Positions 1-64,000 of a DNA stretch of 64,000 nucleotides are shown here, piece by piece. The stretch is from Sphingobacterium allocomposti. Its GTDB lineage: Bacteria; Bacteroidota; Bacteroidia; Sphingobacteriales; Sphingobacteriaceae. A program made the translations under genes and the position numbers. The stretch is taken from assembly GCF_008124885.1 (NCBI RefSeq), contig NZ_VNHX01000022.1, positions 1-64,000 of the forward strand, written 5' to 3'. The notes beneath the pieces were generated by a model. That model did no database searches. It had not been told where the DNA came from and saw only the letters and a list, made by a program, of their open reading frames with translations. Every line of letters begins with the position of its first letter. Positions within the stretch are counted from its first letter, which is position 1.

Positions 1-42
1 AATTACTATCTTTTCTGTTTTCCCCGATTCCGTTCGGGAATG

Positions 43-73
43 CAAAGGTAAAAGGTTTTTCCGTTTCCGCAAA
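43..73 (-). promoter_or_regulatory. Promoter reading out of the left edge
   Basis: Read on the minus strand, TTG (72-70) is followed after exactly 19 nt by TACCTTTG (50-43), the full Bacteroidota sigma-ABfr consensus. No gene lies between it and position 1, so it should drive a minus-strand gene that starts left of the window. Confidence 0.6.
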
Positions 74-189
74 ATTTATTTTAAAATAATTTCCTGCTTC
101 CCCTTCCTGCCGGCGGAACCCCTTACGGTATCCCCCTTCCGGCCCCCTTTTTCTGCCTTTCAGTGCTGTCCCTCCCTCGCGGAGTGGTG

Positions 190-220
190 CAAAGATAGAA
201 CTTTATACACCGCCGTGCAA
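190..220 (-). promoter_or_regulatory. Second left-reading promoter
   Basis: On the minus strand TTG (220-218), 20 nt, then TATCTTTG (197-190). It lies about 147 bp upstream of the first left-reading promoter with no ORF between, so both may serve the same off-window gene as tandem start sites. 1-287 shows nothing else recognisable. Confidence 0.45.
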
Positions 221-287
221 GTCCTGCGCCCCTTTTTCCGGACCAAAAACCGCAAACCCCTGTAAACCTGAACGATATTTTTAAACC

Positions 288-588
288 GGCTGATGGCAGA
301 TAGCAGATAGCTGATGGCTAATGGCTAATGGCTAATGGCAGATAGCGGATGGCTGATGGCAGATGGCAGATGGCAGATGGCAGATGGCAGATGGCAGATG
401 GCAGATGGCAGATAGCAGATAGCTGATGGCTAATGGCTAATGGCTAATGGCAGATAGCAGATAGCTGATGGCTAATGGCAGATAGCTGATGGCTAATGGC
501 TAATGGCAGATAGCGGATGGCTAATGGCTAATGGCAGATAGCTGATGGCTAATGGCTAATGGCAGATAGCGGATGGCTAATGGCTAAT
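288..588. repeat. 43-unit heptamer array
   Basis: 301 bp made of 43 consecutive 7-bp units in unbroken phase. Only a few unit types occur: GGCAGAT, AGCAGAT, AGCTGAT, AGCGGAT, GGCTGAT and GGCTAAT. 358-413 is eight GGCAGAT in a row. The six-unit block at 295-336 recurs exactly at 407-448, and the right half is built of 28-bp blocks that alternate AGCTGAT and AGCGGAT as second unit. Shorter stretches of the same heptamers, often as the complement ATCTGCC/ATTAGCC, occur in most large gaps of the window. No coding potential: several units place TAA in frame. Confidence 0.9.
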
Positions 589-680
589 GGCATAAATCAT
601 ATAAGCTATAAGCTTCGCACATAGGACGCCCCTGCGGCGCCTTTCCTGCTGTCCTGCCATAGTCTTCCTTAAGGGAAAAC

Positions 681-751
681 AGAGGGTATATAGAGTTTTA
701 CCTCTATAAACCCTCTATCAACCCTCTGTCAACCCTCATTTAAACCTCTAT
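681..751. repeat. Inverted repeat plus 11-bp tandem repeat
   Basis: AGAGGGT and TATAGAG (681-695) pair with CTCTATA and ACCCTCT (702-716) across a short loop. The right arm continues as an 11-bp tandem repeat of the form CCTCTRTCAAC, four units from 701 to 744 and a partial fifth. The remainder of 589-890 shows no gene or clear signal. Confidence 0.7.
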
Positions 752-890
752 TATTCTTACCGCTGACCGGCTTCTGCCCCGCACATAGACCGGCCATGTA
801 CCGAAGGCTGATCTCCACCGGTCACGGCTTTACGGATTAACGACTTTACAACTTTACAACGGCTCTGCGAATCAACGACGCTTCACCATT

Positions 891-2120
891 TTACTGCTTA
901 ACAACCCGTCGATCACCTTTTACATTCGGTAAGAAGCCCGTCACAATACCAATGAGCGGCAAATAGGCACATACATTAAAAACGTACTCAATACTCGTAT
1001 GGTCGGCCAACCACCCTAAAAGTGCCGAACCAATCCCTCCCATGCCGAACGCAAAACCGAAGAACAGTCCTGCAATGGTTCCAACTTTGCCTGGCACCAG
1101 ATCGGTAGCATACACCAAAATAGCCGAAAAGGCGGATGAGATGATCACTCCGATAACAATAGCCAGCACAGCCGTCATTAACAATCCCACATGCGGCAAA
1201 AGCAGCGTAAAGGGCGCAGCTCCCAAAATAGAAACCCAGATCACCAGTTTTCGGCCATACCGATCTCCTATCGGACCTCCCAAAATAGTCCCAACCGCAA
1301 CCGCAGCCAGAAACGCGAACAAATAAAATTGGGACTCCTGTACGCTGACACCGAACTTATCCATTAGATAGAACGTTAGGTAATTGGTCATGGAGGCCAT
1401 ATAAAAGTATTTCGAAAAAATAAGTATCAACAGTATCGCTATCGACAACGCGACCTTCGTTTTCCCCAACGGCTGCACTTCCCCGGCTCTTTTCCCCCCG
1501 TCCACGCGCGTCTTTCGTTCTCCCATGTTCCGTCTATACCATTTACCTACAGCGGAGAGAAGAACAATCCCGAGAATAGCGAAACAGGCGAACCATCGGA
1601 TATAAGCCTGACCATGCGGAATAACGATAAGCGCCGCCATCAGCGGGCCAATAGCACTTCCGGCGTTCCCCCCTACCTGAAATATCGACTGCGCCAGCCC
1701 CTTTTTTCCTCCCGACGCTAACTGAGCCACGCGGGACGCCTCAGGGTGGAAAACGGAAGACCCCACACCTACCAAACAAACGCTGAGTAAGATAAAAGCA
1801 AAATTTGACGCCATTGATAAAGACGTCAACCCAATCAGGGTAAACCCCATGCCTATAGCCAACGACATCGGATTAGGTCTTCTGTCCGTATAATGCCCAA
1901 CGAAAGGCTGCAGAATAGACGCTGAAAGCTGGAACGCCAGTGTGATAAGTCCAACCTGAGCGAAACTAAGCTTAAAGTTGTCCTTTAGCATGGGATAAAC
2001 AGAAGGGATTACCGACTGAAGAAGATCATTTAGCAAATGTCCGAAGCTGATAGCAAATAAGACGCTATACACCGTTCCTTTTACCGCCGGACCTGCTGGT
2101 GGATTTATAGTTGTTTTCAT
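891..2120 (-). CDS. MFS transporter, fosmidomycin-resistance (Fsr) type
   Basis: A 409-residue major facilitator with about 12 membrane segments in the inner membrane. The N-terminal half matches the Fsr-like branch: a conserved SFGHLLNDL start, a D-R-R-P loop after the second helix, and GVGSSVFHPEASRVA in the fourth-fifth helix region. The family exports small molecules by proton antiport; fosmidomycin resistance is known for E. coli Fsr, but the substrate here is not evident. It starts 49 bp after the GntR-type regulator on the same strand, so the two form a likely operon divergent from a SusC/SusD locus. Given that setting, export or import of a sugar or sugar acid is as plausible as drug efflux (inference). 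Length is normal. Confidence 0.88.
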   Translation of the reverse strand: MKTTINPPAGPAVKGTVYSVLFAISFGHLLNDLLQSVIPSVYPMLKDNFKLSFAQVGLITLAFQLSASILQPFVGHYTDRRPNPMSLAIGMGFTLIGLTSLSMASNFAFILLSVCLVGVGSSVFHPEASRVAQLASGGKKGLAQSIFQVGGNAGSAIGPLMAALIVIPHGQAYIRWFACFAILGIVLLSAVGKWYRRNMGERKTRVDGGKRAGEVQPLGKTKVALSIAILLILIFSKYFYMASMTNYLTFYLMDKFGVSVQESQFYLFAFLAAVAVGTILGGPIGDRYGRKLVIWVSILGAAPFTLLLPHVGLLMTAVLAIVIGVIISSAFSAILVYATDLVPGKVGTIAGLFFGFAFGMGGIGSALLGWLADHTSIEYVFNVCAYLPLIGIVTGFLPNVKGDRRVVKQ

Positions 2121-2169
2121 AAAATGGAAATGGAGACTCTCTAAAAAATATTTTGATCAGGCAAATAGG

Positions 2170-2823
2170 CTATACCGCCTCGATAATGGCGTTTAACACC
2201 TTCCGTGTCTGGCCCACATTCTGTTTTTCGATAGCCAGATATAATTGTTCATGTGCATCCTGCGTCTCCGCAAAGACTTTGGTTGACGTATACATTTGAC
2301 AAAAGGCTTCGTAAACGTACTTCGAAGACGCTCCGTACAGTTCGACCAAGATGCTATTTCCACACCCTTCCGCAACAGCATGATGGAACGCAATATCGGC
2401 CTCTATACAAGCCTTCAAGTTATCTTCCTCCACATACTTTTTCCGCAACGATAATGCGTCACGCATCTTACGCAAATCTACAGATCTTCTATTTAAGGCC
2501 GCCTTCTCGGCAATACGGGTCTCCAAAAGCAGACGCACTTCCAATAAGTCCGAAAATTGGCCGCGCTCGAAGGCCCTATCCAACGGTTCGTTTCCGTCAA
2601 CGCTTATGACGAATGTGCCCACTCCTTGCTGAACGCGCAAATACCCACAGTTTACAAGGATACGGATGGCTTCGCGAACACTCGACCGCCCTACTCCGAA
2701 AGCTTTCATCAATTCAGGCTCGGTTGGCAATTTAGACTGAATTACGTACTCACTGGATCTAATTTTTCCGCGGATCAGCTCCGCTACTTCTTCCGCCAGG
2801 GACATTCTTTTGATTACCTTCAT
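2170..2823 (-). CDS. FadR-type GntR transcriptional regulator
   Basis: A 217-residue cytoplasmic DNA-binding protein. Residues about 5-72 are a GntR winged helix with the signature LPTEPELMKAFGVGRSSVREA, and about 90-215 form an all-helical FCD ligand domain. FCD proteins usually bind a small carboxylate or sugar acid, often with a metal held by histidines; H148 and H149 (in AFHHAVAEG) fit that. It is the first gene of a pair with the MFS exporter and is divergent from the susC at 3034, so control of both sides of the 210-bp gap is likely (inference). A consensus promoter lies 25 bp upstream of the ATG, with a CTAT-TTT-ATAG palindrome (2857-2867) inside its spacer that could be its own operator. 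Confidence 0.88.
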   Translation of the reverse strand: MKVIKRMSLAEEVAELIRGKIRSSEYVIQSKLPTEPELMKAFGVGRSSVREAIRILVNCGYLRVQQGVGTFVISVDGNEPLDRAFERGQFSDLLEVRLLLETRIAEKAALNRRSVDLRKMRDALSLRKKYVEEDNLKACIEADIAFHHAVAEGCGNSILVELYGASSKYVYEAFCQMYTSTKVFAETQDAHEQLYLAIEKQNVGQTRKVLNAIIEAV

Positions 2824-2847
2824 AATTCATCTGATGATATGATGATG

Positions 2848-2877
2848 CAAAGGTAGCTATTTTATAGACACAGACAA
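2848..2877 (-). promoter_or_regulatory. Promoter of the GntR-MFS operon
   Basis: Minus strand: TTG (2877-2875), 19 nt, TACCTTTG (2855-2848), followed by the regulator's ATG at 2823. The spacer contains the palindrome CTAT-TTT-ATAG (2857-2867), a candidate autoregulatory site. Confidence 0.65.
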
Positions 2878-3033
2878 GTGCCAACCAGCAACAACACAAA
2901 AATCATTAACAAACCATTAACATTCCGTTAGGAAGTTATTAACAGCTTAACACTAAAATACTCTATAATTTCACTCTCAACTTAGCCTCTGCTAAAAATA
3001 ACTATCCAGCTCAAACAAGCAACTATTAGAATT

Positions 3034-6000
3034 ATGAAGAACAAACCATTATTTTACAAAATCGCAGTAGTTGTATGTTGCTTTCTCACCTGTTATGTAG
3101 CCGTCGCTCAGAAGTCGGCACTTACAATAACCGGAAAGGTAACAAACAACTTAAACCAATCCCTGACGGGCGTATCAGTTACGAATCTCGCCACCGGACA
3201 AACAATTTCAACGGACGAATCCGGCAAGTATTCAGTTCAGGCTTCACAAGGCGACACATTGCAGTATCGTTATGTAGGTTATAAATCCGTCGTCCAACTA
3301 GTCTCTAATGTTATCGAGATTAATGTAGTTATGGAGGGGGAAGATAACTCCCTGAACGAAGTGGTGGTCGTTGGATATGGCCAACAACGAAAGATCAACA
3401 TGGTAGGGGCGCAATCCACCGTTAAAGTTGAAGATTTAAAACAGCCCGTGGCCAACTTAAGCGCAACATTAGCAGGGCGAATAGCCGGACTCGTAGGGGT
3501 GCAGCGCACCGGACTTCCTGGAAGCAACTCCGCCGATGTATGGATACGCGGTATATCAACGTTCAACTCACAGAACAGCGCCTCCCCGTTAATAGTGGTC
3601 GACGGTGTACAGGGACGCGATCTCAACGCTTTTGATCCCGAGGATATAGCCAGCTTAACCATCTTGAAAGACGCCTCTGCAACAGCCGTATATGGTGCTC
3701 AAGGTGCAAACGGTGTAATCTTAATAACCACAAAGAAAGGTCGCACCGGAAAGCCCACGTTAATGTTCAATTACAATCAGGGCATCGTCAATTTCACGAA
3801 AACCCCAGCGTTGACAAATGCAGAACAATACATGCGCCTACGAAATGAAGCTATGGTCGCGTCTGGCCTAAGTCCTGAATACAGCGAAGAGTATATACAA
3901 AACACTCTGGCTGGGACCGATCCCTATCTCTATCCCAACGTAAACTGGATGGACGTCATTTTTAAAAATGCATCCTACAACCGTCGCGCCAACTTTAGCG
4001 CGCGAGGAGGGTCTGAGAGCACCCAGTTCTATGCTTCAGCCGCCTATTATGATGAGTCCAGCCTATTAAACATGGATGCTTTGCAAGCATACAAAGCGGA
4101 TTCACGCTACCGAAGGTATAATTTTACCTCGAACGTGGACATGAACTGGACAAAAACAACCAAATTTTCTCTAGGCGTACAAGGTTATATCTCAAATACA
4201 AACTATCCGAATGCCCAGACCGATATCACAGCTTCCAGCAACAACAATCCGGCGGCGGGCGTACAGTCGATCTTCAACCGGGTGATGCAAACAACACCCG
4301 TACTCTACCCCGTCATGTATCCTGGAAATCTGATACCCTCGGTCAACCAATCTACCGACGCGCAACCCAACCCGTACGCTTTGGCTACCCAAACCGGATA
4401 CATTAACGATGTGCGTAGCCAGATTTATTCAAATGCAAAAATTACACAGCAATTGGATTTTCTGACTGAAGGACTAGCGGCTTACGGAATGTTTTCGTTC
4501 GACACCTTCAACTCCCACAGCATTTCCCGATACCGGATGCCTAGTACTTATGCCATAGATCAAGGAAATCCTTACAATGAAGATGGGACACTAAACCTTG
4601 TTGTCATGTCCAACGGCTCCCAAGATCTTGGATACCGGCGGGCAAATTCCGGCGATCGTCAGTTTTATTTTGAGGGTGGCGTTAATTACAACAGACAATT
4701 CGGGAAACATAGCGTAACAGGCCTACTTTTGTACACGCAAACTGACGAGGTTAGCGCGTTTGCGACTAATTTAACCAGTTCCTTACCTTTTCGTACGCAA
4801 CGCATCGTTGGTCGCGGGAACTACCTTTTCGACGACCGATATGCGGCGGAAATCAACTTTGCATACGACGGATCGGAGAACTTTGTACCGAGTCGCAGAT
4901 ATGGCTTCTTCCCTTCTTTTGGTGTGGGATGGATATTGTCAAACGAAAAGTTCTTTGAACCGGCGAAAGAGACCTTTCAAATGATCAAGCTCCGCTACTC
5001 CAATGGAATTACCGGTTCTGGAGGAGGGGGGAGGAGATTCGGCTATTTGACGATCGTAACAACCGGTGCTACCGGTTACTCCTTTTATACCGGCTCTGGA
5101 AACAGATCATATGGCGGCGTCGCTATCTCTGATTATGGATACGACGTTACTTGGGCCGAATCACATAAGCATGACATCGGTCTCGAATTTACAACACTTA
5201 AGGGAAAGCTAAACGTTGTAGTCGATTGGTTCAAGGAGAATAGAACCGGTATTTTTTTACAAAGGGCGAGCCTGCCAAATTATCTGGGACTACAAAATCA
5301 ACCTTATGGAAACCTCGGCATAATCAAAAACCAGGGCTTCGACGGCACCGTGTCTCTGGAAGGAGCGCAACTTGGCGAGACAACCTGGTCTTTTAACGGA
5401 ACTTTCTCCTATAATAAAGATCAAGTTATTGACAATGACAACCCCAGACAACTGTTTCCTTATTTAGAAAGAAGGGGACGCAATTTTCTAGCAACATATG
5501 GATATGTTGCCGACGGGCTCTTCCAAAGTCAAGCCGAAATTGACAATCACGCTGATCAATCTGCCTTAGGGACTCAACGTATAGGCGATATACGTTATAA
5601 AGACCTAAACGGCGATGGAGTGATCAACACATATGACCAAACGAAAATTGGCAACGGCGATGTCCCTAACTGGGTATACGGAGCAGGGTTTAATGTTAGT
5701 TATAAAGGCTTTTATCTCGGGGCCTTTTTTCAAGGTGTGAACGGTGCGGAAAGACTCATATCAGGAGACGGCATCCTTCCCTTTAACAATAGCACAGGTG
5801 CCGAGCGCAGCAACCTATTCGCCATTGCAGAATCCAGGTGGACAACAGACAATCCCTCCAATGACGTCTTTTATCCCCGCTTAGGCTACGGCAACTCCAT
5901 CAACCGGAACAACTCGGTTGCCTCCACATGGTGGGTAAAAGACATCGACTTTATTAGGCTGAAGACGGTAGACTTGGGATACAACTTTAAAGGTGACAAG

Positions 6001-6162
6001 CTTAAAAATCTAGGAGTAACAACTGCACGTATATATTTCCAGGGATTAAACCTCCTGTATTGGAGCAAATTTAAGCTTTGGGACCCAGAACTTAACACCG
6101 GTAACGGTTCAAGTTACCCTAACACGCGCACATACTCCATCGGTATTCAAGCTAACTTTTAA
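3034..6162 (+). CDS. SusC/RagA-type TonB-dependent receptor
   Basis: A 1042-residue outer-membrane transporter. Residues 1-25 are a signal peptide ending CYVAVAQ. A carboxypeptidase-D-like barrel domain (about 30-105) precedes the SusC signature NEVVVVGYG at about 108-116, which serves as TonB box. A plug follows (about 120-245, with LKDASATAVYGAQGANGVI), then a 22-strand-type beta barrel to the terminal NF. It pairs with the SusD-like lipoprotein 17-23 bp downstream to import oligosaccharide or peptide. No glycoside hydrolase is adjacent, so the substrate cannot be read from the locus. No canonical -7 box was found upstream, consistent with dependence on an activator, but this is weak. Confidence 0.96.
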   Translation: MKNKPLFYKIAVVVCCFLTCYVAVAQKSALTITGKVTNNLNQSLTGVSVTNLATGQTISTDESGKYSVQASQGDTLQYRYVGYKSVVQLVSNVIEINVVMEGEDNSLNEVVVVGYGQQRKINMVGAQSTVKVEDLKQPVANLSATLAGRIAGLVGVQRTGLPGSNSADVWIRGISTFNSQNSASPLIVVDGVQGRDLNAFDPEDIASLTILKDASATAVYGAQGANGVILITTKKGRTGKPTLMFNYNQGIVNFTKTPALTNAEQYMRLRNEAMVASGLSPEYSEEYIQNTLAGTDPYLYPNVNWMDVIFKNASYNRRANFSARGGSESTQFYASAAYYDESSLLNMDALQAYKADSRYRRYNFTSNVDMNWTKTTKFSLGVQGYISNTNYPNAQTDITASSNNNPAAGVQSIFNRVMQTTPVLYPVMYPGNLIPSVNQSTDAQPNPYALATQTGYINDVRSQIYSNAKITQQLDFLTEGLAAYGMFSFDTFNSHSISRYRMPSTYAIDQGNPYNEDGTLNLVVMSNGSQDLGYRRANSGDRQFYFEGGVNYNRQFGKHSVTGLLLYTQTDEVSAFATNLTSSLPFRTQRIVGRGNYLFDDRYAAEINFAYDGSENFVPSRRYGFFPSFGVGWILSNEKFFEPAKETFQMIKLRYSNGITGSGGGGRRFGYLTIVTTGATGYSFYTGSGNRSYGGVAISDYGYDVTWAESHKHDIGLEFTTLKGKLNVVVDWFKENRTGIFLQRASLPNYLGLQNQPYGNLGIIKNQGFDGTVSLEGAQLGETTWSFNGTFSYNKDQVIDNDNPRQLFPYLERRGRNFLATYGYVADGLFQSQAEIDNHADQSALGTQRIGDIRYKDLNGDGVINTYDQTKIGNGDVPNWVYGAGFNVSYKGFYLGAFFQGVNGAERLISGDGILPFNNSTGAERSNLFAIAESRWTTDNPSNDVFYPRLGYGNSINRNNSVASTWWVKDIDFIRLKTVDLGYNFKGDKLKNLGVTTARIYFQGLNLLYWSKFKLWDPELNTGNGSSYPNTRTYSIGIQANF

Positions 6163-6185
6163 CGACCATTAACAAACAAGTGACG

Positions 6186-8009
6186 ATGAAAAACGTAAAA
6201 TTTAAATCGAATATATTTCTTGCAATCTCCCTAGGAGGCTTGCTTCTTTCGAGTTCTTGCTCAGGCTTTCTGGATCAAGTGCCCGACAATGTCTTGACCG
6301 TTGACGATATCTTTAAATCGAGGACCTATGTAGATAACTACCTCACGCAGATTTACGCAAATATACCCAATGAACTCGCTCAACGATTTGTCGGTACGCA
6401 ATATTCGGGAGCATGGACTGCCGGTTCGGACGAGGCAAAATATACTTGGGACTTTAACTACGCCAACAACTTAAACAAAAGTACGTGGGCGACAACAGAC
6501 GGGACGGTTGCGACCTTTTGGGATAACTACTATAAGTCTATTCGAAACGCAACTGATTTTATCGATAAGATTGATTCCGCTAACCCGGCTGAAGTTACCG
6601 ACGCGATGAAAACGAGGTACAAGGCGGAAGCAAGAGCACTGCGTGCTATGTATTACTTCTGGCTGGTACGCCTGTACGGCCCAGTCCCGTTAGTCAACGA
6701 AGTCCTGCCGGTAGATGCTCCGCTAAACGACGTCCTCTTGCCGCGAAATAGCTTCGATGAATGTATAACCTTCATTACAACCGAGCTTGATATTGCCTAC
6801 ACAGACCTTCCTGTCACCCCTGTCGACGACGAATACGGCAGAATCACCAAAGGTATGGCAAAAGCATTCAAACAGCAGGCCCTCCACTTAGCTGCCAGCC
6901 CACTGTTCAATGGAAACAGGGACCTATCGGGATTGATTAACACAGATGGCACCCACCTTATTAACCAAACGTACGACATCAATAAATGGCGGGCATCTGC
7001 TGAAGCTGCTAAGGATTTTATTGACGAGTTTGTTCCAACGACATACGACCTTTACGTACAACCGAACGCTGACCCCTTTTTGCAAGCCTACAACTCGACA
7101 CGATACGTTATGTCTATTGAGTGGAATAAGGAATGGATCTTCGCAAGACCTGCTTCGGACAACTATACGCAATACGATCGGACACCTAAACATGTCGGTT
7201 TTACCACGGACGTACAGGGAGGTGGCGCACTCGGAGCCACGCAAAAAATGGTCGACGCATACTTTATGGCTAACGGAAAGTCGATTGCTGACCCCAGTTC
7301 CGGATACCAGCCGTCCGGCTTTCCGGAATATAAAGCGCCGTTCGACACGAAAGCGCGCAGTACCTTTGCGCCTTGGACCAATAGAGAGCCTCGATTTTAC
7401 GTGGGGATCACCTATAACAGAAGCTATTGGCTAAACCAAGGGTCGAACACAAACGAGGTCATCACCGTCATGGAACTATCGGGGAACTCCGGAAGAAAAC
7501 AAAGTACCTCTGATGTTTCTCCCACCGGATACATAGTAAGAAAAAACGTCGTTGCGAACGGTAGCGGGAGAGGATCTGTTCAGCTACGCTTAGCTCAAAT
7601 ATATCTAGACTATGCTGAGGCTCTCAACGAATATGATCCAGGTAACAGTGATATATTAAAGTATGTAAATCTTATCCGGACACGGGCTGGAATACCGACG
7701 TATGGCAGCGGAACAGATCAAATACCAGCTCCTTCTTCACAACAGGCCATGAGAACAGCGATCCGCAAGGAACGTCAAGTTGAGCTAGCTTTCGAAAACG
7801 CTCGCTATTTCGACTGCAGGCGGTGGAAAACTGCTGACACCGAATTCAGCGGAGAAGTATTCGGAATGAATATGTACGAAGATGGCAACGCATTCTACGA
7901 AAGAACGCTAATCGAAAGCAGGACGTTTCGTCAACGGGATTATCTATGGCCAGTTCCCGACAACGAAATCTTAAAAAATGAGCTTTTGGTACAAAATCCC
8001 GGATGGTAG
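6186..8009 (+). CDS. SusD/RagB-type surface lipoprotein
   Basis: About 607 residues. A lipoprotein signal peptide ends LLSSSCSGFLDQVP, with the cysteine as lipidation site; the FLDQVP motif right after it is typical of SusD N-termini. The N-terminal TPR-like SusD domain is followed by the C-terminal RagB/SusD part with the usual IRKERQVELAFENARYFD motif near residues 528-545. It forms the lid of the upstream SusC. The reading frame can begin at GTG 6180, but the ATG at 6186 (MKNVKFKSN) gives the better signal peptide and is used here. A spacer of about 150 bp separates it from the next lipoprotein gene. Confidence 0.95.
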   Translation: MKNVKFKSNIFLAISLGGLLLSSSCSGFLDQVPDNVLTVDDIFKSRTYVDNYLTQIYANIPNELAQRFVGTQYSGAWTAGSDEAKYTWDFNYANNLNKSTWATTDGTVATFWDNYYKSIRNATDFIDKIDSANPAEVTDAMKTRYKAEARALRAMYYFWLVRLYGPVPLVNEVLPVDAPLNDVLLPRNSFDECITFITTELDIAYTDLPVTPVDDEYGRITKGMAKAFKQQALHLAASPLFNGNRDLSGLINTDGTHLINQTYDINKWRASAEAAKDFIDEFVPTTYDLYVQPNADPFLQAYNSTRYVMSIEWNKEWIFARPASDNYTQYDRTPKHVGFTTDVQGGGALGATQKMVDAYFMANGKSIADPSSGYQPSGFPEYKAPFDTKARSTFAPWTNREPRFYVGITYNRSYWLNQGSNTNEVITVMELSGNSGRKQSTSDVSPTGYIVRKNVVANGSGRGSVQLRLAQIYLDYAEALNEYDPGNSDILKYVNLIRTRAGIPTYGSGTDQIPAPSSQQAMRTAIRKERQVELAFENARYFDCRRWKTADTEFSGEVFGMNMYEDGNAFYERTLIESRTFRQRDYLWPVPDNEILKNELLVQNPGW

Positions 8010-8157
8010 TTTAAAATAAATTGATCACAAGTCACTACACAATGGAGTACCAATCCAAGATGGACAATGATTTAACGCCACAACAGGGGACCCGAGGGTT
8101 CCCGTCAAGGAGCCTCATTAATACCATTAAAATAGGTACTCCCCAATATATAATTAA

Positions 8158-9123
8158 ATGAAAAATCCTATTTATCTTACATACAATAACATGCAGCAAG
8201 CTATACTATCACTGAGCTTGCTAGTATTTGCCTTAACTTCTTGCACAAAGGACGTCGTCTATGAAGTAGAGAACGAAGGACATATTTATATGGCCCAGGC
8301 GTATGAAAACCGTGCGGCGTTAACGCTATATGCTATTGATACATTGCAGGACATCCACTTTGGAGCTTCCTATGGGGGCATCAACTACCCCCAGTCCAAC
8401 ATCACGGTGGAGTTTGAAGCTGATCCGAGTTTAATATCAGCATACAACCAAGCACACGGGACAAATTTCATCGCTTTCCCGGAAAACTCCTATACGATAT
8501 CAGGATTGCAATCCGTTATCCGTGCTGGCGTCGTAGACTCGGACCCCCTGAAGGTAATCGTTTCCGCCTCCGCGCTCGAACTGGGGACAAGCTATATGCT
8601 TCCTATCAAACTAGTCAGTGCCGCCACAAATCCTGTTAACGACCAGCTATCTATAGCGTATTTTCGCATCGATTCGCTGATCCGGCGCGAACGAGATGTT
8701 ACCGGACTCGCTACCCTCGCTGTTAGCCATGAGAACAACGGCGGCGCCGGGGCTGGAGAAGGATCTCCAAAGCTAGTTGATGGCGATGTAGGCACTAAAT
8801 ATCTAACGCAAAACTATACCTCTGGAATGTGGTTTCAACTGACCTTTCCAAGTGCAAAGATTTTGGGAGCTTATACCTTCACCTCCGGAAACGATGCCGA
8901 GGGAAGAGATCCAAGAACGTGGCGACTGGAGGGATCGAACGACGGGACGAACTGGACGGTCCTTGATACCCGGACAGATGAGGTGTTCACTGCCCGTACA
9001 CAGACGCGGCGCTTCGAGTTTGAAAATAATACGGCTTTCTCCCGTTATCGCATTGTCATCGTTGCGAATAACGGCGCATCATTATTCCAACAAAGCGAAT
9101 GGAGAGTGATCGAATATTATTAA
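8158..9123 (+). CDS. DUF1735/discoidin-domain surface lipoprotein
   Basis: A 321-residue lipoprotein with the lipobox ALTSC. Residues about 30-165 resemble the DUF1735 immunoglobulin-like domain found in SusE-position lipoproteins and BT_3987-like proteins. Residues about 180-320 are an F5/8 type C (discoidin) carbohydrate-binding module, with SPKLVDGDVGTKYLT near its start and SEWRVIEYY at the end. A surface glycan-binding role beside SusC/SusD is inferred from domains and position. ATG at residue 12 (8191) would give a more compact signal peptide and may be the true start. A strong terminator follows at 9158. Confidence 0.88.
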   Translation: MKNPIYLTYNNMQQAILSLSLLVFALTSCTKDVVYEVENEGHIYMAQAYENRAALTLYAIDTLQDIHFGASYGGINYPQSNITVEFEADPSLISAYNQAHGTNFIAFPENSYTISGLQSVIRAGVVDSDPLKVIVSASALELGTSYMLPIKLVSAATNPVNDQLSIAYFRIDSLIRRERDVTGLATLAVSHENNGGAGAGEGSPKLVDGDVGTKYLTQNYTSGMWFQLTFPSAKILGAYTFTSGNDAEGRDPRTWRLEGSNDGTNWTVLDTRTDEVFTARTQTRRFEFENNTAFSRYRIVIVANNGASLFQQSEWRVIEYY

Positions 9124-9157
9124 ACAGATACGATATTTACAATTAGTTCCATCCGTG

Positions 9158-9189
9158 AATGGCCGACGCGTTCGCTCGGCCATTTTTTA
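9158..9189 (+). terminator. Intrinsic terminator of the first SusCD operon
   Basis: AATGGCCGA (9158-9166) pairs with TCGGCCATT (9176-9184) around a 9-nt loop, followed by a run of Ts. It lies 35 bp after the lipoprotein stop codon. Confidence 0.85.
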
Positions 9190-9280
9190 TTAACTCCTGT
9201 TTTCGAAGTTAGACGCTCTGGTCCGATACCACCATGTAGGGCGGCGTGACAAGAAAATATAAACGTCGCTGGAACGGGTA

Positions 9281-9769
9281 TCACAGCAATTGATGTGACT
9301 CTTTCATCGTATTCATCACAAAAATACTCTTCGTTTGACCAATGCCCTCAATCTCTGATAGACGATTCACAAAGAAGTCATGAAAATCGTCCATGCTCGA
9401 CGACACGATTTTAAGCATAAAATCAAAATCGCCGCTGATATTATAAAACTCAATCACCTCGGGAAGCTTGATTACCTCATTGATAAAATTTCCGGCAGAC
9501 TTCTTATTATGTACGCTTAATGCCACCATACACAACACCATAATTCCCTTGTTTACCTTTCGGCGGTCGACGATTGCTACGTATTCACGTATAACCCCCT
9601 GCTGCTCCAATCGTTTAATCCGCTCGTGCGTCGGCGTTGGGCTCAGATGTATACGTTTGGCAATTTCACGTACACTGAGCTTAGCATCCTGCTGCACTAA
9701 GCGCAAAATTTCGAGGTCCTTCCTATCGACAAGAAAATCGGGCGTTTCGTGTTGTTCTTTTTTCGGCAT
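9281..9769 (-). CDS. Lrp/AsnC-family transcriptional regulator
   Basis: About 162 residues. The N-terminal AsnC-type helix-turn-helix reads DLEILRLVQQDAKLSVREIA then LSPTPTHERIKRLEQQG; the C-terminal RAM (ACT-like) domain ends in MNTMKES. Family members bind amino acids and act as octamers or higher. The frame is open to 9802, but the ATG at 9769 (MPKKEQHETPDF) is the usual-looking start and is used. It is divergent from the DHA2-type MFS pump at 9901, the natural target. A TATCTTTG box (9780-9773) sits only 3 nt upstream of this ATG, so either the transcript is leaderless or that box is not used. Confidence 0.9.
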   Translation of the reverse strand: MPKKEQHETPDFLVDRKDLEILRLVQQDAKLSVREIAKRIHLSPTPTHERIKRLEQQGVIREYVAIVDRRKVNKGIMVLCMVALSVHNKKSAGNFINEVIKLPEVIEFYNISGDFDFMLKIVSSSMDDFHDFFVNRLSEIEGIGQTKSIFVMNTMKESHQLL

Positions 9770-9900
9770 GTTCAAAGATACACAAAAGAACAAGTGACAC
9801 ATAAAAACGCATAAAATAAAACAAATGTTCCAATTTTAAATAATTATACCAGACGTTTATGCACAAAAACTAGCTTTGGCAAAAAATTTAGCAGGAAGGA

Positions 9901-11286
9901 ATGACCAGAAAAGAAAATACTATTTTGATTTTAGCTTCTATAGGTACGTTTGTGGAAGCCTTGGATATTGCCATCATCAACCTTACCATCCCAGCTATAC
10001 AGCAGCAGTTTCAGGTTGATAAGGAAACGGTGCAATGGTTACAGACATTATATGTACTATTTTTTGGAGGCTTTCTTATTATAGGCGGAAAACTCACCGA
10101 CCACATAGGGAAGAAGAAAATCTTTATGTGGGGAACCGTGTTGTTTTTTCTCTCCTCTCTTGGTGCCGGATTGTCATCAAATTTCATATTGTTAGCCGTT
10201 TTCCGTGCCATCCAAGGCTTCGGAGCCGCTCTGCTCATGCCGGCCTCCCTTGCTATCGTCACCCATACCTTCCGACAGCCGAAGGAAAGGAGCCGTGCAC
10301 TCGGGATTTTTAGTTCGTTTGCCGCTATAGGTTCCGGAAGCGGGCTGTCGGTTGGGGGTCTCATTAGCACCTATATAAGTTGGAACTGGGTTTTCTTAAT
10401 CAATGTTCCCATCTTATTATTTACTTTTTTCGCCGCTTTATACCACTTTCCTAAAGATCCCGTCGCGGAAAAGAAAAATAACGTCGATGTCGTTGCATCT
10501 ATGCTACTGGTATCGGGGTTACTACTGTTGACTTTTGGGGTTCACGATCTTCCATATATTGAAGAGCGTCCCTTTTCCATTATAGGTTTACTGCTTTTAT
10601 CCTTCCTCCTGCTCGCGACATTCGTTTCCCGTCTTCTCACGCAGAAACATCCACTAATCGATCCCGCGCTTTTCAGCAATCAGTCATTGGTGGTTTCCAA
10701 TCTTTCTTTTTTCTTGCTTGGCGCATTTTTTATTGGCTTCCTATTTCTGATTTCGCTTATGCTGCAGCAGGATATGGAGTACTCCGCAGCGGGGGCGGGT
10801 CTTTTACTTGTTCCGTTTAGTATGCTATCGGCGCTGATAGCCAAATTTGCTATCCCTAAAATCAGCGATAGGCTATCGACCGTCACCATCGGCATTTTAG
10901 GAATGTTTTTTATGTTCTCCGGAGCCATAGCGCTGCTTGCGGCCTTGTATCTAGGGCATCCGCTGCCGCTGGTTTTATTCGGTGCCGCCTGTATATCCGG
11001 AATAGGTATGACCCTCTGTTTTACCAGCCTGTCTGTATTGGGCGTACGGAATGTGCCAGCGACACATTACGGAGTGGCGTCGAGTCTGACAAGCACCACC
11101 TACTTTCTGGGCGCAGGGATCGGACTGTCTGTATTGAGTTTCGCAGGCCAGTTTGTTCCAGGTTCTACTTCGGTTGGTCCGCTAGCCCTTTGTATACTTG
11201 CGGGATATGCGGCGGTCGCCGGTGGCCTACTAGTATATCTTGGGATCGCCGACAAGCGAAAGCACGCCATCGTGGCGACAGTATGA
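9901..11286 (+). CDS. DHA2-family MFS drug/metabolite exporter
   Basis: A 461-residue inner-membrane transporter with about 14 hydrophobic segments, as in the EmrB/QacA branch. Motif A is seen as GGKLTDHIGKKKIF after the second helix, and the antiporter motif C region as AAIGSGSGLSVGGLIS. Family members export drugs, bile salts or metabolites by proton antiport. The gene is divergent from an Lrp-type regulator, suggesting regulation by an amino acid or related ligand (inference). The ATG is preceded by AGGAAGGA, an unusually good Shine-Dalgarno match for this phylum, and by a TAGCTTTG box at 9871-9878 without a clear -33 element. Confidence 0.9.
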   Translation: MTRKENTILILASIGTFVEALDIAIINLTIPAIQQQFQVDKETVQWLQTLYVLFFGGFLIIGGKLTDHIGKKKIFMWGTVLFFLSSLGAGLSSNFILLAVFRAIQGFGAALLMPASLAIVTHTFRQPKERSRALGIFSSFAAIGSGSGLSVGGLISTYISWNWVFLINVPILLFTFFAALYHFPKDPVAEKKNNVDVVASMLLVSGLLLLTFGVHDLPYIEERPFSIIGLLLLSFLLLATFVSRLLTQKHPLIDPALFSNQSLVVSNLSFFLLGAFFIGFLFLISLMLQQDMEYSAAGAGLLLVPFSMLSALIAKFAIPKISDRLSTVTIGILGMFFMFSGAIALLAALYLGHPLPLVLFGAACISGIGMTLCFTSLSVLGVRNVPATHYGVASSLTSTTYFLGAGIGLSVLSFAGQFVPGSTSVGPLALCILAGYAAVAGGLLVYLGIADKRKHAIVATV

Positions 11287-11367
11287 GTGAAGATTACTAA
11301 AAAATGACGGCAACGACAGCATACATTTACTTATTTTTACCTCGTCAACAACAAATAACAACGTAAC

Positions 11368-12087
11368 ATGATCGAATTAAAAGGTAAGACAGCAATAATA
11401 ACAGGCGGCAGCCGAGGTTTGGGAAAAGCTACAGCTATCGCGCTGGCTAAAGAAGGAGTACATGTCGCGATAAGCGGGCGGGATGAGCAACGGTTACAAG
11501 AAGCCGTAAAAGAATTGGAAGCTTACGGAGTAAAAGTGACTTATGCTGTTTTCGACGTGGGCAACCAAGCTGAAGTCCAAGCAGGTATCGAAAAAATAAA
11601 GAATACATTCCATCAGATAGACATTTTGATTAACAATGCCGGAATTGCTGCGTTTGGAACGGTTGAAGAGATGCCCACAGCGCAGTGGGAAAGAATTATT
11701 CAGGTTAATGTGCTCGGCGCGTATTATGTGGCGAAGGCCATTATCCCGTTTATGAAGGCACAAGGCAGTGGGGACATTATCAATATTGCGTCCACAGCTG
11801 GTTTAAAAGGCAGTGCAAACTCATCGGCATATAGCGCCTCTAAGTCGGCTGTAATCGGCTTTTCCGAGTCATTAATGTATGAGATGAGAAAGGAGAATAT
11901 CCGCGTAACAACCTTAACCCCGAGCACTATCGCTACTGATATGACGATGTCTGATCTAAAGATCACGGACGGGAATCCGGAGAAAGTGTTGCAGCCGGAA
12001 GATTTCGCGGAACTGATTACCGACATCTTGAAATTCAATAAAAGGGCTTTAATTGCAAATGCATCTATTTTCTCTACAAACCCATAA
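11368..12087 (+). CDS. Short-chain dehydrogenase/reductase, FabG-like
   Basis: A 239-residue classical SDR. The Rossmann glycine motif TGGSRGLG is at residues 12-19, NNAG at 89-92, and the catalytic triad is S142, Y155 and K159 (YSASK). Sequence is close to the 3-oxoacyl-ACP reductase/glucose dehydrogenase-like group; with no pathway neighbours the substrate cannot be assigned. NADPH use is suggested by R17 in the glycine motif. It stands 81 bp after the MFS pump gene and could be cotranscribed. It is followed at 12147 by a member of the window's RNA-like hairpin family, which should also end its transcript. Confidence 0.9.
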   Translation: MIELKGKTAIITGGSRGLGKATAIALAKEGVHVAISGRDEQRLQEAVKELEAYGVKVTYAVFDVGNQAEVQAGIEKIKNTFHQIDILINNAGIAAFGTVEEMPTAQWERIIQVNVLGAYYVAKAIIPFMKAQGSGDIINIASTAGLKGSANSSAYSASKSAVIGFSESLMYEMRKENIRVTTLTPSTIATDMTMSDLKITDGNPEKVLQPEDFAELITDILKFNKRALIANASIFSTNP

Positions 12088-12146
12088 ATTTTTAGAAAAT
12101 CGGGAAGCAAAATAATTTTTGGCATAGTGTTTGGACATGCATTAAC

Positions 12147-12212
12147 TCATAATTTAGGTTAATAATTGGTTTGGAAGCCCTAAAGTCGCCCGACTTTGGG
12201 CTTCCGTTTTTT
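12147..12212 (+). ncRNA. Candidate small RNA / leader-hairpin unit, copy D
   Basis: TCATAATTTAGGTT then AATAATTGGTT, followed by a hairpin (GGAAGCCC/GGGCTTCC with inner AAAGTC/GACTTT and loop GCCC) and six Ts. The leader is shared with the units at 33029-33097, 33550-33615 and 41087-41152, although the hairpin sequence is different. It may be an independent short RNA or the 3' terminator of the SDR gene ending at 12087. 12213-12370 shows nothing else. Confidence 0.5.
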
Positions 12213-12370
12213 AGAGCTGTTAAGATTCGTTGTTTATTCTCGTGACTAGCAGCCGACAAGCTAGGGGCGCTAATGACAGCTATTTCACTGCTCGCTCTTT
12301 TACCATCCTAACACCTTCCTCCTCCGATTCCTCATTATGTACAGAAAAATATACATCTCAGTTGAAGCTA

Positions 12371-13630
12371 TTATTTCTCCGGATAGGTGTAAACGTTATA
12401 GGGATAAAGCGCTTTTGAGAGCATATAGGAGATCAGCGCGGCGATCGCCAAAGGTATAAAAAGCCGTTCCCCGTGAGGAGCAACGGCGCTTATTAGAAAT
12501 ACGGAAGTAACCGGACCGTGGATGGCGGCCGACAGCGTGGCCGCAGCGCCGACCAGGGCAAAATTGATGATCGACAGGTCTGCGCCGAAATGGCTATTGC
12601 CCCAATAAGCCACCAATATGCCGAGGAACGCACCCGATACTATACTCGGCGCAAATACGCCCCCATCTCCACCTGCGCCCAGTGTTAACGAGGCCGCCAA
12701 GGGCTTCAAAAATACCAGCGCCGCCAGCGTTCCCACTAAAAGGGAGGATGTGTTGCCCGCGGAGAAACGTTCCAGCATAGACGCCAGCCCGTGATAGCTG
12801 TCGCCATAGAGAAATGGAAAAAAAAAGATCAGCCCTCCGACGATCAGTGCGCCGAGGTTGACGCGCACAAAGTTACTTTTAATCTTGCCGAACCATGTCT
12901 TGCACCGGATGACAGCATGGGTGAAGTACGTCGCCAACAGGCCTCCCAGGCAGCCCAGTGCCAGGATAAAAGGAAGCGTCGCAGAACGCCATTCCGTCGC
13001 AGGCATCGCTACCAGGAATCCCCTATCAAAATGTTGAACGAAAGCGTATGCAACCACTGTAGCTACAGTACAGCTTAGCAACACGGTTTTATGTAGCTTT
13101 TTGGCAATGACTTCTACTGCAAACAACCATCCACCCAGCGCACTGCCGAATAATACGGTGACGCCCGCCGCGACACCTGCGCAAATTAATTCCCTCTTAA
13201 ATGCCAGCGGTATAAAACGCTGTTTATACACCTGGTTTCCAACAGTCGCCGTAGCAACGACCGTCGATACTTCTACGCCCGTCGATCCTCCGAATACCAC
13301 CGTCAAGAAACCGTTTATGTAATGGGAAGGTATTTTAAAGAACGGGAGGTGATCCTTTCGCGTTTCCAATGTCGTATAGATTTCTTTGATACCTTTGTTC
13401 TTCCGATTTTTGAATAGATATTTCCGCAGAAAATAAATCGCTGTAATCCCCACCGAGGGTAACACAACCAAAAGCAAAGCATTGATATTGCTCGTTCCCG
13501 TAAACAAAAGGTGCTGCGCACGCTCCGTCAAATGTTTCAACGAAAACGCAAGCAGACAGCATACAACCGCTATAATCGTTGATGCTGCTATCAGTTTTAG
13601 GTAACTATAAAAAAGAATTTTTCGCCGCAT
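12371..13630 (-). CDS. CLC-family chloride channel/transporter
   Basis: A 419-residue inner-membrane protein with the CLC fold; the third filter motif is clear as GDGGVFAPS. The gating glutamate (E148 of E. coli ClC-ec1) aligns with E120 in STGVEVST. The first filter motif, normally GSGIP, reads NKGIKEI (78-84), so its serine and proline are missing. The internal proton glutamate (E203 of ClC-ec1) aligns with V174 in FAVEVIAKK. By what is known of the family this points to altered anion selectivity and a channel-like or uncoupled mode (inference from a hand alignment). No C-terminal CBS domains. A TACCTTTG box lies 20 bp upstream. Confidence 0.88.
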   Translation of the reverse strand: MRRKILFYSYLKLIAASTIIAVVCCLLAFSLKHLTERAQHLLFTGTSNINALLLVVLPSVGITAIYFLRKYLFKNRKNKGIKEIYTTLETRKDHLPFFKIPSHYINGFLTVVFGGSTGVEVSTVVATATVGNQVYKQRFIPLAFKRELICAGVAAGVTVLFGSALGGWLFAVEVIAKKLHKTVLLSCTVATVVAYAFVQHFDRGFLVAMPATEWRSATLPFILALGCLGGLLATYFTHAVIRCKTWFGKIKSNFVRVNLGALIVGGLIFFFPFLYGDSYHGLASMLERFSAGNTSSLLVGTLAALVFLKPLAASLTLGAGGDGGVFAPSIVSGAFLGILVAYWGNSHFGADLSIINFALVGAAATLSAAIHGPVTSVFLISAVAPHGERLFIPLAIAALISYMLSKALYPYNVYTYPEK

Positions 13631-13649
13631 TATGATCCCAGATTGCCTG

Positions 13650-13657
13650 CAAAGGTA
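13650..13657 (-). promoter_or_regulatory. -7 box of the CLC gene
   Basis: TACCTTTG on the minus strand, 20 bp upstream of the CLC start codon. A TTG lies only 15 nt further upstream, so the -33 element is poor. Confidence 0.4.
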
Positions 13658-13707
13658 ACAACTAAATCAGTACAAGGTTGCGGAAACGGCCACAAAACAC
13701 GGATATG

Positions 13708-14316
13708 TTACGTCCTCTCCCCGTACAGCACTTCTTTCACACGGGTCTGCAGTACCGGCAATACTTCTTCTTTAAACCACGGATTCTTAGCTTTCCAGAT
13801 GAAGTTCCTGGGCGATGGATGTGGCAAGGGAAGGACGTCGGGCAGGTATTTTTCGAAATTTCGTACATTCCCGGTCAGGCTTTCGTTCGTTGCAGCCGAC
13901 AGGTAATGCTGTTGTGCGTATTTTCCGATCAGCAACGTAAGTTTAATATTTTTCAGCAGAGGAAGAACGGCACCGTGCCATAACGCAGCACATTCCGGCC
14001 GTGGGGGCAGATCGCCATTTTTTCCCTTCCCCGGATAACAGAATCCCATCGGCAAGATGGCGAAATTGTCTACATTGTAAAATTCTGCTTCCGAAACGCC
14101 CAGCCAGCTTCTAAGTTCGCGGCCGCTCTGATCGTTCCACGGAATTCCTGACTGATGCACTTTCAGGCCCGGCGCCTGGCCGATAATAAGAATTTTAGCA
14201 TTAGCACCCAATGTTAGCACCGGATTTGCTCCACAGGGAAGCTGAGCCTCGCAATGCCTGCATTCGAGTATATTACTATATATTGAATCTACATTCTGTT
14301 CTTCCATCTTCAGCAT
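13708..14316 (-). CDS. Uracil-DNA glycosylase superfamily protein
   Basis: About 202 residues of UDG fold. Motif 1 is GQAPGLKVHQSGIPWND, and motif 3 is seen as PLPHPSPRN near the C-terminus. N-terminal cysteines (CRHCEAQLPC) resemble the iron-sulfur ligands of family 4 enzymes, but the full set of four was not located. The family removes uracil or related lesions from DNA; this bacteroidotal branch is commonly annotated only as UDG-like and activity should not be assumed. The frame opens at GTG 14334; ATG codons at 14316 and 14307 are better starts. Head-to-head with a small membrane protein gene. Confidence 0.75.
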   Translation of the reverse strand: MLKMEEQNVDSIYSNILECRHCEAQLPCGANPVLTLGANAKILIIGQAPGLKVHQSGIPWNDQSGRELRSWLGVSEAEFYNVDNFAILPMGFCYPGKGKNGDLPPRPECAALWHGAVLPLLKNIKLTLLIGKYAQQHYLSAATNESLTGNVRNFEKYLPDVLPLPHPSPRNFIWKAKNPWFKEEVLPVLQTRVKEVLYGERT

Positions 14317-14521
14317 CGCTGTCCCATGTGCCACTGCGCTAAGTTAGCGTTTTCCCGACTAACCCGACTGAAATCCGCTATTCTTGACTTGCCGTTGACC
14401 TTGAGAGCGCACCGTTTTACGCCGCCTCCGCTAGCGATTAGTCAAAATTTCTGCTCTTGCCTGCGAAGTAGATCTATCCCCGAAGAAATAAGCGAAAGTT
14501 ATTTTTATTTATTAGCCGCCG

Positions 14522-14551
14522 TTGTTTCTATTTCAATATTTATTATATTTA
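14522..14551 (+). promoter_or_regulatory. Promoter of the small membrane protein gene
   Basis: TTG (14522-14524), 19 nt, TATATTTA (14544-14551), one base from the consensus -7 box. Expected start is about 50 nt before the ATG at 14608. Confidence 0.55.
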
Positions 14552-14607
14552 TATAGTGATTTAAACTATGAAAGAAAACTAACAACTGACCACCTAAATT
14601 TATAATT

Positions 14608-14784
14608 ATGCTGACTGAGTTTTTTACTGGTTACGGGTTCTGGATTGTGCTCGTAGCTTCCGGATTGCTTATTGTATACCGTTTTATTGATCATTTTCTG
14701 AACCGCTACTTAGAAGTTAAACGGGAACAAAACAGCATCCTGCGGGACATCGCCCGGTTGTTGGACGAACGTGGAGGATTTTAA
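14608..14784 (+). CDS. Small single-pass membrane protein (58 aa)
   Basis: An ORF of 58 codons starting MLTEFFTGYGFWIVLVASGL. One strongly hydrophobic helix spans about residues 9-25, followed by a charged, helical tail rich in R, E and D ending DERGGF. The family is not recognised. Support for a real gene comes from a near-consensus promoter at the right distance (14522-14551), an A/T-rich leader typical of the phylum, and normal codon use. The tail resembles a short coiled-coil, so it could act as a small regulator or subunit at the inner membrane (speculation). Confidence 0.6.
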   Translation: MLTEFFTGYGFWIVLVASGLLIVYRFIDHFLNRYLEVKREQNSILRDIARLLDERGGF

Positions 14785-14856
14785 TAATCGCCACTCATAG
14801 CGACGTATAGAAGGATCCGAGAAGCGAGGCTGCTCCCCGGAGATCCTATCATTCAA

Positions 14857-16725
14857 CTAATCTATAACTACATTATACAACTTGTCGTGAATGCTTTTCA
14901 ACGTTGCTTCAGGTATCTTAATCACTTTACGATCGTAGGTCATCAGACCGTTGGTTTCTACTTCTACATCGGTAGTCTGTGTATATACACCGGCAGATAA
15001 TCCCAGAGGAATGAGACTTTGTAAGTTATGTACAACTTCCTCATAGCGGCGCTGAAGTTCCTCTTTGTTTTTAAACGACTGGTAGCCCCAGTTGTCCTTT
15101 TGCTGCCACGTATGTCCCTCCACAGGTAATCCCAGCCCGCCAAACTCGCCTAAAGCCAGAACGAATTTATCTCCAAAAATCTTGGGATCAGGCATTGCCG
15201 CGTCCGGGTAGTTGTGAATATCCAGAATATGCCCTGTATAAGCGAAGTTTCCGCCGCTCGCGCTATTCACCAACCGCGACGGGTCGTACTTCATCGTCCA
15301 TTCGGTAATTTCCTTGGTTTTAAACTGCCCCCAAGCTTCGTTAAACGGAACCCACACCACTATACTTGGGAAGTTATGCAAAGCGTCCATGATGTTCTTC
15401 CACTCTTTTCTGTATATGGCTTCTGACTCCGGGCTTCGTTGCTTGTCGTGCACGCCATTCGATATTTTGCCGGGCTGCATATCCCAGATGTTTCCTCCCA
15501 GGTCGCCGCTCGGCATATCCTGCCAGACTAAGATTCCAATACTGTCGCAGTGCCTATACCAGCGGGCAGGCTCCACTTTGATGTGTTTACGGATCATATT
15601 GAACCCCATCTCCTTTGTTTTCAGCACATCAAACTTTAACGCCTCATCAGACGGGGCGGTATGTAGACCGTCAGGCCACCAGCCTTGGTCCAATGGACCA
15701 TAGTGAAAGACAAACTTATCATTCAGGTACATCCGCTGAACACCTTTCCCGTCTTTTTTTACCGTTATTTTCCGCATTGCAAAATAACTCTGCGTCTGGT
15801 CGATGACTTTCCCTTTGCGTAACACCTTAACCGTCAAATCGTACAATTTGGGGCTATCCGGACTCCACAATTGGGGATTCGCTACATTCAGACTTGCATC
15901 GGACCCTACCGCTGCAGACGCCTCTGCTATCTTTCTTGCGCCATCAAAGGCCTCGACCAACAGCTGGTCTCCAGCTTGTGCTCCATCTACCTTTGCGGAC
16001 ACCGTCAAAGAAGAAGCGTCGACATCTGGCGTCTGTTTGGTAGCGACAATGTACGTCTGCGGCACAGATTCTAACCATACGGTTTGCCAGATACCCGTAA
16101 CAGGCGTATACCATATCCCGTGAGGGTTGTTTATCTGTTTACCCCGGGGTTGGGGGCCTTCACTCGTCGGATCCCAGACACGGATGGTTACCAGCTGCTT
16201 AGCTCCTTTCTTTAGAGCTGCAGTAATATCCATGTAAAATGGATCGAAACCGCCTTCATGTTGTCCCACATGCTGGCCATTGACATACACGTCACACTGC
16301 CAGTCCACGGCTCCAAAATGTAACAGCAGCTTTCCTTTCTGTAACTTTTTGTCGACACTTATTTCGTTGTGGTACCACAATGCCTGGTCCTTCCCTACGC
16401 TTTTTCCGACACCTGACAGGGCCGATTCTACGGCGAACGGAACGAGAATATCGCCGTCCCACGATGTCGGTGCTTGTCCCTGCTCTTTCGATGTGATTTT
16501 ATACTTCCACAATCCATTCAGGTTTTGCCAGTTTCCGTCCCGCTTTAGGTGCGGCCTCGGATATTCCGGATGAGGGTTCGCCGGATCCAGCTGTTCTCCC
16601 CAGCCTGTAAGAATTTTGTCTCCAGCGGGCTTCCACTGCTGAGCGTAGCCCAGGGATAAGGAGGTTGCCACCATACAAAACAGGGCCATTGTTTTTTTCA
16701 TCATTGTTTTCGGTTTTTGCTTCAT
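14857..16725 (-). CDS. Glycoside hydrolase family 2 enzyme
   Basis: A 622-residue secreted GH2 enzyme with a signal peptide ending SLSLGYAQ. Domains in order: jelly-roll sugar-binding (about 50-225), immunoglobulin-like (about 230-330) and TIM barrel (about 335-610). The acid/base is E463 in FNEAWG and the nucleophile E527 in LGEFGG. GH2 covers beta-galactosidases, beta-glucuronidases and relatives; the short form without C-terminal domains does not fix specificity. Its ATG overlaps the sulfatase stop codon by one base (TAATG), which indicates translational coupling and supports this start. As last gene of the PUL it probably trims oligosaccharides released and desulfated in the periplasm. 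Confidence 0.93.
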   Translation of the reverse strand: MKQKPKTMMKKTMALFCMVATSLSLGYAQQWKPAGDKILTGWGEQLDPANPHPEYPRPHLKRDGNWQNLNGLWKYKITSKEQGQAPTSWDGDILVPFAVESALSGVGKSVGKDQALWYHNEISVDKKLQKGKLLLHFGAVDWQCDVYVNGQHVGQHEGGFDPFYMDITAALKKGAKQLVTIRVWDPTSEGPQPRGKQINNPHGIWYTPVTGIWQTVWLESVPQTYIVATKQTPDVDASSLTVSAKVDGAQAGDQLLVEAFDGARKIAEASAAVGSDASLNVANPQLWSPDSPKLYDLTVKVLRKGKVIDQTQSYFAMRKITVKKDGKGVQRMYLNDKFVFHYGPLDQGWWPDGLHTAPSDEALKFDVLKTKEMGFNMIRKHIKVEPARWYRHCDSIGILVWQDMPSGDLGGNIWDMQPGKISNGVHDKQRSPESEAIYRKEWKNIMDALHNFPSIVVWVPFNEAWGQFKTKEITEWTMKYDPSRLVNSASGGNFAYTGHILDIHNYPDAAMPDPKIFGDKFVLALGEFGGLGLPVEGHTWQQKDNWGYQSFKNKEELQRRYEEVVHNLQSLIPLGLSAGVYTQTTDVEVETNGLMTYDRKVIKIPEATLKSIHDKLYNVVID

Positions 16726-18218
16726 TATTTGTATTTGATTTTACTTTCCGGTCGGAACGGCGCTGCCGTTGGCTCACTATCCAGCAGGGCTTTCAAGCGC
16801 AAAAAAATCGGGCTATCTGCAGACCAGATGTTCTCTTTTTCGACGAGCCCGCCTTTATAATCATATAACTCGTATTGCTCGTCTTCCCGTCCATGGAGGG
16901 GCTTCCATGCTATTAGCCGGTAGCGGGCATCGCGGATCGCTCGGCCTAGCCTCCCCTCCCGCGGAAAACAGTGATAGATATATTGCCGTGGCTCCGCACC
17001 CCTGTGCGCAAGAAAATCGGCAAAGCTTTTCCCGTCCATGGGCTGGTCGCCATTCGGCCGCGGAAGACCGCATAGCGCGGTTAGCGTTGGATATATATCT
17101 ACCGTTTCTATCAGCGCCTCTGTGTCTACGCGCCCTTCTGTACCCGGGAGGCGGATAATAAGCGGAATCCGGTTGGCCAGCTCGTGGTTTACGTGTTTTG
17201 TCCACATGCCCATTTCGCCCAAGAGGTAGCCATGATCTCCCCATAGGACGACGATCGTATTTTTGTCGAGACCAGTCTCCCGCAATTTTGCCAGCACCTT
17301 CCCAATCTGGGCGTCTACATAGCTGACACCTGCGTAATACCCGTGGATAAGCCTCCGCGTCAAGCTATCCGGAAAAGGATCGGACTCAGCTGCCGACGGT
17401 ATTTCGAGATACTGCACTATTTCGCCATCGCGTTTATTTGCATAAGGTAGCGATCCTTTCGGATTCTTTTGATCCTGCGGCATCGGGATCTCGTCGGGAT
17501 TATACAAGTCCCAATACTTCTTGGGCACGGAAAACGGAAGATGCGGCCTGGCAAAACCCACGGCAAGGAAGAAGGGCTGATTTTGCGCTTTTAAGGTCGT
17601 TAAACGTTCCATCGCCTTCTGGGCCACGCGGCCATCCGCGTAAGTTTCATCGCTTACGTCCAAGCACTCCCATGCCTTACCTTTCATCAGCTGGTTTGCC
17701 TGGTTCCACGGAACGTTGGCGAACAATGCCTCTTCCCGTGTCGCACCTACGTTGGATTTATCCGCATACTCGACCACCAGATCATATTCATGAGGCACTG
17801 ACCAGGATTGTTCGTCATTGTAGGTGTTGTGCCCCACGTGGAACACCTTCCCTATTGCCGCTGTATAATACCCCTGTCTCTTGAAGTGCTCCGGCATGGT
17901 CACCGCGCCCGGATAGAAGTCGCGAAAAGCGCGGCCAAAATCGTACAATCCGGTTGATGTCGATCGGGAGCCGAGCAGCAGGTTATAGCGTGATGCAACA
18001 CATACAGCCTGATTGGTATAAGCTCTATGAAAGACATGTGCTGTCTGCGCCAGGCGGTCTATTTGGGGGGCATGGGCAAACTTATCGCCAAAGGCGCCAA
18101 TAGACGGACGAAGGTCGTCAACCAGCAAAAACAGCACGTTATACGGCTGCTGGGCAGACAGTCTCCCCGCTACTAGCCACACTATTGATATTAATACAGT
18201 TTTATGGTATTTCATCAT
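16725..18218 (-). CDS. Sulfatase, iduronate-2-sulfatase-like (S1 type)
   Basis: A 497-residue type I sulfatase with a signal peptide (about 1-22). Metal-binding aspartates D34-D35 lie in LLVDDLRPS. The formylglycine site is C73-V-A-S-R77, the C-x-A-x-R variant recognised by anaerobic-type maturases and many FGE enzymes. The GSRSTSTGLYDFG stretch and the DHGYLLGEMGMWTKH motif place it near iduronate-2-sulfatase and related exo-sulfatases. It removes sulfate esters in the periplasm. No maturase gene is in the window. It stands between the DUF3823 lipoprotein gene (46 bp) and the GH2 gene (1-base overlap), so the locus is for a sulfated glycan. Confidence 0.93.
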   Translation of the reverse strand: MMKYHKTVLISIVWLVAGRLSAQQPYNVLFLLVDDLRPSIGAFGDKFAHAPQIDRLAQTAHVFHRAYTNQAVCVASRYNLLLGSRSTSTGLYDFGRAFRDFYPGAVTMPEHFKRQGYYTAAIGKVFHVGHNTYNDEQSWSVPHEYDLVVEYADKSNVGATREEALFANVPWNQANQLMKGKAWECLDVSDETYADGRVAQKAMERLTTLKAQNQPFFLAVGFARPHLPFSVPKKYWDLYNPDEIPMPQDQKNPKGSLPYANKRDGEIVQYLEIPSAAESDPFPDSLTRRLIHGYYAGVSYVDAQIGKVLAKLRETGLDKNTIVVLWGDHGYLLGEMGMWTKHVNHELANRIPLIIRLPGTEGRVDTEALIETVDIYPTLTALCGLPRPNGDQPMDGKSFADFLAHRGAEPRQYIYHCFPREGRLGRAIRDARYRLIAWKPLHGREDEQYELYDYKGGLVEKENIWSADSPIFLRLKALLDSEPTAAPFRPESKIKYK

Positions 18219-18264
18219 TCATTATAACGTCATCCGTCTAACACGTCAAAACAATCGCTTTAAT

Positions 18265-18939
18265 TTACTTTATTTTTTCCACATGGCTATCATATATAGC
18301 CTCTGTTATTCCGTTAATTTTGACGCCCACCCTCGCGAAAACACTGTTTGAGCTCGCTAGTTGACTACCTACATTTAACCGGATAGTAATAGTACCTTCA
18401 TCTATACCGGTGAGGGTTTCCCGTGCGGTAAAGTGGCCGAGATCGACAAAGTATGTGTCGTTGACTAATAAACTGACGTCATCGATAGTTCTGATCTCGC
18501 TTATTCTTTCGAGATCGAAGGTCGCCACGAGCTCTTGCCCTTCCAGTTTATAATCGACTTCCGATAGCGAGAAGAACGGCCTGACGGAAAAATCGATATG
18601 TGTATCGCCTCTGACCTCCACCTGTAGTGTATCGGCCGTGTGTTCCCACGGCCCGTTCCCCGGCACCGTCACCAGTTTGTACGTTCCGTCAAAAAGCTGC
18701 GCGGAAAACGAGCCGTCTTGCGAAACAAATACATCTATCGGAGTCTTTACCGGAAAACCGTCTTGCCACAGTTGCAGCCGGACGGAGGCATTCGACCCAC
18801 GAACACCAACGGGCTTCCCGTTGTAGGTTACCACCCCCGTCAACATCGACGAAGGTGCTTCGTAATTGTCCTTTCCACATGCTATAATCAGCACACTGAA
18901 GAGGAATAAAAGAACCGGTTTAACAAAAAATGTCTTCAT
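18265..18939 (-). CDS. DUF3823-domain lipoprotein (SusE-position)
   Basis: 224 residues with a lipobox LIIAC (cysteine 21). An N-terminal beta-sandwich resembling a carboxypeptidase regulatory fold starts at LTGVVTYNGKPV; the remainder is beta-rich. DUF3823 proteins are regularly encoded directly after SusD and are presumed surface glycan-binding or complex-stabilising lipoproteins; no enzymatic motif is visible. It follows SusD by 64 bp and precedes the sulfatase by 46 bp in the same operon. Confidence 0.85.
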   Translation of the reverse strand: MKTFFVKPVLLFLFSVLIIACGKDNYEAPSSMLTGVVTYNGKPVGVRGSNASVRLQLWQDGFPVKTPIDVFVSQDGSFSAQLFDGTYKLVTVPGNGPWEHTADTLQVEVRGDTHIDFSVRPFFSLSEVDYKLEGQELVATFDLERISEIRTIDDVSLLVNDTYFVDLGHFTARETLTGIDEGTITIRLNVGSQLASSNSVFARVGVKINGITEAIYDSHVEKIK

Positions 18940-19003
18940 TAATCTCTATATTTTTAAGATGCTGCTTTTAATATTAATCTATCGCTTTTCCCCTTCTGTT
19001 ATC

Positions 19004-20818
19004 TTATTGATATGGATTCCGGACAAGCTTCGGGTTAGCATTAATCCAGTCTTGGTTGATAAAATTGTAATAATTCTGATATCTAAAATAGCGGGGATAC
19101 ATCGTATGGCTGGCTTTGCGCTTCTCAAACACCCATTTGTCGTGATATTCTGTCCCGGGCGCGTATACCTTATATGGAAAAAGCACGTAATGCGTTGCTG
19201 TAGGCGTATCCTGACCATTCCACACTTCGTGGGCAATACGCCAGCGTTTCAAATCCCAATAGCGATGGTTTTCAAAAGCAAACTCGACCCGCCGCTCGCG
19301 GACGATATCCTGTAAGGTAACCTGTTCTAAAGGCTGGATGCCCGCCCTTGCTCGAATCTCGTTAATATATCCGGCAACTTCGTCCTGAGGCCTGTTCAGT
19401 TCCAACGCAGCTTCAGCTGCGATCATGAGAAATTCGGCAAAACGAAAGCGTACAAACCACATGTCACTGCCGCGCCCGCGGGTCGAAGCATCGCGATTCT
19501 CTTCGACGAACTTACGTATATTAAAGCCTGTTTTATTGATAAACTGGTCGTTAGATGTCGTCGGACCGTCTTGACTTGTTACGAGACCATAAGTATTGTC
19601 TATAGCCCCCGGGGTGCCGGTTCTTACCTTCCATTCTCCATTTTCAAGATAACGCACTCCCGCCTGATAGGTTATTGCCGTTCCACCAAAATCTGCCCCG
19701 GAGTAGATGACCGTTCCATAAAGTCTTGGATCCTTGTTCGCAAAGACATCCTGCGGATTGGTATAGTAAATGAAGTCACCACTTTCGTCTCTTAGTTTCA
19801 ATGCTCCATTACGGCGATCTATATACTCAAAGTCCTCGACAAGATTGAGTATAGGCGTTACGATATTGGCATCGATATCACCTCTTACAGAGGAGGCTAC
19901 CACGTTGTTCGTAAAGGGGTGAGTTTGCCCTGGATATTTATAATCTCTCGCCCAGATAACTTCTTCACTTCCCTTGCTGCTCGTCGCCTCGTAGAAATTT
20001 CTACCTTTGTCGGCATTTTTTTGATAAAGCACATATGGACTGTCCTGTATGATCGTCAGCGCCGTTTCATATGCGATCTGGTAAAAGCGTGTAGCTTCCG
20101 ATGCCGGAATCCCCACTTCCCCTCCTGCTGTTTTTACATCTGGCGTCCGCGCGCCGTATTTCGCTATTGAGGCTGCATACAAAGCAGCTCTTGCTTTTAG
20201 TGCAAGTGCGACCCATTTGTTTGCCCGGGCTGAATTGGCATTCTTATCAGTCGTTAGTATATCGGCAGCGGCTGTACATTCGTCGATAATATATTCGTAG
20301 GACGCTTGCTCCGTTGCACGCGCGATCTGGAGCTCTTCGGGATTCATACCCGGTTGATAACCATAGATCTTGTCGCCTACCAATGGTACACCGCCTAGCC
20401 TCTTCACCATATTAAAATAGACCCATGCCCGGATAAACCGTGCTTCGCCCTCATAATTACGTTTCGTCTCTTCTTCCAATGTCGATCCTTTGACACCTTG
20501 GATAAACTCGTTCAGGTTGCGTATGAGGGTGTAATCATACATCCGCCAGATATCGTCAGCATAATTCTGCATATTGTTAGGCCCGCCGGAAGAAAAAGCC
20601 GCCTCGTCGAGCAGTGCGAAGGAACCTGGGTCGCCTAGATGCTGTCCCCAATCCATTCGCCCATAATAGTTTGCCAGAACTGCCAGAATCATCTTTTCGT
20701 CGGAATACACCTGATCCTCGGGCAAGATCGACTGAGATTCCCGCTCCAAAAACTTCGAACAGCTGCTGATCAGCACCATAGTACCGACCATATATATATA
20801 AATAAAAAATCTATTCAT
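19004..20818 (-). CDS. SusD/RagB-type surface lipoprotein
   Basis: 604 residues. Signal peptide with lipobox LISSC, followed by SKFLERES. The N-terminal TPR-like SusD region (for example EGEARFIRAWVYFNMVKRLG at about 125-144) and the C-terminal RagB/SusD region with VRERRVEFAFENHRYWDLKR are both complete. It begins 2 bp after the SusC stop, so the pair is translationally linked and forms the uptake complex of the sulfated-glycan PUL. Confidence 0.95.
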   Translation of the reverse strand: MNRFFIYIYMVGTMVLISSCSKFLERESQSILPEDQVYSDEKMILAVLANYYGRMDWGQHLGDPGSFALLDEAAFSSGGPNNMQNYADDIWRMYDYTLIRNLNEFIQGVKGSTLEEETKRNYEGEARFIRAWVYFNMVKRLGGVPLVGDKIYGYQPGMNPEELQIARATEQASYEYIIDECTAAADILTTDKNANSARANKWVALALKARAALYAASIAKYGARTPDVKTAGGEVGIPASEATRFYQIAYETALTIIQDSPYVLYQKNADKGRNFYEATSSKGSEEVIWARDYKYPGQTHPFTNNVVASSVRGDIDANIVTPILNLVEDFEYIDRRNGALKLRDESGDFIYYTNPQDVFANKDPRLYGTVIYSGADFGGTAITYQAGVRYLENGEWKVRTGTPGAIDNTYGLVTSQDGPTTSNDQFINKTGFNIRKFVEENRDASTRGRGSDMWFVRFRFAEFLMIAAEAALELNRPQDEVAGYINEIRARAGIQPLEQVTLQDIVRERRVEFAFENHRYWDLKRWRIAHEVWNGQDTPTATHYVLFPYKVYAPGTEYHDKWVFEKRKASHTMYPRYFRYQNYYNFINQDWINANPKLVRNPYQ

Positions 20819-20820
20819 GA

Positions 20821-23800
20821 TTAAAAAGTTATGTTGAGTCCCACGTTAATCACCTTATTTGTTGGATATTGAATTCCCGAGTCGGCTGTCAGTTCGGGAT
20901 CTATCTTCATCTTCCCCAAGTTGTCAATACTGAATAGGTTCTGCATCATCGAATATATGCGAAGGTTTTTAAGCCCCCATCGTTGCGTCAATGATGAAGG
21001 AAGCGAATAGCCTATCTGCAAGTTTCTTAGCTTTAAATACGTAACATTCATCAGCCAGAAATCGCTGTGCCAATAGTTACTATGGTTTTGACGTCCAAGA
21101 ATAAGCGTTGGAAACTCGCCGGGAATCAATTCACTATTAGGATCGGTGATATCGCTTAGCATCCACTGATTTTCCATATAGTATGCCGCGTTGTTACCTC
21201 CGTCGTGGAACGGTAACATACCTTCCCAGTTTGCCCGGTATGATGCAAAAGAAGCTCCTGTCAAATCCATGGCAATATCAAAACCTCTGTATTGTACTCC
21301 AAGATTGAGCGCAAAGTTCAGGTACGGCAACCCGCCTTGACGGTAGCCTATCGGCCGTTCGTCCAAGTGGTTAATAACCTTGTCACCATTGACATCTTCA
21401 TACTTGATATCCCCCGGACGGAGCGTTGTATTTCCTTCCCTATCGTTGTCAATCGTATAATTTTCAATCTCTTCCCAGCTCTGGAACTGTCCTATGGCAT
21501 GCAGCCCCCAATTTAAGAACGCGTATCGATCGGTGATGGAGTTCCGATATTCGTCCCAGGCGTTACCGAATCGTGGTTTGTACTGTCTGCCGTCCAACTG
21601 ACGCGCATAGGTAAAGTTTCCGCCAACGAAGTAGTTGACATTTCCCGCGTTACTCCTCCACATAATACTTCCGTCAACACCGCGGTGAATGTCCGAATTT
21701 AGGTTTTCGTATGGCAGACTGAACCCCATTTCCCAGGGGATTAAAATATCATCCCTGGATGCGGGAAGCCCGGTGCGTTTACGATTAAAATAGTCCAGTG
21801 CTCCCGATAGTTTCCCGCCGAGCAGAGCAAAGTCAATCCCCACATCAAATGTGTTCGCACGGATCCAGGAAAGCGATGTAACGGGAAGACCGCGCGGCTG
21901 GGCTCCAACCACGTAATTACCCCCGATAGTAGATCCTCCCTGGTTATAGAGATAGCCGGGTAAAAAGCCGAAAGCATAATATTGCCAATCATCTAGGTTA
22001 TCATCGCCTAACGCACCATACGACGCACGAAGTTTCAGATCCTGAAAGGCGTTCCCAATAAATGAATCTTTAAGGAAGCTTTCCTGCGCTATACGCCAAC
22101 CAGCAGATACCGATGGGAAGAATCCCCAGCGGCTTCCCGGGGGGAACTTCCATGAGCCGTCGTAGCGCCCTGCAATCTCCAAAAGATACCTACCGTCGTA
22201 GTCGTAATTAAAACGTCCGGCGAAGCCTGCCCGTGCCTGCGTGTCAATCCCCGTGTCGTCAAATTGGTCCATTGTCTGAAAGTAGATTAGGGATAAACTG
22301 TTTGATGCCGGCCGGTCGTGCAACCAGAATCCCGGTTCGTCGCGTTGTATCGCTTCGGCCGCTAAGACGGCGTTCAGATTGTTCTTGCCGATACTTTTTG
22401 TATAGTTCAACGTGGCTTGATAACTAAGCTCTTCGACTTGGCGGATATCCCGTTCACGCCATGGATTACCCATTGTAAATACGACAGGATAGGTATCAGT
22501 GGCCTCGTCGTAATCGTAAAGCTTATAGGTAAACTCTTGATTATCCATCCATTTATTCGCCAAATAATAGCCTACCAATCCCCGGATTTTTAAGTTGTCT
22601 GTTAGCTTATACTCTGCATTAAAATTCAGCTGCATAACCCGCCAAGCCTCTTGATATTCTCCGGAAAGATCATAGTTTAACATGCCGAAATTTGTTTCCG
22701 TATTGGCGGCCGTCCGGGCAGGATATAGCGGATTGTCATTGGCAAAAGGGCGAGCTGTCGGAAGATTTCTATAAATAGCAAATAGGGCCTGCCACGTATC
22801 ATCGGCGCCCGGTACACCCGGTTGGCGGCGCTTTTCAATCCGCCCGTTTAGGTTTCCACCCACTTTCAACCTACTGGAAATATCGGCATCTAAATTGAAC
22901 TGAACATTTGTTCTATTAAAGCCTCCATAGTTTCGTATGATAGACTTCTGATTGAGGTGACCTGCGCTAAGATAGTAGTTTATCTTGTCCGAACCGCCGC
23001 TCGCTGCTCCGGAAATATATGTTTGCGGACTCGTTTCCAGTATATAATCATACCAATCAAAGGGCCTGTAGCCCTTCTCTGTACCTTCCTCCCATTTAGC
23101 CAGATCTTCCATCGTATACCGAGGTTCAGGCGTTCCCAAAATAGCGTCAGACTGGATATAACTTTTGATATACGTCGACGCACTGGCCGGCCGGGGGAAG
23201 CGAAACATACTTTGCCACCCGTAATAGCTATTTATACTGAATTGATTTTGATCCCCCCTCTTACCTTTTTTTGTCGTCACGACAACAACACCGTTAGCCG
23301 CCCGTACCCCGTAAATGGCTGCTGATGCATCCTTTAGAACGGATATAGACTCGATGTCGTTGAAGTCTAGGTTATTAAATTGTCCGGCATCCTTCTGTAC
23401 GCCGTCAATCACGTAAAGGGGGTTGCCCATATTACGGATATTTATATTGGTCGCAGCGCCGGGCCTGCCGTCGGGCATCCTACTATTTACGCCCGCGAGC
23501 TTCCCCACCAGTGCGCCTGACGTTGTCGTCGCCACCGAACGGGCCAGATCCTCCGATTGTACAGAAGATATAGCACCCGTAACAGATTCCTTCTTTTGTG
23601 TTCCGTATCCAACCACGACAACCTCTTCGATGTTGGCGTCGTCCGTCTGCAGTGTTATTTCCATCGCTCCGGCTTGTGCCTGGACTTCCAGCGTCGTGTA
23701 ACCTACGGAGCGAAAAACGATCGTTTTATCGACTGCAGATATGGTAAAGTTAAATCTACCGTCCTGGTCTGTTGTGGTTCCCTCTGCCGGATTGTGCTTT

Positions 23801-23991
23801 GACTGTACCGTCACGCCTTGTAGCGGGTTTCCTTGGGCGTCTTTAACCGTTCCTTGCACCGTTTGTTGTTGCGACTCCCATACGAAAGGGATGCTATGTG
23901 CTGCCGCTCCTCCCTCCGGAACAGCCCCGACAAGCAGTCCGGTGAGCACAATGCACTGCAATGATATGCATGTAATCCTTTTGACAATCAT
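20821..23991 (-). CDS. SusC/RagA-type TonB-dependent receptor
   Basis: A 1056-residue outer-membrane transporter. Signal peptide, a carboxypeptidase-D-like domain (about 43-120, starting TVQGTVKDAQGNPLQGV), the SusC motif EEVVVVGYGTQKK at about 126-138, the plug with VLKDASAAIYGVRAANGVV, and a long barrel ending LNITF. It imports the oligosaccharides of this PUL together with the SusD partner. Upstream lie two direct repeats with 21-bp period and a TAACTTTG box, interpreted as the site where the AraC-type regulator at 29910 activates it. The 24090-24307 part of the gap has no further signal. Confidence 0.96.
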   Translation of the reverse strand: MIVKRITCISLQCIVLTGLLVGAVPEGGAAAHSIPFVWESQQQTVQGTVKDAQGNPLQGVTVQSKHNPAEGTTTDQDGRFNFTISAVDKTIVFRSVGYTTLEVQAQAGAMEITLQTDDANIEEVVVVGYGTQKKESVTGAISSVQSEDLARSVATTTSGALVGKLAGVNSRMPDGRPGAATNINIRNMGNPLYVIDGVQKDAGQFNNLDFNDIESISVLKDASAAIYGVRAANGVVVVTTKKGKRGDQNQFSINSYYGWQSMFRFPRPASASTYIKSYIQSDAILGTPEPRYTMEDLAKWEEGTEKGYRPFDWYDYILETSPQTYISGAASGGSDKINYYLSAGHLNQKSIIRNYGGFNRTNVQFNLDADISSRLKVGGNLNGRIEKRRQPGVPGADDTWQALFAIYRNLPTARPFANDNPLYPARTAANTETNFGMLNYDLSGEYQEAWRVMQLNFNAEYKLTDNLKIRGLVGYYLANKWMDNQEFTYKLYDYDEATDTYPVVFTMGNPWRERDIRQVEELSYQATLNYTKSIGKNNLNAVLAAEAIQRDEPGFWLHDRPASNSLSLIYFQTMDQFDDTGIDTQARAGFAGRFNYDYDGRYLLEIAGRYDGSWKFPPGSRWGFFPSVSAGWRIAQESFLKDSFIGNAFQDLKLRASYGALGDDNLDDWQYYAFGFLPGYLYNQGGSTIGGNYVVGAQPRGLPVTSLSWIRANTFDVGIDFALLGGKLSGALDYFNRKRTGLPASRDDILIPWEMGFSLPYENLNSDIHRGVDGSIMWRSNAGNVNYFVGGNFTYARQLDGRQYKPRFGNAWDEYRNSITDRYAFLNWGLHAIGQFQSWEEIENYTIDNDREGNTTLRPGDIKYEDVNGDKVINHLDERPIGYRQGGLPYLNFALNLGVQYRGFDIAMDLTGASFASYRANWEGMLPFHDGGNNAAYYMENQWMLSDITDPNSELIPGEFPTLILGRQNHSNYWHSDFWLMNVTYLKLRNLQIGYSLPSSLTQRWGLKNLRIYSMMQNLFSIDNLGKMKIDPELTADSGIQYPTNKVINVGLNITF

Positions 23992-24023
23992 AGGTAAGTT
24001 TAGTTATGTTTATAATCGATAAC

Positions 24024-24089
24024 CAAAGTTAGTTGCCCCTGACTGTAATAGGTTTCCAAATCATCTCATTTTATTGCCAAATCGTCTCA
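24024..24089 (-). promoter_or_regulatory. Activator site and promoter of susC
   Basis: In plus-strand reading, CAAATCATCTCA (24057-24068) and CAAATCGTCTCA (24078-24089) are direct repeats with a 21-bp period. On the minus strand they precede, by exactly 25 nt, a TAACTTTG -7 box (24031-24024). No TTG sits at the -33 position, which suits an activator-dependent promoter. The same arrangement occurs at 26657-26722. Confidence 0.7.
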
Positions 24090-24307
24090 ATCCGCGGTCC
24101 GACAGTGTTCCCGCCGCCCCCTGATTTCGCTTACATGGCAGCATTCGAGCGAGGAGACATGGCCACAGTAGTACGAAGCGCAGCGCCGGGCGACGAATAG
24201 ACGCCGATACAACCCGCCTTAGCCCCCTAGACTGTCCTCACATAAAAGACCACGCTACGGATAGCTACAAATAGGATACAATGAATTCGCTGTAGTCGGC
24301 TGTAAAA

Positions 24308-25399
24308 CTAAAACCTTCTTTTTCCGGTAGTCGGGCCATCGACCACGAGGGTTCCGTCAGGCAGGATTTTCATTTCGTCAATGAACACAAATCGCTGATC
24401 CCCGCCGGTAGTGGTTCGCCCGTGATAAACGCACCACCATCTGCCGTCCTTCCCCCGTAAAAGGCTGTTGTGCCCCGTTCCCGACACCACACCTCCATTT
24501 TGTGTATTCTTCTGTAAGACCGGATTATTGGCCGATTTGCGGAACGGTCCCAGCGGACCCGTAGCTGTGGCATACCCTACTGCATAGTTTTCTCCTGCAA
24601 AATGATTCGCGGAATACATCATGTAATAGGTGTCACCTTGCTTAAAAAGAAATGACCCCTCTGTCCACCTCCGGTTGATTTCTCCCGAAGTAACCGACCT
24701 GCTTTCCCATTCCGACTGCGGGTCATTCATCTTCAAAGGTGGGCGCAACAATAGTACGGGCTCTCCGATCACTCCAGAGAAATCCGGAGATAGCTCAACG
24801 CCGTATACCCAGCTCTCTTCAATCTCCGGAAACAACCCTTTAGCCTTCGCCCAGTCGGCGATTTCCGACGATACGGGATGCTTATAACAACACCTCGAAT
24901 AATACAGGTATAACTTACCATCATCCGCGAAAAAAACGTTCGCATCGATAATCGGGTAGCCCGGATCGAAAAGCGGTTTGCCTGTCAAATCCTTAAATGG
25001 CCCCGTCGGACTGTCCGCAACAGCAACGCCTATCCGGTAGTTTTCCAGTTCATTATGGGGATTATCTTTCCAATGCGCGCTGTAAAACAGGTAGTATTTA
25101 TTATTAAAGAAATATACTTCAGGGGCCCAAAAGTCTTTAACTCCCCAGGCTTCAGGCTGGGACGACTCATAAACAACCCCTTCGTTGGTCCAGTCGTTGA
25201 GATCGGCAGACGAATAAACGACAAACCTGTTAGGAGTGCCTCCGGTGCCGTAAAGGTAATACTTGTCTGCTTTTTCATCGTAGATGATGTACGGATCGCC
25301 CAAAGGTACGTTCAATGGGTTTGATGGCATACCTTTCTGCGCTAAAGCCGCGGCCACCTGGACCAATAGACAGCAAAGGACTAAAAATCTGTAGTTCAT
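24308..25399 (-). CDS. GH43 glycosidase (first of two)
   Basis: A 363-residue secreted five-bladed propeller enzyme with a signal peptide ending AAALAQ. The GH43 triad is visible: base D35 in PLGDPYII, pKa modulator D152 in PIIDANVF, and acid E247 in RWTEGSFLF. No extra C-terminal module. GH43 enzymes are alpha-L-arabinofuranosidases, beta-xylosidases, arabinanases or exo-galactanases; which applies is not decided by the sequence alone. It starts within the stop of the preceding GH43 gene (4-bp ATGA overlap), with GGAGGAAAC before the ATG, and is cotranscribed with it. Confidence 0.92.
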   Translation of the reverse strand: MNYRFLVLCCLLVQVAAALAQKGMPSNPLNVPLGDPYIIYDEKADKYYLYGTGGTPNRFVVYSSADLNDWTNEGVVYESSQPEAWGVKDFWAPEVYFFNNKYYLFYSAHWKDNPHNELENYRIGVAVADSPTGPFKDLTGKPLFDPGYPIIDANVFFADDGKLYLYYSRCCYKHPVSSEIADWAKAKGLFPEIEESWVYGVELSPDFSGVIGEPVLLLRPPLKMNDPQSEWESRSVTSGEINRRWTEGSFLFKQGDTYYMMYSANHFAGENYAVGYATATGPLGPFRKSANNPVLQKNTQNGGVVSGTGHNSLLRGKDGRWWCVYHGRTTTGGDQRFVFIDEMKILPDGTLVVDGPTTGKRRF

Positions 25400-26478
25400 T
25401 GTTTCCTCCTTTCAAAAAATCTTGGGCCTACACGTTCAGTATGGCTGGGGTTTTGAGTTTCCATCCGGGGCCATCCATTTTCCCATATGAGTTTGTCCAA
25501 CATCAACGTCCGGCGGCTTGCCCCGCTGCGCACCTTCGGATTGTCTTTCCAGATAGCATGGTAGAGAAACCAGTCCTGACCGTCATCGTCCCGAATTAAT
25601 CGGGTGTGATGCCCCGGCCCGGCGATCAGATCATTGCCTTCCAAAAGCAATGCACCCCTCCCGCGCTGGGTAACCTGCTCGCCTTCTTTATCAACATAAG
25701 GCCCCTCTAAAGCAGAAGATCTCGCAACCCACACTTTGTACTGGCTGTCCGCACCCTCGCAACAGCTACCTTTTGAACCAAAAAGGTAGTAATAGCCTCC
25801 CTTTTTGTGAATCATCGGAGCTTCCCAATCACCGGCCGCCAGCTGGATTTTTCTATTGACGTCGACGACCCTTCTGCCATCGGCCGACAACTCTATGAGA
25901 TGGATGCCCTGATTAGGACCTTCGCCAAAGCTGCCCCATACCAGGTATTTTTTGCTTCCCTCCTGAAAAAAGGCGGGGTCAATGGAGTTTGGTACGCCGG
26001 TGTTTTCGGAGTCAAACAACATGCCCTGATCCTCAAAAGGCCCTTCCGGTCCACCTGCGATAGCGAGTCCTATACCGGGATTACTGTCACCCCACTTGGA
26101 GTATGCGTAGTATAGGTAGTACCTGCCTTCCACGATATTTGCATCGGGTGCCCACAGTCCTCCGCCGTCCTTCCATGTAGGTTTATCCTGAAACACCTCT
26201 CCGACATATTCCCAGTCCATCAGATTTTTGGATTTTATGATGGGCATTAGCCGCTGCCCCTGCCCGTCACCCCAATCGTCCTGTGTACCGTAAGCATAAA
26301 AATAACCGGTGTGGGGATCCCTGATCAACGTTGGATCCGCTAATATCGGCTCGAAAACAGGATTAACATAGCTGTCTGCCGAGTGGACACCCAGTTGACG
26401 TCCTCCGCGGCAGCACACGCAGAAAAACAGTAGGCAAAGGAATGTCCAAAAAATATATCTCCTTTTTATATGATACAT
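25396..26478 (-). CDS. GH43 glycosidase, arabinanase-like
   Basis: 360 residues with a hydrophobic N-terminus and cysteines at 20-23 that may make it a lipoprotein (LFFCVCC). Triad: D48 in LADPTLI, D167 in SIDPAFF and E219 in DWEAPMI. The stretch GSKGSCCEGADSQYKVWVARS is typical of endo-arabinanase-like and related GH43 subfamilies. First gene of a two-gene operon with the other GH43, itself upstream of susC on the same strand. Its promoter region carries the same operator arrangement as susC. Surface attachment would let it make the first cut (inference). Confidence 0.92.
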   Translation of the reverse strand: MYHIKRRYIFWTFLCLLFFCVCCRGGRQLGVHSADSYVNPVFEPILADPTLIRDPHTGYFYAYGTQDDWGDGQGQRLMPIIKSKNLMDWEYVGEVFQDKPTWKDGGGLWAPDANIVEGRYYLYYAYSKWGDSNPGIGLAIAGGPEGPFEDQGMLFDSENTGVPNSIDPAFFQEGSKKYLVWGSFGEGPNQGIHLIELSADGRRVVDVNRKIQLAAGDWEAPMIHKKGGYYYLFGSKGSCCEGADSQYKVWVARSSALEGPYVDKEGEQVTQRGRGALLLEGNDLIAGPGHHTRLIRDDDGQDWFLYHAIWKDNPKVRSGASRRTLMLDKLIWENGWPRMETQNPSHTERVGPRFFERRKQ

Positions 26479-26656
26479 ATCGTTTCTTGAAGTCTCTTAG
26501 TCATTTTGTTACGCTGGATTTTAATTCGCCGCTTACACTGCAGCTTCGTTTTTTACGGTTTGTTTACGTTCACGGTCTTCGATCTGTATTGGAAACGTTG
26601 AGTTATCCTCCGACGATTTTCCGTGTTCCCTCAGCCGGCCCAGTTAGACGCATTTT

Positions 26657-26722
26657 CAAATATGCGTATTCTCTTTCACAAACAGTTGCCAAATTTTCTC
26701 AATAAATTACTATTTTGTCTCA
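26657..26722 (-). promoter_or_regulatory. Activator site and promoter of the GH43 operon
   Basis: In plus-strand reading, CAAATTTTCTCA (26690-26701) and TATTTTGTCTCA (26711-26722) are repeats with a 21-bp period. Exactly 25 nt separate them from CATATTTG on the minus strand (26664-26657), as at susC. The expected transcript has a leader of about 170 nt before the GH43 ATG at 26478. The repeats end 3 bp before the sensor gene's first ATG (26726), so binding could also affect that gene. 26479-26656 shows no other signal. Confidence 0.65.
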
Positions 26723-26725
26723 TTC

Positions 26726-29700
26726 ATGAGCATTTATCCGCAGCGATGTATGAAACCAGCACGAAGCCTACTACCGACCATTCCAAAAGAAACGATTAAC
26801 CTCACCCTCAAACTGTTAGTCAGCACTTTTCTATGCCTTTTGTCTGGGTCGGTATCGGGGCAACCCTATTTTAACCATTATGGTGTCGACGAGGGTGTTT
26901 CCAATAACGCTATTCTATGCAGCGTCCAAGATAAAGATGGCTTCCTCTGGTTTGGTACAAAGGATGGGCTTAATCGGTTTGACGGTTATACTTTTAAGCA
27001 GTACTATAGCGATACGGACAGCAATAATGGTTTGGGGAGCAACTTTATTCACAGTTTATTGGTAGATAGGGAAAAAAATATCTGGGCAGGAACCGATCAG
27101 GGGATCTATATTTTTAATCCGTTTTTAGAGCGATTCACTCCTTTTTCCCATGAGAAAGAAGCTGAGATACTGCAGATCGAGGAAGATGGGGATGGTAACA
27201 TCTGGTTTATATCAAACAACCGCCTTTTCTGCTTTCTGCCCAAGACCAAGGAACTGGTTCAGCGAAGTAGTATACATGAGCATGTCGTATCCGCGTTCGG
27301 CTTCGATCAGGCCGGGCGGGTATGGATGGGAAGCGGCGATTTTATCACCTGCTTAAATACAAACGTATCCTATCGCCTACCAAAGTTGAATACGGCGCCC
27401 CAGTGGATCGAAAAGATATATACAGATAGCCAGGGATTGTTATGGATAGGCACCTCTAAACACGGCGTTTATACGTTAGAGCCGAAAACAGGACAAATAA
27501 AGCAGGTCCTGCCTTCGATCGGAAATAACCCGTTGTTTGTGCGGGACATTTACCAGCCAGATCCAAACCATCTTTGGATTGGCACAGAAAGCGGAGTCGT
27601 TATTTACAACCGTCATAACGGAAAGTACCGGGTCTTGAGACATCAGGGAGATGACCCCTGGAGCCTTTCCGACAATGCCGTTTATACGATTTGTGGCGAC
27701 CATCAGGGGGGCCTTTGGGTGGGGACATTCTTCGGCGGTGTCAATTATCATCATCCCCAACATGATCTTTTTCAAAAATTTTTCCCCCGGTTCTCACGAA
27801 GCTCTATCCAAGGGCATGCCGTCCGCGAAATTGTGGAAGATTCATATCAGCAACTTTGGGTGGGAACAGAAGATAACGGTCTATGTGTATGGAACCGAAG
27901 CAATGGCATTTTCAGCACGCTTACCCTCCTTTCCGGCCTGTCTCATACCAACATTCATGGTCTCGCGCTGGTCGGCGACAGTTTGCTCGTGGGCACCTTC
28001 GACCGGGGATTGGACATCGTCGACGTTCGTACCCGTAAAATTATACGACATCTCAACACAGACAACACACACGGGGGGCTTAGCAACAATTTCGTATTTC
28101 ATATCTATCGCACGCGACAAGGACGCGTGCTACTGGCTACGGCGCGGGGACTTTGCGAATTTTTTCCCGGCACGGACCGGGTCGTCCTGTTGAAAGAAGC
28201 TCCCGATTATATTTTTTACACATCAATTTTTGAAGATAAGGACGGCGTGCTCTGGCTGGCGACGTGGCGCGACGGGCTTTATCGTATTGATCCGAAAGAC
28301 GGGCGTATACAAATATTCCGGCACGATCGAAACAATCCGAAAAGCTTAAACAGCAATCGTGTAAACCGCGTATACCAGGACAGTAATAACTTTATATGGA
28401 TCGCGACGGAGAACGGGCTGGCCCAGTGGTCCGCTAATGGGACGCCTGTTAGGCGCATCACGAAGAAAGACGGACTGCCAAGCAATCTTATTTTGGCAAT
28501 GGAAGAAGATAACGAAGGCAATCTATGGATATCGACCACGCGGGGGCTCGTACGGCTACGTCTGCAAGACCAACAGATCAGGATTTTCGACAAAGAGTCC
28601 GGACTCCTGGACTTGCAGTTCAATTATAATTCGGTACATAAAGACAGCAAAGGACATTTCTATTTTGGATCGTCAACCGGACTAATACGGTTTCACCCGG
28701 ATTCGATAAGGAGTTTGTCCTCTCCGCAACCGCCGGTACCTATATATATAACGCGGATTCAGATACTACAGAGAGATCTGAGGGTCGGGCATGGAAGTCT
28801 GGCTGTTGATACGGCAGTCACGTACATCAACAAGATCAAACTCAAGCACGATGAATCCACGATTTCTTTGGATTTCGCCGCCTTAAATTTTGTAACTTCC
28901 AAATCGACATCGTACATGTATCTGCTGGAAGGGTTCGACAAAGAGTGGACGTTGTTACGTCAATCCCATACGGCCCATTTTACAAAGCTGCCGCCGGGTT
29001 CGTACCGGTTCCGCGTGAAGGCGGTCGACGTGAGCGGACAGGCGATATCCAACGAATTATCGTTGGATATCGAAGTTGATCCTCCTATCTGGGCGAGTAC
29101 CGCAGCATTCATCTTGTATTTCATTGCGGCATCGATTCTCATCTACTTATTGGTAACCACATACGACCGCCGGATCAAAGAAAAAAACAGACGGCGCTTA
29201 GAAGCTATTAAGACACATAGGGAACGGGAACTATTCAGAGTTAAAATGGATTTTTTAGCCCGTGTGGCGCACGATATCAAAACACCGCTCACACTTATTA
29301 AAGCGCCCTTGGAACGGCTACGTCATCAGCCTCAATCTGATCCGCGCACCGTCCGGCTTCTGGATACCATGCATAATAACACGGAAAAGCTCGTCGGCCT
29401 GACCAATCAGCTACTTGACTTTCGGAAAATTGAAAGCAGCGAACATAATTTAAAGCTCGAACGGCTCAGCGTTAACCAGTTGGTTTCTGACCGCCTCCTC
29501 GAATTCCAGCCGGCGTTCAACCAACGCCACCTGTCTTTTAGCTACCGGTGCGACCAGGTGATAGACGCCTATATCGACGCGGAAATCGTCTGCAAGATCA
29601 TCGATAACCTGTTGACCAATGCTGTCAAGTATGCCGACAAAATCGTGGCCGTCGAACTCAAGGCCGATAGCAACGGGCGGTTTTTCTCCTTTGTCGTTAA

Positions 29701-29917
29701 AAACGACGGACGCCAGCTATCTGAGCAGGACATCAACGCGGTTTTTAAGCCTTTTTACCGCACCTCTAGGCATCTGCAGATTGAAGGTTCGGGACTGGGA
29801 CTTGCCCTGGCACATTCCTTCGCCGAACTCCACCGCGGCTCTTTAATTTTTTTAAATAACTCGGAGAATTTAAATATATTCGTATTGCAGATACCAATAG
29901 AAGGGACCTATGACTAA
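26726..29917 (+). CDS. PUL sensor histidine kinase (propeller/Y_Y_Y), separate from its regulator
   Basis: 1063 residues. After a signal segment (about 25-46) come two seven-bladed two-component propeller domains (repeats of the type WFGTKDGLNRFDG, IWIGTESGVVIYNR) to about 660, and a Y_Y_Y domain (about 700-785). A membrane helix (about 790-811), a HisKA domain with phosphoacceptor H849 in RVAHDIKTPL, and a HATPase domain with DNLLTNAVKY and GSGLGLAL follow. This is the sensor half of a Bacteroidota hybrid two-component system; it binds an oligosaccharide in the periplasm. Unlike most hybrids the receiver and AraC domains are in a separate gene overlapping by 8 bp. ATG at 26750 is an alternative start that leaves more leader. 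Confidence 0.93.
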   Translation: MSIYPQRCMKPARSLLPTIPKETINLTLKLLVSTFLCLLSGSVSGQPYFNHYGVDEGVSNNAILCSVQDKDGFLWFGTKDGLNRFDGYTFKQYYSDTDSNNGLGSNFIHSLLVDREKNIWAGTDQGIYIFNPFLERFTPFSHEKEAEILQIEEDGDGNIWFISNNRLFCFLPKTKELVQRSSIHEHVVSAFGFDQAGRVWMGSGDFITCLNTNVSYRLPKLNTAPQWIEKIYTDSQGLLWIGTSKHGVYTLEPKTGQIKQVLPSIGNNPLFVRDIYQPDPNHLWIGTESGVVIYNRHNGKYRVLRHQGDDPWSLSDNAVYTICGDHQGGLWVGTFFGGVNYHHPQHDLFQKFFPRFSRSSIQGHAVREIVEDSYQQLWVGTEDNGLCVWNRSNGIFSTLTLLSGLSHTNIHGLALVGDSLLVGTFDRGLDIVDVRTRKIIRHLNTDNTHGGLSNNFVFHIYRTRQGRVLLATARGLCEFFPGTDRVVLLKEAPDYIFYTSIFEDKDGVLWLATWRDGLYRIDPKDGRIQIFRHDRNNPKSLNSNRVNRVYQDSNNFIWIATENGLAQWSANGTPVRRITKKDGLPSNLILAMEEDNEGNLWISTTRGLVRLRLQDQQIRIFDKESGLLDLQFNYNSVHKDSKGHFYFGSSTGLIRFHPDSIRSLSSPQPPVPIYITRIQILQRDLRVGHGSLAVDTAVTYINKIKLKHDESTISLDFAALNFVTSKSTSYMYLLEGFDKEWTLLRQSHTAHFTKLPPGSYRFRVKAVDVSGQAISNELSLDIEVDPPIWASTAAFILYFIAASILIYLLVTTYDRRIKEKNRRRLEAIKTHRERELFRVKMDFLARVAHDIKTPLTLIKAPLERLRHQPQSDPRTVRLLDTMHNNTEKLVGLTNQLLDFRKIESSEHNLKLERLSVNQLVSDRLLEFQPAFNQRHLSFSYRCDQVIDAYIDAEIVCKIIDNLLTNAVKYADKIVAVELKADSNGRFFSFVVKNDGRQLSEQDINAVFKPFYRTSRHLQIEGSGLGLALAHSFAELHRGSLIFLNNSENLNIFVLQIPIEGTYD

Positions 29918-30695
29918 TGCAGCAACACGTAAATCGACTGTTTTGGTGGCGGACGACCATCAGGAGATACTTGACTTCATTGCGGATGACCTGTGTGACA
30001 GCTACCATGTCTTAAAGGCTAAAGACGGCGTCGGCGCGTTGACTCTCTTAACGGAACAACCGGTGGACGTTATTATAAGCGATATTATGATGCCAAACAT
30101 GGATGGATATGCCCTCTGTACGCGCCTGAAAGAAGACATACGGTTTTGCCACATCCCTTTTATCATGCTGACAGCTAAGAACAGCCTGCAATCTAAAATT
30201 GAGGGCCTGGAATACGGGGCCGATGCCTATATTGAAAAGCCTTTCTCGCCCACTTTTCTGCAAGCTCAAATCTCCAGTTTACTGCGAAACAGACAGAATG
30301 TACGTGCTCACTACAACCACTCCCCCACGAGCCCGCTGCAAAGCATAGCTTTAAATCAAGCGGATCAAGCATTCTTAAATCAATTGAACCAATTGATTTT
30401 GGAGAATATTACCGAGGCCTCCTTGTGCGTTGACCTTTTGGCCGACAGAATGCATATGAGCAGACCTACCTTATATCGGAAGATAAAGGCCCTTTCTGAT
30501 CTCTCGCCAAATGAGCTCATCAATATCACGCGATTAAAAAAGGCTGCTCAGCTGCTCGAAGAGGGACATTACCGGATTTACGAAATATCCTCTTTGGTAG
30601 GATTTAGCTCTTCTTCCCACTTTATACGCAATTTTCAAAAACAGTTTGGTATTAGTCCCAAGGAATGGGCAGATCAGCATCGGACGAGCGCTTAA
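29910..30695 (+). CDS. Response regulator with AraC-type DNA-binding domain
   Basis: 261 residues. Receiver domain about 10-125 with acidic pocket D15-D16, phosphoacceptor D58 in IISDIMMPNMDG and the lysine in YIEKPFSP. AraC-type double helix-turn-helix about 160-257, with LSPNELINITRLKKAAQLL and the signature VGFSSSSHFIRNFQKQFGISPKEW. It is the output half of the sensor encoded just upstream; genes overlap by 8 bp (ATGACTAA) in different frames, so translation is coupled. The probable targets are the 21-bp-period repeats in front of susC and the GH43 operon. Confidence 0.93.
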   Translation: MTNAATRKSTVLVADDHQEILDFIADDLCDSYHVLKAKDGVGALTLLTEQPVDVIISDIMMPNMDGYALCTRLKEDIRFCHIPFIMLTAKNSLQSKIEGLEYGADAYIEKPFSPTFLQAQISSLLRNRQNVRAHYNHSPTSPLQSIALNQADQAFLNQLNQLILENITEASLCVDLLADRMHMSRPTLYRKIKALSDLSPNELINITRLKKAAQLLEEGHYRIYEISSLVGFSSSSHFIRNFQKQFGISPKEWADQHRTSA

Positions 30696-32130
30696 CCGAG
30701 CCGGTTCGTGGTTAGGAGTTAGAAGGGAGAAGCTGGAAGTCAGAAGTAAGAAGGTTAGATTGCTTCGTCGTCGTACCTCCTCCTCGCAAAGACGCGTCTT
30801 TACGACTTTTAGCTATTGGCTGTTGGCTAATAGCCATCTGCCATTAGCTTCACTTCACGACTTTATACCGAAACTCTATGCAAAGGCGGCCTTGCGCGGA
30901 AGAAAGGACCGGCATTGGTTCGACTGCGTCAGCATTTCTACTGATTGGTAGTTGGGAGTTAGGGATTAGGTCGTGATTAGAGACTTCACAAATTATTTCC
31001 AACTTCCTTTTTAATTTTTACATTTTAATTTTTACTTTTTCCGACCTTCCAAGTAAAACCCCTGCCCCGGGTTGAGGGGCAATATAGATGTGAGATGTTA
31101 GATATTAGATGTGAGATTTGAGATTTGAGTAGTGAGAATAGTTAGATGGAGTTAGAGTAGTTAGTATCGTAGGCTTATGGCTGTCATTTGCCATCTGCCA
31201 TTAGCTTCACTTCACGACTTTATACCGAGACTCTATGCAAAGGCGGCCTTGCGCGGAGGAAAGGACCGGCATTGGTTCGACTGCGTCAGCATTTCTACTG
31301 ATTGGTAGTTGGGAGTTAGGGATTAGGTCGTGATTAGAGACTTCACAAATTATTTCCAACTTCCTTTTTAATTTTTACATTTTAATTTTTACTTTTTCCG
31401 ACCTTCCAAGTAAAACCCCTGCCCCGGGTTGAGGGGCTATAAAGATGTGAGATGTTAGATATTAGAAGTGAGATTTGAGATTTGAGATTTGAGTAGTGAG
31501 AATAGTTAGATGGAGTTAGAGTAGTTAGTATCGTAGGCTTATGGCTGTCATTTGCCATCTGCTATTCGCCATCTGCCATTAGCTTCACTTCACGACTTTA
31601 CACCGAAACTCTATGCAAAGACGGCCTTGCGCGGAAGAAATGACCGGCATTGGTTCGACTGCGTCAGCATTTCTACTGATTGGTAGTTGGGAGTTAGGGA
31701 TTAGGTCGTGATTAGAGACTTCACAAATTATTTCCAACTTCCTTTTTAATTTTTACATTTTAATTTTTACTTTTTCCGACCTTCCAAGTAAAACCCCTGC
31801 CCCGGGGTTGAGGGGCTATAAAGATGTGAGATGTTAGATATTAGAAGTGAGATTTGAGATTTGAGTAGTGAGAATAGTTAGATGGAGTTAGAGTAGTTAG
31901 TATCGTAGGCTTATGGCTGTCATCTGCCATCAGCTATCTGCCATTAGCTTCAATTCACGACTTTACGGTTCTCCCCCAATCGCGAAGATATTCGACCCCG
32001 TCAGGGTCGTGTCATTGGGTGCACGTTTTTCTATTGAAATATGACCTCTACGAGGTCAATTGTTGCTTTTACGGCCATTAGCCAACAGCCATCTGCTATC
32101 TGCCATTAGCTTCACTTCACAAGCAACAAA
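30696..32130. repeat. Repeat-filled gap with a threefold tandem repeat of about 360 bp
   Basis: Three copies of a unit begin at 30851, 31208 and 31586 (periods 357 and 378 bp) with a truncated fourth at 31951. Each unit holds CTTCACGACTTTA, a stretch with GGACCGGCATTGGTTCGACT, T-rich sequence around 31005-31045, the palindrome-bearing CCTGCCCCGGGTTGAGGGG, a TGAGATTTGAG-type low-complexity run and heptamers of the ATCTGCC/ATTAGCC type. Copies differ by length of the TGAGATTTGAG run and the heptamer run. 30751-30800 carries a GCGAGGAGG-type element (as complement). No credible gene. Confidence 0.85.
31994..32057 (+). repeat. 64-bp paired-hairpin element, copy 1
   Basis: Hairpin 1 GACCCCGTCAGGGTC and hairpin 2 GACCTCTACGAGGTC, outermost bases 64 bp apart, flanked by ATTC and AAT. 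Confidence 0.85.
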
Positions 32131-32946
32131 TCACCCCAGCACAACATCCAGGGTCATCATCACAATAAAGCCGATAATAAAACCTAATGTAGCAAGATCG
32201 GAGTTCTTGTTTTGCTGAGCTTCAGGAATAACCTCTTCCACAACAACAAATATCATGGCGCCTGCAGCAAACGAAAGTGCATAGGGCAACATGGGTGCAA
32301 ATATCCCAACGGCTACGGCACCGAGAACGGCCGAAGCCGGCTCTACAATGGCAGAAAGCTGACCGTAAAAAAAACTCTTGCGACGCGATATCCCCATACG
32401 CCTCAACGGCATGGCTACGGCGATCCCTTCCGGAAAATTCTGAAGTCCGATACCCAATGCCAAGGCCACCGCGCCACCGATACTTGCGTCGGGAATGCCC
32501 ACGGCAACCGCTCCGAACAATACGCCGACGGCCAAACCTTCAGGGATATTATGCAGGGTAATGGCCAGAATCAACAATGTAGTCTTTTGCCAAGGCGACT
32601 TAACCCCTTCCACCTGTTTAAAGTTCACGTGAAAATGCGGAAGCGATTTATCCAAAGCGAAGAGAAATCCCGCGCCTAATAAAAACCCCACTATAGCCGG
32701 AACCACCTGCATAAAGCCTTCGCCCTCGCTCATGTCGATTGCAGGTATCAGTAAGCTCCAAATGCTAGCTGCAACCATCACCCCTCCTGTAAATCCTAGA
32801 CTTGCATCTAAAAAATTGCGGTTCATCGTTTTTATAAAAAAAACTAAAGATGCACCGAGCGCAGTAACGGCCCAGGTAAACATCGCCGCATAGAATGCTG
32901 CCAGAATTGGATTGATGCCTGATAAATAATCTATGATCTCTTCCAT
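32131..32946 (-). CDS. ZIP-family metal transporter
   Basis: 271 residues with eight membrane segments. The metal-binding helices carry HNIPEGLAVGV (about 132-142) and QNFPEGIAVA (about 168-177), the two ZIP signatures. The second has N-F-P-E-G where many have H, as in the ZupT/GufA group. Imports zinc or other divalent metals across the inner membrane. It is preceded on the same strand by two RNA-like hairpin units; the nearer ends 83 bp before its ATG. Confidence 0.9.
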   Translation of the reverse strand: MEEIIDYLSGINPILAAFYAAMFTWAVTALGASLVFFIKTMNRNFLDASLGFTGGVMVAASIWSLLIPAIDMSEGEGFMQVVPAIVGFLLGAGFLFALDKSLPHFHVNFKQVEGVKSPWQKTTLLILAITLHNIPEGLAVGVLFGAVAVGIPDASIGGAVALALGIGLQNFPEGIAVAMPLRRMGISRRKSFFYGQLSAIVEPASAVLGAVAVGIFAPMLPYALSFAAGAMIFVVVEEVIPEAQQNKNSDLATLGFIIGFIVMMTLDVVLG

Positions 32947-33028
32947 GGTTGTTATATGTTACGAAGTTAATAAAAGTTCGAAACACAGTTAAAAGATCGC
33001 GAATATTAAATGCGAGTCCTCAAGGTAG

Positions 33029-33097
33029 AAAAAAAATCCTGAAGCGGGGAACTTCAGGATTTGCTACTAACCAATTATTAATTAACCAAATTTATGA
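33029..33097 (-). ncRNA. Candidate small RNA / leader-hairpin unit, copy C
   Basis: Minus strand: TCATAAATTTGGTT, AATAATTGGTTAG, then AATCCTGAAG/CTTCAGGATT (33061-33035) around the loop TTCCCCG, then eight Ts. Leader matches the three other units; the hairpin sequence is unique to this copy but fully paired. It lies upstream of the ZIP gene and might be its attenuator, but the other copies have no metal gene next to them. Confidence 0.5.
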
Positions 33098-33382
33098 AAA
33101 AAAATTACTCTATTGTTGTCTTTAAAACGCAGCAGCGTTCGAAATAGTGTTTCTTCTTTTCCGGTTTAACAAATTTTAACGACTATTGGCTATTAGCTTA
33201 CGGCTGTTGGCTTATAGCTAATAGCCATTTGCCATTTAGAAGTGAGAAGTCAGAAATTAGGGGTTAGGGGTTAACTTTACGAATCAGCAACTCAACAACT
33301 TTACGGCTTATAGCCATCTGCTATCTGCCATGAGATTGCTACGTCATCGTACCTCCTCCTCGCAAATACGGGCTTTTTATTC

Positions 33383-33446
33383 GACCCCGTCAGGGTCGTG
33401 TAATTGGGCACACGGTTTTCTATTGAAATATGACCTCTACGAGGTC
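33383..33446 (+). repeat. 64-bp paired-hairpin element, copy 2
   Basis: GACCCCGTCAGGGTC and GACCTCTACGAGGTC, 64 bp end to end. It sits within a repeat-rich gap (33180-33545) of heptamers, a GCGAGGAGG-type element at about 33327-33370 and CGACTTTAC-type runs. Confidence 0.85.
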
Positions 33447-33549
33447 AATTGTTGCTTTTACGGCCATTAGCCATCTACCATTAGCCTCTCACTTCACGAC
33501 TTCACAAATCAACAACTTTACAGCTTAGAGCCATCTGCCATCCGCTAAT

Positions 33550-33615
33550 AAAAAAAGGTTTTCAAACGGGGAGAATGAAAACCTTTAGCTAACCAATTAT
33601 AAACCTAAATTATGA
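33550..33615 (-). ncRNA. Candidate small RNA / leader-hairpin unit, copy B
   Basis: Minus strand unit virtually identical over about 70 bp to the one at 41087-41152: TCATAATTTAGGTT, TATAATTGGTTAGC, hairpin AAAGGTTTTCA/TGAAAACCTTT with loop TTCTCCCCGTT and seven Ts. A possible promoter precedes it (TTG, 20 nt, GACATTTG). It follows the HAD phosphatase gene by 65 bp on the same strand and may also serve as its terminator. Confidence 0.55.
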
Positions 33616-33680
33616 TGCTGCAAATGTCGTAGTTTACGGCGAAATAAACAATATCAAATAAAAAATATGTAGCCATAAGA

Positions 33681-34355
33681 CTACAAGCCCTTAGGGAAAG
33701 AACATGCGTTCTCCAGAACAGCCAACAATTGCAGCGGACTGTGAATAATATAATCCGCGCCGTTTTCACGCAATTCAGCTTCCGTCCGAAATCCCCATGT
33801 CACCCCGACAGCAGTCACTCCGGCGCGGGTCGCTGTCTGCATATCAACAGACGAATCGCCTACATAAATACACTCCTGCTTATCAACAGCAAATGTGCTT
33901 AGCGTTTCTAAGACGATATCCGGATCGGGCTTCGCAGGACGGCCTTCCCGATGTCCGAGGACCAGATCGAAGGTTGCCGGACGAAAATAGTGCGCCACCA
34001 GCGCCATAGTAGCCTCGTGATATTTATTCGATGCTACGCCAAGAAGAAAATTCTGTACCTTTAGCTGTTGTAGCAGTTCTTCGATACCCGCATAAGGCTT
34101 TGTATTATCCTGTGCATGTAGCTGATAATAACTTATAAAAGTCTGTTTTACCGCGTCTATCGTGGCTTCTGTCCTATGGTCAGCTGGAAGGGCGCGCTCA
34201 ACCAACTTCCGAACACCGTTGCCAACAAAAAGCTTATAAGAGTTGACAGGATGAACCGGATAGCCATACTGTGCTAAGACATGGTTACAGCTTACGGCCA
34301 GATCCTGTAGTGTATCTATAAGTGTACCATCTAAATCGAAAATGACTGCTTTCAT
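33681..34355 (-). CDS. HAD-family phosphatase, phosphoglycolate phosphatase-like
   Basis: 224 residues. HAD motif I is FDLDGTLIDT with nucleophile D7 and acid D9; a helical cap follows; motif II is in GVASNK, and motifs III/IV in KPDPDIV and YVGDSSVDMQTA. Length and cap fit the Gph/PGP group that hydrolyses 2-phosphoglycolate or small sugar phosphates. No neighbours define a pathway, so the substrate is uncertain. Confidence 0.88.
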   Translation of the reverse strand: MKAVIFDLDGTLIDTLQDLAVSCNHVLAQYGYPVHPVNSYKLFVGNGVRKLVERALPADHRTEATIDAVKQTFISYYQLHAQDNTKPYAGIEELLQQLKVQNFLLGVASNKYHEATMALVAHYFRPATFDLVLGHREGRPAKPDPDIVLETLSTFAVDKQECIYVGDSSVDMQTATRAGVTAVGVTWGFRTEAELRENGADYIIHSPLQLLAVLENACSFPKGL

Positions 34356-34482
34356 ACATTACAAAACTAACTCATTTCCCTTAATTTGGCTAGCTTTAAG
34401 AGCAGTGGCTTTGATTTATTTTGCCTCGATAATAACAAAACACTAAAAAACTTAAAATATTTTTAATAAATGACGCAAAATT

Positions 34483-34512
34483 TTTGCTATTCAAAAATTA
34501 ATAGTATCTTTA
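34483..34512 (+). promoter_or_regulatory. Promoter of the 34.5-kb RNA/small ORF
   Basis: TTTG (34483-34486), 18 nt, TATCTTTA (34505-34512): one base from consensus in the -7 box and slightly short spacing. Confidence 0.45.
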
Positions 34513-34516
34513 TAGA

Positions 34517-34658
34517 CATTGTAGCGGATTAGCTACATTATGAACCTGCTGTTATATAGCATTAATTATACCGTGAGAAGACTTGAACAAGTGTTCAGTA
34601 ACATTTCTCGCTTATTTCCCAGGAAAGTAGGGGCCGTAGTTAGTCGGTCTACTTTTTT
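34517..34658 (+). ncRNA. Candidate structured small RNA, alternatively a 44-codon gene
   Basis: Between a near-consensus promoter and an intrinsic terminator (AAAGTAG 34624-34630 with CTACTTTTTT 34649-34658). The body folds: GTAGC/GCTAC near the 5' end, and a long hairpin GTGAGAA, TGAAC, loop AAGT, GTTCA, TTCTCGC with an asymmetric internal bulge. The same stretch also has an ORF at 34540-34674 (MNLLLYSINYTVRRLEQVF...), which would run through the terminator. The RNA reading is preferred because of that conflict. 6S-like RNA is conceivable but not shown. The remaining gap 34356-34813 has no other gene. Confidence 0.45.
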
Positions 34659-34762
34659 CATATATGTTGTTTAGTTATAGAAAGTATGCTCGGGGCTCTT
34701 TGGCGTTTGCCAGGGAGCTGCTGGGCAGACTGCGTCGTGGCTAAAACAGGGCCGCGACAGGC

Positions 34763-34791
34763 AAAAAAAATACGGATAATGGTATCCGTAT
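34763..34791 (-). terminator. Terminator of the oxidoreductase gene
   Basis: ATACGGATA and TATCCGTAT form a perfect 9-bp stem with a 4-nt loop (34770-34791). On the minus strand it is followed by eight Ts, 23 bp after the stop codon of the Gfo/Idh/MocA gene. Confidence 0.9.
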
Positions 34792-34813
34792 TTACTATAA
34801 ATGAATGCTTAGG

Positions 34814-36229
34814 CTAAACCCTATAATATTGTTCCCACCCTTTAGCAGGAGGCGGGCCCACCAGCAAAGACTGGGCGAACCGATCCCCCACAACCTCCTT
34901 TTTGACTGGATCAAAATCAATTTTCGAGTTGAGCCTTTGTGTAATAACACCCAAGCAAAATACCTGACTCAGCGGACCTGCGATCTCAAATGACGAGCGG
35001 GTCTTCTCTTCCCCTTTACATGCCTTCAGAAAGTTCGCGAAATGATTCGACGGACTCTCAGGTACGTCCGGTAATCTTCCAGCTATTTCTGCGGCTTTTC
35101 CTTCTGGAATAATGTGCAAGATACTGCCATGGGAACCGCCTTTAAATGTTAAATCTTTACCGTAAATGATCTTACCGGGGTTGAGCTTTACCGGCTCAAT
35201 TTTTCCTGTACTTGGCGGCGGAATATTGGGGTCCAGCCCTGAAACGCCATATCCCTCTGGGATAGGAGGAAGGTTATCCAGACCATCATACCAGTTTATA
35301 TCAACGGCAGGCATATTCTTCCGCTTTGGAAAATGAAATCTCAGGGTAGACGACATCGGAAAGAAAAAAGAATTGTGTCCTTCCAGCGACTTAGCTTCTA
35401 CAACTGTGGGCAGTCCCAAGTCCAAAAATTCATGCGCCGTATCCAGGATATGTGCTCCCCAGTCTCCGAGGGCTCCCATTCCGAAATCGAACCAGCAGCG
35501 CCATTGCCCGTTGATATAGTCTTTATTGTAGTCGTGGCCTAGGGTTTGCATCTGCCACAGCTCCCAATCCAGCGTGTCTGGAATTCTTTCCGGATAAGGG
35601 AATCCCTTTATGTTAGGATCCCAGCCGTGCCACCTTCTGGGCATATTCATATGGGCATCAATGCGCGTCACGTCCTTGATGATGCCTGCTTCCTTCCAGG
35701 TCTTAAACTGGAAATAGTTTGCCTCCGAATGTCCCTGGTTTCCCATCTGCGTTACTACTTTCGGAAATTTTCTAGCCTTTTGCATCATCAGTTCCACTTC
35801 CCAGAACGTCCGTGCCATCGGCTTCTCCACGTACACGTGCTTTCCGAGGTCGATCGCCATCATCGTCTGCGCGAAATGGGCAAAATCGGGCGTCCCTATA
35901 GAAACCGCATCGATCTGATTTCCTATCTCATCGAACATCTTCCTGAAGTCCTGGTATCTCGGAACATTCGGAAACATCTTGAGTATGTCCAGCGTCTGTT
36001 TGGCTCCCATATCCACGTCGCATAAAGCAACTATGTTACAGAGTCCCGTTTTATAGAGGTCTTTTATGATATCTGCTCCACGGTTTCCGATCCCGATACA
36101 GGCCAGGTTTACCCGTTCGTTCGGATTAGCCAGCTTTACATTGGCAAATACGCTATTTGAAAGCAGCACCGCTCCCCCTGCCGCAGCGGCTTTGGTAATA
36201 AAGCTTCTTCGTGATAAATAATGGTTCAT
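34814..36229 (-). CDS. Gfo/Idh/MocA-family oxidoreductase with Tat signal
   Basis: 471 residues from the ATG at 36229; the frame stays open upstream but MNHYLSRRSFITKAAAAGG is a clear twin-arginine signal and sets the start. The NAD(P)-binding Rossmann motif is GIGNRGADI, and the EKP motif of the family is in VYVEKPMART. The C-terminal part is the beta-sheet substrate domain. Exported Gfo/Idh/MocA enzymes of Bacteroidota often act on sugar C3 or glycosides in the periplasm. Its partner gene, 22 bp upstream, encodes a double DUF1080 protein, which suggests 3-keto-sugar formation and cleavage (inference). Confidence 0.9.
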   Translation of the reverse strand: MNHYLSRRSFITKAAAAGGAVLLSNSVFANVKLANPNERVNLACIGIGNRGADIIKDLYKTGLCNIVALCDVDMGAKQTLDILKMFPNVPRYQDFRKMFDEIGNQIDAVSIGTPDFAHFAQTMMAIDLGKHVYVEKPMARTFWEVELMMQKARKFPKVVTQMGNQGHSEANYFQFKTWKEAGIIKDVTRIDAHMNMPRRWHGWDPNIKGFPYPERIPDTLDWELWQMQTLGHDYNKDYINGQWRCWFDFGMGALGDWGAHILDTAHEFLDLGLPTVVEAKSLEGHNSFFFPMSSTLRFHFPKRKNMPAVDINWYDGLDNLPPIPEGYGVSGLDPNIPPPSTGKIEPVKLNPGKIIYGKDLTFKGGSHGSILHIIPEGKAAEIAGRLPDVPESPSNHFANFLKACKGEEKTRSSFEIAGPLSQVFCLGVITQRLNSKIDFDPVKKEVVGDRFAQSLLVGPPPAKGWEQYYRV

Positions 36230-36251
36230 CTTCCTTATGGTTTTTTGTCGG

Positions 36252-37646
36252 TTACTTTTTTGCCTTAATCTTGATGCTCCGGAACGATACGTTATCTCCA
36301 TGGTCCTGCAGCAATATATGGCCGGACGATGCTTCTCCAAAATTCTCCCAGTCTTTATACTTACTTATTGCTACAAGATCCTTAAAGGCTTGGGAGCCCC
36401 TTTCGTAGGTTAACATCTTGATCCCGTTGAGGTAATGGGTCACTTTGTTATCCGCAGTTACAACGATACGGCCCCTATTCCATTCACCGATAGGCCGTCT
36501 CGCCCGTCCATCTTTATTTGATGTCATCAAATCGTACAGGGAGGCCAATGTCCTGTTACCGTCCCTCCCCAATTTTGCGTCAGGGTGCTTCTCGTCATCC
36601 AATACCTGATATTCCAGACCAATTGCCGACCCTGCTGTCTTCTCTTTCAGGGTTACGAAGTATTTGACTCCACTATTCGCGCCGGGCGTTAATTTAAATT
36701 CGAAGGAAAGATCAAATACCGCGTACTTGTCCTTCGTAATAATGTCGCCTCCATTGGTAGACTCGCCACCGTCAGCGCGCAAAACCGTGATCTCTCCGTC
36801 CTGTATCTGCCAACCCTTCGCTGGAAACGCAGGTCCTTTTACGCTTCTCCACCCGTCTGCGTTCTGACCATTAAAGAGTAGTTTGACGCCGGCATTCTTT
36901 TCCGCACTGCTGAGGTTGTTCGGCTTTAGATTGACGATATAAATATCTTTTGGAAACGTCTGGGGCTTCAGGTTTTCCGTTTGAATACGGATGTTTTTAA
37001 AATAAACCTTCTTGCCATCAAGGGCGTCAGGGATACTATGCACCTGTAAGCCGATAAACCCTTTCGCATCGACCGTGTCAACGACATAGGCCACGGGCAC
37101 ACCATTTATCCAGGTCTTCAGTTCGTCGCCGATCGCTTCAATGCGGACCCGATTGAAGGCCTCGGGCTTGTAGGCAGTCTTTGCCTGTTCATTCAAGTCA
37201 AGCGGATACAGCCATCCCCGTCGTGCCTCATCGTATATCCCCCCTGTCCAAGCCCTCGCACTAGGATCGACTTCTACCTGACGTCCATATACCCTTCCCC
37301 GCCCGCGGTTTGCATTCGGATCCAGATGGCTTCGTGTCTGTATCCCGGAATTTGTTTGATCGCCTTCCAGCTTAATATCCAGTTCCAAAATAAAATCACC
37401 ATATTCTTCTTCCGTAATAAGGAATGAGTTGGGTGTCCCCTTTGTCATCCTACCTACGATTGCGCCATCTTCGATGGTATAAGGAGCTTCCCCTCCTACT
37501 GCTTTCCAGCCCTGAAGCGACTTCCCGTCAAAAAGATCTTTCCAACCTTGCTTATTTTGTTGGCCGGCAAGCTTCCCCGGCAAGGCGAATAGGAACATCA
37601 TGCCATATACTGGCAACTGCTTTACAAACGTTTTCATATTTTTCAT
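36252..37646 (-). CDS. Double DUF1080 protein (3-keto-glycoside hydrolase-like)
   Basis: About 464 residues from ATG 37646 (or 37637, MKTFVKQLPVYG). Signal peptide ends GKLAGQQ. Two DUF1080 (PF06439) concanavalin-like domains follow in tandem, each opening with a similar motif: WKDLFDGKSLQGWKAVGG and VKLLFNGQNADGWRSVKG. DUF1080 members have been shown to hydrolyse 3-keto-disaccharides or 3-keto-glucosides. It is cotranscribed with a Tat-exported Gfo/Idh/MocA enzyme. Whether both domains are catalytic is not evident. Confidence 0.88.
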   Translation of the reverse strand: MKNMKTFVKQLPVYGMMFLFALPGKLAGQQNKQGWKDLFDGKSLQGWKAVGGEAPYTIEDGAIVGRMTKGTPNSFLITEEEYGDFILELDIKLEGDQTNSGIQTRSHLDPNANRGRGRVYGRQVEVDPSARAWTGGIYDEARRGWLYPLDLNEQAKTAYKPEAFNRVRIEAIGDELKTWINGVPVAYVVDTVDAKGFIGLQVHSIPDALDGKKVYFKNIRIQTENLKPQTFPKDIYIVNLKPNNLSSAEKNAGVKLLFNGQNADGWRSVKGPAFPAKGWQIQDGEITVLRADGGESTNGGDIITKDKYAVFDLSFEFKLTPGANSGVKYFVTLKEKTAGSAIGLEYQVLDDEKHPDAKLGRDGNRTLASLYDLMTSNKDGRARRPIGEWNRGRIVVTADNKVTHYLNGIKMLTYERGSQAFKDLVAISKYKDWENFGEASSGHILLQDHGDNVSFRSIKIKAKK

Positions 37647-37859
37647 GGTGTCAAATACTATTTTTATCCGGTTTATGTGCGCATTATTAGTCTTCTTCGG
37701 AAAGACTAAGCTAACGAGCCCGTCGCATGACGTACACAACAATGTCTTTATATAGCGGTTTATAACGCGCGGCTAAATACAATAATATCAATAATTTCAG
37801 TTGGACGCCAGTAAAAAAGTCGTTATTTACGAAAACGTTTTAGAGAAGTGGAGATGTAA

Positions 37860-38400
37860 GGTGAAATAAAAGATTAGAAGTGAGATTTGAGTAGTTGGAA
37901 AAGTTAGATGGGTTAGAATGGTTAGAATGGTTAGATGACGCTCGTTGCTATCAAAAACCACTTCACGATTTATAGCCGTACGCCACTAGCTATCTGCCAT
38001 CCGCCATCTGCTATCTGCCATTTGCCTCTCCCTTCACGACTTCACAAATCAGCGACTTTACGTCTTCACGGTAAGATATCAGATTGCTTCGTCGTCCGTT
38101 ACCTCCTCCTCACAAAGACGTGCCTTCACGGCTTTTAGCTTATGGCTGTTGGTTATAGCTAATAGCCATCTGCTATCGGCCATTAGATTCATTTCACGAC
38201 TTCACAAATGTACGACTTTACGACTTCCCCAATCGCGAATATATTCGACCCTGTCAGGGTCGTGTAATTGGGTACACGGTTTTCTATTGAAATATGACCT
38301 CTACGAGGTCAATCGTAGACTTAAGCTCCACGACTTATAGCCATCTGCTATCTGCCATTAGCTGTTAGCTTCTCACTTCACGACTTTACAGCTAACCGAC
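37860..38400. repeat. Repeat mosaic between the DUF1080 and PglF-type genes
   Basis: Low-complexity TGAGATTTGAG and GGTTAGAATGG runs, then the motif GACGCTCGTTGCTATC (also at 49.9, 50.7 and, altered, 51.1 kb), heptamers, CGACTTTAC-type runs, and a GCGAGGAGG-type element as complement at about 38083-38125. 37647-37859 shows nothing. Confidence 0.75.
38247..38310 (+). repeat. 64-bp paired-hairpin element, copy 3
   Basis: GACCCTGTCAGGGTC and GACCTCTACGAGGTC, 64 bp end to end. Hairpin 1 is here fully paired (T-A at its sixth pair). Confidence 0.85.
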
Positions 38401-38409
38401 TTCTCACTT

Positions 38410-40359
38410 CTATTCCCTAAGCGATTCAGGAACTTCAGCGGCTTGCCTGTCGAGCTGACTAAATACCGAATTTTGGGATACAAATTCAGGGACGATCTCC
38501 TTTAATTTACGGACCGCCTCCAGATCACTGTCTATACCTGTAAAATCGCCGTGTTCAACATGTGCGCACAGCGCTTCTATTAACAGACGTTTCTCCAGCA
38601 GATCTTCCGTACATACCTTTGCGATCATAATTTTGGGGTGATGCGTCTTCATTGTATTCTCGTTGTTTGCCAACAGCTCCTCATAGATCTTCTCTCCCGG
38701 ACGCAGGCCGACGATTTGAATGTCAATATCCTGCGGATACCGGTATCCTTTAAGTTTGATCATGCGCTTGGCGAGATCGATAATCTTTACGGATTTCCCC
38801 ATGTCGAATACAAATATTTCCCCGCCATTCCCCATGGTTCCGGCCTCCAGCACCAACTGGCAGGCCTCCGGAATTGTCATAAAATAGCGTGTTATATCGG
38901 GATGCGTCAGCGTCAACGGTCCGCCGCGCTCCATCTGTTTTTCAAACAGAGGGATGACCGACCCGTTCGATCCGAGCACATTGCCAAACCGGGTAATAAT
39001 AAAATTGGTCTCGCTGCGGGCATTGCAGGAATTGATGTAGATTTCCGCGGCGCGCTTTGAGGCGCCCATCACGTTGGTTGGATTAACAGCCTTGTCCGTT
39101 GAAATCATTACAAATTTATACGCCTTAAATGCTGACGCCAAATCGGCCATGATCCGGCTTCCATATACGTTTGTCCAAATAGCCTCGTAGGGGTTGTCCT
39201 CCATTAAGGGCACGTGTTTGTAGGCTGCAGCGTGGAAGATAACGTCCGGCCGATATTTCTCAAACAGCCGGTGCATAAACGCCCTGTCCCGCACATCGCC
39301 AACGACGAAATAGGCTTCAGAAGGATTCGACAGATGTATAGTCTGTTGTACGTCATACAACGGAGACTCCGCCTGATCCAGCAGAACCAATTTTCCGTAA
39401 GGAAGGCTTGCGATCTGTCTCGCCAGCTCGCTGCCGATAGAACCTGCTGCTCCCGTTACAAGTATTGTCCGACCTTTCATCTCACTTTCGACGACCGGAT
39501 TATCCAGTTTGATAGGCTTTCTTCCCAGTAAATCTTCAATACGTAGCTTGCGGATCTGCCGCTTGACCCCACCATTTAATAACGAACGGCCGGGCTGCAT
39601 AATTTTCAGCTCCAGATTTAACTGCTGAAAATGGTCAGTAACCCTGGACAATCGTTCCGGGTCGTTGTTTTCAACAGCAATAACAACTTCTTCTATATCA
39701 TGTTTGTGAACGAAGTTCTCGTCTATGTCTGCAATATGGATAATCCGTATTCCTCGGGAGTTTTTCCCTACCCTATTTGCCTTATCTTCAACAAAAGCGA
39801 CCACTTTATTTTTTGCACGGATGTCGTCCTGAAGCATGGCATACGCGACCAATCCGGGACGTGAAGCTCCAAAGATGAGCACATGTTTGCTTTTACGTTT
39901 GGTAAAGAACAACATCTCGTAGATTTGCCGATATGCCACGCGTGCAGCCACCAGCATGACCATCGTGAAAAAGCCATGCGTAAAAATCAGCGCATAAGAA
40001 AGGCGAAGGTAATCACTCCATGCCGACTCCGTGGGAATATACGCACGGATCGCGAGTGTAATACCAAAGAGTACCATACACGCCAGCCATACGGTTTTAA
40101 AAATCCGGATAGCTTCGCTAAGCCCGGTATGGCGGACGATGTCCCGATATGTTTTCATCCATAAAAAGGCCGCAAGATAAACCCCCACGATCAAAAAGTT
40201 CTTTTTTATCATCAGCTCGACGTCGAACACGCCGCGAAAGCTGTTTACTATGAAATGTGAGGCCAAATAACAACCGAATACGATGATCAGGTCGATCATC
40301 AAGATCACCCAGCGGGGATTGTCTTTTCTTAATTTTCTTTTCAGTAAACTTAAATCCAT
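38410..40359 (-). CDS. Nucleotide-sugar epimerase/dehydratase, PglF/WbpM/CapD type
   Basis: 649 residues. Four to five N-terminal membrane helices (about 15-150), a CoA-binding-like Rossmann domain (about 155-260), then an extended SDR domain with TGAAGSIGSELARQI. The catalytic region reads ISTDKAVNPTNVMGASKR; the usual SDR tyrosine is replaced by the M-x-x-x-K pattern of this family. Members are UDP-GlcNAc 4,6-dehydratases/5-epimerases making precursors for capsule, O-antigen or glycoprotein glycans at the inner membrane. It stands alone, 12 kb from the exopolysaccharide operon it may serve. Confidence 0.92.
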   Translation of the reverse strand: MDLSLLKRKLRKDNPRWVILMIDLIIVFGCYLASHFIVNSFRGVFDVELMIKKNFLIVGVYLAAFLWMKTYRDIVRHTGLSEAIRIFKTVWLACMVLFGITLAIRAYIPTESAWSDYLRLSYALIFTHGFFTMVMLVAARVAYRQIYEMLFFTKRKSKHVLIFGASRPGLVAYAMLQDDIRAKNKVVAFVEDKANRVGKNSRGIRIIHIADIDENFVHKHDIEEVVIAVENNDPERLSRVTDHFQQLNLELKIMQPGRSLLNGGVKRQIRKLRIEDLLGRKPIKLDNPVVESEMKGRTILVTGAAGSIGSELARQIASLPYGKLVLLDQAESPLYDVQQTIHLSNPSEAYFVVGDVRDRAFMHRLFEKYRPDVIFHAAAYKHVPLMEDNPYEAIWTNVYGSRIMADLASAFKAYKFVMISTDKAVNPTNVMGASKRAAEIYINSCNARSETNFIITRFGNVLGSNGSVIPLFEKQMERGGPLTLTHPDITRYFMTIPEACQLVLEAGTMGNGGEIFVFDMGKSVKIIDLAKRMIKLKGYRYPQDIDIQIVGLRPGEKIYEELLANNENTMKTHHPKIMIAKVCTEDLLEKRLLIEALCAHVEHGDFTGIDSDLEAVRKLKEIVPEFVSQNSVFSQLDRQAAEVPESLRE

Positions 40360-40738
40360 TCTCGGACAACTTTTATAGCTTCAGAAGCTTCAAAACTTCT
40401 GCTGCGAATATATGCATTATCCACTGAGCAACTATCCTGCCACGCGTTGTTAGAATATATGGTCAGCGCGTGAACACGGGAATAATAATAGACAGCTTTC
40501 TCTTTGTACCCCGGCCGTTCGGCTGTAAATAACTGACTAAAAATGAATTCGAAGCACGAAGTCCTTCAGCGGCTCGAAGGACAGCATATTCTACAGAAAC
40601 AAAATAGTTCGTTATATTCGACGGACGGAAAGATTGGTGGCTCCGTCGTCTTATTTAAAGAGGACAGAAATGTATCATTTTAGATACACATTGTCCTAAA
40701 AGACCTTCGTCAAACACGGATGTGTTTCACCGGCAACT

Positions 40739-40858
40739 TCAGGAGAACTGCTGAAGGGTATAGAGCTGTAACACCACGATGACTGCAAATAGGATTACCA
40801 TCCAAAATGCGCGCTCCGCAAAAGGAGCGCGGAGATATTTGTCTCTAAGTCTATTCAT
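40739..40858 (-). CDS. Small single-pass membrane protein (39 aa)
   Basis: 39 codons beginning MNRLRDKYLRAPFAERAFW. A basic N-terminus is followed by one hydrophobic helix (about 18-32, FWMVILFAVIVVLQL), an N-in topology. GGAGGAAGAGG stands directly before the ATG, an unusually strong ribosome-binding match here. The region coding for RAPFAERA forms an 8-bp hairpin in DNA. Family unknown. In the rest of 40360-41491 I see a weak 46-codon ORF at 40543-40683 with no support, and the small RNA unit. Confidence 0.45.
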   Translation of the reverse strand: MNRLRDKYLRAPFAERAFWMVILFAVIVVLQLYTLQQFS

Positions 40859-41050
40859 TTTCCTCTTCCTCCGTAGTTCCAGTTTCTATTGAATATTAAT
40901 TCATCGAATTCTGACTCGGTTACTCAATAAGCGTGCCGAATATTCTTTTTCTGTCAATAAAACATGAATTAAAAGCTAGGGATTCCAAAATGGAAATCAC
41001 TTGATCGTTCGCTACTCTTTGTAAAAGGTTTGTCACAATACTAAAACGGT

Positions 41051-41081
41051 TTTGCAAATCGGAGAACAGTGTTTATATTTG
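41051..41081 (+). promoter_or_regulatory. Consensus promoter of small RNA copy A
   Basis: TTTG (41051-41054), 19 nt, TATATTTG (41074-41081): full match to the Bacteroidota consensus, about 6 nt before the conserved start of the unit. Confidence 0.7.
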
Positions 41082-41086
41082 TGGTA

Positions 41087-41152
41087 TCATAATTTAGGTT
41101 TATAATTGGTTAGCTAAAGGTTTTCATTCTCCCCGTTTGAAAACCTTTTTTT
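41087..41152 (+). ncRNA. Candidate small RNA / leader-hairpin unit, copy A
   Basis: About 66 nt: TCATAATTTAGGTT, TATAATTGGTTAGC, hairpin AAAGGTTTTCA/TGAAAACCTTT with loop TTCTCCCCGTT, seven Ts. It has its own perfect promoter and no ORF, so it is best read as an independent short transcript. The unit at 33550-33615 is virtually identical. Confidence 0.65.
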
Positions 41153-41159
41153 ATTAGCG

Positions 41160-41420
41160 AATAGCAGATGGCTACAAGCTAATGTCGTAAAGTCGTTGAT
41201 TTGTAAAGTCGTTAAGTGGGCTAATGGCGGATGTCCATAAGTTATCAGCCAACAGCTATTAGCTAAAAGACGTAAATTCGTAAAGGTCTGAACTCCTACG
41301 ATGAACCGCAAAAAAACGTCGTTGCGAGGAGGAGGGACGACAATGAAGCAATCTAATCCCTAATTTCTGACTTGTCATCTAACTTCCAACTTCTCGCCCT
41401 CCGTTTTCCGGCTCCCAATC
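41160..41420. repeat. Heptamer and GCGAGGAGG-type repeats
   Basis: Heptamers (about 41156-41175 and 41221-41265), CGTAAAGTCGTT-type runs, and at 41316-41371 CGTCGTTGCGAGGAGGAGG followed by GAAGCAATC. This resembles the widespread GCGAGGA-N-GAAGCAATC intergenic repeat of many bacteria. No gene. Confidence 0.7.
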
Positions 41421-41491
41421 TGTGAAATATTTGCGCGAAAAAGCCATTTTTAGAAATAATAGTTTACCTTTATAATTACAACTAGGATTTC

Positions 41492-42604
41492 ATGGAAAAC
41501 ACGGCGGAAACGCTTCTTACGATTTTGTCCCATTCCTCCGAAGCAACGGCCGTTTACGATTCGCCGGAACTTCATATTGCCTTCGTTAACCAAGCCATGC
41601 TGGATATTTGGGGGCGCAAGATGGATATTATCGGCAGAACTTTTGGCGACGTGTTTCCCGATTTTACCGCGCAGGGCTTCACGGATCTGCTGCTCGATGT
41701 GTGGCAGACGGGAAAAACCTATCGTGCCACGGAACACCCAGCCGATATCACGATCGATGGCATCACGGAGACCCGCTATTTCGATTTCGAATACAAAGGT
41801 ATACTGGATGAGGACGGAAAGACAATCGCCATTCTCCATACTGCCTCCGATGTATCCAGCCGGATGTCTGCCTGGCATATTATCGAAGAACAAGATGCGC
41901 TCATTTCGTTCAACAACGAACTGGAAGTCCTCACACAAACGTTGTCGCACGATTTAAAAAATCCGCTGTCGATCGTCAAGATGGCCGCCCAATTTATGCG
42001 CGCAAAAGAACATCAGGAGCAAAACGATAAAAATAATTGGTGCGACACAATCCTGAACGCAGCTTCCAATATGGAAAATATCATCGAGCATACCGTTCAG
42101 TTAAACCGCGCCCGGCTTTACGGATTCAGTTCTACGCCGACACCTATGGAGCAGATCCTCCGGTCGGTTTGCAAAGAGAGTCAAAAGTTACACGGAAGTG
42201 CATCCTGCATTTTTGAGCTGGACACAGTTCTGCCCCTGCCAGGAGAGAAAAGCATATTGTACCAAATCTTCCTGAACGTTATCAGCAATGCGGTCAAATT
42301 TTCTTCACAGGCTCCGCAACCACGTGTCATCATATCGAGCACTTCCATCGACGATCAGATCGTTTATACAGTTAAAGACAACGGCATAGGTATTCCTTCG
42401 GGCGATCTGCCGAACATATTTACGATGTTCAGCCGCGGGTCGAACGCGACGGGGTATACAGGCGCCGGTGTCGGCCTCTGTTTGGTTAAAAGGATTATCA
42501 ATCGGTTAGCGGGGGATATAACGGTAGAAAGCACAGTAGGCTCAGGCACCACGGTCCTGTTATCCTTTCCGGCGAAGAAGGACGGAAAGCCCTCCAACTC
42601 CTGA
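41492..42604 (+). CDS. Soluble PAS-domain histidine kinase
   Basis: 370 residues without membrane helices. A PAS domain (about 8-130), HisKA with phosphoacceptor H153 in TLSHDLKNPLSIVKM, and HATPase with NVISNAVKFS, DNGIGIPSGDL and GAGVGLCLVKRI. A cytoplasmic sensor kinase; the PAS ligand is unknown. No response regulator is adjacent, so it is an orphan kinase. TACCTTTA (41465-41472) is a possible -7 box. Confidence 0.9.
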   Translation: MENTAETLLTILSHSSEATAVYDSPELHIAFVNQAMLDIWGRKMDIIGRTFGDVFPDFTAQGFTDLLLDVWQTGKTYRATEHPADITIDGITETRYFDFEYKGILDEDGKTIAILHTASDVSSRMSAWHIIEEQDALISFNNELEVLTQTLSHDLKNPLSIVKMAAQFMRAKEHQEQNDKNNWCDTILNAASNMENIIEHTVQLNRARLYGFSSTPTPMEQILRSVCKESQKLHGSASCIFELDTVLPLPGEKSILYQIFLNVISNAVKFSSQAPQPRVIISSTSIDDQIVYTVKDNGIGIPSGDLPNIFTMFSRGSNATGYTGAGVGLCLVKRIINRLAGDITVESTVGSGTTVLLSFPAKKDGKPSNS

Positions 42605-42703
42605 CCACCACGCTGTAACGGCGTGAGAACGCGTAAAGTCGTTACGTGAAGCTAATGGCGGATAGCAGATGGCTGTTGGCTAATGGCCGTAAAAGCAACA
42701 ATT

Positions 42704-42767
42704 GACCTCGTAGAGGTCATATTTCAATAGAAAACCGTGTACCCAATTACACGACCCTGACAGGGTC
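42704..42767 (-). repeat. 64-bp paired-hairpin element, copy 4
   Basis: Inverted orientation: GACCTCGTAGAGGTC then GACCCTGACAGGGTC, 64 bp end to end. Confidence 0.85.
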
Positions 42768-42879
42768 GAATATATTCGTGACTGGGGGAGTCGTAAAGTC
42801 GTACATTTGTAAAGTCGTTACGTGAAGCTAATGGCGGATAGCAGATGGCTGTTGGCTAACGGCCGTAAAAGCAACAATT

Positions 42880-42938
42880 GACCTCATAGAGGTCATATTT
42901 CAATAGAAAACCGTGTACCCAATTACACGACCCTGACC
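42880..42938 (-). repeat. 64-bp paired-hairpin element, copy 5, truncated
   Basis: GACCTCATAGAGGTC (42880-42894) and the first half of the other hairpin, GACCCTGAC, after which the element ends abruptly. Confidence 0.8.
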
Positions 42939-43019
42939 AGCCATTTTAAAAAAATAAAAGAAGACAAGCGTAAGCCCATAGATCGTCTTTAAGCAGGCTA
43001 ATCCGGTGATTTTAATTGA

Positions 43020-43076
43020 TGACATTTATATGTCACTTGAAAACATAAAAACTCGCAACTTTGCCTAACATTGTTA
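43020..43076 (+). promoter_or_regulatory. Operator region of the TetR gene
   Basis: TAACATTGTTA (43066-43076), a perfect palindrome, directly follows a CAACTTTG -7-like box (43056-43063). The same palindrome form occurs twice before and in the start of the efflux gene. TGACAT-TTAT-ATGTCA (43020-43035) is a second, different palindrome upstream. Confidence 0.55.
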
Positions 43077-43098
43077 AATGATTTTATAGAATTAGATC

Positions 43099-43698
43099 GT
43101 GGGCAGTAAGGAACGCATTCAACGGCTTAAAGAGGAGAATAGAATTAACATTCTCGAAGCTTCCCTTCAGATAGTGAAAGAAGAGGGGTGGCAGGCATTG
43201 AGTATGCGTAAAATTGCAGATATCATCGAATACACCGCACCAATGATCTATGAATATTTCGCCAACAAGGAGGCTATTCTCAATGAGTTGGCCAAACAGG
43301 GGCATACGCTACTTGCCAGACGCGTGCAGGAGGCAAAGTCCATGGAAAGTACGCCGGAGAAGCAGCTCGAAGCTATGTGGTTTAGCTATTGGCGGTTTGC
43401 GTTTGAAGAGCGGGAACTTTATCAGCTGATGTTTGGCGTAGGAACGGCCTGTTGCGGCGGCGACAAATCCGAAAAGGGGAAACCCTCGTTCGGCGACATG
43501 ATTGCAGATGTAATCCGCGAAGTCATGGCTCCCCAAAAGCCATCCGAAGACCTTATATGTAGAAAATACTTCACCTACTGGTCGGTAATCCATGGCCTGA
43601 TATCGATCAATCTCGTCGATAAGGGAGTGGGAGACGTAACTAATCAGGAAGTACTTAGGGACGCCATTCAAGGAATCACCCGATCGTTAACAGACTAA
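43099..43698 (+). CDS. TetR/AcrR-family repressor
   Basis: 199 residues from a GTG start. Helix-turn-helix about 15-60 with GWQALSMRKIADIIEYTAP and YEYFANKEAIL; the C-terminal ligand domain is of the WHG type (WFSYWRFAFEERELYQLMFG). It precedes and very likely represses the RND efflux operon: three palindromes TAACAnnGTTA occur at its own promoter, upstream of the adaptor gene and just inside it. Inducer unknown. Confidence 0.9.
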   Translation: MGSKERIQRLKEENRINILEASLQIVKEEGWQALSMRKIADIIEYTAPMIYEYFANKEAILNELAKQGHTLLARRVQEAKSMESTPEKQLEAMWFSYWRFAFEERELYQLMFGVGTACCGGDKSEKGKPSFGDMIADVIREVMAPQKPSEDLICRKYFTYWSVIHGLISINLVDKGVGDVTNQEVLRDAIQGITRSLTD

Positions 43699-43717
43699 AT
43701 TTTTTTGGCCGATTTAA

Positions 43718-43745
43718 TACACTGTAAGATTTTTTAACACCGTTA
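43718..43745 (+). promoter_or_regulatory. Operator upstream of the RND operon
   Basis: TAACACCGTTA (43735-43745), followed by GATAATTC, matches the site at the TetR gene; a weaker TACACTGTA followed by AGATTTTT lies at 43718-43726. Confidence 0.5.
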
Positions 43746-43798
43746 GATAATTCAAGAACAACATAAACAAACATCCACTACCAAAGTTAATATATCAT

Positions 43799-44980
43799 AT
43801 GAAAAAAATGCAATCCGGAGCAGGTCTTATTCGCCCGATACTTAACACTGTTAAATCATTTAATTACGTAAAAATTCTTTTTGTAGTCGGCTCCATATGG
43901 TGGTATGGTTGCACGACGGGAGCGGGAACGCCGGTCACCGCCGTCCCGCCGAGTCTTCCGGTCGTCACCGTGGAGAGCCGTGACGAGACCATCTACCAGG
44001 AATACCCCGCTTCCATCGAAGGCGTCGCGGATATCGAAATCCGCCCGCAGGTGGAAGGCCTTTTGGAACGTATCTATGTCGACGAGGGAGCCAAAGTGCA
44101 AAAGGGGCAGTTACTTTTTAAGATTAATGACCGCCCCTATCAGGAACAGCTCAATCAGGCGCGGGCAAATCTTCAGGCCGCTAAAGCCGCGCTGGAAAAT
44201 GCCGAGCTCGAAGTGGAGAAAAAAACGCGGCTGGTACAAAATAAGGTACTGACGGACTTCCAATTAAAGGCCGCAATAAGCGCCAGGGATATGGCTAAGG
44301 CTAACGTGGAACAGGCTAAATCGGCCGTAGAGACAGCGAAAATTAATGTCGGCTATACCGAAATCCGGGCGACCACAGCCGGATATATCGGAAGACTGAT
44401 AAAGAAGCAAGGCAGTCTGGTTGGCCCGATGGATACACAGGCGCTCACCCATCTCTCCGATACGCGCCAACTACACGTGTATTTCTCGCTGGGCGAAAAG
44501 GATTTTGTGGTGTTTAAGAACAGCGTTGACGGAGAAAATCTGGAACAGAAGCTGGCGCGTATACCGCCGGTATCCCTGATACTCTCCGACCAGAGCACCT
44601 TTGAGCACACTGGGCGGATCGATATGGTTGACGGGCAGTTTGATAAAAATACCGGCGCCATTACTATCCGGGCAACCTTTCCGAATCCCGCTGGCATACT
44701 TAGGAATGGTAACACAGGCAGAATCCGCCTAGAAAAAAAGTATAGCAACGCGTTGTTGGTTCCCCAGGCGGCAACCATGGAAATGCAGGACAAGATCTTT
44801 GTCTATACCGTGGCAAAAGACAACACTGTAACTCAGCAAGCTATCACTGTCATCGGAAAAAGTGGAGAGAACTACCTCGTAGAAAAAGGAGTCAATCCGG
44901 GCGACCGCATCGTTTACAAAGGGTTCGACCTTCTACAGGAGGGACAGACCATCAAGCCCCAGCCGGCCTCAGAAAAATAG
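43799..44980 (+). CDS. RND efflux periplasmic adaptor (MFP/HlyD family)
   Basis: 393 residues. A signal segment ends WWYGC (C38), a possible lipidation site, preceded by an unusually long N-terminus of about 20 residues. Lipoyl-like halves start at IEIRPQVEGLLERIYVDEG, with an alpha-helical hairpin between (about 105-175), then beta-barrel and membrane-proximal domains ending NPGDRIVYKGFDLLQEG. Links the inner-membrane pump to the outer-membrane channel. The third operator palindrome lies inside codons 15-19, so translation starts either here or, less likely, downstream. Confidence 0.93.
   Translation: MKKMQSGAGLIRPILNTVKSFNYVKILFVVGSIWWYGCTTGAGTPVTAVPPSLPVVTVESRDETIYQEYPASIEGVADIEIRPQVEGLLERIYVDEGAKVQKGQLLFKINDRPYQEQLNQARANLQAAKAALENAELEVEKKTRLVQNKVLTDFQLKAAISARDMAKANVEQAKSAVETAKINVGYTEIRATTAGYIGRLIKKQGSLVGPMDTQALTHLSDTRQLHVYFSLGEKDFVVFKNSVDGENLEQKLARIPPVSLILSDQSTFEHTGRIDMVDGQFDKNTGAITIRATFPNPAGILRNGNTGRIRLEKKYSNALLVPQAATMEMQDKIFVYTVAKDNTVTQQAITVIGKSGENYLVEKGVNPGDRIVYKGFDLLQEGQTIKPQPASEK
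43843..43853 (+). promoter_or_regulatory. Operator inside the adaptor gene
   Basis: TAACACTGTTA, a perfect palindrome followed by AATCATTT, located 44 bp after the adaptor ATG. Confidence 0.45.
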
Positions 44981-45023
44981 TTACACTTCTACTTATTAAT
45001 CAACATAACATATTACGCAAGAC

Positions 45024-48000
45024 ATGTTCAAGACATTTATAGAACGGCCCGTCCTGGCGACAGTTATCTCCATTCTGTTGGTGATTCTGGGCGTCATTGG
45101 TATACTGAAACTCCCCCTGCAGCAATTCCCCGATATAGCCCCCCCTGCTGTGCAGGTAACAGCTCTTTATCCGGGCGCTAACGCGGAGACGGTGCTCCGC
45201 GCCGTGGCACCTTCTTTGGAAGAGTCGATCAACGGTGTCGAAAATATGAGCTACATGAGCTCGACGGCCAGTAACGACGGTTCATTGATGATCACGGTCT
45301 ACTTCAAATTGGGAACTGATCCGGATCAAGCCGCCGTCAACGTGCAGAACCGGGTAGCGCAGGCGACGAGCCAGCTCCCCGCAGAGGTCGTGCAGGCAGG
45401 CATCACGACAGCGAAACAACAGAACAGTTTGATCATGGTCGTTGATCTCTATACCGAGGATGAAGACAAATATGACCAAACCTTTATTACCAACTATGCG
45501 CAAATCAATATTATACCGGAGCTAAAACGCATTCCCGGCGTCGGTCAGGCCATGGCCTTCGGCGGGAGCAAAGACTATTCCATGCGCGTATGGCTCGACC
45601 CGAACCAGATGGCTACCTACAAGCTCACTCCTGCCGACGTCATGGCGGCCATTCAGGATAAAAACGTCGAAGCAGCACCCGGAAAATTCGGAGAGAACAG
45701 CCAGGAAGCGTTTGAGTTCGTGATTAAGTATAAAGGGAAGCTCAATCAGCCGACAGACTACGAAAATATCATTATTCGCTCCGATGCCGACGGTTCCGTC
45801 CTTCGGCTGAAAGATGTTGCCCGTGTCGAACTGGGCTCTTATACCTATGCCAGCCACACACGTATCAACGGCAAAGTGGGACTTAATATTGGGATCATGC
45901 AATTGGCAGGTTCCAACGCAAACGAAATTCAGATCGCCATTCAGGAATTTATGGATAAGGCTTCGTTGAGCTTTCCGAAAGGCGTCAAGTACCTTGTTCT
46001 CTATAACACAAAAGATGCCCTAGACCAATCGATCGATCAGGTTAAGCACACATTGGTCGAAGCCTTCGTACTCGTGTTCCTGGTGGTGTTTTTATTTCTT
46101 CAGGACTTCCGGTCAACCTTAATTCCGGCGATCGCAGTACCCGTGGCCATCATTGGTACCTTTTTCTTCATGCAGCTGTTTGGCTTTTCCATCAACTTGC
46201 TTACCTTGTTTGCGTTGGTGCTGGCCATCGGTATAGTCGTCGACGACGCTATCGTTGTGGTCGAGGCGGTACATAGCAAGATGGAACACGACCATCTCCC
46301 CCCAAAGCTGGCAACAACGTCGGCGATGGGCGAGATCACAGGCGCCATCATTTCCATTACGCTGGTCATGTCGGCCGTGTTTCTCCCCATTGGTTTTATG
46401 GAGGGCTCAACAGGGGTATTCTATCGGCAATTCGCGTTCACATTGGCCATAGCAATTGTAATTTCGGCCGTCAACGCGCTGACGCTCAGCCCGGCGCTCT
46501 GCGCTCTTTTTCTAAAACCCATGCACCATGGAAGCACACAGACGAAAAAGCTAAGCTTCAGGGAGAAGTTTTTTACTGGGTTCAACGTCAGCTTCGAGAA
46601 ACTGACAAATAATTATCTTGGTAGCCTCCGCTTTTTAGTGCGCCGCAAATGGGTGGGGCTGTCGCTGCTTCTCCTGTTGGTAGCCGGCACGGTATTTATG
46701 GTCCGCAAAACGCCGACAGGCTTTATCCCTTCGGAAGATCAGGGGTTCATAGCGATCTCCCTATCCATGCCCGCAGGAGCGTCATTGGACAGAACTTCAC
46801 TGGCACTGAAGGAAGCCGAAGAACAGCTTCAGCATGCCGATTTTACCCAGACGCTCAACGTGTTAGCGGGCTTTAATATTCTTACGCAATCGACGAGCCC
46901 CTCGGCCGGCGTCGCATTCATCCTTCTCAAGCCGCATGATCAACGTGGGGCGATTAAGGACATTAATGCCATTATGGAAGACGTAAATCAGCGGTTGTCC
47001 ACGATAAAAGGCGCTAACTTCTTTGTTTTCACCTTCCCGACAGTCCCCGGCTTCAGCAATGTGGACGGTCTGGACATGGTGCTGCAGGACCGTACGGGCG
47101 GGCAGCTCAGCAAGTTCAGCACAGTTGGGCAGTCATTCATAGGAGAGTTGATGCAGCGCCCGGAAATTCTCATGGCTTTCACGACATTCAAAGCAGACTA
47201 CCCTCAATATGAGCTTGAAGTGGACGACCTAAAAGCCGAGCAGCTCGGGGTGCGTACGCGGGACATCCTGCAGACGATACAGGCTTATTTTGGTAGCGCG
47301 CAGGCTTCCGACTTTAACCGGTTCGGTAAGTACTACCGGGTGATGGTCCAGGCTGATTTCACCAATCGGGCGGAGCCCTCGGCCATGGATGGGATCTATG
47401 TAAAGAACCGACAAGGAGACATGGTGCCAATCAATACGCTGGTTCAGCTGACCAGGGTCTACGGCCCTGAAACGGCCTCCCGATACAATCTATTTAACTC
47501 CATCGGCATCAACGCCATACCAAAGCCGGGATACAGCACCGGTGACGCCATACGGGCGGTAGAGGAAGTGGCCCGCCAACATCTGCCGACCGGATACACG
47601 TATGAATTCTCCGGGATGACCAAAGAAGAGCTTGTATCCGGAGGACAGTCGACCCTGATATTTATATTGTGCCTTGTCTTCGTTTACTTTTTATTAGCTG
47701 CGCAGTATGAAAGCTATATCATCCCCTTAGCGGTGATCTTATCCATCCCGACAGGTGTATTTGGTGTATTTGCAGCGATAGGACTTACAGGCATATCAAA
47801 CAATATATATGTGCAGGTTGCACTCGTCATGCTGATCGGCCTATTGGCAAAAAATGCAATTCTGATTGTGGAGTTTGCCGCGCAGGGGCGGAAACGGGGG
47901 CAGTCGATTGTTAAAGCAGCCCTCGACGCTGCAAAACTTCGGCTACGGCCAATTATTATGACCTCCCTCGCGTTTATTGTTGGTCTGGTGCCGATGATGA

Positions 48001-48218
48001 GTGCTGTAGGGCCATCGGCTCAGGGAAATCACGCGATCAGTATCGCGGCGGCCGGCGGCATGCTCTCCGGTGTCCTGCTTGGTATCTTTATCATTCCCGT
48101 CCTGTTTGTTGTTTTCCAGTTTCTCCATGAACGTGTCAGCAGATCGGACAAACGGCTTATGCCTCCGGCCGGCAAGCGGCAGGAAACGTTGATCAAGACA
48201 AGCATCCCTTTAAATTAA
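45024..48218 (+). CDS. RND multidrug pump, AcrB/HAE1 type
   Basis: 1064 residues, 12 membrane helices and two large periplasmic loops. The start MFKTFIERPVLATVISI is typical. Proton-relay aspartates D407 and D408 (IGIVVDDAIVVVE) align with those of E. coli AcrB, and LAKNAILIVEFA carries the relay lysine of helix 10. Trimeric drug/proton antiporter of the inner membrane, 43 bp after the adaptor and 13 bp before the channel gene. Substrates cannot be told from sequence. Confidence 0.96.
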   Translation: MFKTFIERPVLATVISILLVILGVIGILKLPLQQFPDIAPPAVQVTALYPGANAETVLRAVAPSLEESINGVENMSYMSSTASNDGSLMITVYFKLGTDPDQAAVNVQNRVAQATSQLPAEVVQAGITTAKQQNSLIMVVDLYTEDEDKYDQTFITNYAQINIIPELKRIPGVGQAMAFGGSKDYSMRVWLDPNQMATYKLTPADVMAAIQDKNVEAAPGKFGENSQEAFEFVIKYKGKLNQPTDYENIIIRSDADGSVLRLKDVARVELGSYTYASHTRINGKVGLNIGIMQLAGSNANEIQIAIQEFMDKASLSFPKGVKYLVLYNTKDALDQSIDQVKHTLVEAFVLVFLVVFLFLQDFRSTLIPAIAVPVAIIGTFFFMQLFGFSINLLTLFALVLAIGIVVDDAIVVVEAVHSKMEHDHLPPKLATTSAMGEITGAIISITLVMSAVFLPIGFMEGSTGVFYRQFAFTLAIAIVISAVNALTLSPALCALFLKPMHHGSTQTKKLSFREKFFTGFNVSFEKLTNNYLGSLRFLVRRKWVGLSLLLLLVAGTVFMVRKTPTGFIPSEDQGFIAISLSMPAGASLDRTSLALKEAEEQLQHADFTQTLNVLAGFNILTQSTSPSAGVAFILLKPHDQRGAIKDINAIMEDVNQRLSTIKGANFFVFTFPTVPGFSNVDGLDMVLQDRTGGQLSKFSTVGQSFIGELMQRPEILMAFTTFKADYPQYELEVDDLKAEQLGVRTRDILQTIQAYFGSAQASDFNRFGKYYRVMVQADFTNRAEPSAMDGIYVKNRQGDMVPINTLVQLTRVYGPETASRYNLFNSIGINAIPKPGYSTGDAIRAVEEVARQHLPTGYTYEFSGMTKEELVSGGQSTLIFILCLVFVYFLLAAQYESYIIPLAVILSIPTGVFGVFAAIGLTGISNNIYVQVALVMLIGLLAKNAILIVEFAAQGRKRGQSIVKAALDAAKLRLRPIIMTSLAFIVGLVPMMSAVGPSAQGNHAISIAAAGGMLSGVLLGIFIIPVLFVVFQFLHERVSRSDKRLMPPAGKRQETLIKTSIPLN

Positions 48219-48231
48219 TTACATTTTATCC

Positions 48232-49653
48232 ATGAAATTAAAAAGCAATTTTCTTTTCTCTTTAGCTATCTCTGCCTCTTTATGGGCCTGCCAGACCCAG
48301 AAGCTGAGCGGGGATCTAACGATGTCCCTCCCGCTCAGCTATCGCAGCGAACAGGCCGTGAATGTAGACAGCAGCATAGGTAGCATCCCCTGGCAGGATT
48401 TCTTCCAGGACACCCTACTACAACGCCTAATCGACACCGCATTACAACAAAACGTAGACATGCAGCTTGCCTTAAACAATATAGAATCGGCCAGTCTGCT
48501 TCTACGTCAGGCCAAAGCGGGCCAGCTCCCAGATGTGCAGCTGCAGGTTCAGGCAAACACAACCAATCCGTCGAACAATAGTTTAAACGGATTAAGTTTG
48601 GGACAATTTCTCGGACAGAACCATATTGAAGACTACAGTGCCGCTGTTGGCTTATCGTGGGAGGCCGATATCTGGGGGAAGATCAAAAGCCGCAAGGCGC
48701 AGGCGCTTGCCGCTTACCTGCAGACGGAAGAAGCCCGGAAAGCCATCCAGACACAGTTGGTTAGCCAGATCGCCAAGGGTTACTATCAGTTGTTAATGCT
48801 CTATGAACTCGAACAGATTGCCGAGCAGAATCTCCGGCTAAGCGACAGCACCCTGCAACTGGTCCGGCTGCAATACGAAGTAGGTGACATCAGCTCTTTG
48901 GCGGTGGAGCAGCTATCTGCCCAGCGTCTGGCAGCAGCTTCGTTAATTCCGGATTTCCAGCAGCAGATATTACTACAGGAGAATGCGTTACGTATGCTAA
49001 CCGGCGAATTTCCCAAAGCGATACGCATTAAGGGCAAGCTGTCTGACATCGCGATTCCGGCCACGCTGGGTGCCGGCATTCCGGCTGAGCTGCTCAGCAA
49101 GCGTCCCGATGTCAAACGGGCAGAGTTGTCTGTCACCGCGGCCCAGGCTTACCGCCACGTAGCCAGGGCACAGATGTATCCTTCATTGACCATTAGTGCA
49201 CAGGCCGGCGTCAATGCGTTCAAAGCGAGCAACTGGTTTAACATTCCAGCATCGGTATTTGGCGCCTTAACGGGAGGCATCACCCAGCCACTCCTCCAGA
49301 AGCGGGCGTTGAAGACACAGTACGAAATAGCAAAAATAGACTACGAGAACAGTGTTATCCAGTTCCGGCAGGCTGTAATTAACGCCGTGGGGGAAGTCTC
49401 GAACGCGTTGGTTTCCATACAGAAGTTGAAAGAACGGGAGAAGCTGGTTTTCGACAAGGCCAGCAGACTTAAAAACGCCGTTCAACAGGCCGCATTGCTC
49501 TACGAGACAGGAACCGCTTCCTATCTCGACGTTATCACCGCGCAGAGTAATGCCTTGCAAAGCGAACTCGAACTCGTACAGATACAGCAGGCTGAACTGG
49601 CTTCCGTGGTAGACTTATACCGGTCGCTGGGTGGCGGATGGAGTGCTGAGTAA
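48232..49653 (+). CDS. Outer-membrane efflux channel (TolC/NodT family)
   Basis: 473 residues. Lipobox SLWAC (C20), then two outer-membrane efflux repeats rich in long helices (for example LAAYLQTEEARKAIQTQLVSQ at about 157-177). Family motifs: LSWEADIWGKIKSRKAQA and SKRPDVKRAELSV. Forms the trimeric exit duct for the pump. Last gene of the operon; no terminator hairpin was found, and the gene is followed by repeats. Confidence 0.94.
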   Translation: MKLKSNFLFSLAISASLWACQTQKLSGDLTMSLPLSYRSEQAVNVDSSIGSIPWQDFFQDTLLQRLIDTALQQNVDMQLALNNIESASLLLRQAKAGQLPDVQLQVQANTTNPSNNSLNGLSLGQFLGQNHIEDYSAAVGLSWEADIWGKIKSRKAQALAAYLQTEEARKAIQTQLVSQIAKGYYQLLMLYELEQIAEQNLRLSDSTLQLVRLQYEVGDISSLAVEQLSAQRLAAASLIPDFQQQILLQENALRMLTGEFPKAIRIKGKLSDIAIPATLGAGIPAELLSKRPDVKRAELSVTAAQAYRHVARAQMYPSLTISAQAGVNAFKASNWFNIPASVFGALTGGITQPLLQKRALKTQYEIAKIDYENSVIQFRQAVINAVGEVSNALVSIQKLKEREKLVFDKASRLKNAVQQAALLYETGTASYLDVITAQSNALQSELELVQIQQAELASVVDLYRSLGGGWSAE

Positions 49654-49887
49654 TATGTATTAAGAGCGCCGCCCATTGGGAGAAGTTAGATTTGAGTAGT
49701 TAGTATGGAGAAGTGAGAAACTAGGGATTAGATTGCGTCATCGTCGCCCCTCCTCCCCGCATTGACGCATCTTTACGGCTTTAGCTAATGGCTAATGGCC
49801 CATAGCTTATAGTTGCTATACGCCATCTGCCATTAGCCATCGCTATTAGCCTCTCACTTTACGACTTTACAAATTAACACCTTACAG

Positions 49888-50290
49888 CTATTATTAGGAG
49901 TTAGAGTAGTTAGATGGGTTAGAATGGTTAGATGACGCTCGTTGCTATCAAAAACCACTTCACGATTTATAGCCATCCGCCACTAGCCATCTGCTATCTG
50001 CCATTCGCCGTCTGCCATTAGCCATTAACCTCTCCCTTTACGACTTTACACCTAAACCCTATTCCACGGCAGCCCTGTGCGTCGGAAAGGACCGGCATCG
50101 GTTCGACTGCGTCAGCGGGCCGCCATAATAGCCGTGAAGAACCGTTCCTTGTCTGAACGAAGTGAGTTTGGAACGGTTTAGGCTAGGATAAGGCACGGTA
50201 GCATCAAGAACCTCGGCCGGAGGACCTTGTTTACTTGGGTCCCTCCAAGTAAAACCCCGCCCCGGGTTGAGGGGCTATAAAAAAGTGAGA
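49888..50290. repeat. 403-bp repeat, copy 1
   Basis: Duplicated without length change at 50653-51055 (offset 765). Includes a hairpin AACCGTTCC (50140-50148)/GGAACGGTT (50170-50178) enclosing TGTCTGAACGAAGTGAGTTT, and CCCCGCCCCGGGTTGAGGGG. Confidence 0.85.
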
Positions 50291-50444
50291 TATTAGATGC
50301 TAGATGTGAGATTTGAGATTTGAGATTTGAGAGTGTAGGTTTATGCTGTTAGCCTATAGGTTAGCTACCATCTGCCATTAGCCTCCCACTTCACGGCTTT
50401 ACAAATAACGACTTTACGATTCTCCCCCTATCGCGGATATATTC

Positions 50445-50508
50445 GACCCCGTCAGGGTCGTCTGATGGATGTCACATTTTTCTATGGATATATGACCCCT
50501 ACAGGGTC
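50445..50508 (+). repeat. 64-bp paired-hairpin element, copy 6
   Basis: GACCCCGTCAGGGTC and GACCCCTACAGGGTC, still 64 bp end to end although the sequence between differs from copies 1-5. Pair 5 of hairpin 2 is C-G instead of T-A. Confidence 0.85.
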
Positions 50509-50652
50509 AATCTTTACGCTTAGACCCACGGCTTTATATCTTCACGGCTTCACAAATCAACAACTTTACGGCTTATAGCCATCAGCTATCTGCCATTCGC
50601 CATCTGCTATCAGCCTCTCACTTTACGACTTCACAAATCAACACCTTTACAG

Positions 50653-51055
50653 CTATTATTAGGAGTTAGAGTAGTTAGATGGGTTAGAATGGTTAGATGA
50701 CGCTCGTTGCTATCAAAAACCACTTCACGATTTATAGCCATCCGCCACTAGCCATCTGCTATCTGCCATTAGCCATCTGCCATCAGCCATTAACCTCTCC
50801 CTTTACGACTTTACACCTAAACCCTATTCCACGGCAGCCCTGTGCGTCGGAAAGGACCGGCATCGGTTCGACTGCGTCAGCGGGCCGCCATAATAGCCGT
50901 GAAGAACCGTTCCTTGTCTGAACGAAGTGAGTTTGGAACGGTTTAGGCTAGCATAAGGCACGGTAGCATCAAGAACCTCGGCCGGAGGACCTTGTTTACT
51001 TGGGTCCTTCCAAGTAAAACCCCGCCCCGGGTTGAGGGGCTATAAAAAAGTGAGA
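50653..51055. repeat. 403-bp repeat, copy 2
   Basis: Second copy of 49888-50290, offset exactly 765 bp, with a handful of substitutions and no net insertion or deletion. Its AACCGTTCC/GGAACGGTT hairpin is at 50905-50943. Confidence 0.85.
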
Positions 51056-51397
51056 GACTAGATGTGAGTAGTTAGTATTGAGATATGAGATATGAGTAAT
51101 TTGGAGTTAAGAGTTAGAATAGTTAGATGACGGTCGTTGCTATCAAAAACAACTTCACGGCTTATCGCCGTCTGCTATCAGCCATCAGCTTCCCTCAACG
51201 ACTTTACAAATTAACACCTTTACAGCTTATAGCCATTTGCCATCAGCTATCTGCCATTAGCCATTAGCCTCTCACTTTACGATTTTACAAATTAACACCT
51301 TACAGCTTATAGCCATTTGCTATCTGCCATTAGCCTCCCACTTCACGGCTTCAAAAATCAACGACTTTACGACTCTCCCCCTATCGCGAATATATTC

Positions 51398-51461
51398 GAC
51401 CCCGTCAGGGTCGTCTGATGGATGTCACATTTTTCTATGGATATATGACCCCTACAGGGTC
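51398..51461 (+). repeat. 64-bp paired-hairpin element, copy 7
   Basis: Same sequence type as copy 6; flanking sequence is also shared with copy 6 over roughly 150 bp (50421-50580 and 51376-51530). Confidence 0.85.
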
Positions 51462-51691
51462 AATCTTTACGCTTAGACCCATGCCTTTATATCTTCACGA
51501 CTTCACAAATCAACAACTTTACGGCTTATAGCCATTAGCTATTAGCCTCTCACTTCACGACTTCACAAATTAACAACTTTACATCTTTTACGGCTTTCCC
51601 AACCTCACCTGACTACCTCAGCACAGGCACTCCGGCAAGTTCAGTACAAGCGCCGTCAAAGCCCAGAATGACGTTTTGCCGACGTCGGTCC

Positions 51692-51722
51692 TTGACCGTC
51701 TCGTAGTTTTCTGTTACATTTG
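51692..51722 (+). promoter_or_regulatory. Promoter of the LuxR-type regulator
   Basis: TTG (51692-51694), 20 nt, TACATTTG (51715-51722), 28 bp before the ATG. Confidence 0.65.
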
Positions 51723-51750
51723 CTATAGACGCCTACTAACCTAACAACAC

Positions 51751-52425
51751 ATGAATGATTACCAAGAACTATATCAGGAATTGGATCGCGTGTATACCGA
51801 ATTGCTGAAGTCCAATGTGCTTAATCTGGATGCCTGCCGGCAGCAGCCTTTTTTAAATATTATAAATCAATCGGATTATTATATCACGGTTCACGACGTG
51901 GAGTTTTTCCGCCCGATCTGTATAAACGAGCCTATGCGCAGGTTCTACGGCTTTGAACAGTCGATACTTACGGGGTGGGACCATTTTTACTACTTAAAGA
52001 CGATACATACATCCACTTATCATACATTAATTGAATCGATGGCCTTCTTCCGGAAAAACCGGCCCGGACACCTTGATCTGAAATATAAACTCCGTCATGG
52101 GCAGGGCGAGTGGAAACACACGATTGGCTCCACCACAACTATCATACGAAACGGAAGCGGCCAACCTAAGGTTGCGCTCACGGTGATGAAGGAAGCTGCA
52201 GGAGAACTGCGCCCCTCAGCCTACGAAAATTTCTCGACATTGACCCACCGGGAGCGGGAGATCCTTACCCTCCTGGTAGGCGGCCTGAGTAAGAAGGAAA
52301 TCGCCGGCAAGCTGTTTATCTCTCCCGGAACCGTAGTCACCCACACAAAAAACATCTATAAGAAGCTCCACGTCAGGAAAGTTTCAGAGCTGGCTCAACT
52401 AGTCGACCTTTTCGATGTAAACTGA
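51751..52425 (+). CDS. LuxR-type regulator with N-terminal PAS-like domain
   Basis: 224 residues. The N-terminal part (about 30-150) looks PAS-like, with NQSDYYITVHDVEFFRPICI. A LuxR/FixJ helix-turn-helix fills about 160-218 (LTHREREILTLLVGGLSKKE, TVVTHTKNIYKKLHV). No receiver domain. A cytoplasmic transcription factor; ligand unknown. It stands tail-to-tail with the exopolysaccharide operon, not upstream of it. Confidence 0.88.
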   Translation: MNDYQELYQELDRVYTELLKSNVLNLDACRQQPFLNIINQSDYYITVHDVEFFRPICINEPMRRFYGFEQSILTGWDHFYYLKTIHTSTYHTLIESMAFFRKNRPGHLDLKYKLRHGQGEWKHTIGSTTTIIRNGSGQPKVALTVMKEAAGELRPSAYENFSTLTHREREILTLLVGGLSKKEIAGKLFISPGTVVTHTKNIYKKLHVRKVSELAQLVDLFDVN

Positions 52426-52502
52426 GAGAAGTTTATATTTACCGCTTCTCTAGCGGAGAAATCATGCACCCCGGTGCGGTTGTCTCGGGGCCTCCCTGCC
52501 TC

Positions 52503-53003
52503 TTATTTTTCTTCGCCGTTACTCTCGCTAAGCAATCTAGCCTTGGACGCTTCTTTTTCTGCTACAATTTTCCGGAGTCCAGAGCTCGAAAAGCGGTGAT
52601 CGCGGCTGTTGAAATACAGCTCAATACCTTTTTCTTCGCAATATTTTCGTCCGGTAAAGTCTTTGTTCGCGTATTCGTCTCCGACGATCCGCACATCCAG
52701 CTTGAAGGAACGGAGGATATCTTCTAAATCCTGTTCAGTCGAATAAGGAACAATTTCGTCCACGTACTGGCACCCCCGCAATTGGATGTACCGCTCTACT
52801 ACGGTCTGAGTGGGTGCATTCTTTTCCGGCCGGTCTAGGGTGGGATCCATCTGAAGACCGCAGATGAGGTAGTCGCACTGCCGCTTCGCTTCAGCGAGCA
52901 TCATAATGTGTCCGGCGTGCAATAGGTCGAATGTCGAAAAAGTGATGCCAACACGGGGCCCAGGGTTGTAGTCTTCTCTTTTTTTTGCTACTGTTTCTTT
53001 CAT
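52503..53003 (-). CDS. Cytidylyltransferase-family protein (glycerol-3-phosphate cytidylyltransferase-like)
   Basis: 166 residues of nucleotidyltransferase fold. The H-x-G-H motif is in FSTFDLLHAGHIMMLAEA; the late motif reads HRFSSSGLRKIV where TagD enzymes have RTxGISTT. About 35 residues longer than TagD. Likely makes a CDP- or ADP-activated small precursor for the surface polymer; substrate uncertain. Last gene of the operon, 51 bp after UDP-glucose dehydrogenase. Confidence 0.8.
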   Translation of the reverse strand: MKETVAKKREDYNPGPRVGITFSTFDLLHAGHIMMLAEAKRQCDYLICGLQMDPTLDRPEKNAPTQTVVERYIQLRGCQYVDEIVPYSTEQDLEDILRSFKLDVRIVGDEYANKDFTGRKYCEEKGIELYFNSRDHRFSSSGLRKIVAEKEASKARLLSESNGEEK

Positions 53004-53054
53004 AATTATTGTTGTTGGTTCAATATTGCATGTAAACGGTGGAGGAGCTATGGA

Positions 53055-54437
53055 TTACTCCCCAATCGCGTAATAGGCAAAACCTAATCTGTTTAGTTCC
53101 TTCCTATCCAACAATTTCCGTCCGTCAAATACGAAAGACGGCTTCTTCATGCCTTTCTTGATCTTCGCCCAGTCGTAGGTTTTGAACTCATCCCATTCTG
53201 TCAGTACAGCGGCAGCGTGTGCACCATCCAGCGCCCCATACGGGTTGTCCACCACTTTTACAAGACGGCGGTTCTCCTCCGGTGTACGCGTACCGAGGTA
53301 GTCCAAATCCTTGTATATCTGCTCAGCTGACACTTTGGGATCGTACACCACAATATTGGCTTCCTCGTCCAACAGGTGGTCTGCTACATAAATAGCCGCC
53401 GACTCGCGGGTATCGTTCGTATCCTTCTTAAACGCCCAGCCCAGAAACGCTATATGTTTTCCGTTAACCGTATTATACATGGTCTGGATGATCTTCTCCG
53501 CAAAGCGCGTCTTCTGGTGGTCATTCAGGATGATCACCTGTTCCCAATAATCCGCGACCGCAGTTAAATTGTAAGAGCGTGCGATATACACCAGGTTCAA
53601 AATATCCTTCTGGAAACACGACCCCCCAAAGCCCACTGATGCTTTCAAAAACTTCGGCCCGATGCGGGAATCCTGTCCGATCGCGCGGGCTACCTCGTCC
53701 ACGTTGGCTCCCGTCATTTCACACAGCTCCGAGATAGCATTGATACTCGAAACACGCTGCGCTAAAAAAGCATTGGCCACCAGTTTGGAAAGTTCCGAAG
53801 ACCATAGATTCGTCGTTAGGATACGTTCACGCGGCACCCATGCAGCGTAGATGTTCACCAGCGCTTCAATAGCCGTTTCGTCCTCGCCGCCAATCAATAC
53901 GCGGTCTGGGTTATGTAAATCCGTAACGGCTGTTCCCTCCGCCAAAAACTCGGGGTTCGAGAGGATATGGAAGTTCACGCCATTACCGGTGTTATCCAAT
54001 ATGCTTTTCAACGCCTCGGCTGTACGTACCGGAAGTGTCGATTTCTCGACAACAATTTTATCGTCCTTGGCCACCGCAGCGATCTGACGGGCACACAGCT
54101 CAATAAACTTCAGATCGGCCGCTTGTCCCTTGCCTTTACCATAGGTTTTAGTGGGTGTATTGACCGAAATAAAGATCATGTCGGCCTCATCTATCGCCCG
54201 CTCCACATCGGTCGAGAAAAACAGGTTCCGGCCCCGCGCCTCGGCAATAACGGCATCCAGTCCGGGTTCATATACCGGCAGGTTGTTTAAATCGCTATCG
54301 TTCCACGCATCGATGCGTGCCTGATTTAAATCGACGACAGTCACCTGCACATCCGGATTCTTCTGCGCAATAACGGACATCGTAGGACCACCTACGTAAC
54401 CTGCGCCGATACATGTAATTTTTTTTATTGTTTTCAT
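53055..54437 (-). CDS. ugd: UDP-glucose 6-dehydrogenase, eukaryote-like type
   Basis: 460 residues. NAD-binding motif GAGYVGGPT (11-19), [14 protein letters not shown] (91-104), and catalytic C274 in [10 protein letters not shown]. The sequence follows the animal/plant UGDH pattern (GYVGGPTxSVIA, [17 protein letters not shown]) more closely than the short bacterial Ugd. Oxidises UDP-glucose to UDP-glucuronate, which the UDP-xylose synthase at 59148 can decarboxylate. Confidence 0.94.
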
Positions 54438-54464
54438 TTGATATTCTTTGTCTTTTCTTAAAAC

Positions 54465-55337
54465 CTAACTTTCTACGATTGTCACGTCCCAAGTCCTTTC
54501 CCAACATGTAAATGCGTGCAGACGCACAATTCCCTCCTTCTTCTCCAGTTCTCCGGTATGCGTTTCTGAATCGTTCACTCCGCACCAAGGCTCTAGGCAT
54601 AAAAAAGGAGCTCCAACGGATGCCCAAAGCGCCAGATACGGAAAATCGACAAAACGAAGACGGATATAATAATCATCATGTTTATTTTTCAAATGTACTT
54701 CTGTGGAACATAGGTCTTTCAATACCCAAGCATCATTCATAAACATATCGCCCTTTAAATACAACCGTCCATTCTCTAGTGATACGCTTTGGGGCTGAAC
54801 ACGCAGCAATCCCTCATTAAGGGAATACTGGATTATCATTCTGTCTTCGGGGAATTCCAAATAATAGTCTGGCAAACCATTAGAAGCTGAAAAGTCGAGC
54901 TGAAAAGCAGGATGGCCTCCAATAGAAAACAGCATCTCCTGATTTCCTTCATTCCGAACTTCGTACGTACAAGAAAGCCGTGTGTGATGCAACTTGTAAT
55001 GCAAATACAATTTAAACGCAAAGGGATAAACCGCTAACGTGAACTCATTGGAACACAACAAAAAAGAAATTTCATCTTCCGTATGATGCACTACTTCAAA
55101 CTCACAATCCCGTGCAAAACCGTGCTTTGACATGTTGAAAATTCGATCTTCGTAATAGTAAGTCCCTTCTTTCAACACCCCAACAAAAGGGAACAATATA
55201 GGAGATGATCTTTCCCAAAAAGTAGTATCCCTTTGCCATATCAGCTCTCTGTCCTTATTTTTGTCATACATGCTGCGCAACTCAGCTCCTCTCGGATGAA
55301 TCTCAATACGTAACCTACCGTTTTCTAGCGCGTACAT
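54465..55337 (-). CDS. Aldose 1-epimerase family protein
   Basis: 290 residues of galactose-mutarotase fold, with the family stretches HPRGAELRSM, GFARDCEFEV and IGGHPAFQLD. Cytoplasmic, no signal peptide. Related members are aldose-1-epimerases or glucose-6-phosphate epimerases (YeaD-like); the exact sugar is unclear. Inside the exopolysaccharide operon, between guanylyltransferase (21 bp) and UDP-glucose dehydrogenase (27 bp). Confidence 0.88.
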   Translation of the reverse strand: MYALENGRLRIEIHPRGAELRSMYDKNKDRELIWQRDTTFWERSSPILFPFVGVLKEGTYYYEDRIFNMSKHGFARDCEFEVVHHTEDEISFLLCSNEFTLAVYPFAFKLYLHYKLHHTRLSCTYEVRNEGNQEMLFSIGGHPAFQLDFSASNGLPDYYLEFPEDRMIIQYSLNEGLLRVQPQSVSLENGRLYLKGDMFMNDAWVLKDLCSTEVHLKNKHDDYYIRLRFVDFPYLALWASVGAPFLCLEPWCGVNDSETHTGELEKKEGIVRLHAFTCWERTWDVTIVES

Positions 55338-55358
55338 CTTTTCTTGTTGATTTTTAAC

Positions 55359-56357
55359 TTAATCAATCAATTTAGATTGGTGTTTATCTAACGTATTATA
55401 AACCTTCTTCACATCTTGCGATTTTTCCTTTTGCACAAATAACAGGGCATCATCCGTGTATACAACTATGGTATTCTTCAGTCCAACAAAAGCGGTATAC
55501 ATCTCTGATCCGATAATCATGTTCCCTTGCTCATCTACAGCGTAACCTGTTGATACTAAATAATCGTACAATGCCTCAAATGACCCTAGATCAGACCATT
55601 CGAATTCTGTCGCGACCACCCGAATTTTTTTGGAGCGTTCCATCACGGCGTAATCGATACTGATGGATGGGATTTTTTTGGAAAGTGCCTCGTCGAGTTT
55701 ACCGTTTGATTGGTGCTTCCAGGCTGCTAAGGCCGTGGCGTAGACTTTTGGCTCAAACTGTTGTAATTCTTCCAAAAGCGTGTCAGCACGGAAACAGAAC
55801 ATGCCGGAGTTCCACAAAAAGTTACCGCGTTCAATAAAATCTTCTGCTGTATCTTGATTTGGCTTTTCGCGGAATGAAAGTACACGATCTTCTTCATATT
55901 CAATATAGCCATATCCTGTTTCTGGCCGTGTCGGCTGGATACCAAAAGTCACGATGTAGCCTTCCTTGGCTTTTTCAATCCCCTGCTCTATAGCCTGTGC
56001 GTAGGCTTCTTCTCCAACAATAACATGATCGGAGGGGGTTATAAGGAGAATATCATCGGGGTCAGCGGCGAAAGCGGCAAAAGCAATTGCCGCTGCTGTA
56101 TTGCGCGGCGTAGCTTCCACAATATCCGTATAAGACACACCTTGGCTATCCAATACCTCTTTACTCAATTGATAGTTATCACAGTTTCCAACCACTGTCA
56201 CCTTATCGCACAATGCTTTGTTGCGTAAGACTGTCATACCAAAAAGCGATCCTTCCTTAAATAAATTTAAATATTGCTTCGGGTTGCTTTTGCGGGATAA
56301 AGGCCATAACCGGCTTCCGACTCCTCCTGATAAAATAACGTGTGTAATGTTACTCAT
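55359..56357 (-). CDS. manC: Mannose-1-phosphate guanylyltransferase
   Basis: 332 residues: the nucleotidyltransferase domain only, without the C-terminal isomerase cupin of bifunctional ManC/AlgA. Signature SGGVGSRLWPLSRKSNPKQY at the N-terminus; FREKP and ISIDYAVMERS are the mannose-1-phosphate site motifs. Makes GDP-mannose for the polymer. Confidence 0.93.
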   Translation of the reverse strand: MSNITHVILSGGVGSRLWPLSRKSNPKQYLNLFKEGSLFGMTVLRNKALCDKVTVVGNCDNYQLSKEVLDSQGVSYTDIVEATPRNTAAAIAFAAFAADPDDILLITPSDHVIVGEEAYAQAIEQGIEKAKEGYIVTFGIQPTRPETGYGYIEYEEDRVLSFREKPNQDTAEDFIERGNFLWNSGMFCFRADTLLEELQQFEPKVYATALAAWKHQSNGKLDEALSKKIPSISIDYAVMERSKKIRVVATEFEWSDLGSFEALYDYLVSTGYAVDEQGNMIIGSEMYTAFVGLKNTIVVYTDDALLFVQKEKSQDVKKVYNTLDKHQSKLID

Positions 56358-56438
56358 AATGTTAATTTTTGGCTTTTTTATATCTCGTGTATATTTAAAT
56401 CTCTTTTGTTATCTCTACTTAATCACCTTGTTTCGTTC

Positions 56439-57878
56439 TTATTTAATTTGGTAATTGAAACCTATTCTGCCCCCCATATTATTATACAATTGGCCAAAGT
56501 CGCCCGCCAAACTTGCATTAAAAAGCCATCTGTTGTGTCGAAACGACAACCCAGCTAGAGAATAGCATTGAAAGAGGCCTTCTCCATCTCCATAGAGCTT
56601 TTCAGCGTGCCGGGCACCGAAGTTTACCACAGGTGTCATTTTTAGCTTCATCGATAAACGAGGGGTGAACCTAAGAGAAGCCGCAAGGTTTCCTCCAATC
56701 AACCTATTATTAATAATATTCGTGTTACCTTGAATCGGCTCTGTGCCCTTCCAATCATATGGCTGAATAGGAAGGTAATTGCTCGCCTCTTTCCGATTGG
56801 TGAACAACGGCACCCCGACTACATTTCCTTCGTACTCCCATCCGGTCTTATATGCTCCATTATCGTAATAGCTTTGGCTTTCTCGACCAAAACTTTCCAT
56901 TTGCTTAGTATAGATAAACTCTAATAGAAGATTTTTTAATTTCCCATCATTTCGTTTATTTATCCAGTGCACGCCGAATAAACGATCTATATTTCGGATG
57001 TCCAAGCCCGTACCGCTTTCAAAAGGCGTTTGATGATAGATATGGAGCTTCCATTTCTCGTGTTCATAATGCAAACCGACCTCTGCCAATCCACGCTGAT
57101 CCCCCGCTCGATTCGGTCTCTTTCCATCAGGTACACTACCGTCATTGGCTTCCTTTACAAAGAGAACATCCATAAATCCGCTAAAGGATCGATCTAGATA
57201 AATTCCCTCCGACGGCCTATTGCCGCCCCACTCTCCATAATGTTGTATGCCTCCATATGGCTTCCATTTGCCTAAATTTATCCGACCGTAAAATGATTTT
57301 TCATGTAGCCACGATTCCATAAATCGGTTATTTCCAAACCAACCGTGCCCTATCATTCCTTTAAACTGTAGCTTTCCATTTGTAAATGGAATATTAATAT
57401 AATCATCGATACCGATCGTCACTTTCGGAATAGGCAAAGCGTTGCTGCTTATTCCGAACGATCCCACCGAAAGTTCAGGATCAATATCGTCCCACAGATC
57501 CCGGTGCCGTCCCCCACGAATAAACCATTCCTTATATTTCAGCTGCGCAAAACCCTCCTGAAGTACGGTTCGGCCATAGTGTTCGGCATTAAAAAGTCTT
57601 GCCCCGTAACTAAGTTTTAACAAAGACGCCGTATCACTTATAAGACGCAGCGAAGCAAGATGATGTGCATTCTTTGCTTCTATCCACGTGAGCTGATCGA
57701 ACTGCTCATTACTGCCCATTCCAAAACGATTCGCTTTCATCCACAAAGGCTGAAACCGTTCGGACGCCCCTTGAAACTCTGAGCCGAGACTAATCTCGAG
57801 GGAGTCCGTGTACCGCGTTTGTGCCTTTGTGACAAACACTGTGGCGAAGAAGATAAAGAATAGAGATAAACGCATCAT
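56439..57878 (-). CDS. Wzi-like capsule assembly protein
   Basis: 479 residues with a signal peptide ending VFVTKAQ and a beta-barrel-like sequence ending IGFNYQIK. Matches the capsule assembly Wzi family, outer-membrane barrels that hold polysaccharide at the cell surface. ATG is one base after the preceding glycosyltransferase stop. Indicates that the polymer of this operon is surface-attached, or at least passes through a Wzi-type lectin. Confidence 0.85.
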   Translation of the reverse strand: MMRLSLFFIFFATVFVTKAQTRYTDSLEISLGSEFQGASERFQPLWMKANRFGMGSNEQFDQLTWIEAKNAHHLASLRLISDTASLLKLSYGARLFNAEHYGRTVLQEGFAQLKYKEWFIRGGRHRDLWDDIDPELSVGSFGISSNALPIPKVTIGIDDYINIPFTNGKLQFKGMIGHGWFGNNRFMESWLHEKSFYGRINLGKWKPYGGIQHYGEWGGNRPSEGIYLDRSFSGFMDVLFVKEANDGSVPDGKRPNRAGDQRGLAEVGLHYEHEKWKLHIYHQTPFESGTGLDIRNIDRLFGVHWINKRNDGKLKNLLLEFIYTKQMESFGRESQSYYDNGAYKTGWEYEGNVVGVPLFTNRKEASNYLPIQPYDWKGTEPIQGNTNIINNRLIGGNLAASLRFTPRLSMKLKMTPVVNFGARHAEKLYGDGEGLFQCYSLAGLSFRHNRWLFNASLAGDFGQLYNNMGGRIGFNYQIK

Positions 57879-57879
57879 A

Positions 57880-59124
57880 TTAAGTTATTTTATTCGATAA
57901 AAAGAGCGCTTCGACATCTTGCTCAAATTTTTGAAGTATATGCTCTTTTTCTAAATACCGCTTAGCATAGTCTCGGGCATGTTGTTTAAAAACGGTCGTA
58001 TCTTCAAACAAACCCCGTCTTATTCCGCGTTCCAATTCATCGTCATGTTCAGGAGCCACTAGAATGCCCATTTGAAAATCGTGCATGACATCGTATAATG
58101 TTGTTCCTTGGTCCGCCGTAACCAACGCGCACCCCCCTGCTGCCAGGATACCGGTTAACTTACTCGGCATCACGAGATCGGCTGCAGAAGATTTTTGCAG
58201 AACCAAATGTAAGTCGGCCATGGCGAGTAATGCCGATAATTTTTCGTAGGGCTGCAATGGAAAAAAGAAAACATTCGATAATTGGTGCTGTTTCGCTAAT
58301 TGTACGAGCTTGTCTTTACCTCCTCCTGAACCACAAATAACAAACTTGACCGTCTTGTCTGTTTTGAAACGACTTGCTACTTTTATAACCGCATCCAAGC
58401 CTTGCTTTTCACCTAAGTTCCCACTGTAAAGAACGATTTTATCTGCTGCCGAGAATCCCATCTCTAAGCGTAACGATTCCTCTTTAGGCAAGGGAAAAAC
58501 GACCTCGCTGTCCACCCAATTCGGAAAGAATAGCATCTTCTCCACTGCCACCCCCTTTTTTAGAATTTTATCCTGCATCCCCATTGAAATCGTAGACACA
58601 CGGTTTCCTCTTAAAAGGAAAAAGCGCTCAAGACCGAACATGGCTTTCAATAAAGTTTTATTCCGAATCATTCCTAAATCTTTCGCCGCATCCACTTGTA
58701 AGTCCTGCACATGATTAATCCATACGCTTCCTCTTAGGCTCTTGTATATCCAGGGAAAGAATGCGAGATGGAACGGTGGCGCAATGCAAAAAACCACATC
58801 AAATTTTTTCGAAAAAATCGCCTTTATCCAGAACGGTATGGTCGACAGCAGAAAGGAAAATTCATGTATAATACGACTCGCTGAGCTGACCTTCTTTGGC
58901 ACATATAAGGGAACACGATGCACCTTGACATTATTCAAAGTCTCGGTATGCCATTTTTTTCCCTGGTAACCTTCATGAACCATCCATTCAGGGTAATATG
59001 GAAGTGCTGTCAACACGTGAACGTCATGTCCTTGCTGCGCCAGCCATTCCGCCATCTCGCCGGTATATTTACCTATTCCCGTCAGTTCCGGAGCATAATT
59101 AATGCCGTGTATCAGTATTCTCAT
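57880..59124 (-). CDS. Glycosyltransferase family 4, WcaI-like
   Basis: 414 residues from ATG 59124 (MRILIHGINYAPELTGIGKY); the frame extends to a GTG at 59151 overlapping the previous gene, which is less likely. GT-B fold with the N-terminal domain typical of colanic acid WcaI and the donor-site region KSSAADLVMPSKLTGILAAGG. Cytoplasmic face; transfers a sugar in repeat-unit assembly. Acceptor and donor not assignable. Confidence 0.9.
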   Translation of the reverse strand: MRILIHGINYAPELTGIGKYTGEMAEWLAQQGHDVHVLTALPYYPEWMVHEGYQGKKWHTETLNNVKVHRVPLYVPKKVSSASRIIHEFSFLLSTIPFWIKAIFSKKFDVVFCIAPPFHLAFFPWIYKSLRGSVWINHVQDLQVDAAKDLGMIRNKTLLKAMFGLERFFLLRGNRVSTISMGMQDKILKKGVAVEKMLFFPNWVDSEVVFPLPKEESLRLEMGFSAADKIVLYSGNLGEKQGLDAVIKVASRFKTDKTVKFVICGSGGGKDKLVQLAKQHQLSNVFFFPLQPYEKLSALLAMADLHLVLQKSSAADLVMPSKLTGILAAGGCALVTADQGTTLYDVMHDFQMGILVAPEHDDELERGIRRGLFEDTTVFKQHARDYAKRYLEKEHILQKFEQDVEALFLSNKIT

Positions 59125-59147
59125 ATTCGTTGACCGCCTTCTTCGCT

Positions 59148-60086
59148 TCACAAGATTTTTTCAAAATAGGCGATTGTTTTTCCTAACCCTTCTTCCAATT
59201 GGACGGATGGCTCCCATTTAAGCTTTTCTTTTGCCAAGCAAATGTCGGGCTGTCGTTGTTTAGGGTCATCCTGCGGTAAAGGCTTGAACACGATCCTAGA
59301 AGACGAGTTCGTCAGTTCAATTACCTTTTCGGCTAGTTGCAACATCGTGAACTCATTAGGGTTGCCGATATTGATCGGACCTATAAAGTCTTTTTCTGTA
59401 GCCATCATACGGATTGCACCTTCTACCAAGTCATCTACATATTGGAAACTCCGGGTCTGTGTGCCATCCCCAAAAATAGTGACGTCTTGATTTTTCAGCG
59501 CCTGAATAATAAAATTGGATACCACCCGGCCGTCAGCAGGATGCATGTGCGGCCCATAAGTGTTGAAGATACGGACTATCTTGATGTCTACATTGTTCCG
59601 ACGGTGATAATCCATAAAGAGTGTCTCGGCACAGCGTTTACCTTCGTCGTAACAAGACCGTATCCCAATAGTGTTTACATTGCCCCAATACGATTCCGGT
59701 TGCGGATGCACATCAGGGTCGCCATAGACCTCGCTCGTAGACGCTTGTAAAATACGTGCATTTACCCGTTTAGCCAACCCCAACATATTGATAGCCCCCA
59801 TAACCGAGGTCTTTATGGTCTTAATAGGATTGTATTGATAATGGATCGGGCTCGCCGGACAGGCTAAGTTATAAATTTCGTCTACCTCTGCATAATAGGG
59901 TTCAATGACATCATGCCGTACGATCTCAAAATATGGGTTATCTAAAAGATGGATGATATTTTGCTTATTCCCGGTGAAATAATTGTCGACGCTGATCACT
60001 TCGTGTCCATCGTTGAGCAATCGCTCGCATAGATGGGATCCAATAAAACCTGCCCCTCCTGTTACCAATATACGTTTACGATTCAT
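59148..60086 (-). CDS. UDP-glucuronate decarboxylase (UDP-xylose synthase)
   Basis: 312 residues, extended [13 protein letters not shown] (9-18), catalytic T117/E119 region STSEVYGDP and Y146-x-x-x-K150 (SCYDEGK). [12 protein letters not shown]-type segment ([11 protein letters not shown]) is characteristic of UXS enzymes. Converts UDP-glucuronate from the operon's dehydrogenase to UDP-xylose. Confidence 0.93.
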
Positions 60087-60102
60087 AAAAAAATAGATAA
60101 GA

Positions 60103-60942
60103 TTAAAGTTTGTTTTGTGTTAGTTCGTAAATTTTAGCCTTAATATTAAAGAAGTATTGCATCTTGTAAACACTAAATATATAACCGATCTTTCCGTCCA
60201 AGAACCCTGCGTATAGGAAGTAATTCGTTAGAAAATATAGAAAACCAAAACCCCAGGTATCCAGCAGGCTATATTTTATTTTCTGCTTCCAATTCAATTT
60301 GGCCCACGCCGCCTTGTCTTGTTTTAATTTTAAGTACCGGTTCGCCTCCCAAGAGGAGTAATCATTGTGTTTGCCGATATAATGCGCTAGGTTTTTAAAA
60401 TCGAGGTGTGTCACCGGAGACTTAATTTCGCCTACCTGCCCGTCGATAATCGGATGTTCATGGACTTCCATATCTAGATGGGACCAAGCTTTTTCGTCTA
60501 TAAACTCATATTCGCCCGTCCCTACGCGAAACAGCGGAAGCTTTTTGAACTTAATACCATGCTTCATACTCTTACCCATAAAATGGTTATTGTAGGCCAA
60601 CCAATAACCATTATAACTGACATCTTGTATGCGTTCTCGAACCTCATTTTTGAAATCGTCGGTCACAAACTCATCCGCATCCAGAAACAACACCCATTCA
60701 TTGCGTAAGGGAACATTGCGTAGTAGCCAGTTTCTCTTTTTAGGAAATTGGCCATTCCAATTGAAGTTTACTAACTGGTAACCGAATTCCGCTACAATTT
60801 GGGGTGTACGGTCTGTACTGTTGGAGTCGATTATGATGACTTCATCAAAATCTTCCAATAGCTCCAAGCACTTCGGGAGATTTTTTTCTTCGTTTTTAAC
60901 CGGCACGACTACCGTTAAGGGAATCTTGTTGGATGTATTCAT
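60103..60942 (-). CDS. Glycosyltransferase family 2
   Basis: 279 residues. GT-A fold with [28 protein letters not shown] and the metal-binding [10 protein letters not shown]-terminal hydrophobic stretch could associate with the membrane. It begins inside the stop of the acetyltransferase gene (ATGA overlap). Confidence 0.92.
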
Positions 60943-61508
60943 AGGTTAATGTTCCTTATTGCTCGTTTTTTGATAAGTTTTGCGGGATTGCCTCCGATCA
61001 CCGTCCATGGTGTGACATCCTTAAATACTGCGGCCCTTGCACCAACTACTGCGCCCTCGCCAACCGTTACGCCAGACATAATAAATGTTTCGGCGGCTAT
61101 CCAAGCAAAATCCTGAAGGTATATCGCCCCTATCACTAAAGGCGTATTGAGCGAATCTATTTGATGGGTTGCACTGCAAAGGTAGGTCCGCTGTGATACA
61201 AGCACTTTACGTCCGATCACCGTCTTTCCCAAATGTAGTTTTACTTCTGGACCTAGTGTAGACTGTTCCCCCATTTCCAAATTCCATGGCGATGGAATAT
61301 AGACTGACGCGTAGACATTACAGGTCTTGTGGAGTTTGGCTCCGAAAAAACGTAAAACTGCGATCCGCCATGCCCGGAAGAACGGCAAGGAAAAAGGTTT
61401 GAAGAGCACGTACGACATTATTTGCCACACTAAACGTCTTAGCTTGTCCGATTTGGGGATGGTGTCAATGTACTTGGGAATTTCTTTCTGCCTCATAATA
61501 AAACTCAT
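60939..61508 (-). CDS. wcaF: WcaF-like hexapeptide acetyltransferase
   Basis: 189 residues, left-handed beta-helix. Motifs YIPSPWNLEMGEQSTLGPEV, the LCSATHQID turn with the catalytic histidine, and IGGNPAKLIKKR. Putative O-acetyltransferase of the colanic-acid WcaF type. Its ATG overlaps the acyltransferase stop (ATGA), which supports the start at 61508. Confidence 0.92.
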   Translation of the reverse strand: MSFIMRQKEIPKYIDTIPKSDKLRRLVWQIMSYVLFKPFSLPFFRAWRIAVLRFFGAKLHKTCNVYASVYIPSPWNLEMGEQSTLGPEVKLHLGKTVIGRKVLVSQRTYLCSATHQIDSLNTPLVIGAIYLQDFAWIAAETFIMSGVTVGEGAVVGARAAVFKDVTPWTVIGGNPAKLIKKRAIRNINL

Positions 61509-62482
61509 GTAATGATTTTAGTAAGCCTTGTTAATCGAAGAAAATATGCCAAGGTCAGACATATTATAATAATAATCGTTGTTGATAAAAATGGATAGAC
61601 TATACTTGGGATTAGAGAACAATTTAAATCATTGTGCCTAATTATTTTATCCGACAATAGTATTGCTAACGGATTAGCAACAAAAATGGTCATTGTGTTT
61701 TTTCCTACTACTGCTATTACCTTTTGCAAGAATGTAGGGCGTATTTCAAAAGTGGCAGATTTTGTAAAATAAATACTTATTAATAAAGAAGATAACAACA
61801 ATGAAAATAAAATATATGGCGACCCCGCGTAAGAACCTTTAATGTAGAATTCTATTGGCACCAAAAATAAGAGCAATACCCATATTACGTTTACGGGCTT
61901 TATGCTATCTCTAGCCAAACCAATACCGATAAAAGCATAGAGAATCCAAAAAACAAATGGTCGATCACCTAGTTTTGATAGAATAGGGAGGTCATAGTAA
62001 ACAGCGTATAAAAGATAAAGAAATATCGATAACCCTAAAATAATTAGCCGGAAAACCTTATGAGTGTATAAATATCTGATCAATGGGTAAATAAACAATA
62101 ATTGAAAAAGAATAACAAAAAAATATTGCCCAGCCCATCCATATCCTGAAAAGTGGGTAGTAACGATCTTTATTAATGTGAGATTACTAAAATCGGCTAA
62201 TATTATGAAATATAATATTGACCAGATAAAATATACCCTAAAAAGATTGACAAACCTCTTTTTTAAATAGGAAAATTCATTTGTCTTATTCTTGTTAAGT
62301 AAACCTTTTTCGAGAAACATGGTCCATATTATTATAAAGCAGGGAACAGCAAATCGAAATAATTGCCTCATGATTTCTGTCATATCGAATTCACATCCCA
62401 AAAGATGCCCCCCATGAATAAAAACGACTCCGAAAATAGAAATGGATTTTAAAACGTCTATATTTAAATTCCTGTCCCTCAT
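61505..62482 (-). CDS. Acyltransferase family 3 membrane protein
   Basis: 325 residues from ATG 62482, which follows the upstream stop by one base; an in-frame ATG at 62503 would overlap that gene by 20 bp. About ten membrane helices; the catalytic-histidine start NIDVLKSISIFGVVFIHGGH fits acyltransferase-3. Adds acetyl or another acyl group to the polysaccharide. The gene is visibly more A/T-rich than its neighbours, in keeping with exchange between surface-polysaccharide loci. Confidence 0.88.
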   Translation of the reverse strand: MRDRNLNIDVLKSISIFGVVFIHGGHLLGCEFDMTEIMRQLFRFAVPCFIIIWTMFLEKGLLNKNKTNEFSYLKKRFVNLFRVYFIWSILYFIILADFSNLTLIKIVTTHFSGYGWAGQYFFVILFQLLFIYPLIRYLYTHKVFRLIILGLSIFLYLLYAVYYDLPILSKLGDRPFVFWILYAFIGIGLARDSIKPVNVIWVLLLFLVPIEFYIKGSYAGSPYILFSLLLSSLLISIYFTKSATFEIRPTFLQKVIAVVGKNTMTIFVANPLAILLSDKIIRHNDLNCSLIPSIVYPFLSTTIIIIICLTLAYFLRLTRLTKIIT

Positions 62483-62483
62483 A

Positions 62484-63647
62484 TTATTTTTCCAATATTT
62501 CAATCAGCTTATTAGCGGCTTCTTTTATCGTGAAGTGCTGGTGATAGACCTGATAGGCCTTAATGCCCATTTCCTTTTTCTCAGAACTGTGCATTGTACA
62601 GAAATCATCCAATAATTGATAAACCCCTTCTTCTGTGTCAGGTGTAACCAATCCTGCTTTGCCTGCTTCGATCTCCCGCCAAATATTCACCTGATCAGAT
62701 ATCAAGACAGGTTTGCCACAGGCCAACGCCTCTACGACAGCGATCCCAAAATTCTCTTGATGGCTTGGTAGTATAAAAGCTTCGCAGCCATAAAGTGCCC
62801 CCCACTTAGCATCGCCTTGCAGCATGCCTGTAAAATGAATTTTAGGTTTACTTTCTGCTAATTCTATCATCTGCCTTGCATAATCACTATCTTTTGGACC
62901 GGCTATGACCAAATCGGGCACACTACTGTATTGCAAGCATAGTTTTTTATAAGCATGAATAAGAAGGTCAACCCCTTTTTTGGGATGGATACGGCTAAGG
63001 AATAACCAATAAGGCTTATCCGTCAATGCAGGTGGCGTCGACTTCTCTGTATCGGCTGGCGGAGCTTGTATACCATAGCCCACATTGAGTTCTTGCTTCG
63101 GCTTATACCCCTTGAAAGTTTCTCTTGCCAGAAGCAATTCTTGTTGGCAGGTAAAGAGTAAGCCATCGGCCTGGTTGACCGTCTTCTTTTCAATCAACCG
63201 CCAATAGATTTCATTGCGCAATGCTTTTAATCTACGGGATTTATCTCGCTGAAACCAAGGGTCTAACATACCGTGTGGCATGATATATACCTTTGGGACA
63301 GCTAACCCTTGTCCTTTCCGTTGTTGCACCACTTTAGTAACCGCATGACTAGTGAAAGACCATAATCCGTGAATAATAAGGACATCGTACTGTACAATAT
63401 GTTGCTTTAACCAAGGGATAAGTTGTGGATGATAATGCAAAGGTCCCCGTCCTGCACCAAGAGCATGTATAATGAAATTATCCTGCCCAAGAAAAGGCGC
63501 ATCGGGACTGTCTAGACAGACTACTTCGTTTTCCCAACCCAAAGCTCTTAACGCCGGAATGGAATAACGAATCCCCTGACTAGGGCCGCCTCCTTGCGGA
63601 TTCATACTGGATATGACGCGGAGGACGGTTACAGCGTTTCTATCCAT
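62484..63647 (-). CDS. Glycosyltransferase family 4
   Basis: 387 residues, GT-B fold. N-terminal MNPQGGGPSQGI motif; donor-site E-x7-E is ENFGIAVVE followed by ALACGKPVL. Overlaps the preceding glycosyltransferase gene by 8 bp. Donor sugar unknown. Confidence 0.92.
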   Translation of the reverse strand: MDRNAVTVLRVISSMNPQGGGPSQGIRYSIPALRALGWENEVVCLDSPDAPFLGQDNFIIHALGAGRGPLHYHPQLIPWLKQHIVQYDVLIIHGLWSFTSHAVTKVVQQRKGQGLAVPKVYIMPHGMLDPWFQRDKSRRLKALRNEIYWRLIEKKTVNQADGLLFTCQQELLLARETFKGYKPKQELNVGYGIQAPPADTEKSTPPALTDKPYWLFLSRIHPKKGVDLLIHAYKKLCLQYSSVPDLVIAGPKDSDYARQMIELAESKPKIHFTGMLQGDAKWGALYGCEAFILPSHQENFGIAVVEALACGKPVLISDQVNIWREIEAGKAGLVTPDTEEGVYQLLDDFCTMHSSEKKEMGIKAYQVYHQHFTIKEAANKLIEILEK

Positions 63648-64000
63648 TATTCATTACCTCCTTATAAATTTCAAGATACTGCTTTGCGATTTCCTTTACG
63701 CGGAATCGCTCTATATTTTTGAGTCCCATTCGAATTAGCCCCTCTCTATACGCCTCATCTTTAATAATCTTTTCGAACCCCATACGTATGGAATTTACAT
63801 CGGTCGGATCTACATACTGTACCGCGTTTCCCGAGATTTCTGTAAGCGGCTTAATCCGCGAAGTCAGAACAACCCGACCCGTTGCTTGCCCTTCAATAAT
63901 CGGCATACCAAAACCCTCATATAGAGACGGAAAGCTAACAATATCACAGTCGATATATTCCTGGCGCACTTCTTCATCACTCAAATTATATACATTAGAA
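63640..64000 (-). CDS. Glycosyltransferase family 4, C-terminal part only
   Basis: The frame is open to the window edge and carries the C-terminal 120 residues of a GT-B enzyme, with E-x7-E as EGFGMPIIE and PLTEISGNAVQYVDP. The N-terminal domain lies right of the window; the TTG at 63984 is internal and not a start. Confidence 0.9.
   Translation of the reverse strand, partial: SNVYNLSDEEVRQEYIDCDIVSFPSLYEGFGMPIIEGQATGRVVLTSRIKPLTEISGNAVQYVDPTDVNSIRMGFEKIIKDEAYREGLIRMGLKNIERFRVKEIAKQYLEIYKEVMNNG

Follow-up and report, generated by a model that had tools for sequence, protein, structure and literature searches.

The locus and its regulatory genes

The window, a 64,000-nt stretch of DNA from Sphingobacterium allocomposti, carries on its minus strand a PUL for a sulfated glycan, which encodes SusC, SusD, DUF3823, sulfatase and GH2 proteins, while a pair of GH43 genes stands separately at 24308-26478 (Table 1). 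The genes for a sensor histidine kinase and a response regulator are divergent from the GH43 genes. The closest named relatives of the regulator encoded at 29910 are found in Sphingobacterium species. Downstream, between the regulator gene and a ZIP transporter gene (30818-32128), are three long direct-repeat copies of 300 nt, spaced 357 and 378 nt apart, of which the second and third are 97% and 82% identical to the first, plus shorter partial copies. No Rfam match was found anywhere in the window, these repeats included.

Table 1. Genes and predicted regulatory elements of the PUL.
Feature	Position	Strand	Basis or remark
GH2 glycoside hydrolase	14857..16725	-	
Sulfatase, C-x-A-S-R core	16725..18218	-	
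DUF3823 protein	18265..18939	-	susC operon membership inferred from adjacency
SusD-like protein	19004..20818	-	domain search; probable susC operon member by adjacency
SusC-like TonB-dependent transporter, predicted regulator target	20821..23991	-	domain search
susC promoter -7 box TAACTTTG	24024..24031	-	25 nt from repeat
Predicted susC operator, direct repeat TGAGACGATTTG-N9-TGAGATGATTTG	24057..24089	-	coding strand
GH43, second predicted operon, gene 2	24308..25399	-	domain search
GH43, second predicted operon, gene 1	25396..26478	-	domain search
GH43 operon -7-like box CATATTTG	26657..26664	-	25 nt from repeat; one base off TAnnTTTG
Predicted GH43-operon operator, TGAGACAAAATA-N9-TGAGAAAATTTG	26690..26722	-	coding strand; also just 5' of divergent kinase gene
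Sensor histidine kinase: Reg_prop propeller, Y_Y_Y, HisKA, HATPase_c	26726..29917	+	domain search
Response regulator: receiver + AraC-type HTH_18; predicted binder of both operators	29910..30695	+	domain search

The original prediction described the regulator as HTCS-type, with an AraC-type domain. The domains bear this out, with a propeller/Y_Y_Y sensor that carries HisKA and HATPase and a receiver followed by an AraC-type HTH_18 domain. However, an HTCS is a single polypeptide, whereas here the kinase and regulator ORFs lie in different frames and overlap by 8 nt. Since they are separate genes (26726-29917 and 29910-30695), they form a split pair that resembles an HTCS but is not fused. From the N-termini of its orthologues, the kinase probably starts at 26750 rather than at 26726. 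A LytTR regulator was considered first and rejected, as the DNA-binding domain is AraC-type HTH_18; LytTR regulators also use direct repeats about 21 bp apart.

Among close orthologues (57-77% identity), the regulator occupies its own open frame of 261-281 codons in all 20 close loci, and a relative of the kinase is present in 18 of them. In the remaining two, L037 and L038, no kinase relative was found in the stretch around the regulator, which is possibly an orphan there. The receiver residues D15, D16, D58, T88 and K110 are invariant in 10 of 10 aligned sequences.

The paired repeats and their promoters

Both predicted operons are preceded by a direct repeat made of two 12-bp half-sites with a period of 21 bp. 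Upstream of susC these are CAAATCATCTCA (24057-24068) and CAAATCGTCTCA (24078-24089); upstream of the GH43 genes they are CAAATTTTCTCA (26690-26701) and TATTTTGTCTCA (26711-26722). This period, and a gap of exactly 25 nt to a -7 box at both promoters, had been claimed at the outset, and all of the coordinates were confirmed. The further claims that both promoters point toward the minus-strand genes and lack a -33 TTG also stood: the orientation and spacing of the repeats fit the minus-strand operons, and no TTG ends 17-23 nt before either box. A direct repeat of about 21-bp period 5' of PUL operons, as expected of an HTCS-type operator, is present in both cases.

The two promoters differ in how closely they match the Bacteroidota primary-sigma promoter. 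On the minus strand, TAACTTTG is the sole strict match to TAnnTTTG in 23985-24160, and no strict match occurs in 26470-26760, where CATATTTG differs at the first base; the -7 element is thus strict only at susC and one base off at the GH43 operon. The -33 TTG/TTTG is missing from the gap sequences of both. No TTG at all occurs between the susC repeat and its box, and the TTTG in the GH43 gap has its end 14 nt from the box, closer than the usual 17-23 nt. A strict-pattern test for the -33 element comes out empty at the GH43 promoter because the box itself is not strict. The missing -33 is compatible with activator dependence, yet it is weak evidence for it, as the element is not universal in the phylum; according to an excerpt of PMC7366714, the -33 motif was not found in Flavobacterium johnsoniae. 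The GH43 leader in the window would be about 170 nt long; in the corresponding loci of S. griseoflavum (L034) and S. deserti (L035), only a short distance separates box and gene.

Recurrence of the repeat in the genome and in relatives

A single 12-mer is not enriched, with 55 matches in the window at up to two mismatches against 70 expected. The paired form is another matter. A search for the paired pattern had been suggested along with the original prediction, and when the 33-mer was run against both strands of the genome (4.39 Mb in 53 contigs) with at most three mismatches in 20 positions, it matched three places: the two window promoters and one site beside a paralogous regulator. The reversed-pattern control matched none. 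The same three places were recovered by a profile search that scored 150 of 2824 first-look candidates, with rough E-values of 2.5e-4, 1.4e-3 and 2.8e-3, the next best being 0.46. The profile was made from 24 of the 28 sites collected from relatives and the genome, omitting the two window sites, the third genomic copy and a minus-strand site at 11637 in L051, but it is not wholly independent of the window, because its 24 sites had been found via a matrix derived from the window half-sites. The repeats thus exceed chance, and it is the paired form that carries the signal, not the lone 12-mer.

The third copy is at 18449-18481 of contig C13 (L054:10450-10482), some 400 nt 5' of a further susC/susD pair, and has no box at 25-27 nt. 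Its neighbour encodes an orphan receiver-AraC protein of 290 aa that is 40% identical to the 29910 regulator; no kinase was found among the eight neighbouring ORFs scanned. Both proteins contain the segment SRPTLYRK, which we take to be the first recognition helix. The segment alone does not predict the operator, since regulators of the mid group described below that have no motif at their locus (e.g., L097) carry it as well.

The repeat was then followed across relatives of the regulator in regions of about 20 kb, using three groups of 20 loci: the close orthologues, a mid group (47-56% identity) and a distant group (40-45%). Twenty other stretches of the close-group genomes, unscreened for PUL content, served as the control. 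Scored at periods of 12-31 with a matrix from the four half-sites of the window, period 21 came out best in 17 of 20 close loci, 8 of 20 mid loci (among which two region pairs overlap, L095/L112 and L096/L113), 1 of 20 distant loci and none of the 20 control loci. The loci are not fully independent, because the promoters share ancestry. Period 21 was not best in the close loci L038, L044 and L052; in the latter two, the best-scoring period was 12. In a second set from named genomes, in which 80 loci were reduced to 69 by dropping 11 already used, and which includes several close sister species, each locus was represented by its best 21-bp site; period 21 came out ahead of all others in 50 of the 69. 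These sites come from Parapedobacter, Pedobacter, Mucilaginibacter, Chitinophaga and Terrimonas, among others.

Without any motif as input, a search for direct repeats in front of genes gave a consistent picture in the 20 close loci, with 15 rows at lag 21 and no more than two at each other lag from 14 to 31. Because four sites appear on both strands, the 15 rows come down to 11 distinct ones, and two of these (L039 and L041) are unlike the motif. In the mid, distant and control groups, this search returned 2, 2 and 3 rows at lag 21, not above several other lags, and near distant HTCSs it stayed at background. A self-similarity test upstream of strict TAnnTTTG boxes gave little: lag 21 was seen at 2 of 39 close, 4 of 20 mid, 0 of 17 distant and 1 of 51 control boxes, and lag 22 at 3 of 51 control boxes, although this test is limited because many boxes in the close loci are not strict. 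For these reasons, the geometry could not be extended to distant fused HTCSs and is not claimed to be general. Fused HTCSs do occur in the mid group, and since some of them have the repeat (L099, L105), one operator type can be common to split and fused forms.

The position and orientation of the sites are conserved along with their sequence and spacing. Of 28 sites, 26 have an ORF (at least 150 codons) starting no more than 700 nt downstream on the expected strand, and the downstream genes include susC, GH43, sulfatase and GH2. In 15 of the 20 close loci, a site is located directly upstream of the kinase gene. In S. deserti, susC and the GH43 genes have each retained their site, with a box 25 nt away, while the flanking bases diverge. 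S. griseoflavum, with similarly diverged flanks, keeps the GH43 site; its 19.8-kb stretch yielded no relative of SusC or SusD, and the second repeat-plus-box precedes a sulfatase gene instead.

The distance to the box is usually kept as well. When the L051 minus-strand site at 11637, which has no box at 25-27 nt, is omitted from the 28, a TTTG box follows the repeat by 25-27 nt at 22 of 27 sites (25 nt in 11, 26 in 10 and 27 in one), or 22 of 28 if it is kept. Any other offset from 0 to 79 occurs at no more than three sites, and the box played no part in selecting the 27. The five exceptions are L037, L043:17821, L045:17738, L051 and the C13 copy; GH2-side sites have the box in three of five cases (L040, L046 and L047, not L043 or L045). 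Among the 44 of 69 second-set loci that scored 19 or more, the box is at 25-26 nt in 22 (13 at 25 and 9 at 26) and misses in the other 22, six of which, from sister species, have a TTTG at 31. Alignments of the susC promoters of the window, L035, L042 and L048 and the sulfatase promoter of L034 reveal conserved islands at the repeat, the box and a downstream ATTATA-AC; in the GH43 promoters of the window, L034 and L035, the repeat and the box are conserved.

A further short element, TATAAAC, follows the repeat by no more than 120 nt at 9 of 27 sites; the control loci give an expectation of about 0.01 per 120 nt. The element is found in the window at 24008-24014 (minus strand) and in L034, L035, L036, L039, L044, L047, L048 and L051, and is possibly a conserved leader or translation element.

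Proposed regulation and relation to known operators

The best explanation, to which we give a probability of about 0.87, is that both repeats are operators of the 29910-30695 response regulator, through which it would activate the susC and GH43 promoters. In accordance with the original prediction, the repeats follow the orthologues of this regulator across genera, in one orientation upstream of PUL operons. As the same paired site and distance occur at two promoters, in a layout kept in many relatives, both are very probably under the control of the neighbouring sensor-regulator pair. Domains of the AraC type recognise direct repeats whose halves face the same side of the DNA, two helical turns apart. 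The kinase at 26726 may detect, in the periplasm, a product of glycan breakdown and phosphorylate the regulator, which would bind as a head-to-tail dimer with one AraC-type domain per half-site, the half-sites lying on the same helix face two turns apart. The promoter-side end of the repeat, 25 nt before the -7 box, would fall just upstream of the -33 position. It is because an activator bound there can touch sigma that the repeat is read as an activator site; the bound regulator might replace the missing -33 contact and bring RNA polymerase to both promoters. The analysis itself shows sequence, conservation, orientation and spacing, and the remaining steps, from ligand sensing and phosphorylation to dimer binding and activation, are inferred from family knowledge.

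A chance match in AT-rich intergenic DNA is extremely improbable. It would agree with the lack of over-representation of the single 12-mer in the window, but the rarity of the pair in the genome, the profile search, the tracking of period 21, the box spacing, the motif-free search and the second set together speak against it. It is also unlikely, though less so by far, that the main binder of the repeats is a different regulator of this type, such as the orphan receiver-AraC protein of C13, or that both proteins bind them in a form of cross-talk. The third genomic copy does lie upstream of a susC/susD pair beside this protein, which has the same SRPTLYRK segment; however, in 15 of 20 close loci it is the kinase gene preceding the 29910 orthologue that has the site directly 5' of it, the two regulators are only 40% identical, and the C13 site has no box at the usual distance.

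The other competing idea concerns only the GH43-side repeat, which might mainly repress or auto-regulate the divergent kinase gene, any effect on the GH43 genes being secondary. Feedback on the kinase is possible because the repeat ends 27 nt before its likely ATG at 26750 (26 nt in L034 and 18 nt in L035), and on the kinase strand the half-site nearer that gene has the sequence TATTTTG, resembling a -7 box. However, the orientation and spacing suit the minus-strand operon, and copies away from the kinase gene have the same layout, namely those at susC (window and L035) and three of the five GH2-side sites. This idea appears slightly more doubtful even than binding by the C13 protein.

The proposed arrangement resembles the classic AraC system. 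In E. coli, AraC at araI1-araI2 binds direct half-sites about 21 bp apart beside the -35 region, where the dimer activates; it binds arabinose directly and loops DNA. The direct half-sites about 21 bp apart next to a promoter element are shared with the sites described here, but in this case the DNA-binding domain follows a receiver, and the promoter belongs to the Bacteroidota -7 type.

The layout is not new, since HTCS operators of Bacteroides thetaiotaomicron were predicted in 2013 as direct repeats with an average distance of 21 bp, the dimer being placed on one DNA face (Ravcheev et al. 2013, PMC3878776, excerpted text). Among these, HTCS_Rgu-1 is described as having two sites of 12 bp each and 9 bp between them, which is the same 12 + 9 arithmetic as in the window repeats. 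Those HTCSs are fused single proteins of Bacteroides, whereas here the genes are separate and belong to Sphingobacteriaceae and relatives; the window repeats are TGAGAC-based, and their added feature is the 25-26 nt to the -7 box. No fixed distance from repeat to -7 box is stated in the excerpted text of PMC3878776, and no paper stating one was found in the excerpted literature on HTCS binding, repeats and promoter spacing. The same excerpts describe SusR operators as direct repeats upstream of the sus genes; these have a distance of 67 or 77 bp, and SusR has a different DNA-binding domain from that of the 29910 regulator. Gel shifts have shown binding to PUL promoters by fused HTCS regulators of the same domain type (excerpts of PMC11253607 and PMC5061871), and ChIP-seq exists for BT0366 and BT1754 (excerpt of PMC3404733). 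What the present locus adds to the known layout is a well-supported predicted operator pair with a specific sequence, a split regulator and the 25-26 nt spacing.

A broader joint reading is tentative and, on balance, doubtful: split and fused PUL sensor-regulators of the Bacteroidota might share one promoter design, consisting of a 21-bp-period repeat, 25-26 nt, a TTTG-only -7 box and no -33, and in this clade the same operator might shut down the divergent kinase as negative feedback. If this were true, operator, target operons and start sites would be predictable from sequence alone across the phylum.

In the narrower case, the finding supplies a clade of PUL regulators from Sphingobacteriaceae and Chitinophagaceae with a conserved predicted operator, made of TGAGACAAwwTR-like half-sites at 21 bp, and with its promoter spacing; HTCS motifs had been predicted in Bacteroides, to which this clade does not belong. 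The operons expected to be under the control of one regulator are now named, making the prediction easily testable, and the spacing of 25-26 nt to the -7 box may serve as a rule of thumb for activator-dependent promoters without a -33 element.
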